This document shows, one piece after another, positions 1 through 56,236 of a DNA stretch of 56,236 nt; the first letter of the stretch is position 1; every line of letters starts with the position of its first letter. A program made the position numbers and the translations under genes. The stretch is from Myxococcales bacterium (GTDB lineage: Bacteria > Myxococcota_A > Polyangia > Polyangiales > Houyiibacteriaceae), in assembly GCA_019637115.1 (NCBI GenBank), contig JAHBWH010000033.1, positions 1-56,236 on the forward strand, given 5' to 3'. The notes under the pieces are model-generated. The model was not told where the DNA came from. It ran no database searches and saw only the letters and a list, made by a program, of their open reading frames with translations.

Positions 1-714
1 CGCGGGGACGCTCGCGAGCACCACCGGATCGCTCGTGGCGCCGATTCGTCGGCGATGTACACGCGAGTCCGCGCCGTTGCGCACGTAGAGGAAGGCGCTC
101 TCGCTCTCCCACGCGGGCGCGACGGCGGCGACGTCCGCCACGGGCCCGTCGACGACCGCGCCCGACTCGCTCGCGAGCACGACGAGCTCGGCGCCGCGCG
201 TGGCGCGCCGGACGACGGCGATCCGCGCGCCGTCGGGGGAGGGCGCGTAGGCCAAGGTGTCGGGCGCGAGCTCGACGAGAGCGTCCGCGGCGACACCTCC
301 TTCGTCGCGGTGGAGCGCGCGGAGACGCCGCCCCGCGGCGCTCACCTCCTCGACGAAGACGCCGGCGCGCGTCGGGGCGAGGTCGCGCGCGGCGTGCTCC
401 TCGTCGCGCGCGCGGAGGCGCTCCACGAGCTCGGCGTCGCGTGGGAGCTGCGTCTCGGCGCGCTCGCGCTCATGGTCGAGCCACGCGTCGACGAGGCGGC
501 CGCCGCGCTCGACGAGGCGATAGGGATCGTGCAGCGAGAGCCCGGCGCGGTCTTCCGTCACGCCCTTGCGCTGGATCTCGCCGAGGAGCACGGCGCGTAG
601 ATCCGCGCGCTCGGGCGGTCGCGGCGGGGGCGGGGGCGGCAGCGGCGGAGGTGGCACGGTGGCGCACGCGACGAGCGCCAGCAGCCACGGACGGATCCCG
701 AGCGTCTTCCGCAT
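1..714 (-). CDS. Prolyl-oligopeptidase-like lipoprotein, N-terminal part (runs off left edge)
   Basis: Open frame of 238 codons from ATG at 714 to the window edge with no stop. Residues 1-19 form a short hydrophobic signal ending in the lipobox LVAC, so lipid anchoring is expected; a proline-rich linker follows. The next stretch contains DPYRLVE and a nearby AWLDHERER segment, matching the N-terminal signature of the peptidase S9 (prolyl oligopeptidase) family, whose beta-propeller comes before a C-terminal alpha/beta hydrolase. The catalytic Ser/Asp/His domain lies outside the window, so activity cannot be judged. It is divergent from the small lipoprotein at 909. Confidence 0.7.
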   Translation of the reverse strand, partial: MRKTLGIRPWLLALVACATVPPPPLPPPPPPRPPERADLRAVLLGEIQRKGVTEDRAGLSLHDPYRLVERGGRLVDAWLDHERERAETQLPRDAELVERLRARDEEHAARDLAPTRAGVFVEEVSAAGRRLRALHRDEGGVAADALVELAPDTLAYAPSPDGARIAVVRRATRGAELVVLASESGAVVDGPVADVAAVAPAWESESAFLYVRNGADSRVHRRRIGATSDPVVLASVPA

Positions 715-908
715 CCATCATGAGGTGCCACCAATCTCGGCCCCATTCCAGCGCTTCGCGTTCGCTTGGACCTCGACCTTCTCCTCCGGGCTTTCGAAAA
801 GCCCTCTCGGCTGCCGGAGCAAGCCCGCCGAGGGATGCTCCGCTTGAACCTCCCTCCGTCGGTAGTATACGACCGCCCGCTTCGGCTCCTGCCGGGCAAG
901 GAGGGTTC

Positions 909-1142
909 ATGGAAATTCGTAAGGATGCATTCTTCGCGGCGCTCGTCGCGCTCGGCCTCACCGCCCCCGCCTGCGGCGGCAGCTCCGAGACCCCGGCCGA
1001 CGACACCGTCGACACCACCTCGGGCGACGAGTCCTGGTCGGAGAGCCCCACCGCGGTCGACGAGGCCGACTACGACACCGGCGCGGCCCCCGTGGACGAG
1101 GCCGGCTACGAGGCCGAGGAGTACGCGCCCGTCACCGAGTGA
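909..1142 (+). CDS. Small acidic lipoprotein, unknown function
   Basis: A 77-residue protein. ATG 909 is chosen because AAGGAGG at 898-904 lies 4 nt upstream. The N-terminus has two basic residues, a hydrophobic core and a Cys after LTAPA, giving a plausible lipoprotein signal. The mature part is very acidic and Ser/Thr/Asp-rich with repeated VDEA(D/G)Y units and no recognisable domain. Similar short acidic lipoproteins are common in myxobacteria; the function is unknown. Confidence 0.65.
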   Translation: MEIRKDAFFAALVALGLTAPACGGSSETPADDTVDTTSGDESWSESPTAVDEADYDTGAAPVDEAGYEAEEYAPVTE

Positions 1143-1446
1143 CGCCGCGACGCGCCGCCGGGCGCGAGCGTGAACGACGCCGCCTCGTCGAGCCTTCGAC
1201 GGTGCGGCGTCGACGCGTTCGGCGCCGGCTCGATCGAGACTGATGGGGCGCGACGACTACGCGTTCGGCGCCCAGCAAGACTCCATCCACTCGGCGGAGC
1301 CGAGCGGAGGCCACCGAACCACGCACGGCCGAAGAACGGGGCTCTCGAGCGCTCTCCTTCTGGCGTCTCTCAGTGAGGTTGCCTCCCAACCACGCAGTCG
1401 GTCGAAGAACGGGGCCCTTCGACGGCCTGCTATGCTCCCCGCGCCG

Positions 1447-3315
1447 ATGACGTTCTCGTGGCGATACTCCATCGTGTGGGCCCTGCTCGCCCTCGCCCTG
1501 CTCGGACCGGACGCGCCCGCCTCCGCTCAGCGCGCCGAGCGCGCGATCGAACGCTGGCGCGATGGCGCGCCCGTCGGCGCCGGGCAGCCGGGCGACTGGG
1601 CCATCGACCTCGGCGAGGCGTGGGTGCCGCGGATCTTCGACGGCGGCGCGGGCCCGGACGGCTCCATGCGGCCGCATCATTTCCGCGAGACCTACGTGGC
1701 CCTCGCGCGCCACGAGTGGCCCGAGGGCCCGCTCGGCGAGCGCGCCGCGCAGGACGTCGACCTCGACAACTTCGGCATCCCGCCCGCGCTCTCGGTCCTG
1801 CGCCGACGGCTCCGCGCGCTCGCGGACGCGCCCTGCGCCGATGAGCACGACGCGGAGGCGCTCGAGCGCTTCGCGGGCGTCGTGGTCGACGAGGACGAGC
1901 CCTACGCCCCTCGCATGGCGCGCGACGACGCGCTCGAAGGGCGCGTGGTCGAGGCCCTCGCGCGCGACGACCGCTTCGGCCTCGAGGGGCTCGAGACCGC
2001 GCGGCGCAGCCTGACCGACGAGCGCGCGCTCGCGCGCGCCCTGCCAGAGCTCTACTGGCGCCGCGGCCTCGACGCGACGCGACGCCGCTTGCACTGCGAA
2101 GGCCACTACGGCGACGAGCCACCCCCGACGGGCCGCAACCTCGACGCGCGCACGCGACGTGCGCTCGAGTCCTTCGAGCGGCGCCACCGCATCTACAGCC
2201 GCGGCAACCTCTCGGGCGAGACCCTGCGCACGCTCCGCGTGCCCCCCAAGGAGCTCGCGCGCCGCGACCTCGTGCGTGTGCTCGCCGAGCGACTCCGGCT
2301 CGGCCTCGGCGTCATCGAGGACGGCAGCGCGCCCGGCTCGCGCGACCTCGAGGCCGAGCTGCGCGCCCACGTCGAGCGCGCCTTCGGGTTGACCAGCTTC
2401 GACCGCGCGCTCGCCTTCCTCGAGCGCCTGCCGCTCGACCGCGTCGAGCACCACCTGCTGGCGATCGAGCCCGCGGCCTTGCCGCCCTGGTACGGCGCGG
2501 GGGGAGAGCTCGCGCTCGACGTCGAGATCGATCGCGGAGACCAGTGGTACGAGCCGCCCTTCGACGAGCGCGGCGAGCCGCGGAACCTGCCGGTCGAGAA
2601 CCGCCCGACCATCACGCTCTTCGTCACGTGGGAGGGCGAGCGCGTGCCCCTCGTGCAGTGGCCGACGACGGTCGGGAGCTGGAGCCAGGAGCAGCGCGGG
2701 CGGCAGATCTCGTGGCAGTACAAGGAGTCGCCCGCGGGCGAGTTCGCGTGGCCCGTGGTCGTCGGTGCACCGGTCTGGCTGCCACCCGCGACGATGCCGG
2801 CGCGCGACCTGGTCACGCAGCGCCGCGTCGACGAGACGGGGCACCTCGTCACCGAGACGCGGAGCACGCTGCTCGGCCCGGGATACGCGAGCGCGTTCGG
2901 CCTGGTCGCGGCGATCCACCGCCCCGTCCTGCGGCAGAACGGCGACCGCGTCGTGCTCGGCTCCGACCAGGGCATCCGCACCCACGGCTCGGTCGACTAC
3001 ACGAGCGTCTGGCGCCGCGCGTCGCGCGGCTGTCACCGACTGCACAACCACCGCGCGGTCGCGCTCTTCAACTTCGTCGTCACACACCGCGCCCACCGAC
3101 GCCTCGGCCACCCGCGCATCGACTACCGGCGCTCCGTCGAGGTCGACGGGGAGACCTTCCGCTTCGACCTCCAGCACGGCGGCTACGTCTTCCAGCTCGA
3201 GCGCCCCGTCCTCGTCCGTGTCTTGCCGGGCCGCATCCTCGGCAACGTCCCGCGGGCGCCCGCCCGCGGCATTCCGATCGTGGTGGACGACCCGCAGGCC
3301 GGGCCGCCGAGCTGA
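1447..3315 (+). CDS. L,D-transpeptidase (YkuD domain) with peptidoglycan-binding module
   Basis: A 622-residue exported enzyme expected to cross-link peptidoglycan or attach proteins to it in the periplasm. The start at 1447 puts a classic signal peptide (MTFSWRYS, then a hydrophobic run to ASAQ) at the N-terminus; the frame is open further upstream but without coding character. Residues about 227-264 look like a PG_binding_1 repeat. The C-terminal YkuD domain starts near residue 385 and carries the catalytic pattern His513-Gly, then SRGCHR with the nucleophile Cys529. The overall size and layout resemble the large YcbB-type L,D-transpeptidases rather than the short ErfK type. No operon partner is visible. 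Confidence 0.85.
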   Translation: MTFSWRYSIVWALLALALLGPDAPASAQRAERAIERWRDGAPVGAGQPGDWAIDLGEAWVPRIFDGGAGPDGSMRPHHFRETYVALARHEWPEGPLGERAAQDVDLDNFGIPPALSVLRRRLRALADAPCADEHDAEALERFAGVVVDEDEPYAPRMARDDALEGRVVEALARDDRFGLEGLETARRSLTDERALARALPELYWRRGLDATRRRLHCEGHYGDEPPPTGRNLDARTRRALESFERRHRIYSRGNLSGETLRTLRVPPKELARRDLVRVLAERLRLGLGVIEDGSAPGSRDLEAELRAHVERAFGLTSFDRALAFLERLPLDRVEHHLLAIEPAALPPWYGAGGELALDVEIDRGDQWYEPPFDERGEPRNLPVENRPTITLFVTWEGERVPLVQWPTTVGSWSQEQRGRQISWQYKESPAGEFAWPVVVGAPVWLPPATMPARDLVTQRRVDETGHLVTETRSTLLGPGYASAFGLVAAIHRPVLRQNGDRVVLGSDQGIRTHGSVDYTSVWRRASRGCHRLHNHRAVALFNFVVTHRAHRRLGHPRIDYRRSVEVDGETFRFDLQHGGYVFQLERPVLVRVLPGRILGNVPRAPARGIPIVVDDPQAGPPS

Positions 3316-3577
3316 GCGGCGGCCACCCCGCGACGCGGAGTCGCGCGAGCGGAGCCGAGTCGAGGGCGGGAGAGTCGCGCGAGCGGAGCCGTAGCGAGCG
3401 CGCGGCGGGAGAACCGCACGAACGGAGCGGAGTCGAGGGTGGAGGGGCGGGAGAGTCGCGCGCGAGCGGCGCCGCGGCCGCGGCGGGCGGGACGGAGGAG
3501 CGGCGCCGCGGCGGCGACGGGCGTGACGGAGGAGCGCCGCCCTTGCGCGCCGCGTGCGCTGCCCTCAACCTCAACGG
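3316..3577. repeat. Intergenic spacer of degenerate short repeats
   Basis: The gap between the L,D-transpeptidase and the nuclease consists largely of imperfect repeats of a GAGTCGCGCGAGCGGAGC-like word and related GGCGGGAGAG words. No gene is seen. Compositionally similar repeats (gcgaagcggcgccgagcg words) occur at 49530-49660. Confidence 0.5.
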
Positions 3578-4117
3578 ATGCGTTTGGTGTCGATCGCCCT
3601 CGCCCTCGGCGCCGCCTGCGGCCTCGGGGCGTGCAGCGAGTCGTACGTCGTGTCCGACGAGGGCGCGCCCGACGCGCCGACGACGGACGAACGTTTGCAC
3701 GCCGATCCGCTCCCCGAGGGGATCGACGCGCCCGTGCTCGACGTGATCGACGGCGACACGATCCGCGTCGAGGTTGACGGCGTGCGCGAGCGCGTGCGTT
3801 ATATCGGCGTCGACACGCCCGAGCTCGGGCGGCGGGGCGAGCCGAGCCAGCCCTTCGGGGAGGCGGCGCGCGATCGGAACCGCGCGCTCGTCGACGGACA
3901 GCGCGTACGCCTTGCCTTCGACGTGGGACAGCGAGACCACTACGGGCGCCTGCTCGCGTACGTGTACGCGGAGGACGGCTCGTTCGTGAACGCGCGCCTC
4001 GTCGCGGAGGGCTACGCCCGCGTGATGACCGTCTCGCCGAACGTCCAGCACGCTCGCCTCTTCCTCGAGCTGGAGCGCGACGCCCGCGCGCAGAGCCTGG
4101 GGCTTTGGGGGCGCTGA
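3578..4117 (+). CDS. Thermonuclease-like (SNase fold) lipoprotein
   Basis: A 179-residue protein. The signal ends in LGAC, predicting a lipoprotein. The mature domain is a staphylococcal-nuclease (TNase) fold: DGDT near residue 51, VRYIGVDTPEL containing the Arg and Glu expected in the active site, and DHYGRLLAYVY with the second Arg. It probably hydrolyses extracellular or periplasmic nucleic acid using calcium. The start at 3578 was chosen because upstream in-frame sequence does not look coding. The gene is convergent with the RND transporter, and its last seven bases (gcgctga) open the 58-bp direct repeat shared with 5004. Confidence 0.85.
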   Translation: MRLVSIALALGAACGLGACSESYVVSDEGAPDAPTTDERLHADPLPEGIDAPVLDVIDGDTIRVEVDGVRERVRYIGVDTPELGRRGEPSQPFGEAARDRNRALVDGQRVRLAFDVGQRDHYGRLLAYVYAEDGSFVNARLVAEGYARVMTVSPNVQHARLFLELERDARAQSLGLWGR

Positions 4118-4168
4118 GCCTCCTCAACGGACGACGCGCGCGAGCATCGTCGGCATCACGACGAGCTC
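4111..4168. repeat. Direct repeat, left copy, flanking the gdx cassette
   Basis: 58 bp nearly identical (one base insertion) to 5004-5060. It contains the last codons of the nuclease gene and a copy of the last 14 codons plus stop (VVMPTMLARVVR) of the RND gene on the minus strand. The real RND 3' end is at 5016, so this copy is a displaced duplicate. The segment between the two copies is 835 bp. Confidence 0.9.
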
Positions 4169-4320
4169 AATAGGACACGCCGAATGCTCGCTCGTCGATG
4201 CGACACGGATCCGGCGGGCCCCCGTACGAGACGATGTCGCGGTGGACGAGGTACGTGACGGTGACCGGGAAGCGCGCCTCCGCACGCGCCGCGAGGGCCC
4301 ATGGCGATACGCAGTCTGCT
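4167..4320 (-). pseudogene. Possible 3' remnant of an unidentified gene inside the gdx insert
   Basis: The minus-strand frame ending at 4167 reads plausibly as a protein C-terminus (RFPVTVTYLVHRDIVSYGG then PDPCRIDERAF) but has no convincing start, and the riboswitch and gdx lie upstream on the other strand. It may be a tail carried in with the insert. It could also be chance. Confidence 0.3.
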
Positions 4321-4374
4321 TTGGGGTTGCCCGCTCCCCGTCGCATCTCCAAGCTCTCCGAGCTCGCTTCGAGC

Positions 4375-4413
4375 CCTGACGAGGACGACCCGTACCAGGA
4401 AGGCACGACGGGC
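4375..4413 (+). promoter_or_regulatory. Guanidine-III (ykkC-III) riboswitch
   Basis: The leader of gdx matches the compact guanidine-III aptamer. P1 is CCTG 4375-4378 paired with CAGG 4396-4399. ACGAGG at 4379-4384 matches the conserved GACGAGG core. CCCGT at 4389-4393, followed by the conserved A, pairs with ACGGG 4408-4412 to form the pseudoknot helix. AGGcACGACGGG resembles the consensus 3' half. The element ends 4 nt before the Shine-Dalgarno GGAGG (4417-4421), so guanidinium binding most likely controls ribosome access. The class is known to control emrE/sugE-type exporters, which fits the gene directly downstream. Confidence 0.85.
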
Positions 4414-4426
4414 CGTGGAGGTCTCC

Positions 4427-4744
4427 ATGGCGTGGTTCATTCTGTTGCTCGCGGGCTTGCTCGAGATCGTGTGGAGCCTGGGGCTCAAGTACACGGGCGG
4501 CTTCACACGGCTCGGGCCGAGCGTCGTCACTGGCACCGCAATCGTCGCGAGCATGGTCCTGCTCGCGCACGCCGCGCGCACGTTGCCCATCAGCACCGCT
4601 TACCCGGTTTGGGTCGGCATCGGTGTGGTGGGCGCTGCGATCGGTGGGGTCGTGCTCTTCGGCGAGACGATGCCCCCGATGCGCATCGTGTTCCTCGTGA
4701 TGCTGGTCGTCTCGATCGTGGGCTTGAGGCTCACGACCGCGTGA
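4427..4744 (+). CDS. gdx: Guanidinium exporter Gdx (SugE), SMR family
   Basis: 105 residues with four membrane helices, the normal SMR length. The N-terminus (MAWFILLLAGLLEIVW) aligns with E. coli SugE/Gdx, including the essential Glu13; LKYTGGF, LPISTAYPVWVGIG and GAAIGG also follow the Gdx pattern. It works as a dual-topology dimer exchanging guanidinium for protons. ATG 4427 follows GGAGG at 4417 and the guanidine-III riboswitch, which supports both the start and the substrate. The gene sits alone in an 835-bp segment bounded by 57/58-bp direct repeats, pointing to acquisition as a unit. Confidence 0.95.
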   Translation: MAWFILLLAGLLEIVWSLGLKYTGGFTRLGPSVVTGTAIVASMVLLAHAARTLPISTAYPVWVGIGVVGAAIGGVVLFGETMPPMRIVFLVMLVVSIVGLRLTTA

Positions 4745-4854
4745 GCGCTCCATCCTCCGCCCGTCGCCGAGACATGCCCGCTAGAGATCCGCGCGGAGGT
4801 AGGACGTGCTGGCATGCTTGGACGACGGCTATCGGGAGGGGGAGGTTGGCGGGC

Positions 4855-5003
4855 CGTATCGAGTCCCCTTGGAGCGCGCACGTGTGGAAGGACCCTCCCA
4901 CGACCTGCACGACGTCCTCGCCTTCAATCGGCACCTCGCGCGGTCGAGTCAGGCGGGTCCCGTCGCCGACTCGTCCGAAGTCGTTGGCGCCGAAGCACCG
5001 GCG
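4855..5003 (-). pseudogene. RCC1-repeat fragment
   Basis: The minus strand from 5003 downward encodes RRCFGANDFGRVGDGT and, 20 residues later, VVQVVGGSFHTCAL. This is one RCC1 (beta-propeller) unit, closely resembling units in the lipoprotein at 43558. It begins abruptly at the right repeat (5004), loses sense after about 50 codons and has no start of its own, so it is a gene scrap brought along with the gdx insert. Confidence 0.7.
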
Positions 5004-5060
5004 GCGCTGAGCCTCTCAACGGACGACGCGCGCGAGCATCGTCGGCATCACGACGAGCTC
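5004..5060. repeat. Direct repeat, right copy, flanking the gdx cassette
   Basis: 57 bp matching 4111-4168. It contains a stray copy of the last codons of the nuclease gene (gcgctga) followed by the genuine 3' end of the RND gene. Because both copies cross the nuclease/RND border, each neighbour kept one intact end. Confidence 0.9.
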
Positions 5061-7250
5061 GGCCAAGACGCCGCTCGAGAGCGCGACGACGCTGAGCTCG
5101 CCGAAGGTCGCCATCGGCCCGAAGGGGCTCGCGAGGAGCGCGCCGAAGCCGGCGAGCAGCGTGAGCCCGCCGAGCACCACGCCGCGGCCGGCGCCCCGCG
5201 TCGCCTCCTCGGCGGCTGCACCTGGGTCGTGAGCCGCGCGGGCCTCGCGGTAGCGCGCGAGGAAGTGGAGGCTGCCGTCGACGACGAGCCCGAGCGTGAT
5301 CGCGAAGACCATCGCGGTCCCCGCGTCGAGCGGGATCCCGCGCGCGCCCATCCAGCCCGCGACCATCACGAGCGGGAGGAGGTTCGGCGGGAGGCTCGCG
5401 AGCGCGGCGCGGAGGCTCCGCGTCGTCAGGGCGATGACCAGCATCACGAGCGCGAGCGCGAGCGCGAAGCCGCGCGCGAGATCGCGCCCGATGGCGTCGA
5501 GCGCGCGGGCGCTCTGGCGTGACGTGCCCCCCACGCGCACGCCGTGGCGCGCCTCGAGCGCGGCGGCGAGCGCCTCGACCTCGTGCGCCGGGAGGTCACG
5601 CAAGCCGAGCTCGATCCGCGCGCCCCGCTCCACCAGCGCCCGATACGTCGGGCTCTCTGCCGCGAGGGACGCGAGCGCCGGCGCGACCTCCGGGTCGGCG
5701 AGGAGGGCCGCGGGGCGGGGCGTGAGCGTCGCGGCGATCGTCGTCATCAGCGAGCGCGGTCCGGAGACGGAGACGACGCCGGGCGCCTCGCGCAGCGCGG
5801 ACTCGAGCGCGCCGAGCGCCGCGAAGCCGGTTGGCGTCGCGGGGTCGTGAGGGGCCTCGACGACCAGGCGGAGCAGGCCGCCGTGCTCTCGCTCGAGCCA
5901 GCGGGCGGCCTGCCGCGCGGGGTGGTCGGTCGCGAAGGGATCCAGCAAGCGCGTCTCCACACGGAGCCCGCCCGCGCCGAGCGTACCGAGCGCGGCGCAC
6001 GCGCCCGCCAGCGCGAGCGCGGCGCCGGGGCGGGCGAGCGCGAAGCGCGCGGGGAGCGCGAGGCGGCGCGGGGGAAGCGGCGGCGCGCGACGGTCGAGCG
6101 AGAGGAGCGCGGGGACGAGGAGGAGCGCGACCCCGAAGGCGACGAAGACGCCGGCCGCGGCGACCAAGGCGAGCTCGCGGAGGGCGGGCGAGTCGGCGAG
6201 GGCGAAGGAGCCGAAGCCCATCGCGGTCGTCAGCGAGGTCGCGAAGCAAGGGCCTGCGGTGTGGCGCGCCGCGCGGACGGCGGCCTCGCGCGGCGGGTAG
6301 TGCGCGCGCTCCTCGGCGAATCGGCTCGCGAGGTGCACGCCGTCGCCGACCGCGATCGTCAGCAAGAGCGGCGGAAGCAAGACGGTCAGGAGCGTGAGGG
6401 GCACGCCGAGCCAGCCGAGCGCGCCCATCACGAGCGCGACCGACACACCGCCCGCGGCGAGCGGCGCCATGACGGAGGTCGCGTGTCGGAAGCCGACGAA
6501 GAGCACGAGGAGGTTGCCGAGCGCGGCGAGCGCGAAGACGAACCAGGGGCTCGCGCCGACCTCACGCTCGATCGTCGCTTCGAGCGCGCCGCGCCCCGAG
6601 AGGTCGACCTCGACGCCGGGAGGAGGGGGGAGCGCCACAACGACGCGCTCGATCGCGTCGAAGTCGATGTCGTCGACCACGAGCATCAGGCTGCGACCGC
6701 TCGCGCCCACGAGGCCGCCGCGCAGCGACGGGCCGTCGATCCAGCCGCGGAGGACCTCCCGCTCCTCCGTGGTCGGCGTGTCGCTCGCGACGAGCGGGGC
6801 GAGCTCGAGCTCGCCCACGCGCTCGCCGAGGCCTGCGAGGCCCCCCGGGAAGTGCTCGGGCCAGCCCGTGACGAGGGCGCGGACCGCCTCCCCACGCGGC
6901 TCGTCGGCCGAGAGCTCGGCGTCCAGCGCCGCGAGCCCGCGGGCGCCGCGTCGGGAGGTCGGCAGCGGCGTACGCGTCAGGCCGTCGACCTTCGCGCCCG
7001 CGGCCTCGAGCGCGCGCGCGATCGCGTGGAGGTGGTCGAGCGCCGCGTCGGTCCGGATCCCGTCGCCCGACGCGCGCATCAACACGACCACGCGGGCGTC
7101 CGCCGAGGCGCCCGCGCCCTCCGAGGGCGGGAGGATGCCGCGCGGGTCGAGGCGGCGCTCGAGGCGCGTCGCGCCGAGCCCTCCGACGAGGGTCAGGAGC
7201 GCGATCGCCGCCAGCACGAGCCGCGGCCGCGCGACGAGGGACGCGAGCAC
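5016..7250 (-). CDS. RND superfamily (MMPL-type) inner-membrane transporter
   Basis: A 744-residue protein with a first helix at the N-terminus (LVLAAIALLTLVGGLG), a large extracytoplasmic domain to about residue 235, a block of helices 2-6, a second periplasmic domain and helices 7-12. This two-fold RND/MMPL architecture suggests proton-driven export of lipids or hydrophobic compounds. The TM4-equivalent segment contains GDGVH and the second half contains GLVVDGSLH, resembling MMPL/SSD motifs. The length is typical of MMPL proteins. No membrane-fusion or outer-membrane partner is adjacent. The last 14 codons are duplicated at 4124. Confidence 0.85.
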   Translation of the reverse strand: MLASLVARPRLVLAAIALLTLVGGLGATRLERRLDPRGILPPSEGAGASADARVVVLMRASGDGIRTDAALDHLHAIARALEAAGAKVDGLTRTPLPTSRRGARGLAALDAELSADEPRGEAVRALVTGWPEHFPGGLAGLGERVGELELAPLVASDTPTTEEREVLRGWIDGPSLRGGLVGASGRSLMLVVDDIDFDAIERVVVALPPPPGVEVDLSGRGALEATIEREVGASPWFVFALAALGNLLVLFVGFRHATSVMAPLAAGGVSVALVMGALGWLGVPLTLLTVLLPPLLLTIAVGDGVHLASRFAEERAHYPPREAAVRAARHTAGPCFATSLTTAMGFGSFALADSPALRELALVAAAGVFVAFGVALLLVPALLSLDRRAPPLPPRRLALPARFALARPGAALALAGACAALGTLGAGGLRVETRLLDPFATDHPARQAARWLEREHGGLLRLVVEAPHDPATPTGFAALGALESALREAPGVVSVSGPRSLMTTIAATLTPRPAALLADPEVAPALASLAAESPTYRALVERGARIELGLRDLPAHEVEALAAALEARHGVRVGGTSRQSARALDAIGRDLARGFALALALVMLVIALTTRSLRAALASLPPNLLPLVMVAGWMGARGIPLDAGTAMVFAITLGLVVDGSLHFLARYREARAAHDPGAAAEEATRGAGRGVVLGGLTLLAGFGALLASPFGPMATFGELSVVALSSGVLAELVVMPTMLARVVR

Positions 7251-7314
7251 GCCCGCATCATGTCCCGCCTCGTGGCTCGGTCGAGCACGCCGCGCTCACT
7301 TCCGCGGCGGTCGC

Positions 7315-8352
7315 TCATCGCCGTGGGTGCGCCTCGAAGAAGTCGAGCACAGCGGTGGTGGCATCGATCCCCGCCGGCGACGCGACACCACCCGGCCACA
7401 CGTGCCCGACCGTGGACCGGCAGAACTCCACGGTCGCTTCGCAGCGCCATCGCTGGCACGAGGTGCCGCTCGCGTCGAAGAAGGTCTCGGGCTCGCCCTC
7501 GCAGCCGTTCCGTTCGCGCCAAGCGTCACGCGCCCGCACTCCAGCGAGGTACGGCACCACCGTGTCGAGCGTCCCGTGATGAAGCTGTACGGGCAGCGGC
7601 CGCGCGGGGTCGCAGCGGGTCGTAGCGTCCGCGCCTGCGACCGGCGCGATCGACGCGAACCGGTCGGCGAGCTCGCAACCGAGACGGTTCGTCATGTATC
7701 CGCCGTTCGACATCCCGGTGGCGTGTACGCGATCCACATCGATGCAGAGTTCCGCCTCGGCGCGGTCGAGCACCGCGGAGAGGAATCCGACGTCGTCGAC
7801 GCGCCCGATCGAGGTACCGCAACACGTGCCCGCGTTCCAGCTCGCGCCGGCGCCCTCCGGGTAGACGACCACGAATCCTCGCGTGCGGGCCTGGTCTGTC
7901 ATACGAGTGTAGCTCTCCTGAAGCATCGCGCTGCTACCGAGCCCGTGGATGGAGAGCACGATTGGCCAACGTCGATCGACATCGTAGGCGTCGGGGAGGA
8001 CCACACGCGCGTTGCGCGCGCGCCCGCCATGGTCGAGCGTCCAGACGAGCTCGCGCGATTCGGGTATGGGGGTCCGGCAGCGCTGGTCGACCATCCCCGC
8101 GTCGAGCTCGCCCGTCGGACCTCCGTCGAGATCGTCGATCATCCCCGCATCGTGCTCGCTGGTCACACCTCCGTCGCGGCCTTCTTCCGCGTCGAGCGGA
8201 GCCGGTCCGACGTCGATCGACGCGTCTCGCGTAGCGGACACGCTCGCGTCGTCGTCTCTGGGGTCGTTCGCATCTTCGATCCCCGGCGCGCTCGAACCAC
8301 CACAAGCGAGACACAGTCCGAGGGTGATCACGACTCGAAACGGTCGATTCAT
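7315..8352 (-). CDS. PHB-depolymerase/feruloyl-esterase-like lipoprotein (LpqC type)
   Basis: A 345-residue alpha/beta hydrolase. ATG 8352 gives a lipoprotein signal ending in CLAC. An Asp-rich, low-complexity linker of about 80 residues precedes the catalytic domain. There the oxyanion region (SIHGLGSSA) is followed by GMSNGGY, the Ser nucleophile elbow of the Esterase_PHB/LpqC group; candidate Asp and His are in HGTLDTVVP and STVGHVWPGG. It probably acts on esters at the cell surface. An inverted-repeat element lies upstream. Confidence 0.8.
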   Translation of the reverse strand: MNRPFRVVITLGLCLACGGSSAPGIEDANDPRDDDASVSATRDASIDVGPAPLDAEEGRDGGVTSEHDAGMIDDLDGGPTGELDAGMVDQRCRTPIPESRELVWTLDHGGRARNARVVLPDAYDVDRRWPIVLSIHGLGSSAMLQESYTRMTDQARTRGFVVVYPEGAGASWNAGTCCGTSIGRVDDVGFLSAVLDRAEAELCIDVDRVHATGMSNGGYMTNRLGCELADRFASIAPVAGADATTRCDPARPLPVQLHHGTLDTVVPYLAGVRARDAWRERNGCEGEPETFFDASGTSCQRWRCEATVEFCRSTVGHVWPGGVASPAGIDATTAVLDFFEAHPRR

Positions 8353-8493
8353 TCGACCAGATTCTTCGATTCGCCGCGTCTCAGGCAGGAGCAATCACAC
8401 GCCGAGAATGGCGTTCGCGATGTCGAGCCTGCGCGAGCCTGCACCAACCTTGGACCAACGGGCGTCCGCTGCGTACGAGCGGTCGGCGAGCGA

Positions 8494-8517
8494 TATCCGC
8501 GTTGCAGGCCGCGGATA
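8494..8517. repeat. Hairpin upstream of the esterase gene
   Basis: TATCCGCG at 8494-8501 is the exact reverse complement of CGCGGATA at 8510-8517, with an 8-nt loop. There is no T-run, so it is not a clear intrinsic terminator. Confidence 0.5.
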
Positions 8518-8525
8518 CCCGGAAC

Positions 8526-8693
8526 GTAGTACCTCGCCACAGGAGTCTTGACCGGTTGATCGCGGCCCTCGACCTCGGTCTCGGCCCCGCGCCTCCTCGA
8601 ATAGGCTTCGGCCTGTCCTTCGTCGACGCGGAACCGACCTCGAGGCCGATCCTCCACGCTGAACCAGTCAAGGCTCCTGTGGGGAGGTACTAG
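8526..8693. mobile_element. 168-bp element with 32-bp terminal inverted repeats (MITE-like)
   Basis: The left end 8526-8557 and the reverse complement of the right end 8662-8693 agree at 28 of 32 positions, sharing AGTACCTC and CCACAGGAG blocks. The 104-bp centre shows no convincing gene. The right terminus includes the TAG stop (8690-8692) of the Ser/Thr kinase gene. Size and structure fit a non-autonomous inverted-repeat element, but no target-site duplication was recognised and no transposase is nearby. Confidence 0.55.
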
Positions 8694-11356
8694 CGCCGCG
8701 ACGACCACTCACGCCAGCGTGCGATGGCGGCGACGCGATCCTCTTCGGAGGCGTCGGGTGCGTAACCGAGGGCATGATCGCCGAAGCGGGAGAGCATCTC
8801 GAAGCCGACGTGGCGGCGCGGTAGGGAAAAGCTTTCGAGGGCGCGCAGTGCGTGATCGAGCCCTGCGTCGTCGCCCCAGGCCAGGAGTGTTCTGGCGGCG
8901 GCGTCGCGTACGCTCATGATCGGGTCGTCGAGGGCTGCGGTGAGCCGGGCGCGCACGTCGTCGCTCGGGTCGTGGGCCGCGAGGGCACGGAAGGCTTGAG
9001 CGCGGAGCAAGGGGACGGGGCTCCCCGCGGCCTCGAGGCACCACGCACGATGAGGACGGTCGCGGTGCTCGGCCCAGAAACGACGCCACGCTCCCACGTC
9101 GTTGCCGTTTGCCTGCATCGTGAGCGCCTCGAGCCACTGCACGCTGATCGCGGCCCGGGGCCCCTCCGGGGCGTCGGCCAGGATGTCGATCAGCACCGGT
9201 ACGAGCCGCTCGGGCGGGGCGACGCCGAGCATCCGGGTGCCGTGCCGGCTGAGCTCGTCGAGCCCCATCGTGCGGAGCTCGGAGGGCTCGCGGGACACGG
9301 TACGGAGGGTCTCCCGCGCTTGGTCGCGAAGGGCGGCGTCCGAGCCCCCGGCGAAGCGCTCTACCACGTCGCGCAGGCTCGGGTCGGTCGAACCCGCGAG
9401 CTCGTCGCCGTGCAGGAGCTCGATCTCGCCGTTCGCGCGCGCGAGCGCGAGCCGGATGGGGGCCACGCCGAGCGCGCTCGCGCCGTCGAAGGTCATCGCC
9501 TCTCGCTCGCCCGTAAGCAGCGAGATCACGGCGTGCGCCGTGGCGCCGTCGGGGCCGTCGAAGCGGGCGATGGCGCGGTCGTCGCCGAGGAAGCCGACGA
9601 GCTGGCTTGGCGGGGCCGCGGGCGCCGAGACCGTGACCTCGCGGGCGGCGCCGCCTTCGGTCGGGTGGAGCGATACGCCGTCGGCGCTCGGCACGACCAG
9701 CTGGCGGCCGTCGTGCGAGAGCGCGGCGCGATGATCCGCCCCGTCGACGAAGCGCGCGAAGACGAAGCGTCGGGCCGCCTCGGCGTCGAGGACGAGCGAG
9801 CGGGCGCGCGCGACGCGCTCGCGCGCGAGCTCATCGGTCGCACGCTCGGTCGTGCGGCGCGTACGGTCCGATGCTCCTTCCGTCGCCGCTTCGGCGCGCA
9901 CCAGGGCGCTCGCGGCGTAGAGCGCGGCTGCGGCGGGATCTCCGGTGTCGAGCGCGTGCTCGGCGCGCTCCAGCCAGGCATCCGCGAGCGCGAGGGCGGT
10001 GTCATCGGCGCGCCGGGTGGCCGCCGCGCGCGCCGCGTGTGCCTCGGCGCGGCTCTCCTGCGCCGCCCGGAGGGCGCCGAGGCTCTGCCGATAGGCGCGC
10101 CCGACGAGGCCGGTCGAGACGGCGACGGCGACGACGACGAGCGCGACCGCCGTCGACGCGGCGCGATGCCGGCGCACGAAGCGCACGAAGCGCTCGCGTG
10201 CGCCGTATTGGTAGGCCTTCACCTGCCCGCCGTCCTGAAAGGCGGCGATCTCGTCGGCGATGGGCTTGGCGCCAACGTAGCGGGACGACGGCTCGTGGAT
10301 GAGCGCGCGGTCGGCGATGGCGGCGAGCTCGGGAGGCGCGCGCTCCTCGATCGTTCGCACGCGGGGCGCCGGCTCGGAGACGACCTTGTCGAGCACCTCG
10401 AGCGCGCTCTTGCCGACGTAGGGCGGACGCCCGGTCAGGATCTCGAAGAGCATCGCGCCGAGGCCCCAGACGTCGCTGCGCTCGTCGATCGCGTCGAGGT
10501 CGCCACGCGCCTGCTCGGGGCTCATGTAGGCCGGCGTGCCGATCGCGTGGCCGTCGACCGTGTGCGAGGCGTCGGCGCCGCGGAGGACGTCGACCCGTCG
10601 CGCGATGTCGCTCGCGCCCGGGTCCGACTCACCCTTCACCTTGGCGAGGCCCCAGTCGACGACCAACGTCTCGCCGAACTCTCCGACCATCACGTTCTCG
10701 GGCTTGAGGTCCCGGTGCACCACGCCGCGTGAGTGCGCGTAGGCGACGGCCTCGCAGACGTCGCGGAAGTGACCGAGCAGCTTCAGGCGCTCGGCGAGCG
10801 TCGCCGCCTCCCGGAGCGCCCGCGCGAGCGAGCGGCCGCGGATGCGCTGCATCGTGTAGTAGATCGTGCCGTCCTCGCGCTGGCCGAGCTCGTGCACGGG
10901 GACGATGCTCGGGTGCTCGAGCTGCCCGGTGATGCGTGCCTCGCGTAAGAAGCGGGTCACCGCGCCGACCGACATCGCGGCGTCCGGCTGGAGCGCTTGC
11001 ACGAGCAGCTCCTTCATCGCCACGTCGCGGCCGAGGTGGCGATCGCGAGCCAGCACCACGCGCCCCATGCCGCCCCGGCCGAGCTCTTCGTCGAGCTCGT
11101 ATCGGCCGGGATCTTCGCGGGTCACCCTGCGACCGGTGCTGGCCGCGGGCGGGGTTGCGCGCTGGGCCTCGCTGCCGGATCTCGCCCCCCGCGTCTCACG
11201 TCGTGAAGGGGAGTCGCTCGCGACCGTGTCCGCGAGCGCGGCGCCGCTGGTGGGCTCGTGGAGGGTGTCTGCGAGCGCGACGTCGTCCGCACGCGGGACT
11301 TCGTCGCGGGCGAGGGGGGCCTTCTGCCGACCTTCCTGCTGGCGCCGAGCCGACAT
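8690..11356 (-). CDS. Membrane-anchored Ser/Thr protein kinase with HEAT-like C-terminus
   Basis: An 888-residue protein. An N-terminal Ala/Arg-rich region (1-80) precedes a PknB-type kinase domain: GRGGMGRVVLA (P-loop), VAMKELL (Lys), HRDLKPENVMV (catalytic loop), DWGLAK (DFG replaced by DWG, common in myxobacterial kinases) and MSPEQ. A single membrane helix follows (STAVALVVVAVAV, about residue 395-420), then an Ala/Arg coiled-coil-like region, an unassigned middle and HEAT-like repeats near the end (LRAQAFRALAAHDPS, VRDAAARTLLAWG). It likely phosphorylates cytoplasmic targets, with the C-terminal part on the far side of the membrane. ATG 11356 is preferred over GTG 11362. It is divergent from the sensor kinase. 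Confidence 0.88.
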   Translation of the reverse strand: MSARRQQEGRQKAPLARDEVPRADDVALADTLHEPTSGAALADTVASDSPSRRETRGARSGSEAQRATPPAASTGRRVTREDPGRYELDEELGRGGMGRVVLARDRHLGRDVAMKELLVQALQPDAAMSVGAVTRFLREARITGQLEHPSIVPVHELGQREDGTIYYTMQRIRGRSLARALREAATLAERLKLLGHFRDVCEAVAYAHSRGVVHRDLKPENVMVGEFGETLVVDWGLAKVKGESDPGASDIARRVDVLRGADASHTVDGHAIGTPAYMSPEQARGDLDAIDERSDVWGLGAMLFEILTGRPPYVGKSALEVLDKVVSEPAPRVRTIEERAPPELAAIADRALIHEPSSRYVGAKPIADEIAAFQDGGQVKAYQYGARERFVRFVRRHRAASTAVALVVVAVAVSTGLVGRAYRQSLGALRAAQESRAEAHAARAAATRRADDTALALADAWLERAEHALDTGDPAAAALYAASALVRAEAATEGASDRTRRTTERATDELARERVARARSLVLDAEAARRFVFARFVDGADHRAALSHDGRQLVVPSADGVSLHPTEGGAAREVTVSAPAAPPSQLVGFLGDDRAIARFDGPDGATAHAVISLLTGEREAMTFDGASALGVAPIRLALARANGEIELLHGDELAGSTDPSLRDVVERFAGGSDAALRDQARETLRTVSREPSELRTMGLDELSRHGTRMLGVAPPERLVPVLIDILADAPEGPRAAISVQWLEALTMQANGNDVGAWRRFWAEHRDRPHRAWCLEAAGSPVPLLRAQAFRALAAHDPSDDVRARLTAALDDPIMSVRDAAARTLLAWGDDAGLDHALRALESFSLPRRHVGFEMLSRFGDHALGYAPDASEEDRVAAIARWREWSSRR

Positions 11357-11617
11357 GATCACCCCGGGTCCCGCGGCCCCAGAGCCGGACGGGTCGAGGG
11401 CGCGACGAGGCGCCGGTGCGCGGGGGTCACCATATCGACGGAGGATATCGGCCCGCGGCCGCCGCGCCTATGGGGGGGGACATGGCGGGCGAGCTCTCTG
11501 GAGCGACCCCGTCGCGGCTTCGGCACGCGCGTCCGCAGCTCTCGAGTTGCCTGCAGGATGTGCTCGGCGGCGATCCCCGCTCATCGCGCCGTCGCCCCAC
11601 GCGAAACCACCGCGCCG
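11357..11617. other. Intergenic region between divergent kinase genes
   Basis: The kinase and sensor-kinase genes are about 330 bp apart. The only pattern seen apart from the promoter below is a direct repeat ATATCG at 11432 and 11445, near the kinase start. No gene is recognisable. Confidence 0.4.
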
Positions 11618-11647
11618 CTGACGGAGCCTTGGCGGGTTGGATATACT
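11618..11647 (+). promoter_or_regulatory. Sigma70-like promoter of the hybrid sensor kinase
   Basis: CTGACG at 11618-11623 and TATACT at 11642-11647 are separated by 18 bp. Transcription would begin near 11654, which rules out the upstream TTG at 11637 as a start codon. Confidence 0.5.
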
Positions 11648-11687
11648 GCGCGCTCCCGCGCCCTCGCGACGCCCGGACGGCCCTCCA

Positions 11688-13973
11688 TTGCGCGAACGCC
11701 TTCAACCCAGCGACGTCTCTCACGCGACCTCGATCCTCGACAGCGTCCCCGTCATGGTGTGGAGCGCCGGGCCAGATGGGCGGTGCGACTACGTCAACGC
11801 CAGTTGGACGGCGTTCACGGGCCGAGAGCTCGACGAGACTCGGCGCGCGGCGTGGCACGATCTCGTGCATCCCGACGATCACGCGCAGTGGCTCGCCGTC
11901 TACGGCGCGCGCCACGCCCGGCGCGAGGGCTTTGAGGCGCAAGTGCGGCTGCGCCGCCACGACGGAGTCCACCGGACCGTGCTCGCGCGCGGCGCGCCAC
12001 GGGCCGACGGAGCTGGCTTCGTCGTGAGCTGCGTCCAGGTCGACGCCGACATGTCGGACATCGCCGAGTTCTTCGACGTCTCGATCGACCACCTCTGCGT
12101 CGCGGGGTTCGACGGGTATTGGAAGCGGTTGAACGCCTCGTGGACGCGGACGCTCGGGTGGACCCCCGAAGAGATGATGTCGCGCCCGCTCATCGACTTC
12201 GTTCACCCGGAGGACCGCGAAGCGACGCTCGCGGCCCGGCGCGACCTCACCCGCGGTGAGCCGCTCTTCACGTTGTACAACCGCTATCGCTGCAAGGACG
12301 GGAGCTACCGTTGGTTGGGGTGGCGGTCGGTCGCCGTCGTCGAGCGCCAGCTCGTCTACGCGGCCGCGCGCGACGTCACCGCCGAGCGCGAAGCCCAGCA
12401 CGCGCTCCAAGCGCTGACCGAGAGCCTGTCGGCGACCTTGAACAGCATCGCCGATGGCGTGATCGCGACAGACGCCACCGGCCTCGTCGTCCGCATGAAC
12501 CCCGTGGCCGAGGCGCTCACCGGGTGGTCGTCTTCCGCCGCGATCGGGCGACCTCTTCGAGAGGTCTTCGACGTCCGTACGGACGCGGGCAGCTCGTCGC
12601 TCGGCCCGGTCGAGCGCAACCTCGAGGAGGGCTTGGCCGTGGAGAGCCGCGAGCACACGCGACTGTTCACCCGCGGCGGCCTCGAGCTGCCGGTCGCCTT
12701 TAGCCGCGCGCCCATGCGTGACGCCGACGGCGTCATGAGCGGCGCGGTGATCGTCTTTCGCGACATGAGCAGCGAGCGCCAGAGCAAGCAAGAGCGGGAG
12801 CGGCTCCAGCGGCAGCTCGCGGTCGCCGAGCGCATGGCCTCGGTGGGGACGCTCGCTGCGGGGGCCGCGCACGAGATCAACAACCCGCTCGCCTACATCA
12901 TGACGAACCTCGACCTGATCACCGAGGATCTGCGCGCGTGGCAGGCCGGCCTCGCGTCCCCCGACCTCGCCGAGTGCCTCGAGATGGCGGCGGAGGCCCG
13001 ACACGGGGTCGACCGCATCCGAAAGATCGTGCGCGGCCTGAAGACCTTTGCGCGCGCGGGAGAAGAGGAGGCGCGCCGCGTCGTCGACGTCGTCCCGATC
13101 CTCGAGCGGTCCATCGACATGGCCTTCAACGAGGTCAAGCATCGCGCCCGTCTCGTCACGGATCTCGGGCCCATTCCTCCGGTCGAAGCCGACGACTCCA
13201 GCCTCGGGCAGGTCTTCGTGAACCTGCTGGTCAACGCCGTGCAGGCCCTCCCCGAGGGGCACGTCGATTCCAACGAGATCCGGATCGTGACGTCGACGGA
13301 TCCGCTCGGCGCGGCGGTCGTCGAGGTCCACGACACCGGGCCCGGTGTTCCCCGAGAGATCATCGACCGCATCTTCGATCCCTTCTTCACGACCAAACCG
13401 GTCGGGGTCGGCACTGGGCTCGGGCTCTCGGTCTGTCACAACATCGTGAGCGGGCTCGGCGGTCAGATCTCCGTGACGAACGGCGCCGAGCGGGGGGCGC
13501 TCTTCCGGGTTCGTCTCCCCGCGGCCGACGGGAGCCCCGCGAGCGATGCCCCCATCACTCCGGCCCACGCCGCGCAGCCGGTCCGCGCGACCGTGCTGAT
13601 CGTCGACGACGAGCCCGCGATCGGGGCGAGCTTGGCGCGGGTCCTCCGCGATCACGACGTCACCGCGGTGACGTCGGCTCGCGAGGCGTTCGCGCTCGCG
13701 ACGTCGGGCGCGCCCTTCGACCTGATCCTCTCGGATCTGATGATGCCCGAGATGTCGGGGATGGAGCTCTACGATGCGCTCGTCTTGCATCGTCCGAGCG
13801 CCGCCGAACGCGTCGTCTTCATCACGGGCGGCGCGTTCACGCCGGGGGCCGCCGAGTTCCTCGAGCAGGTCCCGAACGAGCGGCTCTACAAGCCCTTCGA
13901 CGCCGACGCATTGCGGGCCCTCGTTCGGCGCTTCGTGACCTCCATCGCCGGCCGCGGGCCGTCCGCGACCTGA
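11688..13973 (+). CDS. PAS-containing hybrid sensor histidine kinase with receiver domain
   Basis: About 761 residues if translation begins at TTG 11688. The frame is open from TTG 11637, but that lies upstream of the predicted transcription start; no ATG is available before residue 40. There are no membrane helices, so it is probably cytoplasmic. Domains in order: two PAS domains (VPVMVWSAGPDGRCDYVN; then CVAGFDGYWKRLN with HPEDREA), a third PAS (NSIADGVIATDATG), HisKA with AAGAAHEINNPLAYI (phospho-acceptor His), HATPase (NLLVNAVQALPEG, DTGPGVP, GTGLGLSVC) and a receiver with LILSDLMMPEMSG (acceptor Asp) and a late Lys (YKPFD). The output partner is not encoded next to it. Confidence 0.9.
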   Translation: MRERLQPSDVSHATSILDSVPVMVWSAGPDGRCDYVNASWTAFTGRELDETRRAAWHDLVHPDDHAQWLAVYGARHARREGFEAQVRLRRHDGVHRTVLARGAPRADGAGFVVSCVQVDADMSDIAEFFDVSIDHLCVAGFDGYWKRLNASWTRTLGWTPEEMMSRPLIDFVHPEDREATLAARRDLTRGEPLFTLYNRYRCKDGSYRWLGWRSVAVVERQLVYAAARDVTAEREAQHALQALTESLSATLNSIADGVIATDATGLVVRMNPVAEALTGWSSSAAIGRPLREVFDVRTDAGSSSLGPVERNLEEGLAVESREHTRLFTRGGLELPVAFSRAPMRDADGVMSGAVIVFRDMSSERQSKQERERLQRQLAVAERMASVGTLAAGAAHEINNPLAYIMTNLDLITEDLRAWQAGLASPDLAECLEMAAEARHGVDRIRKIVRGLKTFARAGEEEARRVVDVVPILERSIDMAFNEVKHRARLVTDLGPIPPVEADDSSLGQVFVNLLVNAVQALPEGHVDSNEIRIVTSTDPLGAAVVEVHDTGPGVPREIIDRIFDPFFTTKPVGVGTGLGLSVCHNIVSGLGGQISVTNGAERGALFRVRLPAADGSPASDAPITPAHAAQPVRATVLIVDDEPAIGASLARVLRDHDVTAVTSAREAFALATSGAPFDLILSDLMMPEMSGMELYDALVLHRPSAAERVVFITGGAFTPGAAEFLEQVPNERLYKPFDADALRALVRRFVTSIAGRGPSAT

Positions 13974-14016
13974 GCTCTCGTGCCGACGGCGTGACCGGAC
14001 GCGGCCGCCGCGTCGA

Positions 14017-14163
14017 TCAACGGACGCGCTCCTCGGGGAGCGCGTAGACGTGGAGCATCGCTTTGCCTTCGCTCGACGCGGGTGGCGTCACCACGCGCGT
14101 GCCCGAGCGACCACTGGGCGCGGCCACCGGGCGCGGCCCGCGCGAAGACACGAGGTCGTCGCG
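14017..14163 (-). pseudogene. Possible 3' remnant of an unidentified gene
   Basis: The minus-strand frame ending at 14017 reads VAAPSGRSGTRVVTPP then GKAMLHVYALPEERVR and stops. It looks like the tail of a protein whose body is missing: upstream codons merge into the next minus-strand gene in another frame. No start is seen and the family is not recognised. Confidence 0.3.
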
Positions 14164-14165
14164 GT

Positions 14166-14936
14166 TCAACGCGCCCGCACCCGCTCGATGCGATCGTCGG
14201 GGCCCATCCCCAGATCTTCGTGCAGGGCGGCGAGCCGATCCCACTGCGTGTCCCAGACCCGACGCTGCCCCTCGAGCCACTCGTCGGCGGTCTCGTTCCA
14301 TGCCGCGCGCGCCTCGTCGGTCCGGCCCAGCGCCCGGAGGGTGTCGATGCGGAGCAGCTGCGCGAGCAAGCCGTGGTCGCCGTCCTGCACTGCCAGCGGG
14401 ATGAGGACCAGCACGTCCTCGAATCGCTCGTCGTCGAACGCGGCCTTGGCGAGCCGGTGGGCGGTGCTCGGGTCGAGCTCGTCGAGGTCGAGCTGGCTCT
14501 GCAGGACGATCGGAGGCAGCTCGGCGACGCTGCGCGTCTGGTCGTAGGGGGCCTCGATGCGGCAGGGTGGGCCGCCGATCGCCAAGAGCTCGGCGTGCTC
14601 CTCGGGCGTGACCAAGAGCCAGACGGGCTCGGTCGGCTCGTCGCGCAGCGGCACGCCGAACGAACGAAACCGCCGCGGGTCACCCCGGCGCTCGAGCTCG
14701 GCGTTCACATGGACCGCCACGATGCCGAGCTGGTGACGACGAAGCTGCTCCTCGTCGCGCCAGGAGCTCGGCCCTTCGCCAGTCCACTCGGTCTCCGCCG
14801 AGGCGCGGATCTCCTCTTCGGGGAGGGCGTCTGCGAGGCCGTGCTCTTCGAGCGCCGCCCGGAGGCACTCGATCGCCGTCTCGGCGTCGGTCCCATGCCA
14901 CCAAGACTCCACGAGGCGAGGCTGGTCTACGCGCAT
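14166..14936 (-). CDS. Hypothetical protein
   Basis: 256 residues from ATG 14936 (MRVDQPRLVESWWHG). No signal peptide or membrane segment. The composition is acidic and Leu/Glu-rich. The C-terminal third (about 165-255) is helical and TPR-like (RLAKAAFDDERFEDVLVLIP; LRIDTLRALGRTDEARAAW). The family is not recognised. Codon use matches the neighbours, so the frame is likely real. Confidence 0.6.
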   Translation of the reverse strand: MRVDQPRLVESWWHGTDAETAIECLRAALEEHGLADALPEEEIRASAETEWTGEGPSSWRDEEQLRRHQLGIVAVHVNAELERRGDPRRFRSFGVPLRDEPTEPVWLLVTPEEHAELLAIGGPPCRIEAPYDQTRSVAELPPIVLQSQLDLDELDPSTAHRLAKAAFDDERFEDVLVLIPLAVQDGDHGLLAQLLRIDTLRALGRTDEARAAWNETADEWLEGQRRVWDTQWDRLAALHEDLGMGPDDRIERVRAR

Positions 14937-15057
14937 GTCGCCGAGAGCGTAGCACTCGGTGGGCGTGCCGCGCAGTTCGCGAGCGGCGTCTGGTCGTTGC
15001 CAGACCACGTAGCACGTGCTCGCCGATGGCTGGCATCGGTAGGACGTCCTGCGTACG

Positions 15058-15237
15058 ATGATCAGTGTGACCGACGCCGCGGAATGAATCCTCGATGCGT
15101 TCGACGCGCTTCCAAAGGATGAGCAACGTCGACTCGCTCGAATGATCGTCGCGCGGGTGCGCGCCGACCTCGGCGATGAGGGGTCGCTCAGCGAGGAATG
15201 GAAACAGGAAATCCTCCGCAGAATCGACCGTCGAGCG
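15058..15237 (+). pseudogene. Broken addiction-module (RelB-like) antitoxin
   Basis: The frame from ATG 15058 encodes ISVTDAAE, then an in-frame TGA at 15085-15087, then ILDAFDALPKDEQRRLARM and SLSEEWKQEILRRIDRRA. This is the layout of the small putative addiction-module component family (PF09720/TIGR02574): a helical start with LP..E, then a W..EI..R helix. The nonsense codon and the loss of sense after about 15237, right at the end of the glutamine amidotransferase gene, indicate a dead gene. No toxin gene follows. Confidence 0.6.
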
Positions 15238-15248
15238 CGTCAGCGGGT

Positions 15249-15962
15249 TCAGCGCCCGGCGAGGTCCGCGAAGCGGCGCAGCAGGCGGGTGCCGTGGTCG
15301 CTCGCGCGCAGGTTCGCGAGGAGCGCGTCCGGGTCATCGCCCTCGTCGCGGATCGCGTCGACGCGCCGGGTGATGTACTCGCGGATCGCGTCGTGATCGA
15401 TCTCCGGGTGGAACTGCACCGCCCAGGCGCGTGGCCCCGCGCGGAAGGCGTGGTGCGGATCGCGCGGCGAGGTCGCGAGACTCTCGATGCCGGGCGGAAG
15501 CCTAGCGACCGACTGGCGGTGGGTCGCTTGGACCACGAGCGGGTCGGGGAGCGCGCCGAGCAGCGGGTCGTCGGCGGCTGCCTCCGTCCGGCGGACCTCG
15601 ATCGTGCCGATCTGACGACCCCGCGGATTGTAGCCGACCTCGCCGCCGAGGGCGTCGGCGAGGAGCTGGTGGCCGTAGCAGACCGCCAAGAGCGGGAGCT
15701 CGCGCGCGAGCGCTTCGCGCAGCCAGGGGACGAGCGCCTCGCTCCAGGGCTCGCGATCCGTGACCATGGCCGAAGAGCCCGTGATGATCGCCCCACCGAC
15801 GTCCTCGGGCGCCGGGGGGCGCTCCCCCGCGCGAAGGTCGACGACGCGCGCCGCCGCGGCGGGGATGCCGAGGCCCGCGAGGAACCAGTCCTCGTAGTCG
15901 CCGCGCGCGGCGACGACCTCTGGAAAGGTCGCGCCGGTCTTCAGGATCAGCATCGGCTTCAT
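15249..15962 (-). CDS. Class-I glutamine amidotransferase (GMP-synthase-like)
   Basis: A 237-residue cytoplasmic single-domain GATase. LLAVCYGHQLLADALGG supplies the nucleophilic Cys (about residue 95), and AVQFHPEID supplies the catalytic His and Glu. The N-terminus (MLILKTGATFPEV) and GAIITGSSAMV fit the free-standing GMP-synthase-like amidotransferases of unknown acceptor, which release ammonia from glutamine. No synthetase partner is adjacent. Confidence 0.85.
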   Translation of the reverse strand: MKPMLILKTGATFPEVVAARGDYEDWFLAGLGIPAAAARVVDLRAGERPPAPEDVGGAIITGSSAMVTDREPWSEALVPWLREALARELPLLAVCYGHQLLADALGGEVGYNPRGRQIGTIEVRRTEAAADDPLLGALPDPLVVQATHRQSVARLPPGIESLATSPRDPHHAFRAGPRAWAVQFHPEIDHDAIREYITRRVDAIRDEGDDPDALLANLRASDHGTRLLRRFADLAGR

Positions 15963-15983
15963 GGCCTCGGCAGCTTAGTACAG

Positions 15984-16008
15984 CGAGCTTCCGGGGAGCT
16001 GTACTTAG
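15984..16008. repeat. Partial third copy of the 87-bp dispersed repeat
   Basis: The word CTTCCGGGGAGCTGTACT matches the 3' end of the copy at 35797-35883. Local GTACAGC and GCTGTAC arms also form a small hairpin. It lies in the gap between the amidotransferase start and the histidine-kinase stop. Confidence 0.6.
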
Positions 16009-16046
16009 TACCCCCGGCCCGAGGTCGAACCGAGGCGCTGCGATGC

Positions 16047-17420
16047 TCAGGGAGCACTTCGGATCGGCAGCTCGAGTACCGCGCGGGTGCCCACGCCCTC
16101 CTCCGAGATCAAGCGGAAGCGGCCTCCGTGGGCTTCGGCGACCCGGCGTGCGAAGGAGACGCCGAGGCCCGTGCCCGCAGCCTTCGTGGTGAAGAAGCCC
16201 TCGAGCGCGAGCTGGCGTTCTCTCGGGCTCATGCCGCGGCCGCGATCTTCGACCTCGACCACCAGCCACCGGTCGCGTCGCGTGATCCGCAAGGTGACGG
16301 GAGCGTTGGTGGTGGTGCTCGCGTCGTAAGCGTTGCGCAGGAGGTTCTGCAGCGCGGGGACGAGGAGCTCGGGGTCTACGTGGAGCGTCCCAGGCTGGAC
16401 TTCGGCGTCGGCGTCCGGGAAGGGCGCGAGCGCCTGCTTGACCAGGGCGTCGGCGTCGACGTCGCGTGGCGACGCCTCTGCGCGCGCCGCGCCGACGTAG
16501 CGATCGGTCGTCGCGTGCAGCCGCTCGACAAGCCCCTCGAGTCGCTCGATGAGCGCGGCGTGGTCGTCGAGCGCCTCGCCGCGTCGGCGCGCCTCTCGGA
16601 CCACGTCGAGGGTACCCTTCATGGCGGCGATCGGATTTCGGAGGTCGTGGGCGAGCTGCGCGGCGAGCCGGCCCTGGTACGCGAGGCGATCTGCGTGCGC
16701 GCGCTCGGTGATGAGATCGACGAGCACGGCGCGGCCGATCACGCCGACGAACGCGACGACGAGGAGCAAGCCCGCGAAGAGCAGCCCCCGCTGGGTCTCG
16801 AAGCGGGCGATGAGGAGCAGGAGCGACATCCCGAGGAGGCACCCGACGGCGACCACGAGGCCCAGCGCGCGGGCCCCCGTCGGGCGCTCGAAGAGGCGGT
16901 GGCGTAGGCCGAGCCACACCAGCACGAGCGCGGTGCTCAGGCTCGCGAGGTGCCCGAGCCGCGGGACGGACCAGCCCAGATCGGCGAAGAGCTCCGTGAG
17001 CGCCAGCGCCGCGCCTAGCGTGATGCCGAGCAGGATGCCGTCCACGCGGCGACGCTCGCGCGCGCCGGGGAGCGGCGCGACAACGCCGCGGTGTCGTGCG
17101 AGCAGCGCGATGGCCACGGCGATCGTCGGAACGAAGAGCGCCAGGTAGACGAGCGGCCAGCCGGGGCCCTCGAGCCATCGCGCGGTCGTCGTCGAGACGA
17201 GCGCCGACGCGCTGACCGCGGCGAGGGCGCCGAAGAGCGCGAACGCGGCGATGACGAGGCGCGCACGCTCTCGCGTCTCCCCGATGAAGGTGACCACGAG
17301 CGCAAGCCCGAGTGCCGGCACGAAGGGCGAGAGGCTGAGGTCGATCACGCGCCAATAGGCGAGCCCCGTCTCCGCGTGCGCCGCGGCGGCGAAGGTCCAG
17401 GCCGCGAAGTCCATGCACAA
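16047..17420 (-). CDS. Membrane sensor histidine kinase, apparently 5'-truncated
   Basis: 457 residues from the first possible start (TTG 17420), but coding character continues upstream to about 17540. There the same frame encodes another membrane segment (LIIALVSAAGQLALALFAL) without any ATG/GTG/TTG before an upstream stop. The protein has six or more helices resembling the N-terminal membrane region of multi-helix histidine kinases, then HisKA (QLAHDLRNPIAAMKG, acceptor His) and HATPase (NLLRNAYDAS, DRGRGMSP, GTGLGVSF). It meets the NtrC-type gene head to head with no intergenic space, suggesting a rearrangement removed the true start. Confidence 0.75.
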   Translation of the reverse strand: MCMDFAAWTFAAAAHAETGLAYWRVIDLSLSPFVPALGLALVVTFIGETRERARLVIAAFALFGALAAVSASALVSTTTARWLEGPGWPLVYLALFVPTIAVAIALLARHRGVVAPLPGARERRRVDGILLGITLGAALALTELFADLGWSVPRLGHLASLSTALVLVWLGLRHRLFERPTGARALGLVVAVGCLLGMSLLLLIARFETQRGLLFAGLLLVVAFVGVIGRAVLVDLITERAHADRLAYQGRLAAQLAHDLRNPIAAMKGTLDVVREARRRGEALDDHAALIERLEGLVERLHATTDRYVGAARAEASPRDVDADALVKQALAPFPDADAEVQPGTLHVDPELLVPALQNLLRNAYDASTTTNAPVTLRITRRDRWLVVEVEDRGRGMSPRERQLALEGFFTTKAAGTGLGVSFARRVAEAHGGRFRLISEEGVGTRAVLELPIRSAP

Positions 17421-17516
17421 GAGGCCGAGCGCGATCGCGAAGCGCGTCCGTCGCGGCGCGGTGAGCGCGAAGAGCGCGAGCGCGAGCTGCCCCGCGGCGC
17501 TGACGAGCGCGATGAT

Positions 17517-18410
<894 letters not shown>

Positions 18411-18564
18411 CGTGAGGCTCTCGAACCACGGCTGCAGCAGCGCAGCCAACCGCTCTGCGAGTGGGCTTTGGTCCTTCGCTGGCGCGGCGACGACCTCGGC
18501 GACGAGTCGTTCCGCGACGTGAGCGCGTCGTCCGTCGCCAGACGCGGACCGTGCGCGAGCGCCG

Positions 18565-18697
18565 CGCGTCAGGTCGCGCTCGGCGCGAAGGCGATGACGT
18601 CGTAGGCGACCGCAAGCCGCGGAGCTCGCGCGGCGTGCGCGAGCGTGCGCTTCAGGTCCCGCTCGGCGCGAAGGCGATGACGCTGTAGGCGACCGCC
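18565..18697. repeat. Tandem duplication of the 3' end of the XRE-cupin gene
   Basis: 50 bp at 18565-18614 repeat at 18648-18697 (46 of 50 identical), and similarity continues upstream with a small indel, implying a duplicated unit of about 84 bp. The unit holds the last codons of the XRE-cupin gene (YSVIAFAPSGT); the extra copy encodes YDVIAFAPSAT and a stop. The rest of 18411-18651 shows no gene. Confidence 0.75.
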
Positions 18698-19215
18698 TCT
18701 TTCGGGCCGGGGTTGCGGTAGCCGTGGCGCTGGTCGCCGCGGAAGACTACGACGTCGCCCGGCGCGAGGACGAAGACCTCTCCGTGCACGCCCAGCTCGA
18801 TCGCGCCCCGCTCGAGCGTCAAATACTCGCGCGTTCCGGGCGTGTGGGGCACCCCGACCATGCTCGCGCGTGGTGGGAGGACCATACGCTCGATGTCGAG
18901 GCCCGGCAGGGGCTCGGGCAGGAGCTTGCGGACCGTGACGGCGCTCTTCGTGCGCGAAGGCAGGTCCGCCGCCCGGACGTGCTGCGTCGCGTTCCGAGGT
19001 GGCCCCAGGAGCTCCTCGAGCCGCACCTGCAGCGCCGCGGCCACCTTCACGAGCACCGCCAGCGTCGGGTTCGCGCTCCCCGACTCGAGGAGGCTCCACG
19101 TCGCGCGCGGGATGCCCGCCGCGGTCGCCATCTGCTGCTGGCTCAGCCCGCGCGCTTCACGGATGGCCCGGACGTTCTGGCCGAGGTGGCTGTTCGCGCT
19201 CCCGCTTGCGCCCAT
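18652..19215 (-). CDS. XRE-family regulator with C-terminal cupin
   Basis: 187 residues. ATG 19215 has an AGAGGG site 6 nt upstream; the longer frame is not coding. Residues about 10-65 are a helix-turn-helix (IREARGLSQQQMATAAG then IPRATWSLLESG), and the C-terminus is a cupin barrel (GTREYLTLERGAIEL, LAPGDVVVFRGDQRHGYRN) that likely binds a small ligand. This HTH-cupin type usually regulates a neighbouring metabolic operon; here the divergent SDR gene is the obvious target. The palindrome TGACAG-N4-CTGTCA lies just upstream of its start and again upstream of the SDR gene. Confidence 0.88.
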   Translation of the reverse strand: MGASGSANSHLGQNVRAIREARGLSQQQMATAAGIPRATWSLLESGSANPTLAVLVKVAAALQVRLEELLGPPRNATQHVRAADLPSRTKSAVTVRKLLPEPLPGLDIERMVLPPRASMVGVPHTPGTREYLTLERGAIELGVHGEVFVLAPGDVVVFRGDQRHGYRNPGPKEAVAYSVIAFAPSGT

Positions 19216-19223
19216 CGATGGCC

Positions 19224-19333
19224 CTCTTGACAGGATACTGTCATCTCCGACGGTGTTCTGGCAACCGAGCGTCGTGGTGAGTCCAGGAGGAGGAGATGGT
19301 GAACCACGACCGCCCAACGAAGTCCGAACGCAA
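19224..19333. repeat. 110-bp direct repeat, left copy (duplicated divergent promoter)
   Basis: Ungapped match to 20973-21082 at about 93 of 110 positions. It spans the operator, the Shine-Dalgarno site, a start codon and the first codons (PTKSERN) of the SDR gene. The MopE-like gene lies between the copies. Confidence 0.9.
19228..19243. promoter_or_regulatory. Palindromic operator, copy next to XRE-cupin gene
   Basis: TGACAGGATACTGTCA is a perfect 6-bp inverted repeat (TGACAG/CTGTCA) around 4 bp, 12 bp upstream of the regulator's ATG. The same palindrome survives at 20977-20992 although the flanks differ at many bases, which suggests selection for protein binding. Probable site for the XRE-cupin protein. 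Confidence 0.7.
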
Positions 19334-19334
19334 T
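19296..19334 (+). pseudogene. Truncated 5' copy of the SDR gene
   Basis: ATG 19296 with AGGAGG upstream encodes MVNHDRPTKSERN, matching the true SDR N-terminus MTNHHYPTKSERN, then runs into unrelated sequence. It is the displaced start left by the insertion of the MopE-like gene. Confidence 0.75.
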
Positions 19335-19491
19335 AGTGATGCCGTCGCCCCTGCTCGGTCGGGTGTCGCGAACCCCGCCCGGTCGGCGCAGGGCCGAAGC
19401 GAACGCTTCGCGCGCGCCAAAAGGAACGCCATCACGACATCTCCGGGCGCAAACTCGTCCCGAGCGGGACGTCGTGAGGTAAGTTCGTTCC

Positions 19492-20919
19492 ATGTTTCGA
19501 GACAGGTCGCTCGTGTTGTCCCTGGTCATCGTCGTCAACATTGGGTGCGGAGGAGATGAGGAGACCATCGACATCCGCCCCGACGGTGCCACCCTCTGCC
19601 GCGCAGACACCGACTGCGACGATGGGATTTTCTGCAACGGCCTCGAGCGCTGCGTGCCCGGTCCTGGATCGGACTTCAGCGGATGCGTCTCGTTCGGCGC
19701 ATCGTGCCGTGCGGGCCAGACCTGCGACGAGCAGTCGGCCCGGTGCGAGACCGACTGCTCGGTGACTCGAGACGCAGACGGTGACGGCAGCGTCGCCGTG
19801 GAGTGTGGCGGCGATGACTGCGATGACTCGGACCCCACCCGTTTTCCGGGCAATCTCGAGGTCTGCGACCCATACCACCACGACGAAGACTGCGATCCCA
19901 CGACGTATGGGGATCGGGATCTCGACGGCGACGGGCATGTCGACTCGGCCTGCTGCAATCGTCGCGACGACGGCGAGATGGTCTGCGGGTCTGACTGCGA
20001 TGATCTGAACCCCGCCCGGAATCCCGGCGTGCCCGAGATCTGCAACGGGATCGACGACAACTGCAATGGGCTCATCGATGAAGGTTTCGCCGTACAACGC
20101 TTCTACCGCGACGCCGATGGCGACTTCTTTGGGGATCCGACCAGCCCCCCTGCCGACTCGTGTGCTGCCCCGTTCGGGTTCGTCCCTGACGCGCGCGATT
20201 GTGACGACACCGACCCCGACGTCCATCCCCTCGCCCGTCGCCGGTGCGACGGCGTCGACAACGCATGTGACGGCGTCGCAGACCTCGGTTGCCCCGAGGC
20301 GCTCGCCGTCGCCGAGAGCCGAACGGAGTCCCCCGCGTTCGGTCGGAGCGACTTTCCGACCCAATACCGGTCGGCCTGCCCGTCGGGGGAGGCGTTGGTC
20401 GGTGTCGACGTCTACGTTGCGGCGTGCGTCGATCTCGATCCTCTTGCGGGCGGTTTGCGGGGCGTATGCGCCCCCATCGACCTCGACGTCGAAGAGGTGG
20501 ACCCCGAACATCGTTTTTGGCTCGCGAGTGGAGAAGAGCACCTGCTGACCCCGGTCGGTTGCGTGCCAGGAACACCGCTTCTCGGGCGGTGTCCGCCTGG
20601 CTCGGTGGTCTCCGGCTTCAGCGGCAATCATGGCAGCACGCTCGGGCGTCGTTCTGTTGGTCCGCTGCGGGTCTTCTGTTCGCGGATCGAACTCGGAGGG
20701 GAGAGCGGCGCGTTCTCGCCGTCGAGCGCCGAGCCGACGCTCGTGCTCGACAGCGGGGGTAGAGAGGGCGACGTCCCGTTCGAGTACCACTGTCCGGAAG
20801 GCAGCGTCGCGACGGGCATTCGCGGCCACCTGGATTTCAGCACCGACCCGACTCGCTCACCGATCAATCAGTTCATCTTCGAGTGCTCCGAGCTCCGAGT
20901 CTCGCACCGTCGTCGTTGA
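19492..20919 (+). CDS. MopE-like metal-binding-motif lipoprotein
   Basis: 475 residues with a lipoprotein signal ending in NIGC. Residues about 30-265 carry Cys/Asp-rich repeats of the putative metal-binding type: DCDDGIFCNGLERC, GDDCDDSDPTRFPG, CNGIDDNCNGLIDEG, DCDDTDPDVHP. The C-terminal 200 residues form a separate, unrecognised domain with paired Cys (CPSGEALVGVDVYVAAC; CPPGSVVSGFSG; CPEGSVATGIRG) repeated three times. It is probably displayed on the surface and binds calcium or copper. The gene sits between two copies of the XRE/SDR promoter region. The N-terminal half resembles that of the lipoprotein at 50303. Confidence 0.85.
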   Translation: MFRDRSLVLSLVIVVNIGCGGDEETIDIRPDGATLCRADTDCDDGIFCNGLERCVPGPGSDFSGCVSFGASCRAGQTCDEQSARCETDCSVTRDADGDGSVAVECGGDDCDDSDPTRFPGNLEVCDPYHHDEDCDPTTYGDRDLDGDGHVDSACCNRRDDGEMVCGSDCDDLNPARNPGVPEICNGIDDNCNGLIDEGFAVQRFYRDADGDFFGDPTSPPADSCAAPFGFVPDARDCDDTDPDVHPLARRRCDGVDNACDGVADLGCPEALAVAESRTESPAFGRSDFPTQYRSACPSGEALVGVDVYVAACVDLDPLAGGLRGVCAPIDLDVEEVDPEHRFWLASGEEHLLTPVGCVPGTPLLGRCPPGSVVSGFSGNHGSTLGRRSVGPLRVFCSRIELGGESGAFSPSSAEPTLVLDSGGREGDVPFEYHCPEGSVATGIRGHLDFSTDPTRSPINQFIFECSELRVSHRRR

Positions 20920-20972
20920 GGCGGCCTGAGCGTGAAGAGGACCCCTCGACTCGCTCCCGCCCATCTACTGTC

Positions 20973-21082
20973 CTCCTGACAGAATACTGTCATCCGCGAC
21001 GGTGTCCTGGCAACGACGCGTCATGGTGAGTCCAGGAGGACGACATGACGAACCACCACTACCCGACGAAGTCCGAACGCAA
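20973..21082. repeat. 110-bp direct repeat, right copy
   Basis: Counterpart of 19224-19333; this copy belongs to the functional SDR gene. Confidence 0.9.
20977..20992. promoter_or_regulatory. Palindromic operator, copy next to SDR gene
   Basis: TGACAGAATACTGTCA keeps both TGACAG/CTGTCA arms of the copy at 19228. It lies about 52 bp upstream of the SDR start and likely lets the XRE-cupin regulator control the SDR/QueA-like pair. Confidence 0.7.
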
Positions 21083-21797
21083 CGTGCTCATCACCGGCGC
21101 GAGCCGCGGCCTGGGCCGCGCCCTCGCGCTCGCTTACGCTGCCCGTGGTGCTGGTCTCGCGCTGGTCGCGCGCGACGCACCCGCCGTCGAGGCGGTGGTG
21201 CGCGAGGCGCGCGCCGCTGGTGCACGCCTCGCGCACGCGATCGCCGCCGACGTCGGCGAGAAGGAGGCGATCCATCGGATCGCGGCGGAGGCGCAGGCCG
21301 TCGTCGGCTCGATCGACGTCTTGGTGCACAACGCGAGCACGCTCGGCCCCTCCCCGCTCGCGCTGCTGCTCGACACCGAGTGTGAAGACTTCCAGCGGGC
21401 CATCGAGGTCAACGTGCTCGGTCCCTTCCGCCTCACGAAGGTGATCGGCGCCGCGACGGCGCTCCGCGGCGGCGGCGTGATCGTGCACGTGAGCTCGGAC
21501 GCCGCGGTCGAGGCCTATCCGCGCTGGGGCGCGTATGGTGTGTCGAAGGCCGCGCTCGACCATCTCGCGCGGCTCGTCGACGCCGAGCTCGCGGACGCAG
21601 GCGTACGCAGCTTCGCGATCGACCCCGGCGAGATGGACACGGCCATGCATCGAGAGGCGGTCCCCGGCGCCGATCCCGACACGCTCGCGCGACCCGACGA
21701 TGTCGCGCGGAGGATCGTGCGCGCGATCGAGGATCCCGTGCTCGCTCCCGGTGGCGCGCGCCTGGTCGCGACGACGATGGCCGAGGTGGTCTCATGA
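21045..21797 (+). CDS. Short-chain dehydrogenase/reductase
   Basis: A 250-residue Rossmann-fold oxidoreductase. TGASRGLG at the N-terminus binds NAD(P); HNAS, VSSDAAVEAYPRWGAYGVSK supplies Ser, Tyr and Lys of the active site; DPGEMDTAMH follows. Substrate unknown. ATG 21045 is preceded by AGGAGGA. The stop overlaps the start of the QueA-like gene (ATGA), indicating an operon. Expression is probably controlled by the upstream palindrome and the XRE-cupin regulator. Confidence 0.9.
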   Translation: MTNHHYPTKSERNVLITGASRGLGRALALAYAARGAGLALVARDAPAVEAVVREARAAGARLAHAIAADVGEKEAIHRIAAEAQAVVGSIDVLVHNASTLGPSPLALLLDTECEDFQRAIEVNVLGPFRLTKVIGAATALRGGGVIVHVSSDAAVEAYPRWGAYGVSKAALDHLARLVDAELADAGVRSFAIDPGEMDTAMHREAVPGADPDTLARPDDVARRIVRAIEDPVLAPGGARLVATTMAEVVS

Positions 21798-22855
21798 GCG
21801 CGCCGAGTCGGATGCTCGTGGTCGACCCTTCGCGGCGGACGGTCGTCGAGCGAGATATCGAAGCGCTGCCGTCGTTGCTTTTACCGAGCGACCTGCTCGT
21901 CGTGAACGACGCCGCGACCTTCCCGGCGTCGCTGCGCGGGGTGACTCGCGTCGGCGCGCCGGTGGAGGCCCGGCTCCTCGAGGCGCCCTACGCACGGCGC
22001 ACACGCGCCGTGCTCTTCGGCGACGGCGATCACCGGACGCCGACCGAGCATCGCGCCGCGCCACCCCTCGTGCGCGTTGGCGAACGGCTGCGCTTCGGGC
22101 GCGCCCGGATCGAGAACGAGCTCGATGTCGAGCTCGATGTCGAGCGCGTCGAGCTCGAGGTCGTCGAGGTCTCCACCCTCTCGCCGCGCCTCGTGACGCT
22201 CGAGTGGTCGGCCCAGCAGGCAGCGCGCTTCCGCGCGCTCTACGCCATCGGGCGGCCCGTCCAGTACAGCCACGACCCGGCCCCGCTCGCGCTCTACGAC
22301 GTACAGACCCCCTACGCGCGTCGCCCCTTCGCGGCGGAGGTCCCCTCGGCGGGACGACCGCTCCGCTGGAGCGTGCCCCGGGCACTCGCCGCGCGTGGGG
22401 TCGAGGTGGTGTCGCTCACCCACGCGGCGGGGCTGAGCGCGACCGGCGACGCGGCGCTCGACGCCGCGCTGCCGCTCCCCGAGCACACGTTCATCCCCGA
22501 AGCGACGGCGACCCGAGTCCGGGCCGCGCGCGCTCGTGGCCGCCGGGTCATCGCCGTGGGCACGAGCGTCGTGCGATCGCTCGAGGACTCCGCCGCTCGT
22601 CATGGCCGCGTTGTCGCTGGTCCCGCGATCACGCGGCTCGTCCTCGACGGGTCGACGACCTTGCGCGTGACGAGCGGCCTGCTGACGGGCGTGCACGCGC
22701 CCGAGGAGAGTCACTTCCGGCTCCTGCGGGCGTTCGTCGACGAGGAGACCTTGGCGGCGTCGTTCGCCTTGGCGAGCGCGCGCGGCTACGCGCTCCACGA
22801 GCGGGGCGAGTCTTGTCTCGTGCTCCCGCGCGTGTCGTCCGCGCTCGCTGCGTGA
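21794..22855 (+). CDS. QueA-like S-adenosylmethionine:tRNA ribosyltransferase-isomerase homologue
   Basis: 353 residues, close to QueA length. LLVVNDAATFPASL corresponds to the QueA VVNDTRVIPARL motif, and GRPVQYSH plus YDVQTPYARRPFAAEVPSAGRPL correspond to the substrate-binding region; GTSVVRSLE and SGLLTGVHAPEESHF are conserved too. QueA transfers ribose from SAM to preQ1 in tRNA. The sequence is divergent and no other queuosine gene is nearby, so this may be a paralogue with a different job linked to the SDR. Translationally coupled to the SDR gene. Confidence 0.75.
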   Translation: MSAPSRMLVVDPSRRTVVERDIEALPSLLLPSDLLVVNDAATFPASLRGVTRVGAPVEARLLEAPYARRTRAVLFGDGDHRTPTEHRAAPPLVRVGERLRFGRARIENELDVELDVERVELEVVEVSTLSPRLVTLEWSAQQAARFRALYAIGRPVQYSHDPAPLALYDVQTPYARRPFAAEVPSAGRPLRWSVPRALAARGVEVVSLTHAAGLSATGDAALDAALPLPEHTFIPEATATRVRAARARGRRVIAVGTSVVRSLEDSAARHGRVVAGPAITRLVLDGSTTLRVTSGLLTGVHAPEESHFRLLRAFVDEETLAASFALASARGYALHERGESCLVLPRVSSALAA

Positions 22856-22864
22856 CGTGGCCCC

Positions 22865-23287
22865 TCACGCCGTCGTGAGCTTGTTGCGGAAGCGACCGCC
22901 CGCGATGGTGCCCGTGAGGCCGGCGATGAAGGTGCCGAGGAGCACCACGATGGCGACGAAGCCGCCCATCACCGATCCCATGGCCTCGCCGGCTTCGCCC
23001 GCGCCGAGGGCGTCGGTGGCGGCGGCCGTGACCGACGCGACGAGGAAGTAGTAGCCACCCGCGCTGACGAGCGACGCGACGAGGAAGGCGAGGAGGGCGC
23101 GTCCGACGCCCGAGCTCGTGAGGAGCATCGCGCCGAAGGCGCTGGCGGTGAAGATGCCGAAATAGACGGCGCTCGAGACGCTGGCGCTCATGCCTTGCGT
23201 GACGAAGCCGCTGACCACCCCGAGGAGGGTGGCGCCGAGGGCGAAGATCCAGACGAAGTTGGGGTTGAGGGTGCCGATGCGGTTCAT
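22865..23287 (-). CDS. Small four-helix membrane protein
   Basis: 140 residues from ATG 23287 (MNRIGTLNPNFVW). About four hydrophobic segments are evident; an Ala/Gly-rich segment with GEAGEAMGSVMGG separates the last two. No family recognised. It is similar in plan to the protein at 49680. Confidence 0.7.
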   Translation of the reverse strand: MNRIGTLNPNFVWIFALGATLLGVVSGFVTQGMSASVSSAVYFGIFTASAFGAMLLTSSGVGRALLAFLVASLVSAGGYYFLVASVTAAATDALGAGEAGEAMGSVMGGFVAIVVLLGTFIAGLTGTIAGGRFRNKLTTA

Positions 23288-23525
23288 GTTCGTTCTCTCC
23301 GTGAAGGCGCCTCGATGGGCGCGCCGCTCCCCCTTTCCAAGGACCGTGCCGAGGTCATCCGCCTCCGATGTCGCCCGGTTCGCCGCCGCCGAGTGACAAG
23401 GACGGCTGCCAGCGTTGTCAGCGCTGCCGAGCTCCCGCCAAGCGCGCGAAGTCCAGCCGGTGCTGCTACCCAGCTGCTCGTGCGGGACGCACGGCCTCCT
23501 CCGAGCGGCGACGATGTCCTCGCAG

Positions 23526-23555
23526 GACCTCCGTGGTCTGCCGACCACGGAGGTC
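23526..23555. terminator. Perfect 13-bp hairpin
   Basis: GACCTCCGTGGTC (23526-23538) pairs exactly with GACCACGGAGGTC (23543-23555) around the loop TGCC. No T-run follows on either strand, so termination is only one possibility. Confidence 0.5.
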
Positions 23556-23600
23556 GCGGCGCCGGCTCGCGCCGCGCTTTGCGCCCATGGTCTCCGTCAT

Positions 23601-23726
23601 CGCTCTTCACGACGCTCGAGCCGTCTCTCGGGCGCGGTGGCCATCGGCCGTTTCAAGCCACCGCCCACCCAACGCTGTTCACGACGCTCGAGCCGCCTCT
23701 CGGGCGCGGGCCATCGGCCGTTCCAA
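23601..23726. repeat. Tandem duplication, 54-56 bp in two copies
   Basis: 23601-23656 and 23673-23726 share CGACGCTCGAGCC, CTCTCGGGCGCGG and CCATCGGCCGTT blocks, with one 2-bp indel and a few substitutions. The copies are separated by 16 bp. Confidence 0.75.
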
Positions 23727-23756
23727 AGCCCAACCTCCGCACTGGGGAGAGCCCGC

Positions 23757-24221
23757 TCAGCGGACGCGGAGCGCGCGGGTACGTGTGCGCATCCCACGGT
23801 GGCGCGGATGTCCAGCGAGCTCGCCTTCGAGGCGGACGAGGTAGCGGCCCGACGGAAGGTTCGGGTCGAAGATCGGAAAGCCGATCGAGCGGCGCGTCGT
23901 CCCTGGTGGGAGCAGCACGCGACGGTCCTCGGCGTACGGCGACTGGTGGTGCGTGTAGTGGATCCGCCGAAGCTCCCGGCCGGACTCGTCGAGGATCACG
24001 AGGGCCAACCCATCGAAGACACCCGAGAAGTTGGTCACGGCCTCTAGGTGGCCGCCGGTGCGATTGACCCAGCGGGCATCGGCGACGACGAGCTGCCCGG
24101 CATCGGCGGACGCGTCGAGGCGCACCGCATCGAGGTGCAGGGCTAGGCGCGGTGAGGCCGCGCTCGGCGCGGCCATCACGACGACGAGCGAGAGAGCGAG
24201 CACGGTCAGCGACCTCGGCAC
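23757..24221 (-). CDS. Secreted protein of unknown function
   Basis: 154 residues with a signal peptide (SLTVLALSLVVVMAAPSAA). The mature part is beta-strand-like (LVVADARWVNRTGGHLEAV, FDGLALVILDESGRELRRI, PSGRYLVRLEGELAG), suggesting an immunoglobulin-like or beta-sandwich fold. No Cys. Family not recognised. Confidence 0.7.
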   Translation of the reverse strand: MPRSLTVLALSLVVVMAAPSAASPRLALHLDAVRLDASADAGQLVVADARWVNRTGGHLEAVTNFSGVFDGLALVILDESGRELRRIHYTHHQSPYAEDRRVLLPPGTTRRSIGFPIFDPNLPSGRYLVRLEGELAGHPRHRGMRTRTRALRVR

Positions 24222-24362
24222 GCATCATCGTACGGGTGTCTCACCGAGATCTCCCTGCCTGCCGTTCCAGGGATCGAGGGCCTAGTGGTGCTCCGCGAAA
24301 CTGCGGTCCGTTTGCGCCGGTCCTCGAGGCGACCGCCCGCGATCGTGTCCGCGAGGCCGGCG

Positions 24363-25382
24363 TCAGCGGCCCAGAAGCCTGGCGCAGGCCGCGATCGCGG
24401 CCTCTTCGCGCGCCCGCCAGTCCCCGCGGAGCACGACGGGCGCGCGGCCGTGGGCGCGCAGGAGCGCTTCCATGCGCGAGAAGAAAGCGTCGCGTCCCTC
24501 GCGGTCGACGCGATGGTGGTCGTCCGTCCAGGGCACGTCGGGCGCGAAGAGCAGCGTGAGATCGTACTCGCTGGTCGCGGCCTCGTCCGCGATCCACGCA
24601 GGGGACGCGCCGAGGAAGCGCTCGGCGTAGAGCTGGGTGGTCAGCGCGTCGGAGTCGCAGACGAGCAGCGCGCCGCCGAAGCGCGCGAGGGTCTCCTCGC
24701 TCGCGCGGCGGCCGCGCGCGAAGTCCTCGAAGTCGCGCTTGGTGAGGGCCTGCGGATCCGCGACCCTGGCTGCGATCATCGTCTCCGCGTGCTCGGGCAC
24801 GACGTAGGCCCCGAAGCGGGCGGCGAGCGCGCGCGCGATGGTGGACTTCCCGGTCGACTCCGGGCCGACGAGCGCGACGCGGAGCGGCGTGGGGCGCGGT
24901 GCGCCAGGTGGCAGGTCGTAGTGAGCGCGCACCGGGTCGGGCAGGTATTGCGCGCTTGCGATGGGGTCGGCGCGGACCGCGGTGCCGCTGATCGGCACGA
25001 CCTGGCGCGCGGGGTCGACTGGGAGGAACCGTGCGCCGAGCTCGGCCGCCAGGCGGTGCCCATAGTGCTCGGACGCGAAGACGACCTCGGGAGGCTCGGG
25101 CAAGAGGTCGAGGAGCGCGCTTCGCCACAGCGCCCAGAAGCGCGGGTGCTCGCCCGGCTCCTGCGGCATGGCGCGGTCGAGGTGGACGATCGTGGCCTCG
25201 GGCACGAGCTGCCGCATCCAGCCGACGCGGAGCTCGCTCGGGATCGGCTCGCCTTCGATGTGCTCCACGACCACGAAGAGCCGCTCGACCTGGCGGAGGG
25301 CGCAGCCGACGAGGTAGAGGTGGCCGAGGTGTGGCGGCAGGAGCTTGCCGAGCACGAGACCGGTGCGAAGGGGCGGGATCAC
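24363..25382 (-). CDS. nadR: NadR-like NMN adenylyltransferase/ribosylnicotinamide kinase
   Basis: 339 residues from GTG 25382. The N-terminal nucleotidyltransferase domain has GLVLGKLLPPHLGHLYLV (the GxFxPxHxGH-type motif, with Leu for Phe) and ISGTAVRADP (ISSTxxR-like). The C-terminal kinase domain has the P-loop VALVGPESTGKST. Both match NadR, which turns ribosylnicotinamide into NAD, but the DNA-binding domain of enterobacterial NadR is absent. The GTG lies inside the 143-bp repeat; in the other copy the same GTG overlaps the stop of the reductase gene (GTGA), so nadR was once the last gene of the 27-35 kb operon. Confidence 0.85.
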   Translation of the reverse strand: MIPPLRTGLVLGKLLPPHLGHLYLVGCALRQVERLFVVVEHIEGEPIPSELRVGWMRQLVPEATIVHLDRAMPQEPGEHPRFWALWRSALLDLLPEPPEVVFASEHYGHRLAAELGARFLPVDPARQVVPISGTAVRADPIASAQYLPDPVRAHYDLPPGAPRPTPLRVALVGPESTGKSTIARALAARFGAYVVPEHAETMIAARVADPQALTKRDFEDFARGRRASEETLARFGGALLVCDSDALTTQLYAERFLGASPAWIADEAATSEYDLTLLFAPDVPWTDDHHRVDREGRDAFFSRMEALLRAHGRAPVVLRGDWRAREEAAIAACARLLGR

Positions 25383-25494
25383 GGGAGCGCGAGCATCGCG
25401 CAGACGCACGCGCGGAGGTAGTCGTCGTCGACGGCGGGGGCCTCGATGCCCGCGGCGCGAGCGTGGGCGTCGTCGAAGCGCACACCCGTCGCGG
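25352..25494. repeat. 143-bp direct repeat, left copy
   Basis: Ungapped match to 27138-27280 with two differences. It contains the nadR start and a displaced copy of the last codons of the reductase gene (DDYLRACVCAMLALP). Confidence 0.95.
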
Positions 25495-25547
25495 GCCCGA
25501 GCGCATCGCGCTCGAGCCCGTGACGTGACCTGCCGGTCTCGCCTCGT

Positions 25548-25634
25548 CTGTTGGCCCGTGACTGAGGAGCAACGCAGCTGGACGGGATGGATCTGCCGCA
25601 CCTGGTCACGAACTCCTGGGGAATTGTACTCAGG
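25548..25634. repeat. 87-bp dispersed repeat, copy 1
   Basis: Matches 35797-35883 at 82 of 87 positions, without gaps. It starts CTGTTGGCCCGTGACTGAGG and ends GTACTCAGG. It lies at the left edge of the NADAR insert. No protein-coding role is evident. Confidence 0.9.
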
Positions 25635-25699
25635 GCCCGAGCCGTCGCAGCCATCTACACACCTTGCGCGGGCTCGTTTGCGACGCACTGTCCCGCGCC

Positions 25700-26251
25700 A
25701 TGTCTACCTACCCGAAGAGCCGCGAGGGCCTCGCCTCCGCCATCGCGCACGGCGCGCGCCCCGAATTCGTCTGCTTCTGGCGGCCGACCGAGCGCGAAGG
25801 CGAGCTCACGAAAGCCTGCTTCTCCAACTGGTACCCATCGCCCTTCGAGCTCGACGGACGCACCTGGGCCACCACCGAGCATTACATGATGTTCGCCAAA
25901 GCTCGGATCTTCGGTGACGAAGAGAGCATGGAGCGCATCGCGGCCTGTCGGAGCCCGGCCGACGCGCAGCGCCTCGGCCGCAAGGTCACGCCCTATGCCG
26001 ACGAGCCGTGGGCAGCGCAGCGCTACTTCCACGTCTTTCGCTGCAACGTGGCGAAGTTCGAGCAACACTCGCAGCTCGGGGCGTTTCTGCGCGAGACGGG
26101 CGACCGCGTGCTCGTCGAAGCCTCGCCCCGCGACCGGATCTGGGGCATCGGCTTGGCAGAGGATCACGTCGACGCAACGAACCCCGAGCGCTGGAACGGC
26201 CTGAACCTACTGGGTTTCGTGTTGATGGACGTCCGCGACGCGCTTGGGTGA
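25700..26251 (+). CDS. NADAR family protein (YbiA-like N-glycosidase)
   Basis: 183 residues, slightly longer than E. coli YbiA. FVCFWRP, CFSNWYPSPFELDGRTWATTEHYMMFAKA, GRKVTPYADEPW and DRIWGIGLAEDH are characteristic of the NADAR (DUF1768) fold, which cleaves N-glycosidic bonds in riboflavin intermediates or ADP-ribosyl adducts. ATG 25700 fits the conserved N-terminus. It lies opposite to and beside nadR inside an insert that broke the biosynthetic operon. A role in ADP-ribose or NAD repair or in defence is inferred from the family only. Confidence 0.88.
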   Translation: MSTYPKSREGLASAIAHGARPEFVCFWRPTEREGELTKACFSNWYPSPFELDGRTWATTEHYMMFAKARIFGDEESMERIAACRSPADAQRLGRKVTPYADEPWAAQRYFHVFRCNVAKFEQHSQLGAFLRETGDRVLVEASPRDRIWGIGLAEDHVDATNPERWNGLNLLGFVLMDVRDALG

Positions 26252-26436
26252 GTCCGTCGCCGGCCACGACGAGGTCACGACTGCGCGCGCTCGGGGTCGA
26301 GGACGTGCGCGGACTTGCATCGTTGCCACATCTGATGAGGAGCGAGAACGCAGCGCGCGATTCTCCTCATTCGGCGAATATTCCGTCGCTCATCATCCTC
26401 ATCTGGTGCAGAGTCCGTTGCTACGAGGGAAACGAC

Positions 26437-27051
26437 ATGAAGCATCGGTTCTGGGTATTCGGGGTGACATTCGCGATCTCGCAAGTCGGCTGCGGTGGAC
26501 CGCAGCCACCCGAGCGCCACTCACAGTCGCAAGAGCGTCCCCACCCGACGCACCAGAGCGCCTCGCCTTCGCTGCGCGAGATCCTCGGACCTCTGGGCGC
26601 CCGACAGACGCCCGAAAAACTGGCCGAGGTCGCCGCGTTCATCCGTCGGTGGGAGCGAAGCCCATTCGAGCCGATGCCAGAGAACACGAGTGATCTCTCG
26701 ACTCAGGCTCTGATGCTCGCCTGGCTGACCGAGTCGCCCGATGTGTCGGTCGTCGTCAGCGTCGCGCTCTCGCGGCTCTGCGAGGGCCGTGGCGCGAACG
26801 TCGGCCCCTTCGCGACCGTGGGGAGCATGTTCGGAATGGCCGCGTATCTGATCGAGCATCCTGGGACGGCCGGGCACGAGCCTGATGTGCAAGCTGCGGG
26901 AGTGGCCTCGGCCCTGCTGTGGTACGAGGATTCGCTTCGCCGTGGGGAGGGGCGCAACGAGCTGATGGACGAGCTCATCGCGATCCGCGACCAGAGGGGC
27001 CACGATGGTCTGCGCGAGTGGTGGGAGGCGCACATTCGCCTCACCGAGTGA
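26437..27051 (+). CDS. Lipoprotein of unknown function
   Basis: 204 residues; GAGGGA upstream of ATG 26437. The signal ends at SQVGC, a reasonable lipobox. A His/Gln/Pro-rich linker follows, then a helical domain (LAEVAAFIRRWERSPFEP; STQALMLAWLTESPDV). No known family. It lies in the NADAR insert in the same orientation, 185 bp downstream of NADAR. Confidence 0.65.
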   Translation: MKHRFWVFGVTFAISQVGCGGPQPPERHSQSQERPHPTHQSASPSLREILGPLGARQTPEKLAEVAAFIRRWERSPFEPMPENTSDLSTQALMLAWLTESPDVSVVVSVALSRLCEGRGANVGPFATVGSMFGMAAYLIEHPGTAGHEPDVQAAGVASALLWYEDSLRRGEGRNELMDELIAIRDQRGHDGLREWWEAHIRLTE

Positions 27052-27137
27052 GCGGTGAGCGGGAGGTCGCTCGAGCCGCGCATCGTCGCCGCAACCTCCG
27101 CGACCGCCGTTCGGTGAAGACGAGGTCGCCGTGCTCG

Positions 27138-27280
27138 GCACGAGACCGGTGCGAAGGGGCGGGATCACGGGAGCGCGAGCATCGCGCAGACGCACGCGCG
27201 GAGGTAGTCGTCGTCGACGGCGGGGGCCTCGATGCCCTCGGCGCGAGCGTGGGCGTCGTCGAAGCGCACGCCCGTCGCGG
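27138..27280. repeat. 143-bp direct repeat, right copy
   Basis: Counterpart of 25352-25494. It contains the genuine end of the reductase gene and a displaced nadR start (MIPPLRTGLV) that soon loses homology. Confidence 0.95.
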
Positions 27281-30200
27281 CGAAGAGATCGAGCGCGCGG
27301 TGACGTTCGAAGCGATCGGCGTGGAACGCCCGCGCGGAGCCGAGTAGGCGTGTGGCCTCGGCCGTCGGCTCGTCGTCGTCGCGCACGTGCGAGGGCGCGA
27401 GCGTGACGCCCGCCGCGCGCATCGCCGCGATCAGCCGACGGGCGGAGACCCCACGCGTCCCCGCGACGTGGAAGGTGCCGCGCGCGCGCTGCTCGACGAG
27501 GCGCACCGTCGCCTCGGTCGCGTGGTCGACCGGCGTCGCGTCGAACGCGATCTCGTCGTCCGCGAGCTCCGCGGGACACGCGCCGCGCGCGGCGAGGTCA
27601 CGCACGAAGCGGGTGAGCCAGTCGTTCGGCGGCACCTCGAAGTCGGCGCGGTCGGGGGTGAGCAAGCCGTAGCGTACGATCGCGCATGGCACCTCGGCGC
27701 GCCGGGCGATCTGCTCGGCGACCCACTTCGACTGCGCGTAGCCCCCCGCGACGACGCACGGCTGCGTGGCGTCGTCGCGCTCGAAGAACACCGCGTCGTC
27801 ACGATCGCTGGCGACGAAGACGGAGAGGGTGGAGGCGTAGACGAAGCGGGCGCCCGCGCGGGTGGCGAGCGCGAGCGCCTGCCGTGTCCCCTCCACGTTC
27901 GCCGGGGCGAGTGACTCGAAGCTCGCCGCGAGGCTCACGTGCGCGGCGAGGTGGACGACGCACGCGGCGCGCGCGGCGAGCTCGTCGAAGGCGCGCGAGG
28001 AGAGCCCAAGCTTCGGCTGCGCCACGTCGGCGGCGAGCGCGTCGCCATCGACGCGGCGGCGCGCGGCCTCGTCCGAGGGCGCGCGGACGAGCGCGAGCAC
28101 CTGATGACCGCGCGCGCGCAGCGCGCGATGCAGCCGCGCGCCAAGGAAGCCGGTGGCGCCCGTGAGCACGATGGTGTCGCGCGCGCCGTGGGCGAGCGGC
28201 GTGACGGGGATCGCGCGCACGTGCGGCGAGAGCGCCTCGGTGGTGCGCCGCTCGGGGTCAGCCCCCGCGTCGAGGAGCGCCGCGAGGTCGCGAACGCGCG
28301 GCGCCGCATGCACCTGCGAGGCCGAGAGCGCCAGCGCCGCCGCCTCCGCGCGCGTGAGCAAGGTCAGCAGCGCGAGCGAGTCGCCGCCGAGGGCAAAGAA
28401 GTCGCCATCCGCGTCCACCGCGTCCAGCCCGAGCACCGCGGCGTAGAGCTCCGCGACGCGCCGCTCCCGCGGGGCGAGCGGCCACGTGGCCTGGGTCGGT
28501 GGCAGGGTCAGCGCGGCGTGGTCGACCTTCCCATGCGCCGTGCGAGGCAGCGCGCCGACACGCACCCAGCGCGCCGGCACGAGCCACGACGGCAGTCGTT
28601 CCCGCAGCGCCCGCGCGAGACCCACGACGTCGAGCGCGCCGACTCCGGCCCCGGTCGACGTCGACTCAGGCTCTGCCGCGGTCCCCGTCCCAGCCGCCGC
28701 CCCGGCAACGGACCCGGACTTGGACTCGGACTTGGACTCGGACCCGGACCCGGACACGGACTCGGACTCGGACCCGGACCGGGACACGGACACGGACCCG
28801 GACCCGGACCCGGACTCGGACACGGACTCGGACACGGACTCGGACCCGGACCCGGACCCGGACCCGGACACGGACCCGGACACGGACTCGGACTCGGACC
28901 CGGACCCGGACCCGGACCCGGACACGGACACGGCGGACCCGGACGACGACAAGCACGAGAACCCCGCCGAAGGAGCAGAGGAAGACATGGGGGTCGTGTC
29001 GTCCACCCCCGATCCCTCGACCACGAAAGCCACCAACACGTCTCGCCCACCGAGCGCGCGCGGCACCACCGCCGCCTCGACCCCCAGCGCCCGCAGCGCG
29101 GCCTCGACCTCCTCGGGCTCCGCGCGTCTCCCGGCGAGCTTCACCTGTCGGTCGAGCCGCCCCTCGAAGTGCCACGCGCCCCCTTCGTGGCGCACCCGGT
29201 CGCCCGTCCGGTACCACCGCGCCCCCTCGGACTCCACGAAGCGCTCCGCCGTACGCGCAGGATCGCCCGCGTAGTCTCGGGCGAGGCACGGCCCGCCGAT
29301 CCAGAGCTCGCCCTCCACCAGGTGATAGCGCACGTGGGGCAGCGGCGCCCCGAGCGTGCCGCCGCCCCAGGTCTCGTCGCAGCGCTCGAGGCTCGTGCAC
29401 ACCGTGGCCTCGGTCGGTCCGTAGACGTTGATGACGCGCGTCCGCGCCGCCGCTCGACGGACCGCCTGGACATCCGCCACCTCGCCGCCGATCACGATGG
29501 TCCGCAGGCACGAGGGAAGCCGCTCGGCGTCGAGGCGCGCCAGCACGCTGGGCGGGAGATCGATCGACGTGACCTCGCGCCGCCGCAACGTCTCGACCAG
29601 CCGCGTCGGATCCGAGAGCAGGTCTGGCGCGTCGATCAGCAGCGTGCCCCCAGCGAGCAGCACGGTGCCTACGTCCGAGACGCTGGCGTCGAAGCTCGGC
29701 GAGAGCACCCAGAGCGCGCGCGTCGCCTCGTCGAGCGCGAAGGCCTCGATCTGCGCGCGCAGCATCGGGACGAGCCCGCGGTGCTCGACACGCACCCCCT
29801 TCGGATCGCCCGACGATCCCGAGGTGAACGCGACGTAGGCGAGCGCGCGGTCTGCGGCAGCGGCCGGGTGAACGTCTGCCTGAACGTCCGCCTGAGCGTC
29901 CGCGAGACCGTCCCCCAGAACGTCCGCGTCATGCGCCGCGTCCTCGGCGGGCTGGCGCTCCGCGGCGCTCGTAGCGGCCAGCGGGCGCGCGACCAACGCC
30001 GACGTGCCCACGATCTCCGCGCGCGCCTCGGTGATGGCCAAGAGCCGGGCTCGCCGCGCGCTCGGCAGGCTCGGCTCCACGACGACCCACGCCGCACCGG
30101 CGCGCCACGCCGCGACCATGCCGATCACCAGCGCGCTCGAGCGGGCGAAGGGAAGGGCGACCACGTCTCCCTCGCGTATGCCGAGCGCGCGCAGGGCGTC

Positions 30201-30335
30201 CGCGAGCGCGCCCGCCCGCGCCCAGAGCTCGGCGTGCGTCACGCGCTCGAGGGCGTCTCCCTCGCGGACCTCGATCGCGGGGTGCGCGCCGCGCGCACGC
30301 GCGACCGCGCGATACGCCTCGACGAACGCGTTCAT
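27165..30335 (-). CDS. NRPS-like adenylation-carrier-thioester reductase protein
   Basis: 1056 residues from ATG 30335, overlapping the oxygenase stop (ATGA). The adenylation domain has VAFTSGSSGDPKGV (A3), SPSFDASVSD (A4), VINVYGPTEATVC (A5), YRTGDRV (A7) and GKVDHAAL (A10). The carrier domain has FFALGGDSLALL with the phosphopantetheine Ser near 651. The C-terminal reductase has VLTGATGFLGARL and GGYAQSKWVAEQ (Tyr, Lys). An amino or carboxylic acid is therefore activated, thioesterified and released reductively as an aldehyde or alcohol using NADPH. There is no condensation domain. A Ser/Gly/Glu-rich insert of about 100 residues interrupts the adenylation domain between A8 and A10. Confidence 0.9.
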   Translation of the reverse strand: MNAFVEAYRAVARARGAHPAIEVREGDALERVTHAELWARAGALADALRALGIREGDVVALPFARSSALVIGMVAAWRAGAAWVVVEPSLPSARRARLLAITEARAEIVGTSALVARPLAATSAAERQPAEDAAHDADVLGDGLADAQADVQADVHPAAAADRALAYVAFTSGSSGDPKGVRVEHRGLVPMLRAQIEAFALDEATRALWVLSPSFDASVSDVGTVLLAGGTLLIDAPDLLSDPTRLVETLRRREVTSIDLPPSVLARLDAERLPSCLRTIVIGGEVADVQAVRRAAARTRVINVYGPTEATVCTSLERCDETWGGGTLGAPLPHVRYHLVEGELWIGGPCLARDYAGDPARTAERFVESEGARWYRTGDRVRHEGGAWHFEGRLDRQVKLAGRRAEPEEVEAALRALGVEAAVVPRALGGRDVLVAFVVEGSGVDDTTPMSSSAPSAGFSCLSSSGSAVSVSGSGSGSGSESESVSGSVSGSGSGSGSESVSESVSESGSGSGSVSVSRSGSESESVSGSGSESKSESKSGSVAGAAAGTGTAAEPESTSTGAGVGALDVVGLARALRERLPSWLVPARWVRVGALPRTAHGKVDHAALTLPPTQATWPLAPRERRVAELYAAVLGLDAVDADGDFFALGGDSLALLTLLTRAEAAALALSASQVHAAPRVRDLAALLDAGADPERRTTEALSPHVRAIPVTPLAHGARDTIVLTGATGFLGARLHRALRARGHQVLALVRAPSDEAARRRVDGDALAADVAQPKLGLSSRAFDELAARAACVVHLAAHVSLAASFESLAPANVEGTRQALALATRAGARFVYASTLSVFVASDRDDAVFFERDDATQPCVVAGGYAQSKWVAEQIARRAEVPCAIVRYGLLTPDRADFEVPPNDWLTRFVRDLAARGACPAELADDEIAFDATPVDHATEATVRLVEQRARGTFHVAGTRGVSARRLIAAMRAAGVTLAPSHVRDDDEPTAEATRLLGSARAFHADRFERHRALDLFAATGVRFDDAHARAEGIEAPAVDDDYLRACVCAMLALP
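28710..28946. repeat. Hexanucleotide tandem repeat inside the adenylation domain
   Basis: About 39 units of GGAC(T/C/A)C-type hexamers. On the minus strand they encode alternating Ser-Gly/Glu/Val dipeptides. Slippage would change the linker in two-residue steps without frameshift. Confidence 0.9.
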
Positions 30336-31186
30336 GGTGTCCGCACGTAGTCCCGCAGCGCGCTGCCACGCGAGCGACCGTCGACGTTTGGCGCTCCCTC
30401 GCCGGCCGCCTCGTCGCCGAGGTGGACGAGGCGAAAGTCCAAGCTGAAGCGTGTTCGCCCGCTCGCCTGAGGCAGCGTCTGGTGGAAGTGCGCGCCCGAG
30501 AAGGTGAGCTGCTGGCCGCGCCGACAAGCGAAGCCGACGGCCCGGCCGGCGTCGACCTCTCCGATCACGCCGGGGTAGCGCGCGGTGAGGCCGGCGTCCC
30601 GACGTTGCCAGCCGATCTTCAGCTCCCAGCCGTCGCGCACCCACTCGTCGTAGTCGAAGACCTCCGAGTCGTTCGGGACCTCGCGCGCGAAGCGCTCGGG
30701 GTAGAAGACGAAGGTCTCGTCCTCGTCGAGATCGTCGAGCGGGATCCACCACGCGATCAGCGTCCGAGGGTGCGCGTACCAGGTGTCGCGGTGGGGATAG
30801 TAGACGGCGCGCGCGGCGGGCACCTCGACGTCGCCGCGGCTGCGCACGACCCGCAGGCGGAGGGGGTCGAACGCGACCTCGGCGGGGTCGCCTCCGCGCT
30901 CCCGTACCAGCGCGCGCAAGGGCTCGTGGAAGCTCGTGTCGCAGTAGAGCGCGCGGCGCACGGGGGAGAGGCGCGCGAAGAGCGCGTCGTTGTCCATGCG
31001 ATGCTGCGCGAGGCGGGGCTCGTCGCCGAGCGCCTCGATGAGGAGGGCGCGCACGCGCTCGACCAGCGCGAGCGAGGTCTCCGTCGGCGGTAGCAGGTGG
31101 ACCCGGCCCGCGTACGTCGCCTCGCGCCAGAAGGCGAAGCTGGCGGGCGGGGCGTGTTCGATCGCGAAGCTCCGCTCGAGCGTCAT
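30332..31186 (-). CDS. PhyH-like Fe(II)/2-oxoglutarate dioxygenase
   Basis: 284 residues. ATG 31186 overlaps the methyltransferase stop (TGATG). YYPHRDTWYAHP supplies the His-x-Asp iron ligands, FSGAHFHQTLPQASGRTRFSLDF supplies the distal His and the Arg for 2-oxoglutarate. LIAWWIPLDDLDEDETFVFYP is typical of this group. Likely hydroxylates the operon's product or a carrier-bound intermediate. Confidence 0.8.
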   Translation of the reverse strand: MTLERSFAIEHAPPASFAFWREATYAGRVHLLPPTETSLALVERVRALLIEALGDEPRLAQHRMDNDALFARLSPVRRALYCDTSFHEPLRALVRERGGDPAEVAFDPLRLRVVRSRGDVEVPAARAVYYPHRDTWYAHPRTLIAWWIPLDDLDEDETFVFYPERFAREVPNDSEVFDYDEWVRDGWELKIGWQRRDAGLTARYPGVIGEVDAGRAVGFACRRGQQLTFSGAHFHQTLPQASGRTRFSLDFRLVHLGDEAAGEGAPNVDGRSRGSALRDYVRTP

Positions 31187-31959
31187 CAGGTCTCCCCCTT
31201 CGTCGCTACGGCGATGCAGCGTGGGCTCTCGACCGTGAGCCCCGACCCGTCGACGTCGCCGAAGAGCTCGATCTCGCGGAAGCCGGCCGCCGAGAGCAGC
31301 GCGCGCAGCTCCCACGGCGTGTGCAGCCGGACGGTGCTGTCGTGCTCGACCGTCCGTCCGTCGGGCAGCGCGTACGTCCAGCGCTTGTGGAGGAGCCCTG
31401 CGTCCACGTCGAGCACGCTCCGCCGCGCGAGCCGGATGCCGCGCCGCTCGGTCACGACCTCCGGGCGGAAGCCGCGGATCACCCCAGGGACGTTCATCGT
31501 GTCGAGCGCGAAGCGCCCACCAGGGGCGAGCGCCTCGAAGGCGCGCCGCAGCATGTCGAGGTTGCGCGCGTCGTCCCGCGCGTACCCGAAGCCCGTCCAC
31601 CAGTTGAAGGCGCCCGCGCACGCCCGCGAGGGCACGAAGGTGAAGGCGTCCGCCGCGTGGAGCTCGACGTCGGCGCCCGCGCGCGCGGCGTCGGCGCGGC
31701 CGCGCGCGACGTAGCGCTCGATCAGGTCGCAGCCGACCACCTCGTGGCCGCGCGCCGCGAGCGGGATCGCGAGGCTCCCGATGCCGCAGCATTGATCGAA
31801 GACCCGGTCCCCCGGCGCGAGCTGCAGCACACGGGCGAGGAAGTCGAGCGCCGCGGTCGGCTCCTCGTCGCGCTCGAGCAAGACCTCCGCGAGGTGCTCG
31901 TCGTAGAGCGCGGCCCACCACCCGTCCGCGGCGCCAGTCGCTACCTCGTCCTCACGCAT
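31186..31959 (-). CDS. SAM-dependent methyltransferase
   Basis: 257 residues, class-I fold. VFDQCCGIGSLAIPLAARG is motif I and VVGCDLIERYV supplies the acidic residue binding SAM ribose; ALAPGGRFALDTMNV is the post-motif strand. Its start overlaps the AsnB-like gene's stop by 8 bp. N-, O- or C-methylation cannot be told from sequence. Confidence 0.85.
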   Translation of the reverse strand: MREDEVATGAADGWWAALYDEHLAEVLLERDEEPTAALDFLARVLQLAPGDRVFDQCCGIGSLAIPLAARGHEVVGCDLIERYVARGRADAARAGADVELHAADAFTFVPSRACAGAFNWWTGFGYARDDARNLDMLRRAFEALAPGGRFALDTMNVPGVIRGFRPEVVTERRGIRLARRSVLDVDAGLLHKRWTYALPDGRTVEHDSTVRLHTPWELRALLSAAGFREIELFGDVDGSGLTVESPRCIAVATKGET

Positions 31960-33898
31960 CCAGCGCCTCCTCGAGTGCCCCCACTCGTGCCCCCAACCCG
32001 AAGCTCGTGGAGCCGAGCCCGAGCGTCCGCCCGAGCAACCCCGCCGTCGTCAGCGTCGTCCACACGGGATCGGCCGCTGCGCGCTCCTCCTCCGGCGCCC
32101 CCGCGAGCGCGTCGATCCACCCACGGACCGCCCGCGCGTCGAAGAAGGGCGCGTGCGCGACGGCGTCGAGCAGCAGCGCGCGCGCGTCGTCGAATTGGTC
32201 GACGAGCACCGGCGGCGCCAAGAAGGGCTGCTTCGGACGCGCGCACACTGGCGCCGGCACGACGTCGCGCATCGCGTCGCGCAGCGCGGCCTTCTCCCGG
32301 CCGCTCGCGTCCAACCGAACCGACACCGGCAGCGACCACGCGTGCTCGAAGAGCACGTGGTCGAGGAAGGGCGGCCGCCCTTCGATCGACGCCGCCATCT
32401 CCGTGCCATCGCCGAGCGTGCGCACGATGTAGCCGCCGAGCGCGAGGCGCGTCCAGAGCCACGCGGCCCGCTCGACCGGCGAACCCGCGGGCGGCGAGAG
32501 CTCGGCGAAGAGCGCGCGAAACGGATCGTCCTCCCCACCGACAGCGCGCGCCTCGGGCGCGAGCAACCCAGCCAGGGTCGCGCCGAAGCCCGCCTTCGCC
32601 GCGACGAAGCTCGGGACGAAGCCCATCACGCGCCTGACCTCGTCGAGCGGCAGCGTCGCGTCGCCGCGCGGGATCATCACGCCGCGCGTGATCCCGTCGC
32701 ACGCGCGCTCACTCGCGGCGCCGTAATGATCGAGCCGCAGGTGCGGGTAGCCGAGGTACGCCTCGTCCGCGCCCTCGCCGGTGAGCACCGCCACGATCCC
32801 CGCCGCGCGCGCTGCCTTCGCGAGCCGGTGCTTCGCCACGAGCTGCCCGTTGATCGCGAGCCCCTCCGCGAAGCGCACCGCGTCCTCGAGGTCGTCGATC
32901 AGATCGCGCTGTGCCACCCGCACCGCCTCGAAGTCCACGCCGAGCGCGCGCGCGCTCGCCTCCGCTGACGCGCGCTCGTCCCAGGGCGCGCGCGCGAACG
33001 AGACGCCGAACGCGCGGAGCCCCGGGCGCTCTCGCGCCGCGAGGGCGACCACCGCGGTCGAGTCCAGCCCACCGCTGAGGTAGGCGCCGACCGGCACGTC
33101 GCTCCGCAGCCGAAGCCGCACGGCGTCCTCGAGGTGCGCGCGGACCTCGCGCGCCGCGCGCACTAGATCCGCGACGGCCGGCTCCGCGACGGCCAGCTCC
33201 GCGACGGCCAGCTCGTCGCCTCGCGGCTCGAGCTCGTGGTAGCGACGCAGCGTCGGCGCCGCGCCCAGCCGCGCGCTCAGCACGTGCCCCGGCGGGAGCG
33301 CGTGCGCGCCCGCCACGAGGCTGCGCGACGGCGGCAGATATTGATGCGCGACCGCGTGCCGCACGCTCACCGGATCCCAACGCGGCGGAAGGCCGAGCGC
33401 GATCAGCGCCTTCAGCTCCGAGGCGACGCAGAGCCGCTCGCCGACGAGGGCCCAGTAGAGCGGCTTGATCCCGAAGCGGTCACGCCCCGCGAGCACGCGC
33501 TCGCGCCGGAGATCGAAGAGCACGAAGGCGAGCTCGCCGCGGACCTGCTCGATGCAGGCGTCACCGTGCTCCTCGTAGAGGTGCACGAGCACCTCGCTGT
33601 CGCTCCGCGTCCGGAAGACGTGCCCCTTCGCCTCGAGCTCGCGCCGCAGCCGCGTGTCGTCGTAGATCTCGCCGTTCACCACCGCGAAGACGCTCTCGTC
33701 CTCGTTGGCGATGGGCTGCGCGCCGCCCTCGACGTCCACCAGCGCGAGCCGCCGGTGTCCGAGCCACGCGCGCCCACCGAGCAGGCGCGCGAGGCCCTCC
33801 CCATCGGGCCCGCGGTGCGCGATCGACGCGAGCGCTGCGCGCAGCTGCGGCGCGAGCTCGCGCGGCGCCGCGGAGAAGCTCGCGACTACGCCACACAC
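31952..33898 (-). CDS. Asparagine-synthase-like glutamine amidotransferase (AsnB family)
   Basis: 648 residues from GTG 33898; the second codon is Cys, which becomes the N-terminal nucleophile after Met removal. AHRGPDG, VNGEIYD and SDSEVLVHLYEEHG belong to the class-II glutaminase domain; VPVGAYLSGGLDSTAVVALA is the ATP-pyrophosphatase loop, followed by LTGEGADEAYLGYP. It forms an amide from a carboxylate using ATP and glutamine. It overlaps the dehydrogenase gene by 13 bp. Housekeeping asparagine synthesis is possible, but overlap with biosynthetic genes points to tailoring. Confidence 0.88.
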   Translation of the reverse strand: MCGVVASFSAAPRELAPQLRAALASIAHRGPDGEGLARLLGGRAWLGHRRLALVDVEGGAQPIANEDESVFAVVNGEIYDDTRLRRELEAKGHVFRTRSDSEVLVHLYEEHGDACIEQVRGELAFVLFDLRRERVLAGRDRFGIKPLYWALVGERLCVASELKALIALGLPPRWDPVSVRHAVAHQYLPPSRSLVAGAHALPPGHVLSARLGAAPTLRRYHELEPRGDELAVAELAVAEPAVADLVRAAREVRAHLEDAVRLRLRSDVPVGAYLSGGLDSTAVVALAARERPGLRAFGVSFARAPWDERASAEASARALGVDFEAVRVAQRDLIDDLEDAVRFAEGLAINGQLVAKHRLAKAARAAGIVAVLTGEGADEAYLGYPHLRLDHYGAASERACDGITRGVMIPRGDATLPLDEVRRVMGFVPSFVAAKAGFGATLAGLLAPEARAVGGEDDPFRALFAELSPPAGSPVERAAWLWTRLALGGYIVRTLGDGTEMAASIEGRPPFLDHVLFEHAWSLPVSVRLDASGREKAALRDAMRDVVPAPVCARPKQPFLAPPVLVDQFDDARALLLDAVAHAPFFDARAVRGWIDALAGAPEEERAAADPVWTTLTTAGLLGRTLGLGSTSFGLGARVGALEEALDA

Positions 33899-34731
33899 GC
33901 GCGGGGCTCCGGGGCGACGAAGACCTTTCGATCCTCGCGGGCGCCGAGCAGCTCGCCGAGCGCTTCGAGCGGGCGCACCTCGCCGAGCAGGTCGTCGACG
34001 CGATGACGCGCGAGCCACGCGAACGCGGCGTCGAAGGGCGCCCAGCCGACCGCGTGAAGCCGCAGCTCGCGCGCGACCGCCTCCGCGACGCCGAAGGCGA
34101 GCGGCGCGGCCGGGCGGCTCTTGAGCACCACGAGCCCGCGCTCCTTCGCGCACGCCATCGCCTCGGCGAGCGAGGCTGACGTGCCGCCCGTCTCGATCAC
34201 CACGTCTGCCACGCCCTCGACGAGCGGGTGGCCGAGCGAGCTCACGACGCGGCGCGTGAGCGTCGCGATGCGGCCCTCGCCGATCACGCGGACCGTCCCC
34301 TCGAGCGGCGCGTGCGTCACCGCGAGGCACGCTGCGACGGGTTCGACGAACGCGGCGCGCCGCCAATCGAGCCCCTGCGGCACACGCGCGAGCGCGCGCT
34401 CTGGGACGACCAAGGTCTCCGCGAACCCGCCGTCGCGCTCGACCCCGAGGCGCGCGCCGTCGACTCGGGGCAGGCACGCGACGTGGTCGCCGACCGCGAC
34501 GCCGCGCACGGCTGCGCCGACCGCCTCGACCACGCCCGCGATCTCGTGGCCGAGCACGCACGGCTCGACACAAGGCAGGCGCCCCTCGGCGACCGCGACG
34601 TCGGTCCGGCAGAGTCCCCCGATCATCACGCGGACGCGCACGTCGTCGGGCGCGATGAGCCGAGGACGAGGCCGCGCCCCGAAGCGCAGCCCGCCTTCGC
34701 GCCACCACGCCCGCATCTCCTCGCCCTTCAT
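33886..34731 (-). CDS. Zinc-type (MDR) alcohol dehydrogenase
   Basis: 281 residues from ATG 34731, or 276 from ATG 34716, which has the better Shine-Dalgarno spacing. GGLCRTDVAVAEG and VLGHEIAGVVEAVG carry the catalytic zinc Cys and the His-Glu pair; the nucleotide-binding region is short and lacks a clear GxGxxG (VRVIGEGRIATLTRR), and the structural zinc Cys cluster is absent. At 281 residues it is shorter than the usual 340-350. First gene of the biosynthetic operon; probably oxidises an alcohol or reduces the aldehyde made by the reductase. Confidence 0.8.
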   Translation of the reverse strand: MKGEEMRAWWREGGLRFGARPRPRLIAPDDVRVRVMIGGLCRTDVAVAEGRLPCVEPCVLGHEIAGVVEAVGAAVRGVAVGDHVACLPRVDGARLGVERDGGFAETLVVPERALARVPQGLDWRRAAFVEPVAACLAVTHAPLEGTVRVIGEGRIATLTRRVVSSLGHPLVEGVADVVIETGGTSASLAEAMACAKERGLVVLKSRPAAPLAFGVAEAVARELRLHAVGWAPFDAAFAWLARHRVDDLLGEVRPLEALGELLGAREDRKVFVAPEPRACVA

Positions 34732-34738
34732 AGTGTGC

Positions 34739-34766
34739 ATCATACACTGAGCGGGCTCCGCGACAA
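34739..34766 (-). promoter_or_regulatory. Promoter of the biosynthetic operon
   Basis: On the minus strand TTGTCG (34761-34766) and TATGAT (34739-34744) are 16 bp apart, placing the transcript start near 34732, at the first ATG of the dehydrogenase. The -10 box lies inside the inverted repeat AGTGT-N7-ACACT, a possible operator. Confidence 0.5.
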
Positions 34767-34771
34767 GCACG

Positions 34772-34926
34772 ATCCGGCTGGAGCCCGCCGTCATGACGTT
34801 CGGGGCCCTCGCACGTCTTCCCCGACGACCTCGCTCCGGCGTCCGTTCCCATCCGGCTGGAGCCCGCCGTCATGACGTTCGGTCCTCTCGCGCGTCTTCC
34901 CCGACGACTTTCCGGCGTCAGTTCCC
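34772..34926. repeat. Tandem duplication, 79 and 76 bp
   Basis: Two adjacent units (34772-34850, 34851-34926) share CCGGCTGGAGCCCGCCGTC and CGTCTTCCCCGACGAC blocks. They lie between the YciH gene end and the operon promoter. Confidence 0.85.
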
Positions 34927-35334
34927 CTCGATCACCCGAGGGGCGCCGCGATCGCGGAGCCACTGCGCCGCGCGCCCGACCAGGTCGCCGAGGAGCAGCA
35001 GGTCGCCCTCCTCGACGCTCGCGCCACAGCCGAGCGCGCGCTTCATCTCTTCGGCGAGGGGCAGGAGCCGCTCGCTCGGGAGCCCGCTGATGCGCGTCGC
35101 GGTCTTGCCCCCGCGGCCCTTCCGCTCACGGCGCACGACGATCTTCGCCGCGCCCCACCGGCTCGCGTCGGCCGTCGGCGCGGGCGCCGTAACTTCGGTG
35201 CGGGGCGCGGACGTGGGCGCCTCCGCCCCCTTCGCGCCCGTGAGCGCGTCCGCCCCCTTCGCGCCCGCGAGCGCGGCGAAGGGGTTGTGCGCGAGCGGCG
35301 CGCTCGAGGGCTCGATCCGTTTCTTGGATGCCAC
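34918..35334 (-). CDS. yciH: SUI1/YciH family translation factor homologue
   Basis: 138 residues from GTG 35334. The N-terminal half is Ala/Pro-rich and disordered-looking, including a repeated AGAKGAD/TGAKGAE motif. The C-terminal half (KIVVRRERKGRGGKTATRI; LGCGASVEEGDLLLLGD) is an eIF1/SUI1 domain, as in bacterial YciH, implicated in initiation fidelity. The stop lies within the tandem duplication. Confidence 0.85.
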   Translation of the reverse strand: MASKKRIEPSSAPLAHNPFAALAGAKGADALTGAKGAEAPTSAPRTEVTAPAPTADASRWGAAKIVVRRERKGRGGKTATRISGLPSERLLPLAEEMKRALGCGASVEEGDLLLLGDLVGRAAQWLRDRGAPRVIEGN

Positions 35335-35796
35335 GACGCGAACGTAGCAGCGCCGCGGGACCCGCGGCACCGCCCCGCGCTTCCTCACACGAGTCTTCGC
35401 AAGAGGCTTCTCAATCGGTCGAGCTCCGACGCGGGCGTCTGCCGTCCGCGGCCGGCCAGCGCTTCGCGATACGCACGAGCGAGCAGGCAGAGCTCGTGGA
35501 GCCGAACGTGATCCGGGGTGACGCCGCGACCACCGTGCGCCTCGTACGCCTCGAGCAAGCGCGCGAGGCCGCCCGCGATCTGAAACGGCGCGCATGATCT
35601 CGAGCCGCGCCGCCAGCGGGCAAGTCCAGGCCAGATGAGGCGTCCAGCCGTCTCCTCCAGCAGCTGGCGCGACCGGACCTCGTGGCGGTCCCGATGGTCG
35701 CCCCGCCGCTGCGCTGACGCTTCAGTACAGCGAACCGGGAGTTCGCGACCCGGTGAAAAGAGGCGCCCGTCCAGCAAGGCGCGACGAGGGAGCGGG
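35335..35796. other. Gap with a possible gene remnant
   Basis: Between the YciH start and the phasin-like gene there is no intact gene. It holds the remnant listed next and ends in the dispersed repeat. Confidence 0.5.
35385..35690 (-). pseudogene. C-terminal fragment of an unidentified protein
   Basis: The minus-strand frame ending at 35385 reads like a helical C-terminus (FQIAGGLARLLEAYEAHGG; LHELCLLARAYREALAG; SELDRLRSLLRRLV) but has no start and becomes senseless upstream. It may be the tail of a gene lost by rearrangement near the dispersed repeat. Confidence 0.35.
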
Positions 35797-35883
35797 CTGT
35801 TGGCCCGTGACTGAGGAGCAACGCAGCTGGACGGGATGGATCTGCCGCATCTGGTCACGAACTTCCGGGGAGCTGTACTCAGG
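35797..35883. repeat. 87-bp dispersed repeat, copy 2
   Basis: Counterpart of 25548-25634. Its last bases overlap the stop codon of the phasin-like gene (35879-35881). Confidence 0.9.
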
Positions 35884-36520
35884 CCGCGAGCTTCTCGGCC
35901 GCGTCCAGGATCGTCTTCCGCTTCTTGTTGGCGCGCTCGTACGCGATCAGCGCGTCGACGCCGCGTCCGTCGAGCTCGGCGAGCTTCGCGACGACCTCCT
36001 TGGCCGTCAGCGCGTCGTAGTCCGCGAGCGGCGCCTTGGTCGCCTTGGTCGCCTTGGTCGCCTTCGCGCCCTTCGGCTTGCTCGCGCGCTTCGGCGCCTC
36101 GACCTGCTCGAGGCGCGAGTCGACCTTCGCCTCCGCCGTCTGCAGCGCCTTCTTCAGCCGTACGAGCAGCTCCGACTGCAGCTTCGCGCTCTGATCTCGT
36201 GCCTCGTGGACCGCGCGCTCCCCCACCTCGACCGGCGCCGGCAGGCGCGGCATCGTCGCCAGCTTGCGCGCCGTCTCGATGAGCTGGGTCGTCTCCTCTT
36301 GGAGCGCGCGTACGAGCTCTTCGCCCGCGCTGCGCGTCGTGCGGACGAGCTCTTCGCCTGCGCTGCGCGTCGTGCGCGCGAACTCTTCGCTCGCCCGCCG
36401 GGTCTCGCCCAGCAAGCCGCGGCCCGCTGCCTGGGTCTCGTGGATGAAGGTGACGCCGCGCTCGCGGAGGCGTCGGACGGAGGCGAGCGCCTCCTGCTTG
36501 AGGGTGATCGCTTGACTCAT
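35879..36520 (-). CDS. Phasin-like coiled-coil protein with Lys/Ala-rich linker
   Basis: 213 residues. Residues 1-130 are a long amphipathic helix with direct repeats (RTTRSAGEELV twice), as in phasin-type granule-coating proteins. A histone-H1-like linker (AKATKATKATKA) follows, then a compact helical domain (YDALTAKEVVAKLAELDGRG; ANKKRKTILDAAEKL) often found at the C-terminus of such proteins. It likely binds polymer granules or nucleic acid; family-level inference only. A TGACGCG box pair lies upstream. Confidence 0.7.
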   Translation of the reverse strand: MSQAITLKQEALASVRRLRERGVTFIHETQAAGRGLLGETRRASEEFARTTRSAGEELVRTTRSAGEELVRALQEETTQLIETARKLATMPRLPAPVEVGERAVHEARDQSAKLQSELLVRLKKALQTAEAKVDSRLEQVEAPKRASKPKGAKATKATKATKAPLADYDALTAKEVVAKLAELDGRGVDALIAYERANKKRKTILDAAEKLAA

Positions 36521-36627
36521 GGCTCTCCTCTTGGGCTCCAGCCCCTAGGCATCGCGCGGCAACGCGGTGCGGCTCGGAAGCGCTGCCGCAGGGAGCCCCC
36601 CGAGGCCCCAACACCGGTGTCTCATAA

Positions 36628-36759
36628 CGCATCGCGTCATGAACTGCAAGGGGCCGGTCGCGAGGGAGGGCGATGTGGCTGGATTTTGCCGATGTTTCTG
36701 GGGTGTGTCGGCGCGATGAAGGTTCGCGACGATTGACGCGCTGCGCTTGACGCGCCGCG
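36628..36759. promoter_or_regulatory. Three related 12-bp boxes in a divergent promoter region
   Basis: TGACGCGATGCG (minus strand, 36628-36639), TGACGCGCTGCG (36734-36745) and TGACGCGCCGCG (36748-36759) share ten bases. The last two are 14 bp apart. They lie between the phasin-like gene and the two small plus-strand genes and may bind a common regulator. Confidence 0.45.
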
Positions 36760-36795
36760 TCATCGTGCTCAGGCTCGGGTCTGGAGGTGAATCTC

Positions 36796-36975
36796 ATGCT
36801 TCGATTCACGACACCGCCGCGGCTGCGCGGCATCTTCAGGGCGCCCTTCGACGCCCTGACCACGCGCCTCTCGGCGCTCGTCTTCGACCTCTCGCCGCTC
36901 GATCTCGAGCTGCGCCCGCACGATCTCCCCGATGGCCCCGGCGGCCCTGAGGCCTCGACCGAGGGGGCGTCATGA
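36796..36975 (+). CDS. Small protein, unknown function
   Basis: 59 residues; GGAGG 8 nt upstream of ATG 36796. A basic N-terminus (MLRFTTPPRLRGIFRAPF) is followed by a hydrophobic stretch and an acidic tail. The stop overlaps the next start (ATGA), supporting translation of both. No family recognised. Confidence 0.5.
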   Translation: MLRFTTPPRLRGIFRAPFDALTTRLSALVFDLSPLDLELRPHDLPDGPGGPEASTEGAS

Positions 36976-37085
36976 GCCCCGACCTGATGATGATCGCCTG
37001 GGCCCTCGCCCTCGCCGGCGCCCTCGGTGGCGCGCTCGTCGTCGGCGGCGTGGAGCGTCTGCTGAAGTGGCTCGAGCGCCGGTGA
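36972..37085 (+). CDS. Tiny single-span membrane protein
   Basis: 37 residues: MSPDLMMIAWALALAG starts one long membrane helix, ending in a basic tail (LLKWLERR). ATG 36972 overlaps the stop of the preceding small gene. Probably co-expressed with it. Confidence 0.5.
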   Translation: MSPDLMMIAWALALAGALGGALVVGGVERLLKWLERR

Positions 37086-37094
37086 CGGCGCGCC

Positions 37095-38882
37095 TCAGCG
37101 GTGTCCGCGCTGCCGCAGCACGTGCTGCAGCGCGACCTGCGCGGCTCCCGACTCCGCCGAGGCGGCGCGCCGCAGGAGCGCGTCGGCCTCGGGGTGGTCG
37201 GCGCGCGCGAGCAGGTCTCGCGCCAGGGTCCGCTCGTCGGGGTCGCCCTGCCGCAGCACGTCGATGAGCATCTCGGTCGCCTCGACGCTCGCGATGCGGC
37301 CGATGCTCTGGAGCGCCCGCTGGCGGACCTGCGCGTCGGGGCTCGAGCGGAAGATGCGCTGCAGCGGGTCGAAGGCGTGGCCGAAGTGGAGGGTGCCGAC
37401 CGCCTCGAGCGCCTCGCGCCTCACGTCGGCGTCTTCGTCGCGCAGCCCCCGCATCACCAGCACGAACGAGCGCTTGAAGAAGAGCTGCCGGACGGCCTTG
37501 AGGGCGGCGGCGCGCACGGCGGGCTCGACGTGGTCGGCCATGTGCTCGAGCGGCGAGAGGGCGGCGTAGATCTCGACGCGGCCGAGGTAGCCCGCGAGGC
37601 CGACGAGCGTCGAGGGCGAGAGGTGTGTCTCGCCGGAGCCGAGCTGCCAGAGGCGGCAGAGCAGCGCGCGGCGTCGGGTGAAGTCGGGCCACTTCGTGTC
37701 GAGCAGCACCTCGCCCATCGTCTCGGCGGGGTCACCGTCCTGCTCCCACTCGATGACGTCGAGGCGCCAGATCTCGGGGTAGGCGGTGTCCATCCGCAGA
37801 TAGTCCGGGAAGGCCATCACCTGGCCGGTGTCGTCGTCCACACCCTCGAGGCGGCGCTGCAAGCGCAGGTAGCGCGCGCGCCGCTTGTCGCCGAGGTCGA
37901 GCTGCGCGAGCGCGCCGTAGATCGCGCGCACGTTCTTGTAGGCGCCGAGGTCGTTGTAGGCGTCGATCGCCGCGGCGTAGGCGTTCTCGGCCATCTCGGC
38001 GAGCGAGCCCTGCGCGATCGCGCGCTCGGCGGCCTTCACCTGCGTCTCGGCGGCCTTCTGGCGGTAGTAGCGCTCGTAGGGGAGGTTGTGGCGCCGCGTG
38101 AACTCGGCGGCCTCGCGGAAGAGCGTCGCGGCGGCGTGCAGCTCGCCCGACTTCAGCGCGAGCGCCTGGAAGTCCTCGTAATATTGGAGGACGTAGTATT
38201 TGAGGTTGTCCTCCTGCAGGATGCGGATGCAGTTGAGGTAGCCCTCGGCGAGGTTCTCGAAGGCGCCGTCGCGTCCGAGCGTGAGCAGCACCTGGTAGCA
38301 GTCGAACGCGCGCTCGCGCAGCCCCTGCGTCTCGAAGCCGTCGGCGGCGGCCTCGAGGAGATGCATCGACTGGACGACCGCGCGCCGCGCCGCGCCGGTG
38401 TCGCCGAGGCGCTCACACGCGCGCCCGAGGTTGAAGCGGACGAGCCCCTGCGTGTAGAGGTCGTCGCCGAGGCGAGGGTCGTCGGCGAGCTGCTCCCAGA
38501 GCACGCGCGCCCCGCGATCGTCCCTCGCTTCTTCGAGCTGGATCGCGGCGTGGCCGAGCCACCCGGCGTCGTTGAAGAGGCGCGCGGCGTCGCCGGGGCG
38601 GCCGATCGCCATCGCGGCCCTCGCCTTGTCGGTCGGCGCGTCGCTCTCGGCGCCCGCCGCCTCGTGCTGGCCGAGGAACGAGAGGATGGTCGCCGCCGCG
38701 CGCCGCCGGCCGAGCTCGCGGTAGGCGCGCCCCATCAGGCGCAGGTAGCCGTCGAGCTCCTGGTCGACGACGTGGCTCCGGTCGACGAGCGCCCAGAGGT
38801 GCGCGAGCGCGTCGTCCGGCCGCCCGGCGTCGACCGCGGCGTTGGCTTGGCGCCAGGCTTCACGCTTGTCCACCGTGGCCAC
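37095..38882 (-). CDS. TPR- and HEAT-repeat protein
   Basis: 595 residues, GTG start at 38882 (a second GTG is three codons in). Residues 1-330 are TPR-like helical pairs (RQANAAVDAGRPDDALAHLW; FNLGRACERLGDTGAARRA); the C-terminal 200 residues are HEAT repeats (VEPAVRAAALKAVRQLF; DEDADVRREALEAVGTL; DAQVRQRALQSIGRI). No catalytic motif, no signal peptide: a cytoplasmic scaffold. Such proteins are common in Myxococcota; partners unknown. Confidence 0.8.
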   Translation of the reverse strand: MATVDKREAWRQANAAVDAGRPDDALAHLWALVDRSHVVDQELDGYLRLMGRAYRELGRRRAAATILSFLGQHEAAGAESDAPTDKARAAMAIGRPGDAARLFNDAGWLGHAAIQLEEARDDRGARVLWEQLADDPRLGDDLYTQGLVRFNLGRACERLGDTGAARRAVVQSMHLLEAAADGFETQGLRERAFDCYQVLLTLGRDGAFENLAEGYLNCIRILQEDNLKYYVLQYYEDFQALALKSGELHAAATLFREAAEFTRRHNLPYERYYRQKAAETQVKAAERAIAQGSLAEMAENAYAAAIDAYNDLGAYKNVRAIYGALAQLDLGDKRRARYLRLQRRLEGVDDDTGQVMAFPDYLRMDTAYPEIWRLDVIEWEQDGDPAETMGEVLLDTKWPDFTRRRALLCRLWQLGSGETHLSPSTLVGLAGYLGRVEIYAALSPLEHMADHVEPAVRAAALKAVRQLFFKRSFVLVMRGLRDEDADVRREALEAVGTLHFGHAFDPLQRIFRSSPDAQVRQRALQSIGRIASVEATEMLIDVLRQGDPDERTLARDLLARADHPEADALLRRAASAESGAAQVALQHVLRQRGHR

Positions 38883-39148
38883 GAGGCGGGAGGCATATCA
38901 CGGATCGAGCAAGAACGGACCGAGGTCCCGACCCCTGCCCGTGCCCCTGCCCCTGCCCCTGCCCACCTCTCCATCGACCCTCGGCCCATCGACCAAGACC
39001 CGAGCCCTCCCCGCATGCCCGCCGGCCCCCGCCCCGGCCGCCCCGCCCCTGCCCCCACCCCGGCCGCCCCGCCCCCATCAACCCCCCGACGTGCTCTTGC
39101 CAACCGCGGTCGATCGCACCAAGACGCGGTCGGGGGCCGCGCACCCTC
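38883..39148. other. Pyrimidine-rich intergenic region
   Basis: Contains CCCCTG runs (CCCGTGCCCCTGCCCCTG near 38938) and other C-rich tracts upstream of the MFS gene. No gene recognised. Confidence 0.4.
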
Positions 39149-40393
39149 ATGACCTCCCCCGCCGCCGCCCCGAGCTTCCCGCCCTCGCCCTCCACGGGGG
39201 AGCTGGTCAGCCTCGTCGCGGGGCTGATGGCCCTCAACGCGCTCGCCATCGACCTGATGCTGCCGGCGCTCGGCGAGATCGCGCGCGACCTGGGCGTCAC
39301 GAACCCCAACGACCGCCAGCTCGTCATCGTCGCCTACGTGCTTGGCTTCGGGCTGCCGCAGATCGCCTTCGGTCCCCTCACGGACCGGCTGGGCCGCCGT
39401 CGCGTGCTCTTCGCGTCGATCTTCGGCTACAGCCTCGCCGGCCTCGCCTGCATGGCCGCCGAGACCTTCCCGCAGCTCCTCGTGATGCGCTTCGTCCAAG
39501 GGGTCTTCGCGGCGGGATGCCGGGTCGTCGCCGTCGCGATCGTCCGCGACGTCTACCAGGGGCGCGGCATGGCGCGGATCATGTCGCTCGTGATGACCGT
39601 CTTCATGGTCATCCCCATCCTCGCGCCCGCCCTCGGGCAGGTCGTCCTCTTCGTCGCGCCCTGGCGCTGGTGCTTCGGCGTGCTCACGATCGCGGGCGGG
39701 CTGATGGGCGCGTGGGTCTTCATCCGCCTACCCGAGACGTTGCCGACCGAGCGGCGCGCGAGCCTCGGCCTGCGCCCGGTGCTCTCGGCGTACGCGCAGG
39801 TCTTTCGCACCCGCGTCGCCTTCGGCTACATGCTCGCGAGCGGCATCGCGTTCTCCGCGCTCTTCACGTTCATCTCCGCGTGTGAGCAGATCTTCCGCGA
39901 CGTCTTCCACGTCGAGGAGACCTTCGCGCTCTACTTCGCGCTGATCGCGCTCGCGCTCTCCTTCGCGAATTTCACGAACGCGCGGCTCGTCGTGCGCTTC
40001 GGGATGCGCCGCCTCAGCCACCTCGCGCTCTTCGGCTTCACGCTCTCGTCGCTCGTCCTGCTCGTCGCCACGCTCGTGTTCGGCGACCACCTCTGGCTCT
40101 TCATGCCGCTCTTCGCGCTCTGCTTCGCCTGCTTCGGGCTCCTCGGGGCGAACTTCAACGCGCTCGCGATGGAGCCCCTCGGCGCGATCGCGGGGACGGC
40201 GTCCGCGGTCTACGGGTTCGCGACGACCACGCTCTCGGGCGTGCTCGGCGGGCTCATCGCGCGCGCCTTCGACGGCACCACGCTCCCGCTCCTCACGGGG
40301 TACGTCGCGCTCGGGCTCGGCTCGATCGTCGTCGTCGCGTTCACCGAGCGAGGCCGCCTCTTCGACCGCGCCCCCGCCCCCGCGCCGACCTGA
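39149..40393 (+). CDS. MFS drug-resistance transporter, Bcr/CflA type
   Basis: 414 residues, 12 membrane helices. The first helix has NALAIDLMLPALGEI, close to the Bcr/CflA signature, and GPLTDRLGRRRVL is the loop 2-3 motif of the superfamily; FVQGVFAAGCRVVAVAIVRD matches the following helices. Expected to export small hydrophobic drugs by proton antiport. Substrate unknown; no adjacent regulator. Confidence 0.88.
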   Translation: MTSPAAAPSFPPSPSTGELVSLVAGLMALNALAIDLMLPALGEIARDLGVTNPNDRQLVIVAYVLGFGLPQIAFGPLTDRLGRRRVLFASIFGYSLAGLACMAAETFPQLLVMRFVQGVFAAGCRVVAVAIVRDVYQGRGMARIMSLVMTVFMVIPILAPALGQVVLFVAPWRWCFGVLTIAGGLMGAWVFIRLPETLPTERRASLGLRPVLSAYAQVFRTRVAFGYMLASGIAFSALFTFISACEQIFRDVFHVEETFALYFALIALALSFANFTNARLVVRFGMRRLSHLALFGFTLSSLVLLVATLVFGDHLWLFMPLFALCFACFGLLGANFNALAMEPLGAIAGTASAVYGFATTTLSGVLGGLIARAFDGTTLPLLTGYVALGLGSIVVVAFTERGRLFDRAPAPAPT

Positions 40394-40605
40394 ACTCGAC
40401 CGCGCGTCCCAGTACGACGGTCCGCCCGCGGCCCGGCACCACTCGGCAAGAACGCGGCTCCGTGGTGTGGGTGCGCTGATCGCTCCAAGAAGCCTTCGCG
40501 GAGGTCGGCGAGCTCCGCGAGCGGATACCGGTCGGGGGCACTCGGCTGCAGCAACGTTCACGTGACACGAGCGCGACGTGACCATCGCGGCTATCGTCGC
40601 GCCGC

Positions 40606-41967
40606 ATGCTGATCGTCTCCGCTGACGCGCTGCGGCTCGCGGCGCGTGTCCTCGACAACCCGTGGGGCCGTCGCGCGCTCGGGCGAACGCTCCTCGATCT
40701 CACGGATCGGCCCTTGCCCTTGCCCTTCGTCGAGCAGCTCGCGAACGCGCGACCCGAGCGGTGGACGACGCGCGTGGCAGCCGAGCCCTTCGCGTCGAGG
40801 CCCGCGCCGACGAACGCTTCGACGGGCGCCGCCACCGAGACGCCGCTCGAGGGCGCGACCGTGGTCGTGAAGGAGTCCCTCGACGTCGAGGGACTACCGT
40901 CCGCGCTCGGGCTCGATCGAGCGACCCTCGACGACCTCGCGCGGGAGGACGCCGAGCTCGTCGCGCGCATCCGCGCGGCGGGCGGCGTGATCCTCGCCAA
41001 GACGAAGATGACCGAGCTCGGCATGGACGGGCTCGGGCTGCTCGTGTCGGGCGAGCCGCCGCGCAACCCGGTCGCGCCGAGCTACGTCGTCGGCGGGTCG
41101 AGCACCGGCACCGCGGTCGCCGTCGCCAGCGGGCTCGCACGTTATGGCGTCGGCGGCGACGGGCTCGGCAGCGTCCGGATCCCCGCCGCGTTCACGGGGC
41201 TCGTCGGGCTCAAGCCGGGCACCGACGTGGTCTCGTCGCGCGGCTATCGATCCGTCGCGCCGACGATGGACGTCCCTGGCCCGATGGCCCGCGACGCCGC
41301 CGACTGCGTGCGCCTCTTCCAGGTCATGGCTGGGTTGCCCGTGCGGCCGCTCGGCGCGCACGTGCCCGCGCGCGTGGGTGTCATCGAAGGCCTCGGGCCG
41401 GAGCTCGCCGCGCGCGACGTCCGGCGCGCGTTCGAGCGGGCGCTCGACGGGCTCGGGGTCGAGCGCGTGAGCGTGCAGGTGGAGGGGGCCGCCTCGCACC
41501 CCGCGCTGGCGCTCGCGGCGAGCACGCGCGAGCTCGCGCGCAGCCGCTACGTCCCGCGTATCCGCTCGGCCCAGGGCCGAATGAACGTCGTCTTCGGGCG
41601 CGCCTTCGGGGAGCACGACGACCGCATCGACGGCAAGCTCCGCGTCCTCGCCGAGGACACGGCCCGCGCGCTCGAGCGCGTGCCCTTGCTCGCGATGCCG
41701 ACCACCGCCGTCCCGGCGCCCGCCGTGCGCCGCGGCCTGCTCCGCGGTGGGCAAGACGCGCTCTTGCTGCGCGCGATCGCGGCCTATACGCCGCTCGCCA
41801 ACTGCACGGGCCTCCCCGCGATCGCCGCGCCGTGCGGACGCGACGCGGCTGGGCGTCCGCTCTCGATCATGTTCATGGGCCCGCCCGGGAGCGAGGAGCT
41901 GCTCCTCCAGGTCGCGCTGGCGGTCGAGGCGACGGGGCTCGGGGCCACACCGCTCGACGCCGCGTAG
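40606..41967 (+). CDS. Amidase-signature family hydrolase
   Basis: 453 residues. VVVKESLDVEG supplies the catalytic Lys; VVGGSSTGTAVAVASG and GGDGLGSVRIPAAFTGLVGLKP supply the cis-Ser and nucleophile Ser of the Ser-cisSer-Lys triad. The consensus GGSSGGSA is altered to GGSSTGTA. Hydrolyses an amide; substrate unknown. There is no GatB or GatC nearby, so it is not the tRNA amidotransferase subunit. Confidence 0.88.
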   Translation: MLIVSADALRLAARVLDNPWGRRALGRTLLDLTDRPLPLPFVEQLANARPERWTTRVAAEPFASRPAPTNASTGAATETPLEGATVVVKESLDVEGLPSALGLDRATLDDLAREDAELVARIRAAGGVILAKTKMTELGMDGLGLLVSGEPPRNPVAPSYVVGGSSTGTAVAVASGLARYGVGGDGLGSVRIPAAFTGLVGLKPGTDVVSSRGYRSVAPTMDVPGPMARDAADCVRLFQVMAGLPVRPLGAHVPARVGVIEGLGPELAARDVRRAFERALDGLGVERVSVQVEGAASHPALALAASTRELARSRYVPRIRSAQGRMNVVFGRAFGEHDDRIDGKLRVLAEDTARALERVPLLAMPTTAVPAPAVRRGLLRGGQDALLLRAIAAYTPLANCTGLPAIAAPCGRDAAGRPLSIMFMGPPGSEELLLQVALAVEATGLGATPLDAA

Positions 41968-42023
41968 CGCGTCGCCGGCGACCGGCGTCGCTTGGCGTCG
42001 TGTGAACGGCGTCGGTCGGTGCC

Positions 42024-42077
42024 GCTGGTCCCGCTGGTCCCGCTAGTCGCGCTGGTGGCGCTGGTGGCGCTGGTCCC
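42024..42077. repeat. Six tandem 9-bp units
   Basis: GCTGGTCCC, GCTGGTCCC, GCTAGTCGC, GCTGGTGGC, GCTGGTGGC, GCTGGTCCC in the spacer before arfB. Confidence 0.85.
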
Positions 42078-42152
42078 GCTCGACGGGCGTTGCTCGCGCC
42101 TCTTGATCGGTCGCGCGGGCGACCCATGATGAGGCCCGCTGCGGGCGCCGCC

Positions 42153-42569
42153 ATGACCGACCTGTTCATCACCCCGAAGATCGTGATCCCCGCGAGCGAG
42201 CTCGCGTGGTCCGCGACGCGTTCGGGCGGGCCTGGTGGGCAGAACGTGAACAAGGTGTCGACGAAGGTCGACCTCCGCTTCGACCTCGCCGGATCGACCG
42301 CGCTCTCGGACGAGACGAAGGCGCGTGTCGCTCAGCTCGCGCGGCTCGACGCGGACGGTCGCGTGCTGATCACCTCCGAGCGCACCCGCTCGCAGCCACA
42401 GAACCTCGAGGACGCGCGCGAGAAGCTCCGCGAGCTGATCCAGCGCGCGCTGGTTGTGCCGAAGCGGCGCCGCCCGACCAAGCCCTCTAAGGGCGCGCAG
42501 CGTCGCCGGCTCGAGTCGAAGACCCGGCAGAGCGCGAAGAAGGCGACCCGCGGCCGCGTCGACTGGTGA
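42153..42569 (+). CDS. arfB: Alternative ribosome-rescue factor ArfB
   Basis: 138 residues, as expected for YaeJ/ArfB. SATRSGGPGGQNVNKVSTKV contains the GGQ motif that hydrolyses peptidyl-tRNA on stalled ribosomes; the basic tail (KRRRPTKPSKGAQRRR; KTRQSAKKAT) enters the empty mRNA channel. ATG 42153 removes an upstream non-conserved extension. Confidence 0.93.
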   Translation: MTDLFITPKIVIPASELAWSATRSGGPGGQNVNKVSTKVDLRFDLAGSTALSDETKARVAQLARLDADGRVLITSERTRSQPQNLEDAREKLRELIQRALVVPKRRRPTKPSKGAQRRRLESKTRQSAKKATRGRVDW

Positions 42570-42605
42570 GCCCCCACCATCACGTCCACGTGGTAGACCC
42601 GCACG

Positions 42606-43469
42606 ATGCAGGTCCACCTCGTCGACGGGACGTACGAGCTCTTCCGCATGTTCTACGGCGCGCCGCCCTCGAAGGACGTCGACGGGATGGAGGTGGGGGC
42701 GTCACGCGCGCTCCTCCGGAGTCTCGCCGCGATGCTCCGCAGCGAGGGCGTGAGCCACGTGGCGGTCGCGTTCGATCACGTGATCGAGTCGTTCCGCAAC
42801 GCGCTCTTCGCGGGCTACAAGACAGGGGAGGGCATCGACCCGCTGCTCTTCGCGCAGTTCCCGCTCGCCGAAGAGATCACGCGCGCGCTCGGTGTCGTGA
42901 CGTGGCCGATGGTCGAATTCGAGGCCGACGACGCGCTCGCGACGGGCGCCGCCCGCTACGCGGAGGACACGCGCGTGGAGCGGGTGCTGCTCTGCTCGCC
43001 CGACAAGGACCTCGCGCAATGCGTCGCGGGCGCGCGCGTCGTGCAGCTCGATCGCCGTAAGGACGTCGAGACGGACGAGGACGGCGTGCGCGAGAAGTTC
43101 GGCGTCTCGCCAGCGAGCATCCCCGACTACCTCGCGCTCGTCGGCGACAGCGCGGACGGGATCCCCGGGATCCCGAGGTGGGGCGCCAAGAGCGCGGCGG
43201 CGGCGCTGGCCCACTACCGGAGCCTCGAGGCGATCCCCGACGACGCCGCGGCCTGGGCGGTGAAGGTCCGAGGGGCGCCTGCGCTCGCCGAGAGCCTCCG
43301 GCAGCGTCGCGAGGACGCGGCCCTCTACAAGACGCTCGCGACCTTGCGGCGCGACGTGCCGCTCGTAGAGACGCTCGACGACCTCGAGTGGAGGGGGCCG
43401 ACGCCGGCGCTCGAGGTGATCGCAGCGCGCCTCGGCGCGATGGACGTGATCGACCGCCTCGCGACCTGA
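42606..43469 (+). CDS. 5'-3' exonuclease (PolA N-terminal/FEN-like)
   Basis: 287 residues. VDGTYELFRMFYG, VAFDHVIESFRN, VEFEADDALATGAA, LLCSPDKDLAQC and YLALVGDSADGIPGIPRWGAKSA give the conserved acidic metal ligands and helix-hairpin-helix of the flap exonuclease family. A stand-alone form, like ExoIX or the PolA domain without a polymerase. It probably removes flaps or RNA primers. Confidence 0.88.
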   Translation: MQVHLVDGTYELFRMFYGAPPSKDVDGMEVGASRALLRSLAAMLRSEGVSHVAVAFDHVIESFRNALFAGYKTGEGIDPLLFAQFPLAEEITRALGVVTWPMVEFEADDALATGAARYAEDTRVERVLLCSPDKDLAQCVAGARVVQLDRRKDVETDEDGVREKFGVSPASIPDYLALVGDSADGIPGIPRWGAKSAAAALAHYRSLEAIPDDAAAWAVKVRGAPALAESLRQRREDAALYKTLATLRRDVPLVETLDDLEWRGPTPALEVIAARLGAMDVIDRLAT

Positions 43470-43557
43470 GGTCCCGCGCTGTCTCGATTTGTCGGGTGTT
43501 GGCGCACACGACGATCGAACGCGCCCTCGGTGGATCACGCCAGGTTATCGTGGCGCG

Positions 43558-45519
43558 ATGAAGCTATTGGCGACGCTCGCGGTCCTGCTGGTCCTGGGGT
43601 GTGGGGGAGACGACGACCCGGCCGTCGACGGCGGGCGAGTCGACGGGAGCGTCGCGGACGGGAGCGTCGCGGACGGCGCGTCGTTTGATGCTTTCGCGCC
43701 CGACGCGAGTGAGGCGCCTGACGCGGCCGTCGACGCGGCTTTGCCCGTCGACGGGGGGACCGCGACCGACGCCACGGTCGGCGTCGACGTGCCCGACGCG
43801 GAGGCCGCGACGTGCGCCGCTCCTTGCGACGCGCCGCCGGGGCCGTGCTTCGAGGCGACGGGGCTGTGCGTGGCGGGGACCTGTGAGTACGCGGAGCGAG
43901 CGGGGAGCTGCGACGACGGGAACCCTTGCACGACGGGAGACATGTGCGTCGAGGGCGGGTGCGTAGGGACGCCCGTCGTCTGCGACGCGCCGCCAGGGGC
44001 GTGCTTCGAGGCGGCGGGCGTCTGCGTGGCGGGTGCGTGCGAGTACGGGGAGCGAGCGGGGAGCTGCGACGACGGGAACCCCTGCACGACGGGAGACGTG
44101 TGCGTCGAGGGTGGGTGCGTAGGGACGCCCGTCGTCTGCGACGCGCCGCCCGGCTCGTGCTTCGAGGCGGCGGGCGTGTGCGTGGCGGGGGCGTGCGAGT
44201 ACGCGGAGCGGGCGGGGAGCTGCGACGACGGTGATGCCTGCACGGTCGAGGACATGTGCGTGGAGGGCGGCTGCGTCGGGACGCCGCTCCGTTGCGACAC
44301 GCCGCCCGCACCGTGCCTCGACGTCACCGGCGCGTGCGAGGCCGGCGCCTGCGTCACGGTCACGCGCCGGGACGGAACCAGCTGCGAGGGCGGCGCGTGC
44401 CTGGGCGGGGTCTGCGCGCAGGCGTTGCGAGGGGTCGTGCAGGTCGTGGCCGGCCAGATGCACACCTGCGCGCGTCTCTTCGGCGGAGAGGTTCGCTGCT
44501 GGGGGCGCAACGCGTTCGGCCAGCTCGGCGACGGGACGACGGAGGAGCGACGCGCTCCGACGCGGGTGATCGCCCTTCCGCCCGCGCTGGCGCTCAGCGC
44601 CGGCGGGCAGAGCACGTGCGCGATCGTCGACTCGGGAGAGGTCTATTGCTGGGGCTCGAACGCCGAGGGCCAGCTCGGGACGGGGGACACTGACGATCGT
44701 TCGAGTCCGACGCTCGTGCTGAACGAGACCGGGACCGCGCCGCTGACGAACGTCGAGAAGATCCTCGTCGGCACGGCCCACACCTGCGCGCGGCTCACGT
44801 CGGGTCAGGTGCGCTGCTGGGGACACAACCAGTGGGGGCAGGTCGGCGATGGGACCGTGACGCGCCGCACGCGGCCCACCGCAGTCCTCGAGCCCGGCGG
44901 GACCGGGCCGCTGACGTCCATCGCGGACCTCTTCCTCGGGAGCCGCCACGCGTGCGGTCTGACCACCACCGGCGCGCTGCTCTGTTGGGGCGCCAACGGC
45001 TCGGGGGCTCTCGGCGACGGGACGACGACACCCCGCCTGCTGCCGGTGCCGATCTCGCTGAACGACGTCACGCAGCTCCGCGGTGGCGGCTCGCATACGT
45101 GCGCGCGGCTCGTGACCGGCCGGATGATGTGCTGGGGCGCGAACTCCTCCGGGCAGCTCGGGGACGGCACGACGAGTGGGCCGGAGCTCTCCCCGGTCGA
45201 GGTCTACGCGTCCGGCGTCGCGGAGACGAGCGCGGGCCTCAACGCGCACACGTGCGCGCGCTTCGAGGATGGCTCCGTGCGTTGTTGGGGGCTGAACTCC
45301 GACGGACAGGTCGGCGACGGGACGACGGTCAGCCCTCGGCTCACCGGCCGGCTCGTCGGAGGGCTCGAGGAGCCGGCCGAGCTCGCCACAGGCTTCGCGC
45401 ACAGCTGCGCGCGCGTCCGAGGCGGCGAGCTGCGTTGCTGGGGCGACAACGGTCAGGGGCAGCTCGGTGATGGAACGTCGAGCCGCCGCACGAGCCCTGT
45501 CGCAGTCTTGGATCCATGA
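43558..45519 (+). CDS. Cys-rich repeat and RCC1-propeller lipoprotein
   Basis: 653 residues from ATG 43558, lipobox VLGC. An Asp/Ala-rich linker is followed by three nearly identical 52-residue Cys-rich units (CFEAAGVCVAGACEY, SCDDGNPCTTGD, CVEGGCVGTP) and a partial fourth. The C-terminal half is an RCC1-type beta-propeller (MHTCARLFGGEVRCWGRN, GQLGDGTT and about five more). Probably cell-surface and protein-binding. A related RCC1 scrap is at 4855-5003. Confidence 0.88.
   Translation: MKLLATLAVLLVLGCGGDDDPAVDGGRVDGSVADGSVADGASFDAFAPDASEAPDAAVDAALPVDGGTATDATVGVDVPDAEAATCAAPCDAPPGPCFEATGLCVAGTCEYAERAGSCDDGNPCTTGDMCVEGGCVGTPVVCDAPPGACFEAAGVCVAGACEYGERAGSCDDGNPCTTGDVCVEGGCVGTPVVCDAPPGSCFEAAGVCVAGACEYAERAGSCDDGDACTVEDMCVEGGCVGTPLRCDTPPAPCLDVTGACEAGACVTVTRRDGTSCEGGACLGGVCAQALRGVVQVVAGQMHTCARLFGGEVRCWGRNAFGQLGDGTTEERRAPTRVIALPPALALSAGGQSTCAIVDSGEVYCWGSNAEGQLGTGDTDDRSSPTLVLNETGTAPLTNVEKILVGTAHTCARLTSGQVRCWGHNQWGQVGDGTVTRRTRPTAVLEPGGTGPLTSIADLFLGSRHACGLTTTGALLCWGANGSGALGDGTTTPRLLPVPISLNDVTQLRGGGSHTCARLVTGRMMCWGANSSGQLGDGTTSGPELSPVEVYASGVAETSAGLNAHTCARFEDGSVRCWGLNSDGQVGDGTTVSPRLTGRLVGGLEEPAELATGFAHSCARVRGGELRCWGDNGQGQLGDGTSSRRTSPVAVLDP
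43825..44292 (+). repeat. Three tandem 156-bp coding repeats
   Basis: Units start at 43825, 43981 and 44137, each beginning TGCGACGCGCCGCC and encoding one Cys-rich module. High nucleotide identity implies recent amplification. Confidence 0.9.
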
Positions 45520-45525
45520 CGTTGG

Positions 45526-45596
45526 CGCGAAAAGGGGGACTCGAACCCCCGTCTCTGGGATGGCGACCCAGTGTCCTACCGCTGGACGATCTTCGC
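45526..45596 (-). tRNA. tRNA-Gly (GCC)
   Basis: 71 nt. Acceptor GCGAAGA/TTTTCGC, D-arm GTCC-AGCGGTA-GGAC, anticodon stem CTGGG/CCCAG with loop TCGCCAT (anticodon GCC), T-arm GGGGG/CCCCC-type with TTCGAGT. Canonical. Confidence 0.93.
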
Positions 45597-45709
45597 ATGA
45601 CGACGAGACCGCAAATGGTCTCGCCGGTTGGGCAGCCGCACGAGCTCCGGGGATCCGAAGGAGCTAGCCACGCCACGGTCGGACGCTCTCAGCCAAGAGC
45701 GTCTGCCGG

Positions 45710-45795
45710 CGGAAGAGAGAGGGATCGAACCCCACGCGTGGTCGACGCGCGCACTGGTTAGCAACCAGGCCCGGACCCAGTCCGGGTTCTCTTCC
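45710..45795 (-). tRNA. tRNA-Ser (GCT), unusual D-arm
   Basis: 86 nt, class II with a long variable arm. Acceptor GGAAGAG/CTCTTCC, anticodon loop TTGCTAA (GCT), T-loop TTCGATC. The D-arm CCCGGAC-TGG-GTCCGGG is a perfect 7-bp stem with a TGG triloop instead of a 3-4-bp stem and a 7-11-nt loop. Mismatches at 27-43 and 49-65. No encoded CCA. Confidence 0.75.
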
Positions 45796-45816
45796 ATGTC
45801 GAGTCCGTTGGGCCGC

Positions 45817-45871
45817 GTCACAGGTCGCGTCGCCCCGCTCGGCTCGCGAACGGAGTGACGCGACCTGCGAC
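45817..45871. repeat. Inverted repeat
   Basis: GTCACAGGTCGCGTC (45817-45831) pairs with 45857-45871 at 14 of 15 positions around a 25-nt loop. Confidence 0.6.
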
Positions 45872-45986
45872 GCCGCGTCCACCACGCCCCTGCGCCCCTG
45901 CGCTTCACGCGACCACCGTCAGAGGCGCGACGCGGCGCGCTCTCGGCGAGCGGGCCCGTCTCTCACGTCGTCGGATGATGCGCTCC

Positions 45987-46122
45987 ACACAGGGCTCGCG
46001 GACACGCGAGCGCTCACCATACAGGGCTCGCGGACACGCGAGCGCTCACCGCACAGGGCTCGCGTGGACACACGAGCGCTCGACCCGACGAGCTCGCGTG
46101 TCCACGCGAGCTCGTCGGGTCG
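45987..46122. repeat. Cluster of palindromes
   Basis: Two 32-bp tandem units (45987-46018, 46019-46050), each with the hairpin GCTCGCG-GACA-CGCGAGC, a variant third unit (46051-46080), then a perfect 20-bp inverted repeat with a 2-nt centre (46081-46100/46103-46122). No gene. Confidence 0.85.
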
Positions 46123-46177
46123 CGGCCTGGCGCCCGCGCGATCTCGAGGATCGCGCGGGCGCGCTCGGCCGCGGGGC

Positions 46178-46681
46178 TCAGCTCAGCCACGCGCCCCAGG
46201 CGTCGGGGACCGCCGAGTCGCCGCGGCGGATGCCTCCGCCGCCCGGCAACCACGTCGGGCGCTTCGGCTCGCGCGACAAGGGCATGCCCGCCTCACGAGG
46301 CGTGCGGGCCGCCTTTCGCGTGTTGCAGTCGCGGCACGAGGTCACGATGTTCTCCCAGCACGTGCGGCCACCGCGCGAGCGCGGGAGCACGTGGTCGTAC
46401 GTCAGGTCGTGCATGGGGGCCTCCGCGCCGCAGTACTGGCAGCGGAAGCCGTCACGCAGGAAGACGTTCAAGCGCGAGAACTTGATGCGCCGTGGCGCCC
46501 TGCTCGCCCCGCGGCGGAGACGGACGATCGACGGCATGCGCATCGCCACCGAGGGCGAGCGCACGACGAGATCGTACTCCTCGACGATCTCGGCCTTGCC
46601 GATCCAGAGCATCGAGATCGCGTCCTGCCAGGGGACGATGCGTTGTGGGAGGTAACCCTTGTCGAGTACGAGCGTGCGCAT
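46178..46681 (-). CDS. HNH endonuclease family protein
   Basis: 167 residues from ATG 46681 (MRTLVLDKGYLPQRIV; AGGAG upstream). CQYCGAEAPM, TYDHVLPRSRGG, WENIVTSC and CRDCNTRKA form the HNH metal-binding fold with two CxxC knuckles. Homologues are common, often single-copy chromosomal genes in Myxococcota and Actinobacteria. It lies between tRNA-Ser and tRNA-Asp in the same direction, so it may be co-transcribed with the tRNAs. Confidence 0.88.
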   Translation of the reverse strand: MRTLVLDKGYLPQRIVPWQDAISMLWIGKAEIVEEYDLVVRSPSVAMRMPSIVRLRRGASRAPRRIKFSRLNVFLRDGFRCQYCGAEAPMHDLTYDHVLPRSRGGRTCWENIVTSCRDCNTRKAARTPREAGMPLSREPKRPTWLPGGGGIRRGDSAVPDAWGAWLS

Positions 46682-46750
46682 GGCTGTTGAGCTCCTGCGT
46701 TCGAGCCGCCATCGGCGGCGCGCGTGCCGCGGCACGCATTGAGAGGGCGA

Positions 46751-46771
46751 CCCCGGCGACCATCGCCGGGG
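46751..46771 (-). repeat. Perfect hairpin with UGG triloop (minus strand)
   Basis: Minus strand CCCCGGCGA-TGG-TCGCCGGGG: 9-bp stem, TGG loop, the same cap as in the D-arms of tRNA-Ser and tRNA-His. It lies between tRNA-Asp and the HNH gene. An RNA processing or termination role is possible. Confidence 0.6.
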
Positions 46772-46811
46772 CCGTTCACGTCGAGGGCGTCTCGAGACGT
46801 CCCCGCCGCGG

Positions 46812-46884
46812 CGCCACGTATGGGAATCGAACCCATCTCACACGGTCGACAACCGCGCTGCGTCGCCAGAGCGCATCACGTGGC
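46812..46884 (-). tRNA. tRNA-Asp (GTC)
   Basis: 73 nt. Acceptor GCCACGT/ACGTGGC with G73, D-arm TGCG-CTCTGGCGA-CGCA, anticodon loop TTGTCGA (GTC), T-arm ATGGG-TTCGATT-CCCAT. U8 is replaced by G and the D-loop is atypical. No encoded CCA. Confidence 0.8.
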
Positions 46885-46887
46885 AGG

Positions 46888-46913
46888 GCCGTCGGGCGAG
46901 CGCGCCCGACGGC
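46888..46913. terminator. Perfect 10-bp hairpin between tRNA genes
   Basis: GCCGTCGGGC/GCCCGACGGC with loop GAGCGC. No T-run. A smaller hairpin, CTCGGG-TGA-CCCGAG, lies at 46932-46946. Confidence 0.5.
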
Positions 46914-46978
46914 GAGGAATGGCGAAGGCCGCTCGGGTGACCCGAGAGGTGTGTCGCGCCGCTGAGGCTCGACGCGCG

Positions 46979-47052
46979 TGGCACTGCCTCCAGGACTCGC
47001 ACCTGGAACGCGGGCTTCGCTCGCCCGCATGATTCTCTTTCACCAAGGCAGT
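46979..47052 (-). tRNA. tRNA-like gene, non-canonical, with encoded CCA
   Basis: Acceptor ACTGCCT/AGGCAGT, then G73 and CCA; T-arm CCAGG-TGCGAGT-CCTGG; anticodon-like arm GCGGGC-GAGCGAA-GCCCGC. Position 33 would be A rather than U and the central triplet reads GCG, so the decoding identity is uncertain. The D-region (GGTGAAAGAGAATC) pairs weakly and lacks the usual GG. It may be a real atypical tRNA or a decayed one. Confidence 0.5.
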
Positions 47053-47068
47053 ACGGTAAGAGGTGGGG

Positions 47069-47142
47069 TCCATGCGGCCGGATTCGAACCGGCGGCCTCC
47101 CGCTCCCGAAACGGGCGCTCTTCCAGGCTGAGCTACACACGG
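47069..47142 (-). tRNA. tRNA-Pro (CGG)
   Basis: 74 nt. Acceptor CCGTGTG/CGCATGG with C1-G72 and A73 as usual for proline, D-arm GCTCAGCCTGGAAGAGC, anticodon loop TTCGGGA (CGG), T-arm GCCGG-TTCGAAT-CCGGC. Canonical. Confidence 0.93.
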
Positions 47143-47258
47143 TTGGTGTCGTCGGCGACGCACCATCGGTCGTCGTACGCTCGGTGGCGCAGGCGACGTG
47201 GGTCGGAGTCGTCCCGAGCGACGCGGCGTCGCCTCGGTCCGTGGCCGTCGTAGGCGAC

Positions 47259-47293
47259 GGCAGCCCACCGAAGCGTGGCTTCGGCGGGCTGCC
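47259..47293. terminator. 16-bp hairpin between tRNA-Ala and tRNA-Pro
   Basis: GGCAGCCCACCGAAGC pairs with GCTTCGGCGGGCTGCC (one non-Watson-Crick pair) around a 3-nt loop. No T-run; a processing signal or terminator. Confidence 0.5.
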
Positions 47294-47322
47294 CCCGGAA
47301 CGACAAGCACTTCTGGATTGGG

Positions 47323-47394
47323 TGGAAACGGCGGGACTCGAACCCGCAACCCCCGGCTTGCGACACCGGCGCTCGCCCATCGAGCTGCGTCCCC
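47323..47394 (-). tRNA. tRNA-Ala (CGC)
   Basis: 72 nt. Acceptor GGGGACG/CGTTTCC with the G3-U70 alanine identity pair and A73, D-arm GCTCGATGGGCGAGC, anticodon loop GTCGCAA (CGC), T-arm GCGGG-TTCGAGT-CCCGC. Canonical apart from G32. Confidence 0.92.
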
Positions 47395-47432
47395 AGATCG
47401 GGCTGCGTCACGACGCGTGCGTCGTGGCGTGG

Positions 47433-47505
47433 TGGAAACGGCGGGACTCGAACCCGCGACCTCCGGTCTGCCAGACCGGCGCTCTCCCAGTTGAGCTACG
47501 TCCCC
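47433..47505 (-). tRNA. tRNA-Ala (GGC)
   Basis: 73 nt. Same acceptor and T-arm as the neighbouring Ala gene (G3-U70, A73), D-arm GCTCAACTGGGAGAGC, anticodon loop CTGGCAG (GGC). Canonical. Confidence 0.95.
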
Positions 47506-47565
47506 GTCTCGACCGCTCACCCGTCCACGGTCGTCGACGCGACGGCCCGCGAAACGGATGGTTGG

Positions 47566-47634
47566 GGTGATCGGGGGAATCGAACCCACACCGACCCGGG
47601 TCACGACCGAGCGTACGGCCACCGTACGATCACC
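47566..47634 (-). tRNA. tRNA-His (GTG), minimal D-arm
   Basis: 69 nt without CCA; CCA is encoded at 47563-47565. An 8-bp acceptor GGTGATCG/CGATCACC includes the extra G-1:C73 pair diagnostic for histidine. The anticodon loop TCGTGAC gives GTG but has C at position 33. The D-arm is only TACGG-TGG-CCGTA, a perfect stem with a TGG triloop. T-arm GTGGG-TTCGATT-CCCCC with one mismatch. Confidence 0.75.
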
Positions 47635-47659
47635 AGCGCGCGAGGGGCACGCCCCTCGC

Positions 47660-47686
47660 ATCATCTTCGTCCGATTCAGCTGTCAA
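47660..47686 (-). promoter_or_regulatory. Candidate promoter of the tRNA island
   Basis: A perfect minus-strand TTGACA (47681-47686) lies upstream of tRNA-His with a poor -10 candidate (GATGAT) 15 bp on. A hairpin GCGAGGGG/CCCCTCGC lies between it and the first tRNA. Confidence 0.4.
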
Positions 47687-48042
47687 AGAGGGTGGCCGCA
47701 GGCGATGCGCGCCGGTCGGAGGGCATGGCGAAGCCATCCGTGCTCGAGAGGTGAGCGCGGTGATTCGACATTGAACGAGGGGAACGTCGCGAACCTTAGC
47801 GAAAGAAGGTTGCGCGAATCCGTCGCCGATCGAGGTGGGCTCGGTCGGGTGGCATCGAGAAGGGGGAGCGGGCTGAGGTTCTCCCGCCAGCGCTCGGCGC
47901 GGGGCGGGGGAGGCGCGGTGGACCTCGGGGCTTCGGTGGTGTGGACGCTTCGACGACGTGGGCGGACGGAACGAGAAGAGCCGCCAGCGGGGGAACGCGG
48001 GCGGCTCTCGGAGGGCCTCTCGGGCCACTCGTCAGATCCACC
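47687..48042. other. Gap upstream of the tRNA island
   Basis: No convincing gene in this stretch. It lies between the candidate tRNA promoter and the end of the small minus-strand frame at 48043; open plus-strand frames here lack coding character. Confidence 0.4.
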
Positions 48043-48408
48043 CTAGCTGGTCGGGACCTCCCCGAAGAGGAGACCCTGGCGACGCACGCCGCCGAAATCA
48101 CTGCCGCAATCGCGGGCAAACGCAGGCAGGCAGGTCGCCTCGCCCTTCGCGCCGAGCGTGTGTGCGCACGCCCAGCGTGGCGCGACGATCGGGTTCGCGT
48201 GTGCGCGCGGACGGCGATACGTGCCTTCGCTCCCGCCTTCATTGGCGAGCGACACGAGACCGCGGCTGCGACGCCGTCCGAGATGTTGCTCGAGGCTCGA
48301 GGAGTCGCCTCGGACCTCAGCCGTCTCGTCCATCACGCCGCCGCCGAGCGCGCCCAACAGGGCGCCCTCGCGGGAGGGGTGGAGATGAAGCTGTTGCTCG
48401 AGGCTCAT
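48043..48408 (-). CDS. Hypothetical protein, doubtful
   Basis: 121 residues from ATG 48408 (MSLEQQLHLHPSREGALLG). Third-position GC is reasonable and two related blocks (SLEQQL, SSLEQHL) occur. No family, signal or membrane segment. It could be a small real gene or a chance frame. Confidence 0.35.
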   Translation of the reverse strand: MSLEQQLHLHPSREGALLGALGGGVMDETAEVRGDSSSLEQHLGRRRSRGLVSLANEGGSEGTYRRPRAHANPIVAPRWACAHTLGAKGEATCLPAFARDCGSDFGGVRRQGLLFGEVPTS

Positions 48409-48738
48409 GGTGCACGCTTGGTAACGCGGCCCTCGAACGGGGTCAAGAGAAAAAGTTCATCATCAAATCGAGAAGTGAGATCGCTCCGACGCCATCAATA
48501 CCTGAATCGCGTCGAGCGCCGCGCCGCACGGGCCTCGACCTCGGGACGGTCGCTCGGGACGGTCGCTTGGGACCGTCGCTCGGGATGGTCGCTCGGGATG
48601 GTCGAGCTCGACCCGTCCTGCGTCGGCGTGTCTGCCTCGAAGGCCAGCTCCCGCTCCGCGCGCGGCTCCAGGGACTCGGCGTCCTGCGAGCGCGAGTGCT
48701 CGTCTCGCGCGGGGGAGTCGTGGCAGGGTGCCGCTCGG
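48409..48738. other. Intergenic region upstream of the membrane protein
   Basis: 330 bp. The left part (near 48450-48510) is AT-richer than the surroundings and may hold promoters; the middle carries the 13-bp tandem repeats. No gene seen. Confidence 0.45.
48543..48607. repeat. Five tandem 13-bp units
   Basis: GGGACGGTCGCTC and variants at 48543, 48556, 48569, 48582 and 48595, differing by one to three bases. Confidence 0.85.
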
Positions 48739-49530
48739 ATGGAAGCCGTCTTCCCTTGGGGCCCTCGCCTCGCGCTCGCGACCGTCGTGATCGTCGTCGG
48801 CGCGAGCGTGGACCGCCAGCTCGGGCGCCGCGGCAGCGGTCGGCTCGCGGGCGTGGACGTCGACGAGCGCCCCCGCGACCGCGCCTGGCGCGCGGCGGTG
48901 CGCACGCTGAACGGTGCGCTCGCGCTGCTCGCGCTCGCGGCGTCGCTGACGCAGGCGCCCATCCCCGCGTTCGTGATGGCGCTCGTCGCCTGTCTCTCGG
49001 GCCCCGCCGCCCTCGGGCTCTGCGCCCGGCGCGCGCTCCGCAGACACGACGCCGAGCCCGCGCTGACCCCCTCGGTGGCCCACCACTTGGCGAACGGCGC
49101 GACCATCGCGCTCGCAGCCCTCTTCTTCCGCGGGGTGCTGCCGGTCTTGCCTGCGATCATCCCGCTGCACTGGGCGGGGCTCGGCCACGGCGGCTACGGC
49201 CCACCGACGCGCCTCTGGTGGAGCCTGCTGCTGCTCGCGTGGGGGACGGGCGTGATGGTCTTCGCCGCGCGCGCCGCCCGCGCGAGCCGCGGCTCGGCGT
49301 GGCGACGCCTGGCCGCGCTCCGGCTCGCGGAGACGAGCTTGCTTGCCTTCGATCTGTCCGTGATCGCGCTGTGGATCGGCGTCGCGGTCAACGGCATCCC
49401 AGGCGCCTACACCACCCGCCCGGCGGTCCTCATCGCGGCCGCGATCATGGCCGGAGGGCTGCTCCTCGGGGTCTTCGGAGAGCTTCGCGACCGGCGTCGC
49501 GACCGGGGATCCTCCCAGTCGAGCGCGTGA
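48739..49530 (+). CDS. Membrane protein with DUF1648-like segment
   Basis: 263 residues from ATG 48739, about seven hydrophobic segments. The central PLHWAGLGHGGYGPPTRLWW resembles the conserved loop of DUF1648 membrane proteins (IPxHWN..G..DGYG). Function unknown. A degenerate GC-rich repeat stretch follows to 49679. Confidence 0.65.
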   Translation: MEAVFPWGPRLALATVVIVVGASVDRQLGRRGSGRLAGVDVDERPRDRAWRAAVRTLNGALALLALAASLTQAPIPAFVMALVACLSGPAALGLCARRALRRHDAEPALTPSVAHHLANGATIALAALFFRGVLPVLPAIIPLHWAGLGHGGYGPPTRLWWSLLLLAWGTGVMVFAARAARASRGSAWRRLAALRLAETSLLAFDLSVIALWIGVAVNGIPGAYTTRPAVLIAAAIMAGGLLLGVFGELRDRRRDRGSSQSSA

Positions 49531-49679
49531 ACGCGAGCGGCGCCGAGCGCCAGAACTCGAAGCGGCCCCGAGCGCCAGAACGCGAAGCGGCGCCGACGGG
49601 AAACGGCACCGAGCGACGGCTGAACGCGAAACGGCGCCGGGGCTCTCGCCGCGGCGCCGCTTCCCTGCGGTTGGGTGGC

Positions 49680-50153
49680 TCAGACCGCGACGTGGACGTT
49701 CGCGGCGCCCGCGGGCGCCTTCGGCCGGGACGACGCCCCGACGATGGCCGCGATGAGCGAGAGGATGAACGCGACGACGCCGCTGATGACGGCGGCGAAG
49801 ATGATCGCGCCGGTCCCGAGCGCGCCCATCAGCGCGCCAGCCGCCTGCGCGGCCGCCTCGCCTTGGCCCTCGAGGTCGACCGCGACGGCCGCGTTTGCCT
49901 CGGCCATCACGGAGTCCAGCATCATGATGCCGCCGACCGCGAAGATGATGGCGTAGAGGGTCGAGCCGACGAAGGCCGCGCCGACGCCGAGGCCCTTGCC
50001 GGCCTTCGTGAGGAACGTGCTGAGGAACCCGCCGGCGATGAGCAGGCCGACGCCCACCCAACCGTTGGCGAAGAGGGAGGCGACGCCCGCCAAGAGCGCC
50101 GCACCGAGCATGATGGCCCACGCCATCTTCGCTTCCATCGAACCAGGCTTCAT
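49680..50153 (-). CDS. Small four-helix membrane protein
   Basis: 157 residues; helices at about 10-25, 30-45, 55-80 and 115-140 (GVGLLIAGGFLSTFLT; GAIIFAAVISGVVAFIL). An Ala/Glu loop separates the last two. Like the protein at 22865 in size and layout, but function unknown. Confidence 0.7.
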   Translation of the reverse strand: MKPGSMEAKMAWAIMLGAALLAGVASLFANGWVGVGLLIAGGFLSTFLTKAGKGLGVGAAFVGSTLYAIIFAVGGIMMLDSVMAEANAAVAVDLEGQGEAAAQAAGALMGALGTGAIIFAAVISGVVAFILSLIAAIVGASSRPKAPAGAANVHVAV

Positions 50154-50302
50154 TTCGTACCGTCCTTCTTGTGAGCCCTGGTGGGCTCCGCGTTCTCTCG
50201 AGACCGCGCCTTGCGGCCTGCACCTCCCCTCTACGTGGGCGGTGAGCCGGAATTCCTCGGCGCAGCTCTTTTCTTGGGAGACGCGGACGGCTTCGGCGGG
50301 GG

Positions 50303-53146
50303 TCAGTAGCGCGGCAGCGCCAGGACCTCGAGCTGAGCTATCGCGAGCGCGGAGTCCGTTTTACGGAGTCGCACCGCGGCGACCAGGCGACCTCGCGGGA
50401 GCACGATCTCGTGGTTCACGCGGCGGGGGAGCGTGGTCACGTGCTCCCACCGGCCCCCGTCGACCAACACCTCGAGCCGCGCCTCGTCGGCGCCGTCCGC
50501 CGTGGCCCCGACGACGGTCACGCGATCGACGAGCACGGGGCGCTCGAGGTCGACGCGGAGCTCCTGAGGGCCGACACCGCTGGTCGCCGCGAAGTCTCCG
50601 GTCCAGGAATTGAACGCGCGCCACGCAGCCGTCGCCGGATCGCTCGCGTCAGGGCTTTGGCGGAACCCGGCCGCGCGAAAGCGCGCTGCGTAGTTCAACG
50701 GCGTGGGGCCTTCCGCACCCCAAAAGCCGATGATTCGCGCCTCGGCGACCGAGAGCATGGTCTCGTTCTGATAGCCGACCGAGCACTGAGGCGTAACGAT
50801 CGGCACCGACGCGCGCTTGTGGAGCTCGAGCCCGAGGGCGCCGCCACGGCTCGTCGCGAACGACTCGAAATATTCGTAGCCCACTGTTGCGATCGGCGGC
50901 CCCACCTGCCCGGCGGCCCCATCGATCTCGCGAAGCTCGGCGCCGTAGTTGCGAAACCCGCACGCGCCGTAGGTGTCGCCGCACAGCGGCCGCAAAGGAC
51001 ACCCGCTGCCCGGGGGGGTGAAGAGGAGAGTGCTCGGGTAGGTCCCGCGCTTGTATAGGTCGATCCGGCGGATGTCGTGGGGCGCGCGGAACACGAAGCG
51101 CATCCACGTATCGGGCACGTTGTCGGCGTTCGCGTAGGTCGACATGTCCCCGTCGAACGCGTGGTCGGCGTCGCTCATCGGCGCGCTGCGGCGGTAGTCG
51201 AAGCGGATCCGGGTCGAGAGGTCGCGGAGCGGCTCGGCGCCGCGGGCCGGTGTGTCAGCCCACACGCGCACCTCGCGGAGCTCGAGCGAGGCCTCGGGGA
51301 CCCCAGGTGCTGGGCTCGAGTCGCGGCCCGAGACGATCTTCACGGCCGTGACGTTCGCGACGGAGCTCGTGGGGCGCAGGCGCTCGATCGCGGCGCCGCC
51401 TGCGGCGAGCGTCCAGCGCGGTGCGGCGTCGATCGTGCCCCCGACGACGAGGAAGATCTGCGCGCCGTCGAGCTGCGATGGGACGTCACCTCGATGGATC
51501 TGCAGTGATCGGAGGGTCTGCGGCCGGCCGAGGTCGAGCAGCCACCACGCGGCAGTCCGCCCGACCATCGGCGCTTCGTCGAGGTTTCCCGTCCCGAACG
51601 GGTACGACTGGCCCTCGAGGCTCAGGCTCCCGCCGCGGGCGAAGGGCTTCGTGATGGCGAGCGTGTCCGGTCGACCGTCGACGGCGTTCGTCGGGCCCGC
51701 GTCGCGCGAGAGGCCCGTGGTGAGCGCCTCGTCCACGGCGAGCACGCTGCTCTGCCGGACTGCGCCGAGGAACGCGACGTCCGTGACCGGGGGCTCGCGC
51801 GTGCCCCAGACCTCGACCTCCGCGAGGCCGAGGAGTCGCTCGCCCCGCGTCTTGCGGATCTCGACGCTCGATCCGTAGAGGGGTGGGTCGAAGACGAAGG
51901 CGGCCTGCGGCGCGTCGTCGGGGTAGGTGGCCACGACGAAGCCATCGACTCGGATCTCTGCCCCGTTCAACCCCGCGGCCTCGGCGCCTCGGACGCCGTA
52001 GACTTCGACGCGATCGATGCGCCGCGCGCCCCGCGAGGACCAATCCGCGCGCCAGATCTCGCCGACGTCCTCCAGGGCAGAGACGGCCATCGCCGCGCGC
52101 GCGGGGTCACCGCAGCGCTGCCCGTCAGCGGCGAAGCGCGAAGCGCACGGGCCGGCGCAAGTCGTCGTCATCCCGTCGTCGCGCTGGGTGCTCATGAAGA
52201 GCACGGCGTCGCGCACGTGGTTCGTCTCTCCTGGGCGCCCCTCGGGCGCCGCCGGGAAGGCCGGCGCGACGTCGCAGCCGCTCTCGCAGGTCGACCCGAC
52301 GAAGCCCGTCGGGCACCGACAAAGGAACGACGCCTCGCTCAGCACCTCGCAGGTCGCGCCGTTCATGCAGGGGTTGGGGTCGCACGAGGCGCACGCCGAG
52401 AGCCCCTCGTCCACGCTCCCGTCGCAGTCGTCGTCGATGCCGTTGCATACCTCGATCCCAGCTGGGTTCACGGTGGGGCGCGTGTCGTCGCAATCCGTCG
52501 GGCGTAGCGAATGGTCGGGTATGGGCACGCACGAGGTGACGGTGGGTCCCTCCGGATCGCCGAAGAGATCCATGTCGACGTCCGGATACCAAGGGACGAA
52601 GTTCACCTCTTCGTCGATCAACCCGTCGCAGTCGTTGTCGATGCCGTCACAGATCTCCACCTGGCCCGAGCGCACCGCGGGGTTGTTGTCGTCGCAGTCG
52701 GTGCCGCAGAGCGCGTCGTTGCAGCAGAGCATCGAGATCTCGCCGTCGCCGTCGCGGTCTCCGTCGACGCCGAGGGTCGTCGGATCGCAGTCCTCATCGT
52801 GCGTGTCGCGGCCGTTGCAGACCTCGAGGTTGCCTGGGAAGCGGTTGGGGTCGTCGTCGTCGCAGTCGTCGCCGCCACACAGGGCGTCGGCGTGGCCGTC
52901 GCCGTCACGGTCGGGGCACTCGCCGGGGTCGCACGCGCGCGTCGCCTCGTCACAGCGGACGCATGGAGGGCTCGACGTGCGGCACGCGCCCGTCGCGACG
53001 TCGCAGCGTTCGGGGCCGTTACAGAAGAGGCCGTCGTCGCAGTCGTCGTCGCGCTCGCAAGCAGCCGCCGCGTCCGAGGTGTGCATTGGGCCGTCACCAC
53101 CGCAAGCGACGAGGGCGACCAGGAGGAGAGCGGTGAGGCGTCGCAC
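50303..53146 (-). CDS. Large lipoprotein with MopE-type repeats, EGF-like module and discoidin-like domains
   Basis: 947 residues from GTG 53146 (MRRLTALLLVALVAC, lipobox). Residues about 20-290 hold Asp/Cys metal-binding-type repeats (DCDDGLFCNGPERC; GDDCDDDDPNRFPG; EICDGIDNDCDGLIDEE; EVCNGIDDDCDGSVDEG). An EGF-like module follows (CDPNPCMNGATCEV; CRCPTGFVGSTCES). The remaining ~600 residues contain jelly-roll-like segments typical of F5/8 type C domains (ADWSSRGARRIDRVEVYGV; WWLLDLGRPQTLRSLQIHR; LRVDLERPVLVDRVTVVGA). Probably a surface adhesin binding glycans. Its N-terminal region is related to the protein at 19492. Confidence 0.85.
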   Translation of the reverse strand: MRRLTALLLVALVACGGDGPMHTSDAAAACERDDDCDDGLFCNGPERCDVATGACRTSSPPCVRCDEATRACDPGECPDRDGDGHADALCGGDDCDDDDPNRFPGNLEVCNGRDTHDEDCDPTTLGVDGDRDGDGEISMLCCNDALCGTDCDDNNPAVRSGQVEICDGIDNDCDGLIDEEVNFVPWYPDVDMDLFGDPEGPTVTSCVPIPDHSLRPTDCDDTRPTVNPAGIEVCNGIDDDCDGSVDEGLSACASCDPNPCMNGATCEVLSEASFLCRCPTGFVGSTCESGCDVAPAFPAAPEGRPGETNHVRDAVLFMSTQRDDGMTTTCAGPCASRFAADGQRCGDPARAAMAVSALEDVGEIWRADWSSRGARRIDRVEVYGVRGAEAAGLNGAEIRVDGFVVATYPDDAPQAAFVFDPPLYGSSVEIRKTRGERLLGLAEVEVWGTREPPVTDVAFLGAVRQSSVLAVDEALTTGLSRDAGPTNAVDGRPDTLAITKPFARGGSLSLEGQSYPFGTGNLDEAPMVGRTAAWWLLDLGRPQTLRSLQIHRGDVPSQLDGAQIFLVVGGTIDAAPRWTLAAGGAAIERLRPTSSVANVTAVKIVSGRDSSPAPGVPEASLELREVRVWADTPARGAEPLRDLSTRIRFDYRRSAPMSDADHAFDGDMSTYANADNVPDTWMRFVFRAPHDIRRIDLYKRGTYPSTLLFTPPGSGCPLRPLCGDTYGACGFRNYGAELREIDGAAGQVGPPIATVGYEYFESFATSRGGALGLELHKRASVPIVTPQCSVGYQNETMLSVAEARIIGFWGAEGPTPLNYAARFRAAGFRQSPDASDPATAAWRAFNSWTGDFAATSGVGPQELRVDLERPVLVDRVTVVGATADGADEARLEVLVDGGRWEHVTTLPRRVNHEIVLPRGRLVAAVRLRKTDSALAIAQLEVLALPRY

Positions 53147-53245
53147 GCGGGTATGGTACCAGGCGTCGTCCTGCCCGAGAACCGGCCTCACCAGGGACCC
53201 CGCAGCGCCTCGACGCGCGTCCGTGACGTGGCATCGTCCGGCGCC

Positions 53246-53989
53246 GTGAACGTGGCTCTCTCCGAGCTCTCCTGGATCGCGTTGGTCGCGTACGTCGCCA
53301 TGTCCGTGTTCGCGGCGCTCGTGCAGGGGACGCTCGGCTTCGGCTTCGCGATCATCTCGGTGCCCGCGCTCGCCCTGCTCGACCCGCGGCTCGCGCCGGT
53401 GCCGCAGCTCGTCGTCCAGCTCCCGCTGACCTGGTACATCTACTGGCGCGAGCGCGGCGACCTCGACCGGAGCGGCGTGCTCTGGACGACGATCGGTGGG
53501 ATCCCTGGGACCGTCATCGGCGTCTGGCTCCTCTCGATCGCGAGCGCGGCGGCGCTCGACGCGCTGAACGGCGTGATCGTCTTGGCGGGCGTGGTCGTCC
53601 TCCTCCTCGGCCTGCGCCTGACGCGGACGCCGACGAGCGAGCTCCTCGCGGGGACCTTCAGCGGGATCTCCTCGACCGTCTCGGCCATGGGGGGCCCGCC
53701 CATCGCGCTCCTCTACCAGGGCGCGAAGGGGCCGACCGTGCGCGCCACGCTCTCGATGATCTTCTTCATCGCGGTCGTGCTCTCGATCATCGGCCGCCTC
53801 TTCACCGACGACGGGATCAGCCGGCTCGACCTCGAGCTGACCGCGCTCGGCCTCCTCCCCGTCGCGCTCGGCTTGTGGGCGAGCCGCTTCTTGACCGGGC
53901 GCGTCGAGGGGAGGCCGATGCGGATCGGCATCCTGGCGCTCTCCGCGGCTAGCGCGCTCGGGCTGCTCTGGCGCGCTGCGGTCGCTTGA
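53246..53989 (+). CDS. TSUP family (TauE/SafE-like) transporter
   Basis: 247 residues from GTG 53246; about eight helices. GTLGFGFAIISVPALALLDPR and SAMGGPPIALLYQGAKGP are the paired motifs of the TauE/SafE sulfite or organosulfonate exporter family. Substrate unknown. It is divergent from the large lipoprotein. Confidence 0.85.
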   Translation: MNVALSELSWIALVAYVAMSVFAALVQGTLGFGFAIISVPALALLDPRLAPVPQLVVQLPLTWYIYWRERGDLDRSGVLWTTIGGIPGTVIGVWLLSIASAAALDALNGVIVLAGVVVLLLGLRLTRTPTSELLAGTFSGISSTVSAMGGPPIALLYQGAKGPTVRATLSMIFFIAVVLSIIGRLFTDDGISRLDLELTALGLLPVALGLWASRFLTGRVEGRPMRIGILALSAASALGLLWRAAVA

Positions 53990-54109
53990 GAGCGCGGCCG
54001 AGCTCGAGGGCGAGCAGGTGACCGGCTCATGAGAGGGCGAGCCCCCACGTGGCCTGCGCGTCGCGTTCGGCATTGACGCCCCCTCTCCCCTCCGCGAACG
54101 TTCCCGGCG

Positions 54110-56236
<2,127 letters not shown>

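Follow-up and report, generated by a model that had tools for sequence, protein, structure and literature searches.

An HNH-containing island of eight tRNA genes in a Polyangiales genome, probably a reduced chromosomal relative of the tRNA arrays of large phages

An island of eight tRNA genes and one HNH endonuclease gene was identified on the minus strand of a 56,236-nucleotide stretch of DNA from a Myxococcales bacterium (the whole of this stretch is referred to here as the window), and on balance we favor reading it as a reduced chromosomal HNH-tRNA array, a second tRNA set whose homologues are found in large phages. Its most likely role, judged from which tRNA features are kept and which are altered, would be to supply backup tRNAs that can still be charged but evade tRNA-attacking enzymes. 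HNH tRNA arrays are already known from mycobacteria, Anabaena and phages, and the island is a new variant of them; HNH-centred arrays of up to about 33 tRNA genes were found in large phages and, within the order, in a dozen genomes or more. The purpose of whole second tRNA sets in phages and some bacteria is a long-open question. Because a cellular lineage has here kept an array long enough for species-specific losses to occur, selection can be read directly, in the parts that were kept (charging identity), the parts that were changed (those used by tRNA-binding enzymes) and the genes that survived (those for common codons).

The island extends from 45526 to 47634 and contains exactly eight tRNA genes flanking an intact HNH gene, in the minus-strand order His(GTG), Ala(GGC), Ala(CGC), Pro(CGG), Arg(GCG), Asp(GTC), HNH, Ser(GCT) and Gly(GCC). 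The tRNA-His(GTG) gene (47565..47634) has C33 and C73, and its D-arm combines a 5-6 bp stem and a 3-nt loop. Both alanine genes keep the G3-U70 pair, tRNA-Ala(GGC) (47433..47505) within a canonical fold and tRNA-Ala(CGC) (47323..47394) with C8 and a 5-bp D-stem closed by a 5-nt loop. The fold of tRNA-Pro(CGG) (47069..47142) is canonical, tRNA-Arg(GCG) (46982..47052) carries A33, G55 and an encoded CCA, and tRNA-Asp(GTC) (46812..46884) carries G8 and G73. Beyond the HNH gene lie tRNA-Ser(GCT) (45710..45795), with an 8/4 acceptor/T branch (A8-U65), a D-stem of 6-7 bp, a 3-nt loop and a long variable arm, and tRNA-Gly(GCC) (45526..45596), with C33, G73 and a CCA encoded at 45523-45525. The spacing had been called irregular in a sequence-only reading of the stretch, and it does range from 16 bp up to roughly 1.0 kb, the widest gap being the one between Ser and Asp that holds the HNH gene.

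Seven of the eight tRNA genes were called by ARAGORN, which missed tRNA-Ser(GCT). A custom scanner that used the acceptor, anticodon and T stems and the T-loop motif only returned, at its strict setting, ARAGORN's seven and tRNA-Ser(GCT) with no further match in the 56-kb window, and under a much looser T-loop rule just these eight again scored well on the minus strand of the island. This scanner rewards U33 and is therefore biased against finding tRNAs that lack it. The Rfam tRNA cut-off was passed by four island tRNAs in a search of the window. The HNH gene (46178..46681, minus strand) encodes 167 amino acids with HNH and zinc-ribbon residues intact; it matches Pfam HNH_5 with E = 3e-16 and HNH with 1.1e-13, and all residues invariant in 13 relatives are present. 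Its PADLOC matches were at the domain level only. The sequence-only reading had proposed an island of non-canonical tRNAs with an HNH gene, and the scanner, ARAGORN and Pfam bear this out, including the reality of the HNH gene. It had counted seven tRNAs and one tRNA-like gene on one strand; the seven were recovered, and the tRNA-like gene proved to be tRNA-Arg(GCG) with A33 and G55. Among the genes it took as canonical, Pro and Ala(GGC) have such a fold, and Gly (C33) and Ala(CGC) (C8, 5-bp D-stem) do not. The odd D-arms or A/C33 that it listed were seen in His, Ser and Arg(GCG); Asp has U33 and a mildly odd D-arm.

The many hairpins that had been remarked on exceed chance, since stems of at least 8 bp occur in four of the eight window spacers, as compared with 0.4 in shuffles. 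Spacer hairpins of at least 8 bp are enriched across nearly all arrays examined. A GC-rich hairpin cluster without strand assignment (45982..46165) lies downstream of the HNH gene, its longest stem measuring 19 bp and its hairpin units being repeated. Rfam microRNA matches at 46058-46127 were far under gathering scores and were rejected as reflecting a plain hairpin. No sigma-70-like promoter sites were found at the island, and the single terminator-like match lies within tRNA-Ser, shuffles giving the same.

The genome (8.9 Mb in 434 contigs) contains 46 ordinary tRNAs outside the window, as inventoried by Rfam matches and ARAGORN. This canonical set includes His(GTG), Asp(GTC), Ser(GCT), Gly(GCC), Pro(CGG), Ala(CGC), Ala(GGC) and several Arg genes, and the canonical Arg(ACG) should by wobble read the codon of the island Arg(GCG). 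U8, U33 and TTC at the start of the T-loop are present in 46 of the 46 canonical tRNAs. In the island, by comparison, U33 is replaced in 3/8 tRNAs (Gly, Arg and His; 0/46 canonical) and U8 in 4/8 (Ser, Asp, Ala-CGC and His; 0/46 canonical), and U55 is absent in 1/8, so that at least one of these three positions is changed in six of eight island tRNAs as against none of 46 canonical ones (p = 1e-6). A further tRNA-like match in the same genome (C420:16748-16811; 37.8 bits) has a broken 5' acceptor strand, received no ARAGORN call and looks truncated.

Across the order, HNH orthologues in relatives sit within same-strand arrays of 4-33 tRNAs, the largest in G007. Array-bearing named genomes include Polyangium sp. 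6x1, a Sorangium, a Byssovorax and a Sandaracinaceae bacterium; of the best 80 HNH matches from named genomes, the ones that fall outside the group of the window have few or no tRNAs nearby. The fuller arrays cover nearly all amino acids, and at least 20 tRNAs are present in G007, G003, G032 and Polyangium sp. 6x1. The array of the congener G001 comprises nine scanner-found tRNAs and two serine tRNAs (GGA and CGA) found with a covariance model, 11 in total. The island shares with array units a one-strand tRNA cluster redundant with canonical copies and an embedded HNH gene homologous to that of known arrays; its eight genes fall below the size of at least 20 tRNAs given for such units (PMC5966550), and it is therefore filed as a reduced relative and not as a full array unit.

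The window array lies among apparently ordinary chromosomal genes, and no prophage is visible among the neighbours searched. These encode an RCC1-repeat protein, a 5'-3' exonuclease and an RF-1-domain protein; neither repair genes (RtcB, RNA ligase) nor a tRNA-nuclease partner turned up near the island. The RF-1-domain (ArfB-like) gene, located at 42090-42569 and so 3 kb away, was considered as part of the system and rejected, as it was not found near the arrays of relatives; an RF-1-domain gene is present in mycobacterial G1 arrays. Neighbouring genes differ between the window and the congener, and a conserved chromosomal site was rejected on this ground, similar ORF starts giving only a hint of one in genus g10. 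Some looser arrangements were also recorded. In five genus g2 loci (L083, L084, L087, L092 and L093) the HNH orthologue adjoins one ordinary tRNA-Arg(CCT) without an array, and in G023 of that genus tRNA-Arg(CCT) is flanked by two divergently oriented HNH copies. Array-type serine tRNAs lie on a different contig from the HNH locus in G010 (C33 and C38), and about 365 kb from it in G035 (8.33 Mb and 8.69 Mb), in both cases as if an array had been split.

The two congeners differ in array gene content, which shows continuing loss. One may ask whether the island is what remains of a tRNA array from a phage or plasmid, in decay, recognisable and out of use. The series from up to 33 tRNAs in relatives to 11 in the congener and eight in the window would suit such decay, as would the different genes lost in each congener and the different gene neighbourhoods in which the two arrays lie. 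Preservation of the remaining genes argues against it, and we consider it unlikely. In a DNA comparison of the window with the congener array, the tRNAs and the HNH gene align (73-96% identity over the aligned pieces), whereas the spacers, short flanks excepted, do not; differences within stems are often paired, Gly and Asp giving examples in both the anticodon stem and the T stem. The oddest tRNA of the island, tRNA-Arg(GCG), is 96% identical to that of the congener, and the intact HNH gene has dN 0.15 and dS 0.36 relative to the congener (dN/dS about 0.42). Identity elements are likewise kept. G3-U70 occurs in 16/18 array Ala tRNAs of bacteria against 3/275 other tRNAs, and in 59/60 array Ala tRNAs of viruses against 13/1310 others, and array discriminators match the isotype (for example, G73 in 20/20 Asp, A73 in 23/23 Pro and A73 in 32/33 Leu). 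Moreover, 92% of array tRNAs are closer to a same-anticodon array tRNA of another genome than to the canonical copy in the genome of the window. The sequence-only reading had named canonical His, Ser(GCT) and Asp copies elsewhere, with the island genes as decayed duplicates of them, as an outcome that would count against it: the copies do exist, and decayed duplication is rejected as the main reading on the array-to-array likeness, the congener alignment, the paired stem changes and the identity elements.

The surviving genes are also biased toward common codons, which speaks against a decaying remnant: the window island retains tRNAs for much-used codons. The eight island anticodons read 37% of the codons in the likely genes of the window (8560 codons, from ORFs selected by GC pattern), a coverage exceeding that of random eight-sets of canonical C/G-ending codons (p = 0.0003) and of the pools of five fuller arrays (p 0.006 or lower), in a test devised after the anticodons had been seen. 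Such coverage is what plain codon supply would give, with the extra tRNAs enlarging the pool for the most used codons of a large GC-rich genome. For that purpose, however, duplicates of the canonical genes would suffice, the full arrays cover nearly all amino acids, and the altered U8, U33 and D-arms, the 8/4 serine tRNAs and the HNH gene would be left unexplained, which makes this account rather improbable.

The HNH family links the island to viruses. Among the best 80 HNH matches in viral contigs of up to 529 kb (viral status as assigned by the source collection), tRNAs lie within 6 kb in 77 and at least five tRNAs in 63; some phage HNH relatives have no tRNAs nearby. Phages that were isolated or enriched agree with this. 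In Myxococcus phage Mx1 the HNH gene lies between two tRNA-Leu genes, with a peptidyl-tRNA hydrolase and a TROVE protein nearby, phage Rctr197k has eleven tRNAs beside its HNH gene, and Tunturi_5 combines an array with a tRNA ligase, a CCA-adding enzyme and a RimK-like protein. Isotype order relative to HNH was not significantly correlated overall between viral and bacterial arrays (rho 0.27, p = 0.25), the location of serine downstream of HNH being the sole significant positional likeness. As an isotype-specific oddity, strong in viral loci L178-L257, 43 of 74 array tRNA-Val lack U33. A quick tree placed the HNHs of the window's family in one supported clade lying among viral HNHs, with bacterial clades interspersed with viral ones and starred branches forcing at least four changes of the bacterial label. 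This intermixing, together with HNH as the sole constant gene and the differing array sites of the congeners, could also be produced by a mobile element that owes its persistence chiefly to the HNH as a homing endonuclease, the tRNAs being cargo or target. We regard this as very improbable: most alphaproteobacterial and other HNH relatives have no tRNAs nearby, so that the HNH does not need tRNAs, and homing alone does not account for selection on tRNA structure.

In array serine tRNAs the D-stem reaches 6-7 bp and its loop is 3-4 nt long, a D-arm like that of tRNA-Sec. With a fixed geometry and sequences unselected for pairing, D-stem pairing was counted in 78/84 cells of bacterial array Ser tRNAs against 55.5 with shuffled partners, and in 266/384 of viral ones against 152.5. 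Position 65 is paired with 8 and unpaired with 49 in 13/15 bacterial array Ser tRNAs, 39/89 viral Ser tRNAs and 0/46 canonical tRNAs. In an alignment of 29 array tRNA-Ser, picked on the D-stem without use of the 8-65 pair, this pair was formed in all 29, by six pair types. The tRNA-Ser of the window, with its A8-U65 pair and U49-U65 mismatch, has the 12-bp acceptor branch of allo-tRNAs. It scored 80.7 bits against covariance model R1, of which the same sequence is a training member. Across 284 genomes of the phylum, R1 matches above 50 bits came from 12 genomes, every one belonging to the order of the window, and from one doubtful genome (54.8 bits, 7% contamination), with ordinary serine tRNAs under about 46 bits; 44 of 75 viral loci had a match above 50 bits, 13 of these being sources of training sequences. 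The 8-65 pair also replaces 49-65 in 4/6 array tRNA-Tyr (L074, L075, L076, L078, L089 and L101). Serine-anticodon tRNAs with an 8/4 branch and a long D-stem form a natural conserved class outside the textbook fold, which may also be useful for engineered translation. A selenocysteine identity was rejected, as neither SelA nor an above-cut-off tRNA-Sec was found in the genome; the array serine tRNAs do not have the UCA anticodon, and the window tRNA-Ser(GCT) scored 44.1 bits as tRNA-Sec, under the 47-bit cut-off. A non-translational or recoding use (selenocysteine-like tRNAs, aminoacyl donors or decoys), which the tRNA-Sec-like D-arms and 8/4 branch might call to mind, is hardly credible, given the same two absences and the arrays elsewhere, in which nearly every isotype is represented and anticodon and discriminator agree with it.

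We return to the backup set that would evade attack. The array tRNAs retain what synthetases and codons would require (the discriminator, acceptor identity pairs and anticodon) and alter features that general tRNA-binding enzymes tend to use, namely U8, the D-arm and elbow, U33, U55 and, in Ser, the acceptor/T geometry. They would presumably be expressed and charged, and could help to keep translation going while host tRNAs are being cut or put out of action in another way, candidate causes being phage-defence anticodon nucleases, toxins of competitors and translation stress. In a phage the array may counter host defence, and in the bacterium it may be a retained backup, with the HNH enzyme as a putative mobility or maintenance gene. 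As the set (eight tRNAs, eight anticodons) is far from complete, it cannot replace all tRNAs, and the window array would help instead. Anticodon-loop changes of phage tRNAs have been predicted to evade VapC (PMC10264068), and tRNAs usable under attack have been proposed for phages (PMC10264068, PMC7824862), a similar suggestion having been made about mycobacterial arrays (PMC12803027). The pattern is also in keeping with the Anabaena operon, which translational stress induces (PMC10272220). More tentatively, and short of favoring it outright, we suggest that one bacterial order took over, probably repeatedly, a large-phage-type tRNA set including the 8/4 Ser class with its 6-bp D-stem, and kept it as an attack-resistant kit pruned to the most used codons. 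Since a full array is present in at least one named strain, Polyangium sp. 6x1, the backup idea looks testable.

Among known systems, mycobacterial array units (PMC5966550, PMC12803027) are similar in their tight tRNA clusters redundant with chromosomal genes, their one embedded HNH gene, their D-arm and anticodon-arm changes and their putative antidefence role; unlike them, the window array is chromosomal, lies in a Polyangiales-type genome and is down to eight genes. The mycobacterial plasmid array L258, whose HNH is 39% identical to that of the window, is without 8/4 long-D-stem Ser tRNAs (best R1 score 47.6 bits, 49-65 paired), and the Ser tRNAs of Nostoc, Mycolicibacterium and Tsukamurella arrays were below 50 bits in R1 or unmatched. 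The Anabaena/Nostoc trn operon likewise provides a second set of tRNAs next to an HNH gene, and in Anabaena it is useful under translational stress and induced by it (PMC10272220), but it has 26 genes, is plasmid-borne and under TrcR control, and the Ser tRNAs of the Nostoc array analysed are not 8/4. On the Acaryochloris plasmid pREC2 (L259), an HNH relative lies beside a plasmid-borne metG (methionyl-tRNA synthetase), with no tRNA found within 6 kb. The tRNA clusters of large phages (PMC7824862, PMC10264068; Mx1, Rctr197k) share the same HNH family, and array tRNAs of viral contigs share the non-U33 positions, long D-stems and 8/4 serine tRNAs; unlike these clusters, the window array has few tRNAs and lies amid apparently ordinary chromosomal genes. 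Finally, allo-tRNAs with a 12-bp acceptor branch (PMC7609411) resemble the array serine tRNAs in the 8/4 branch and the serine-type long variable arm, but most of those described have non-serine anticodons, whereas the array ones have serine anticodons, GCT in the window and GGA, CGA and TGA in its relatives.
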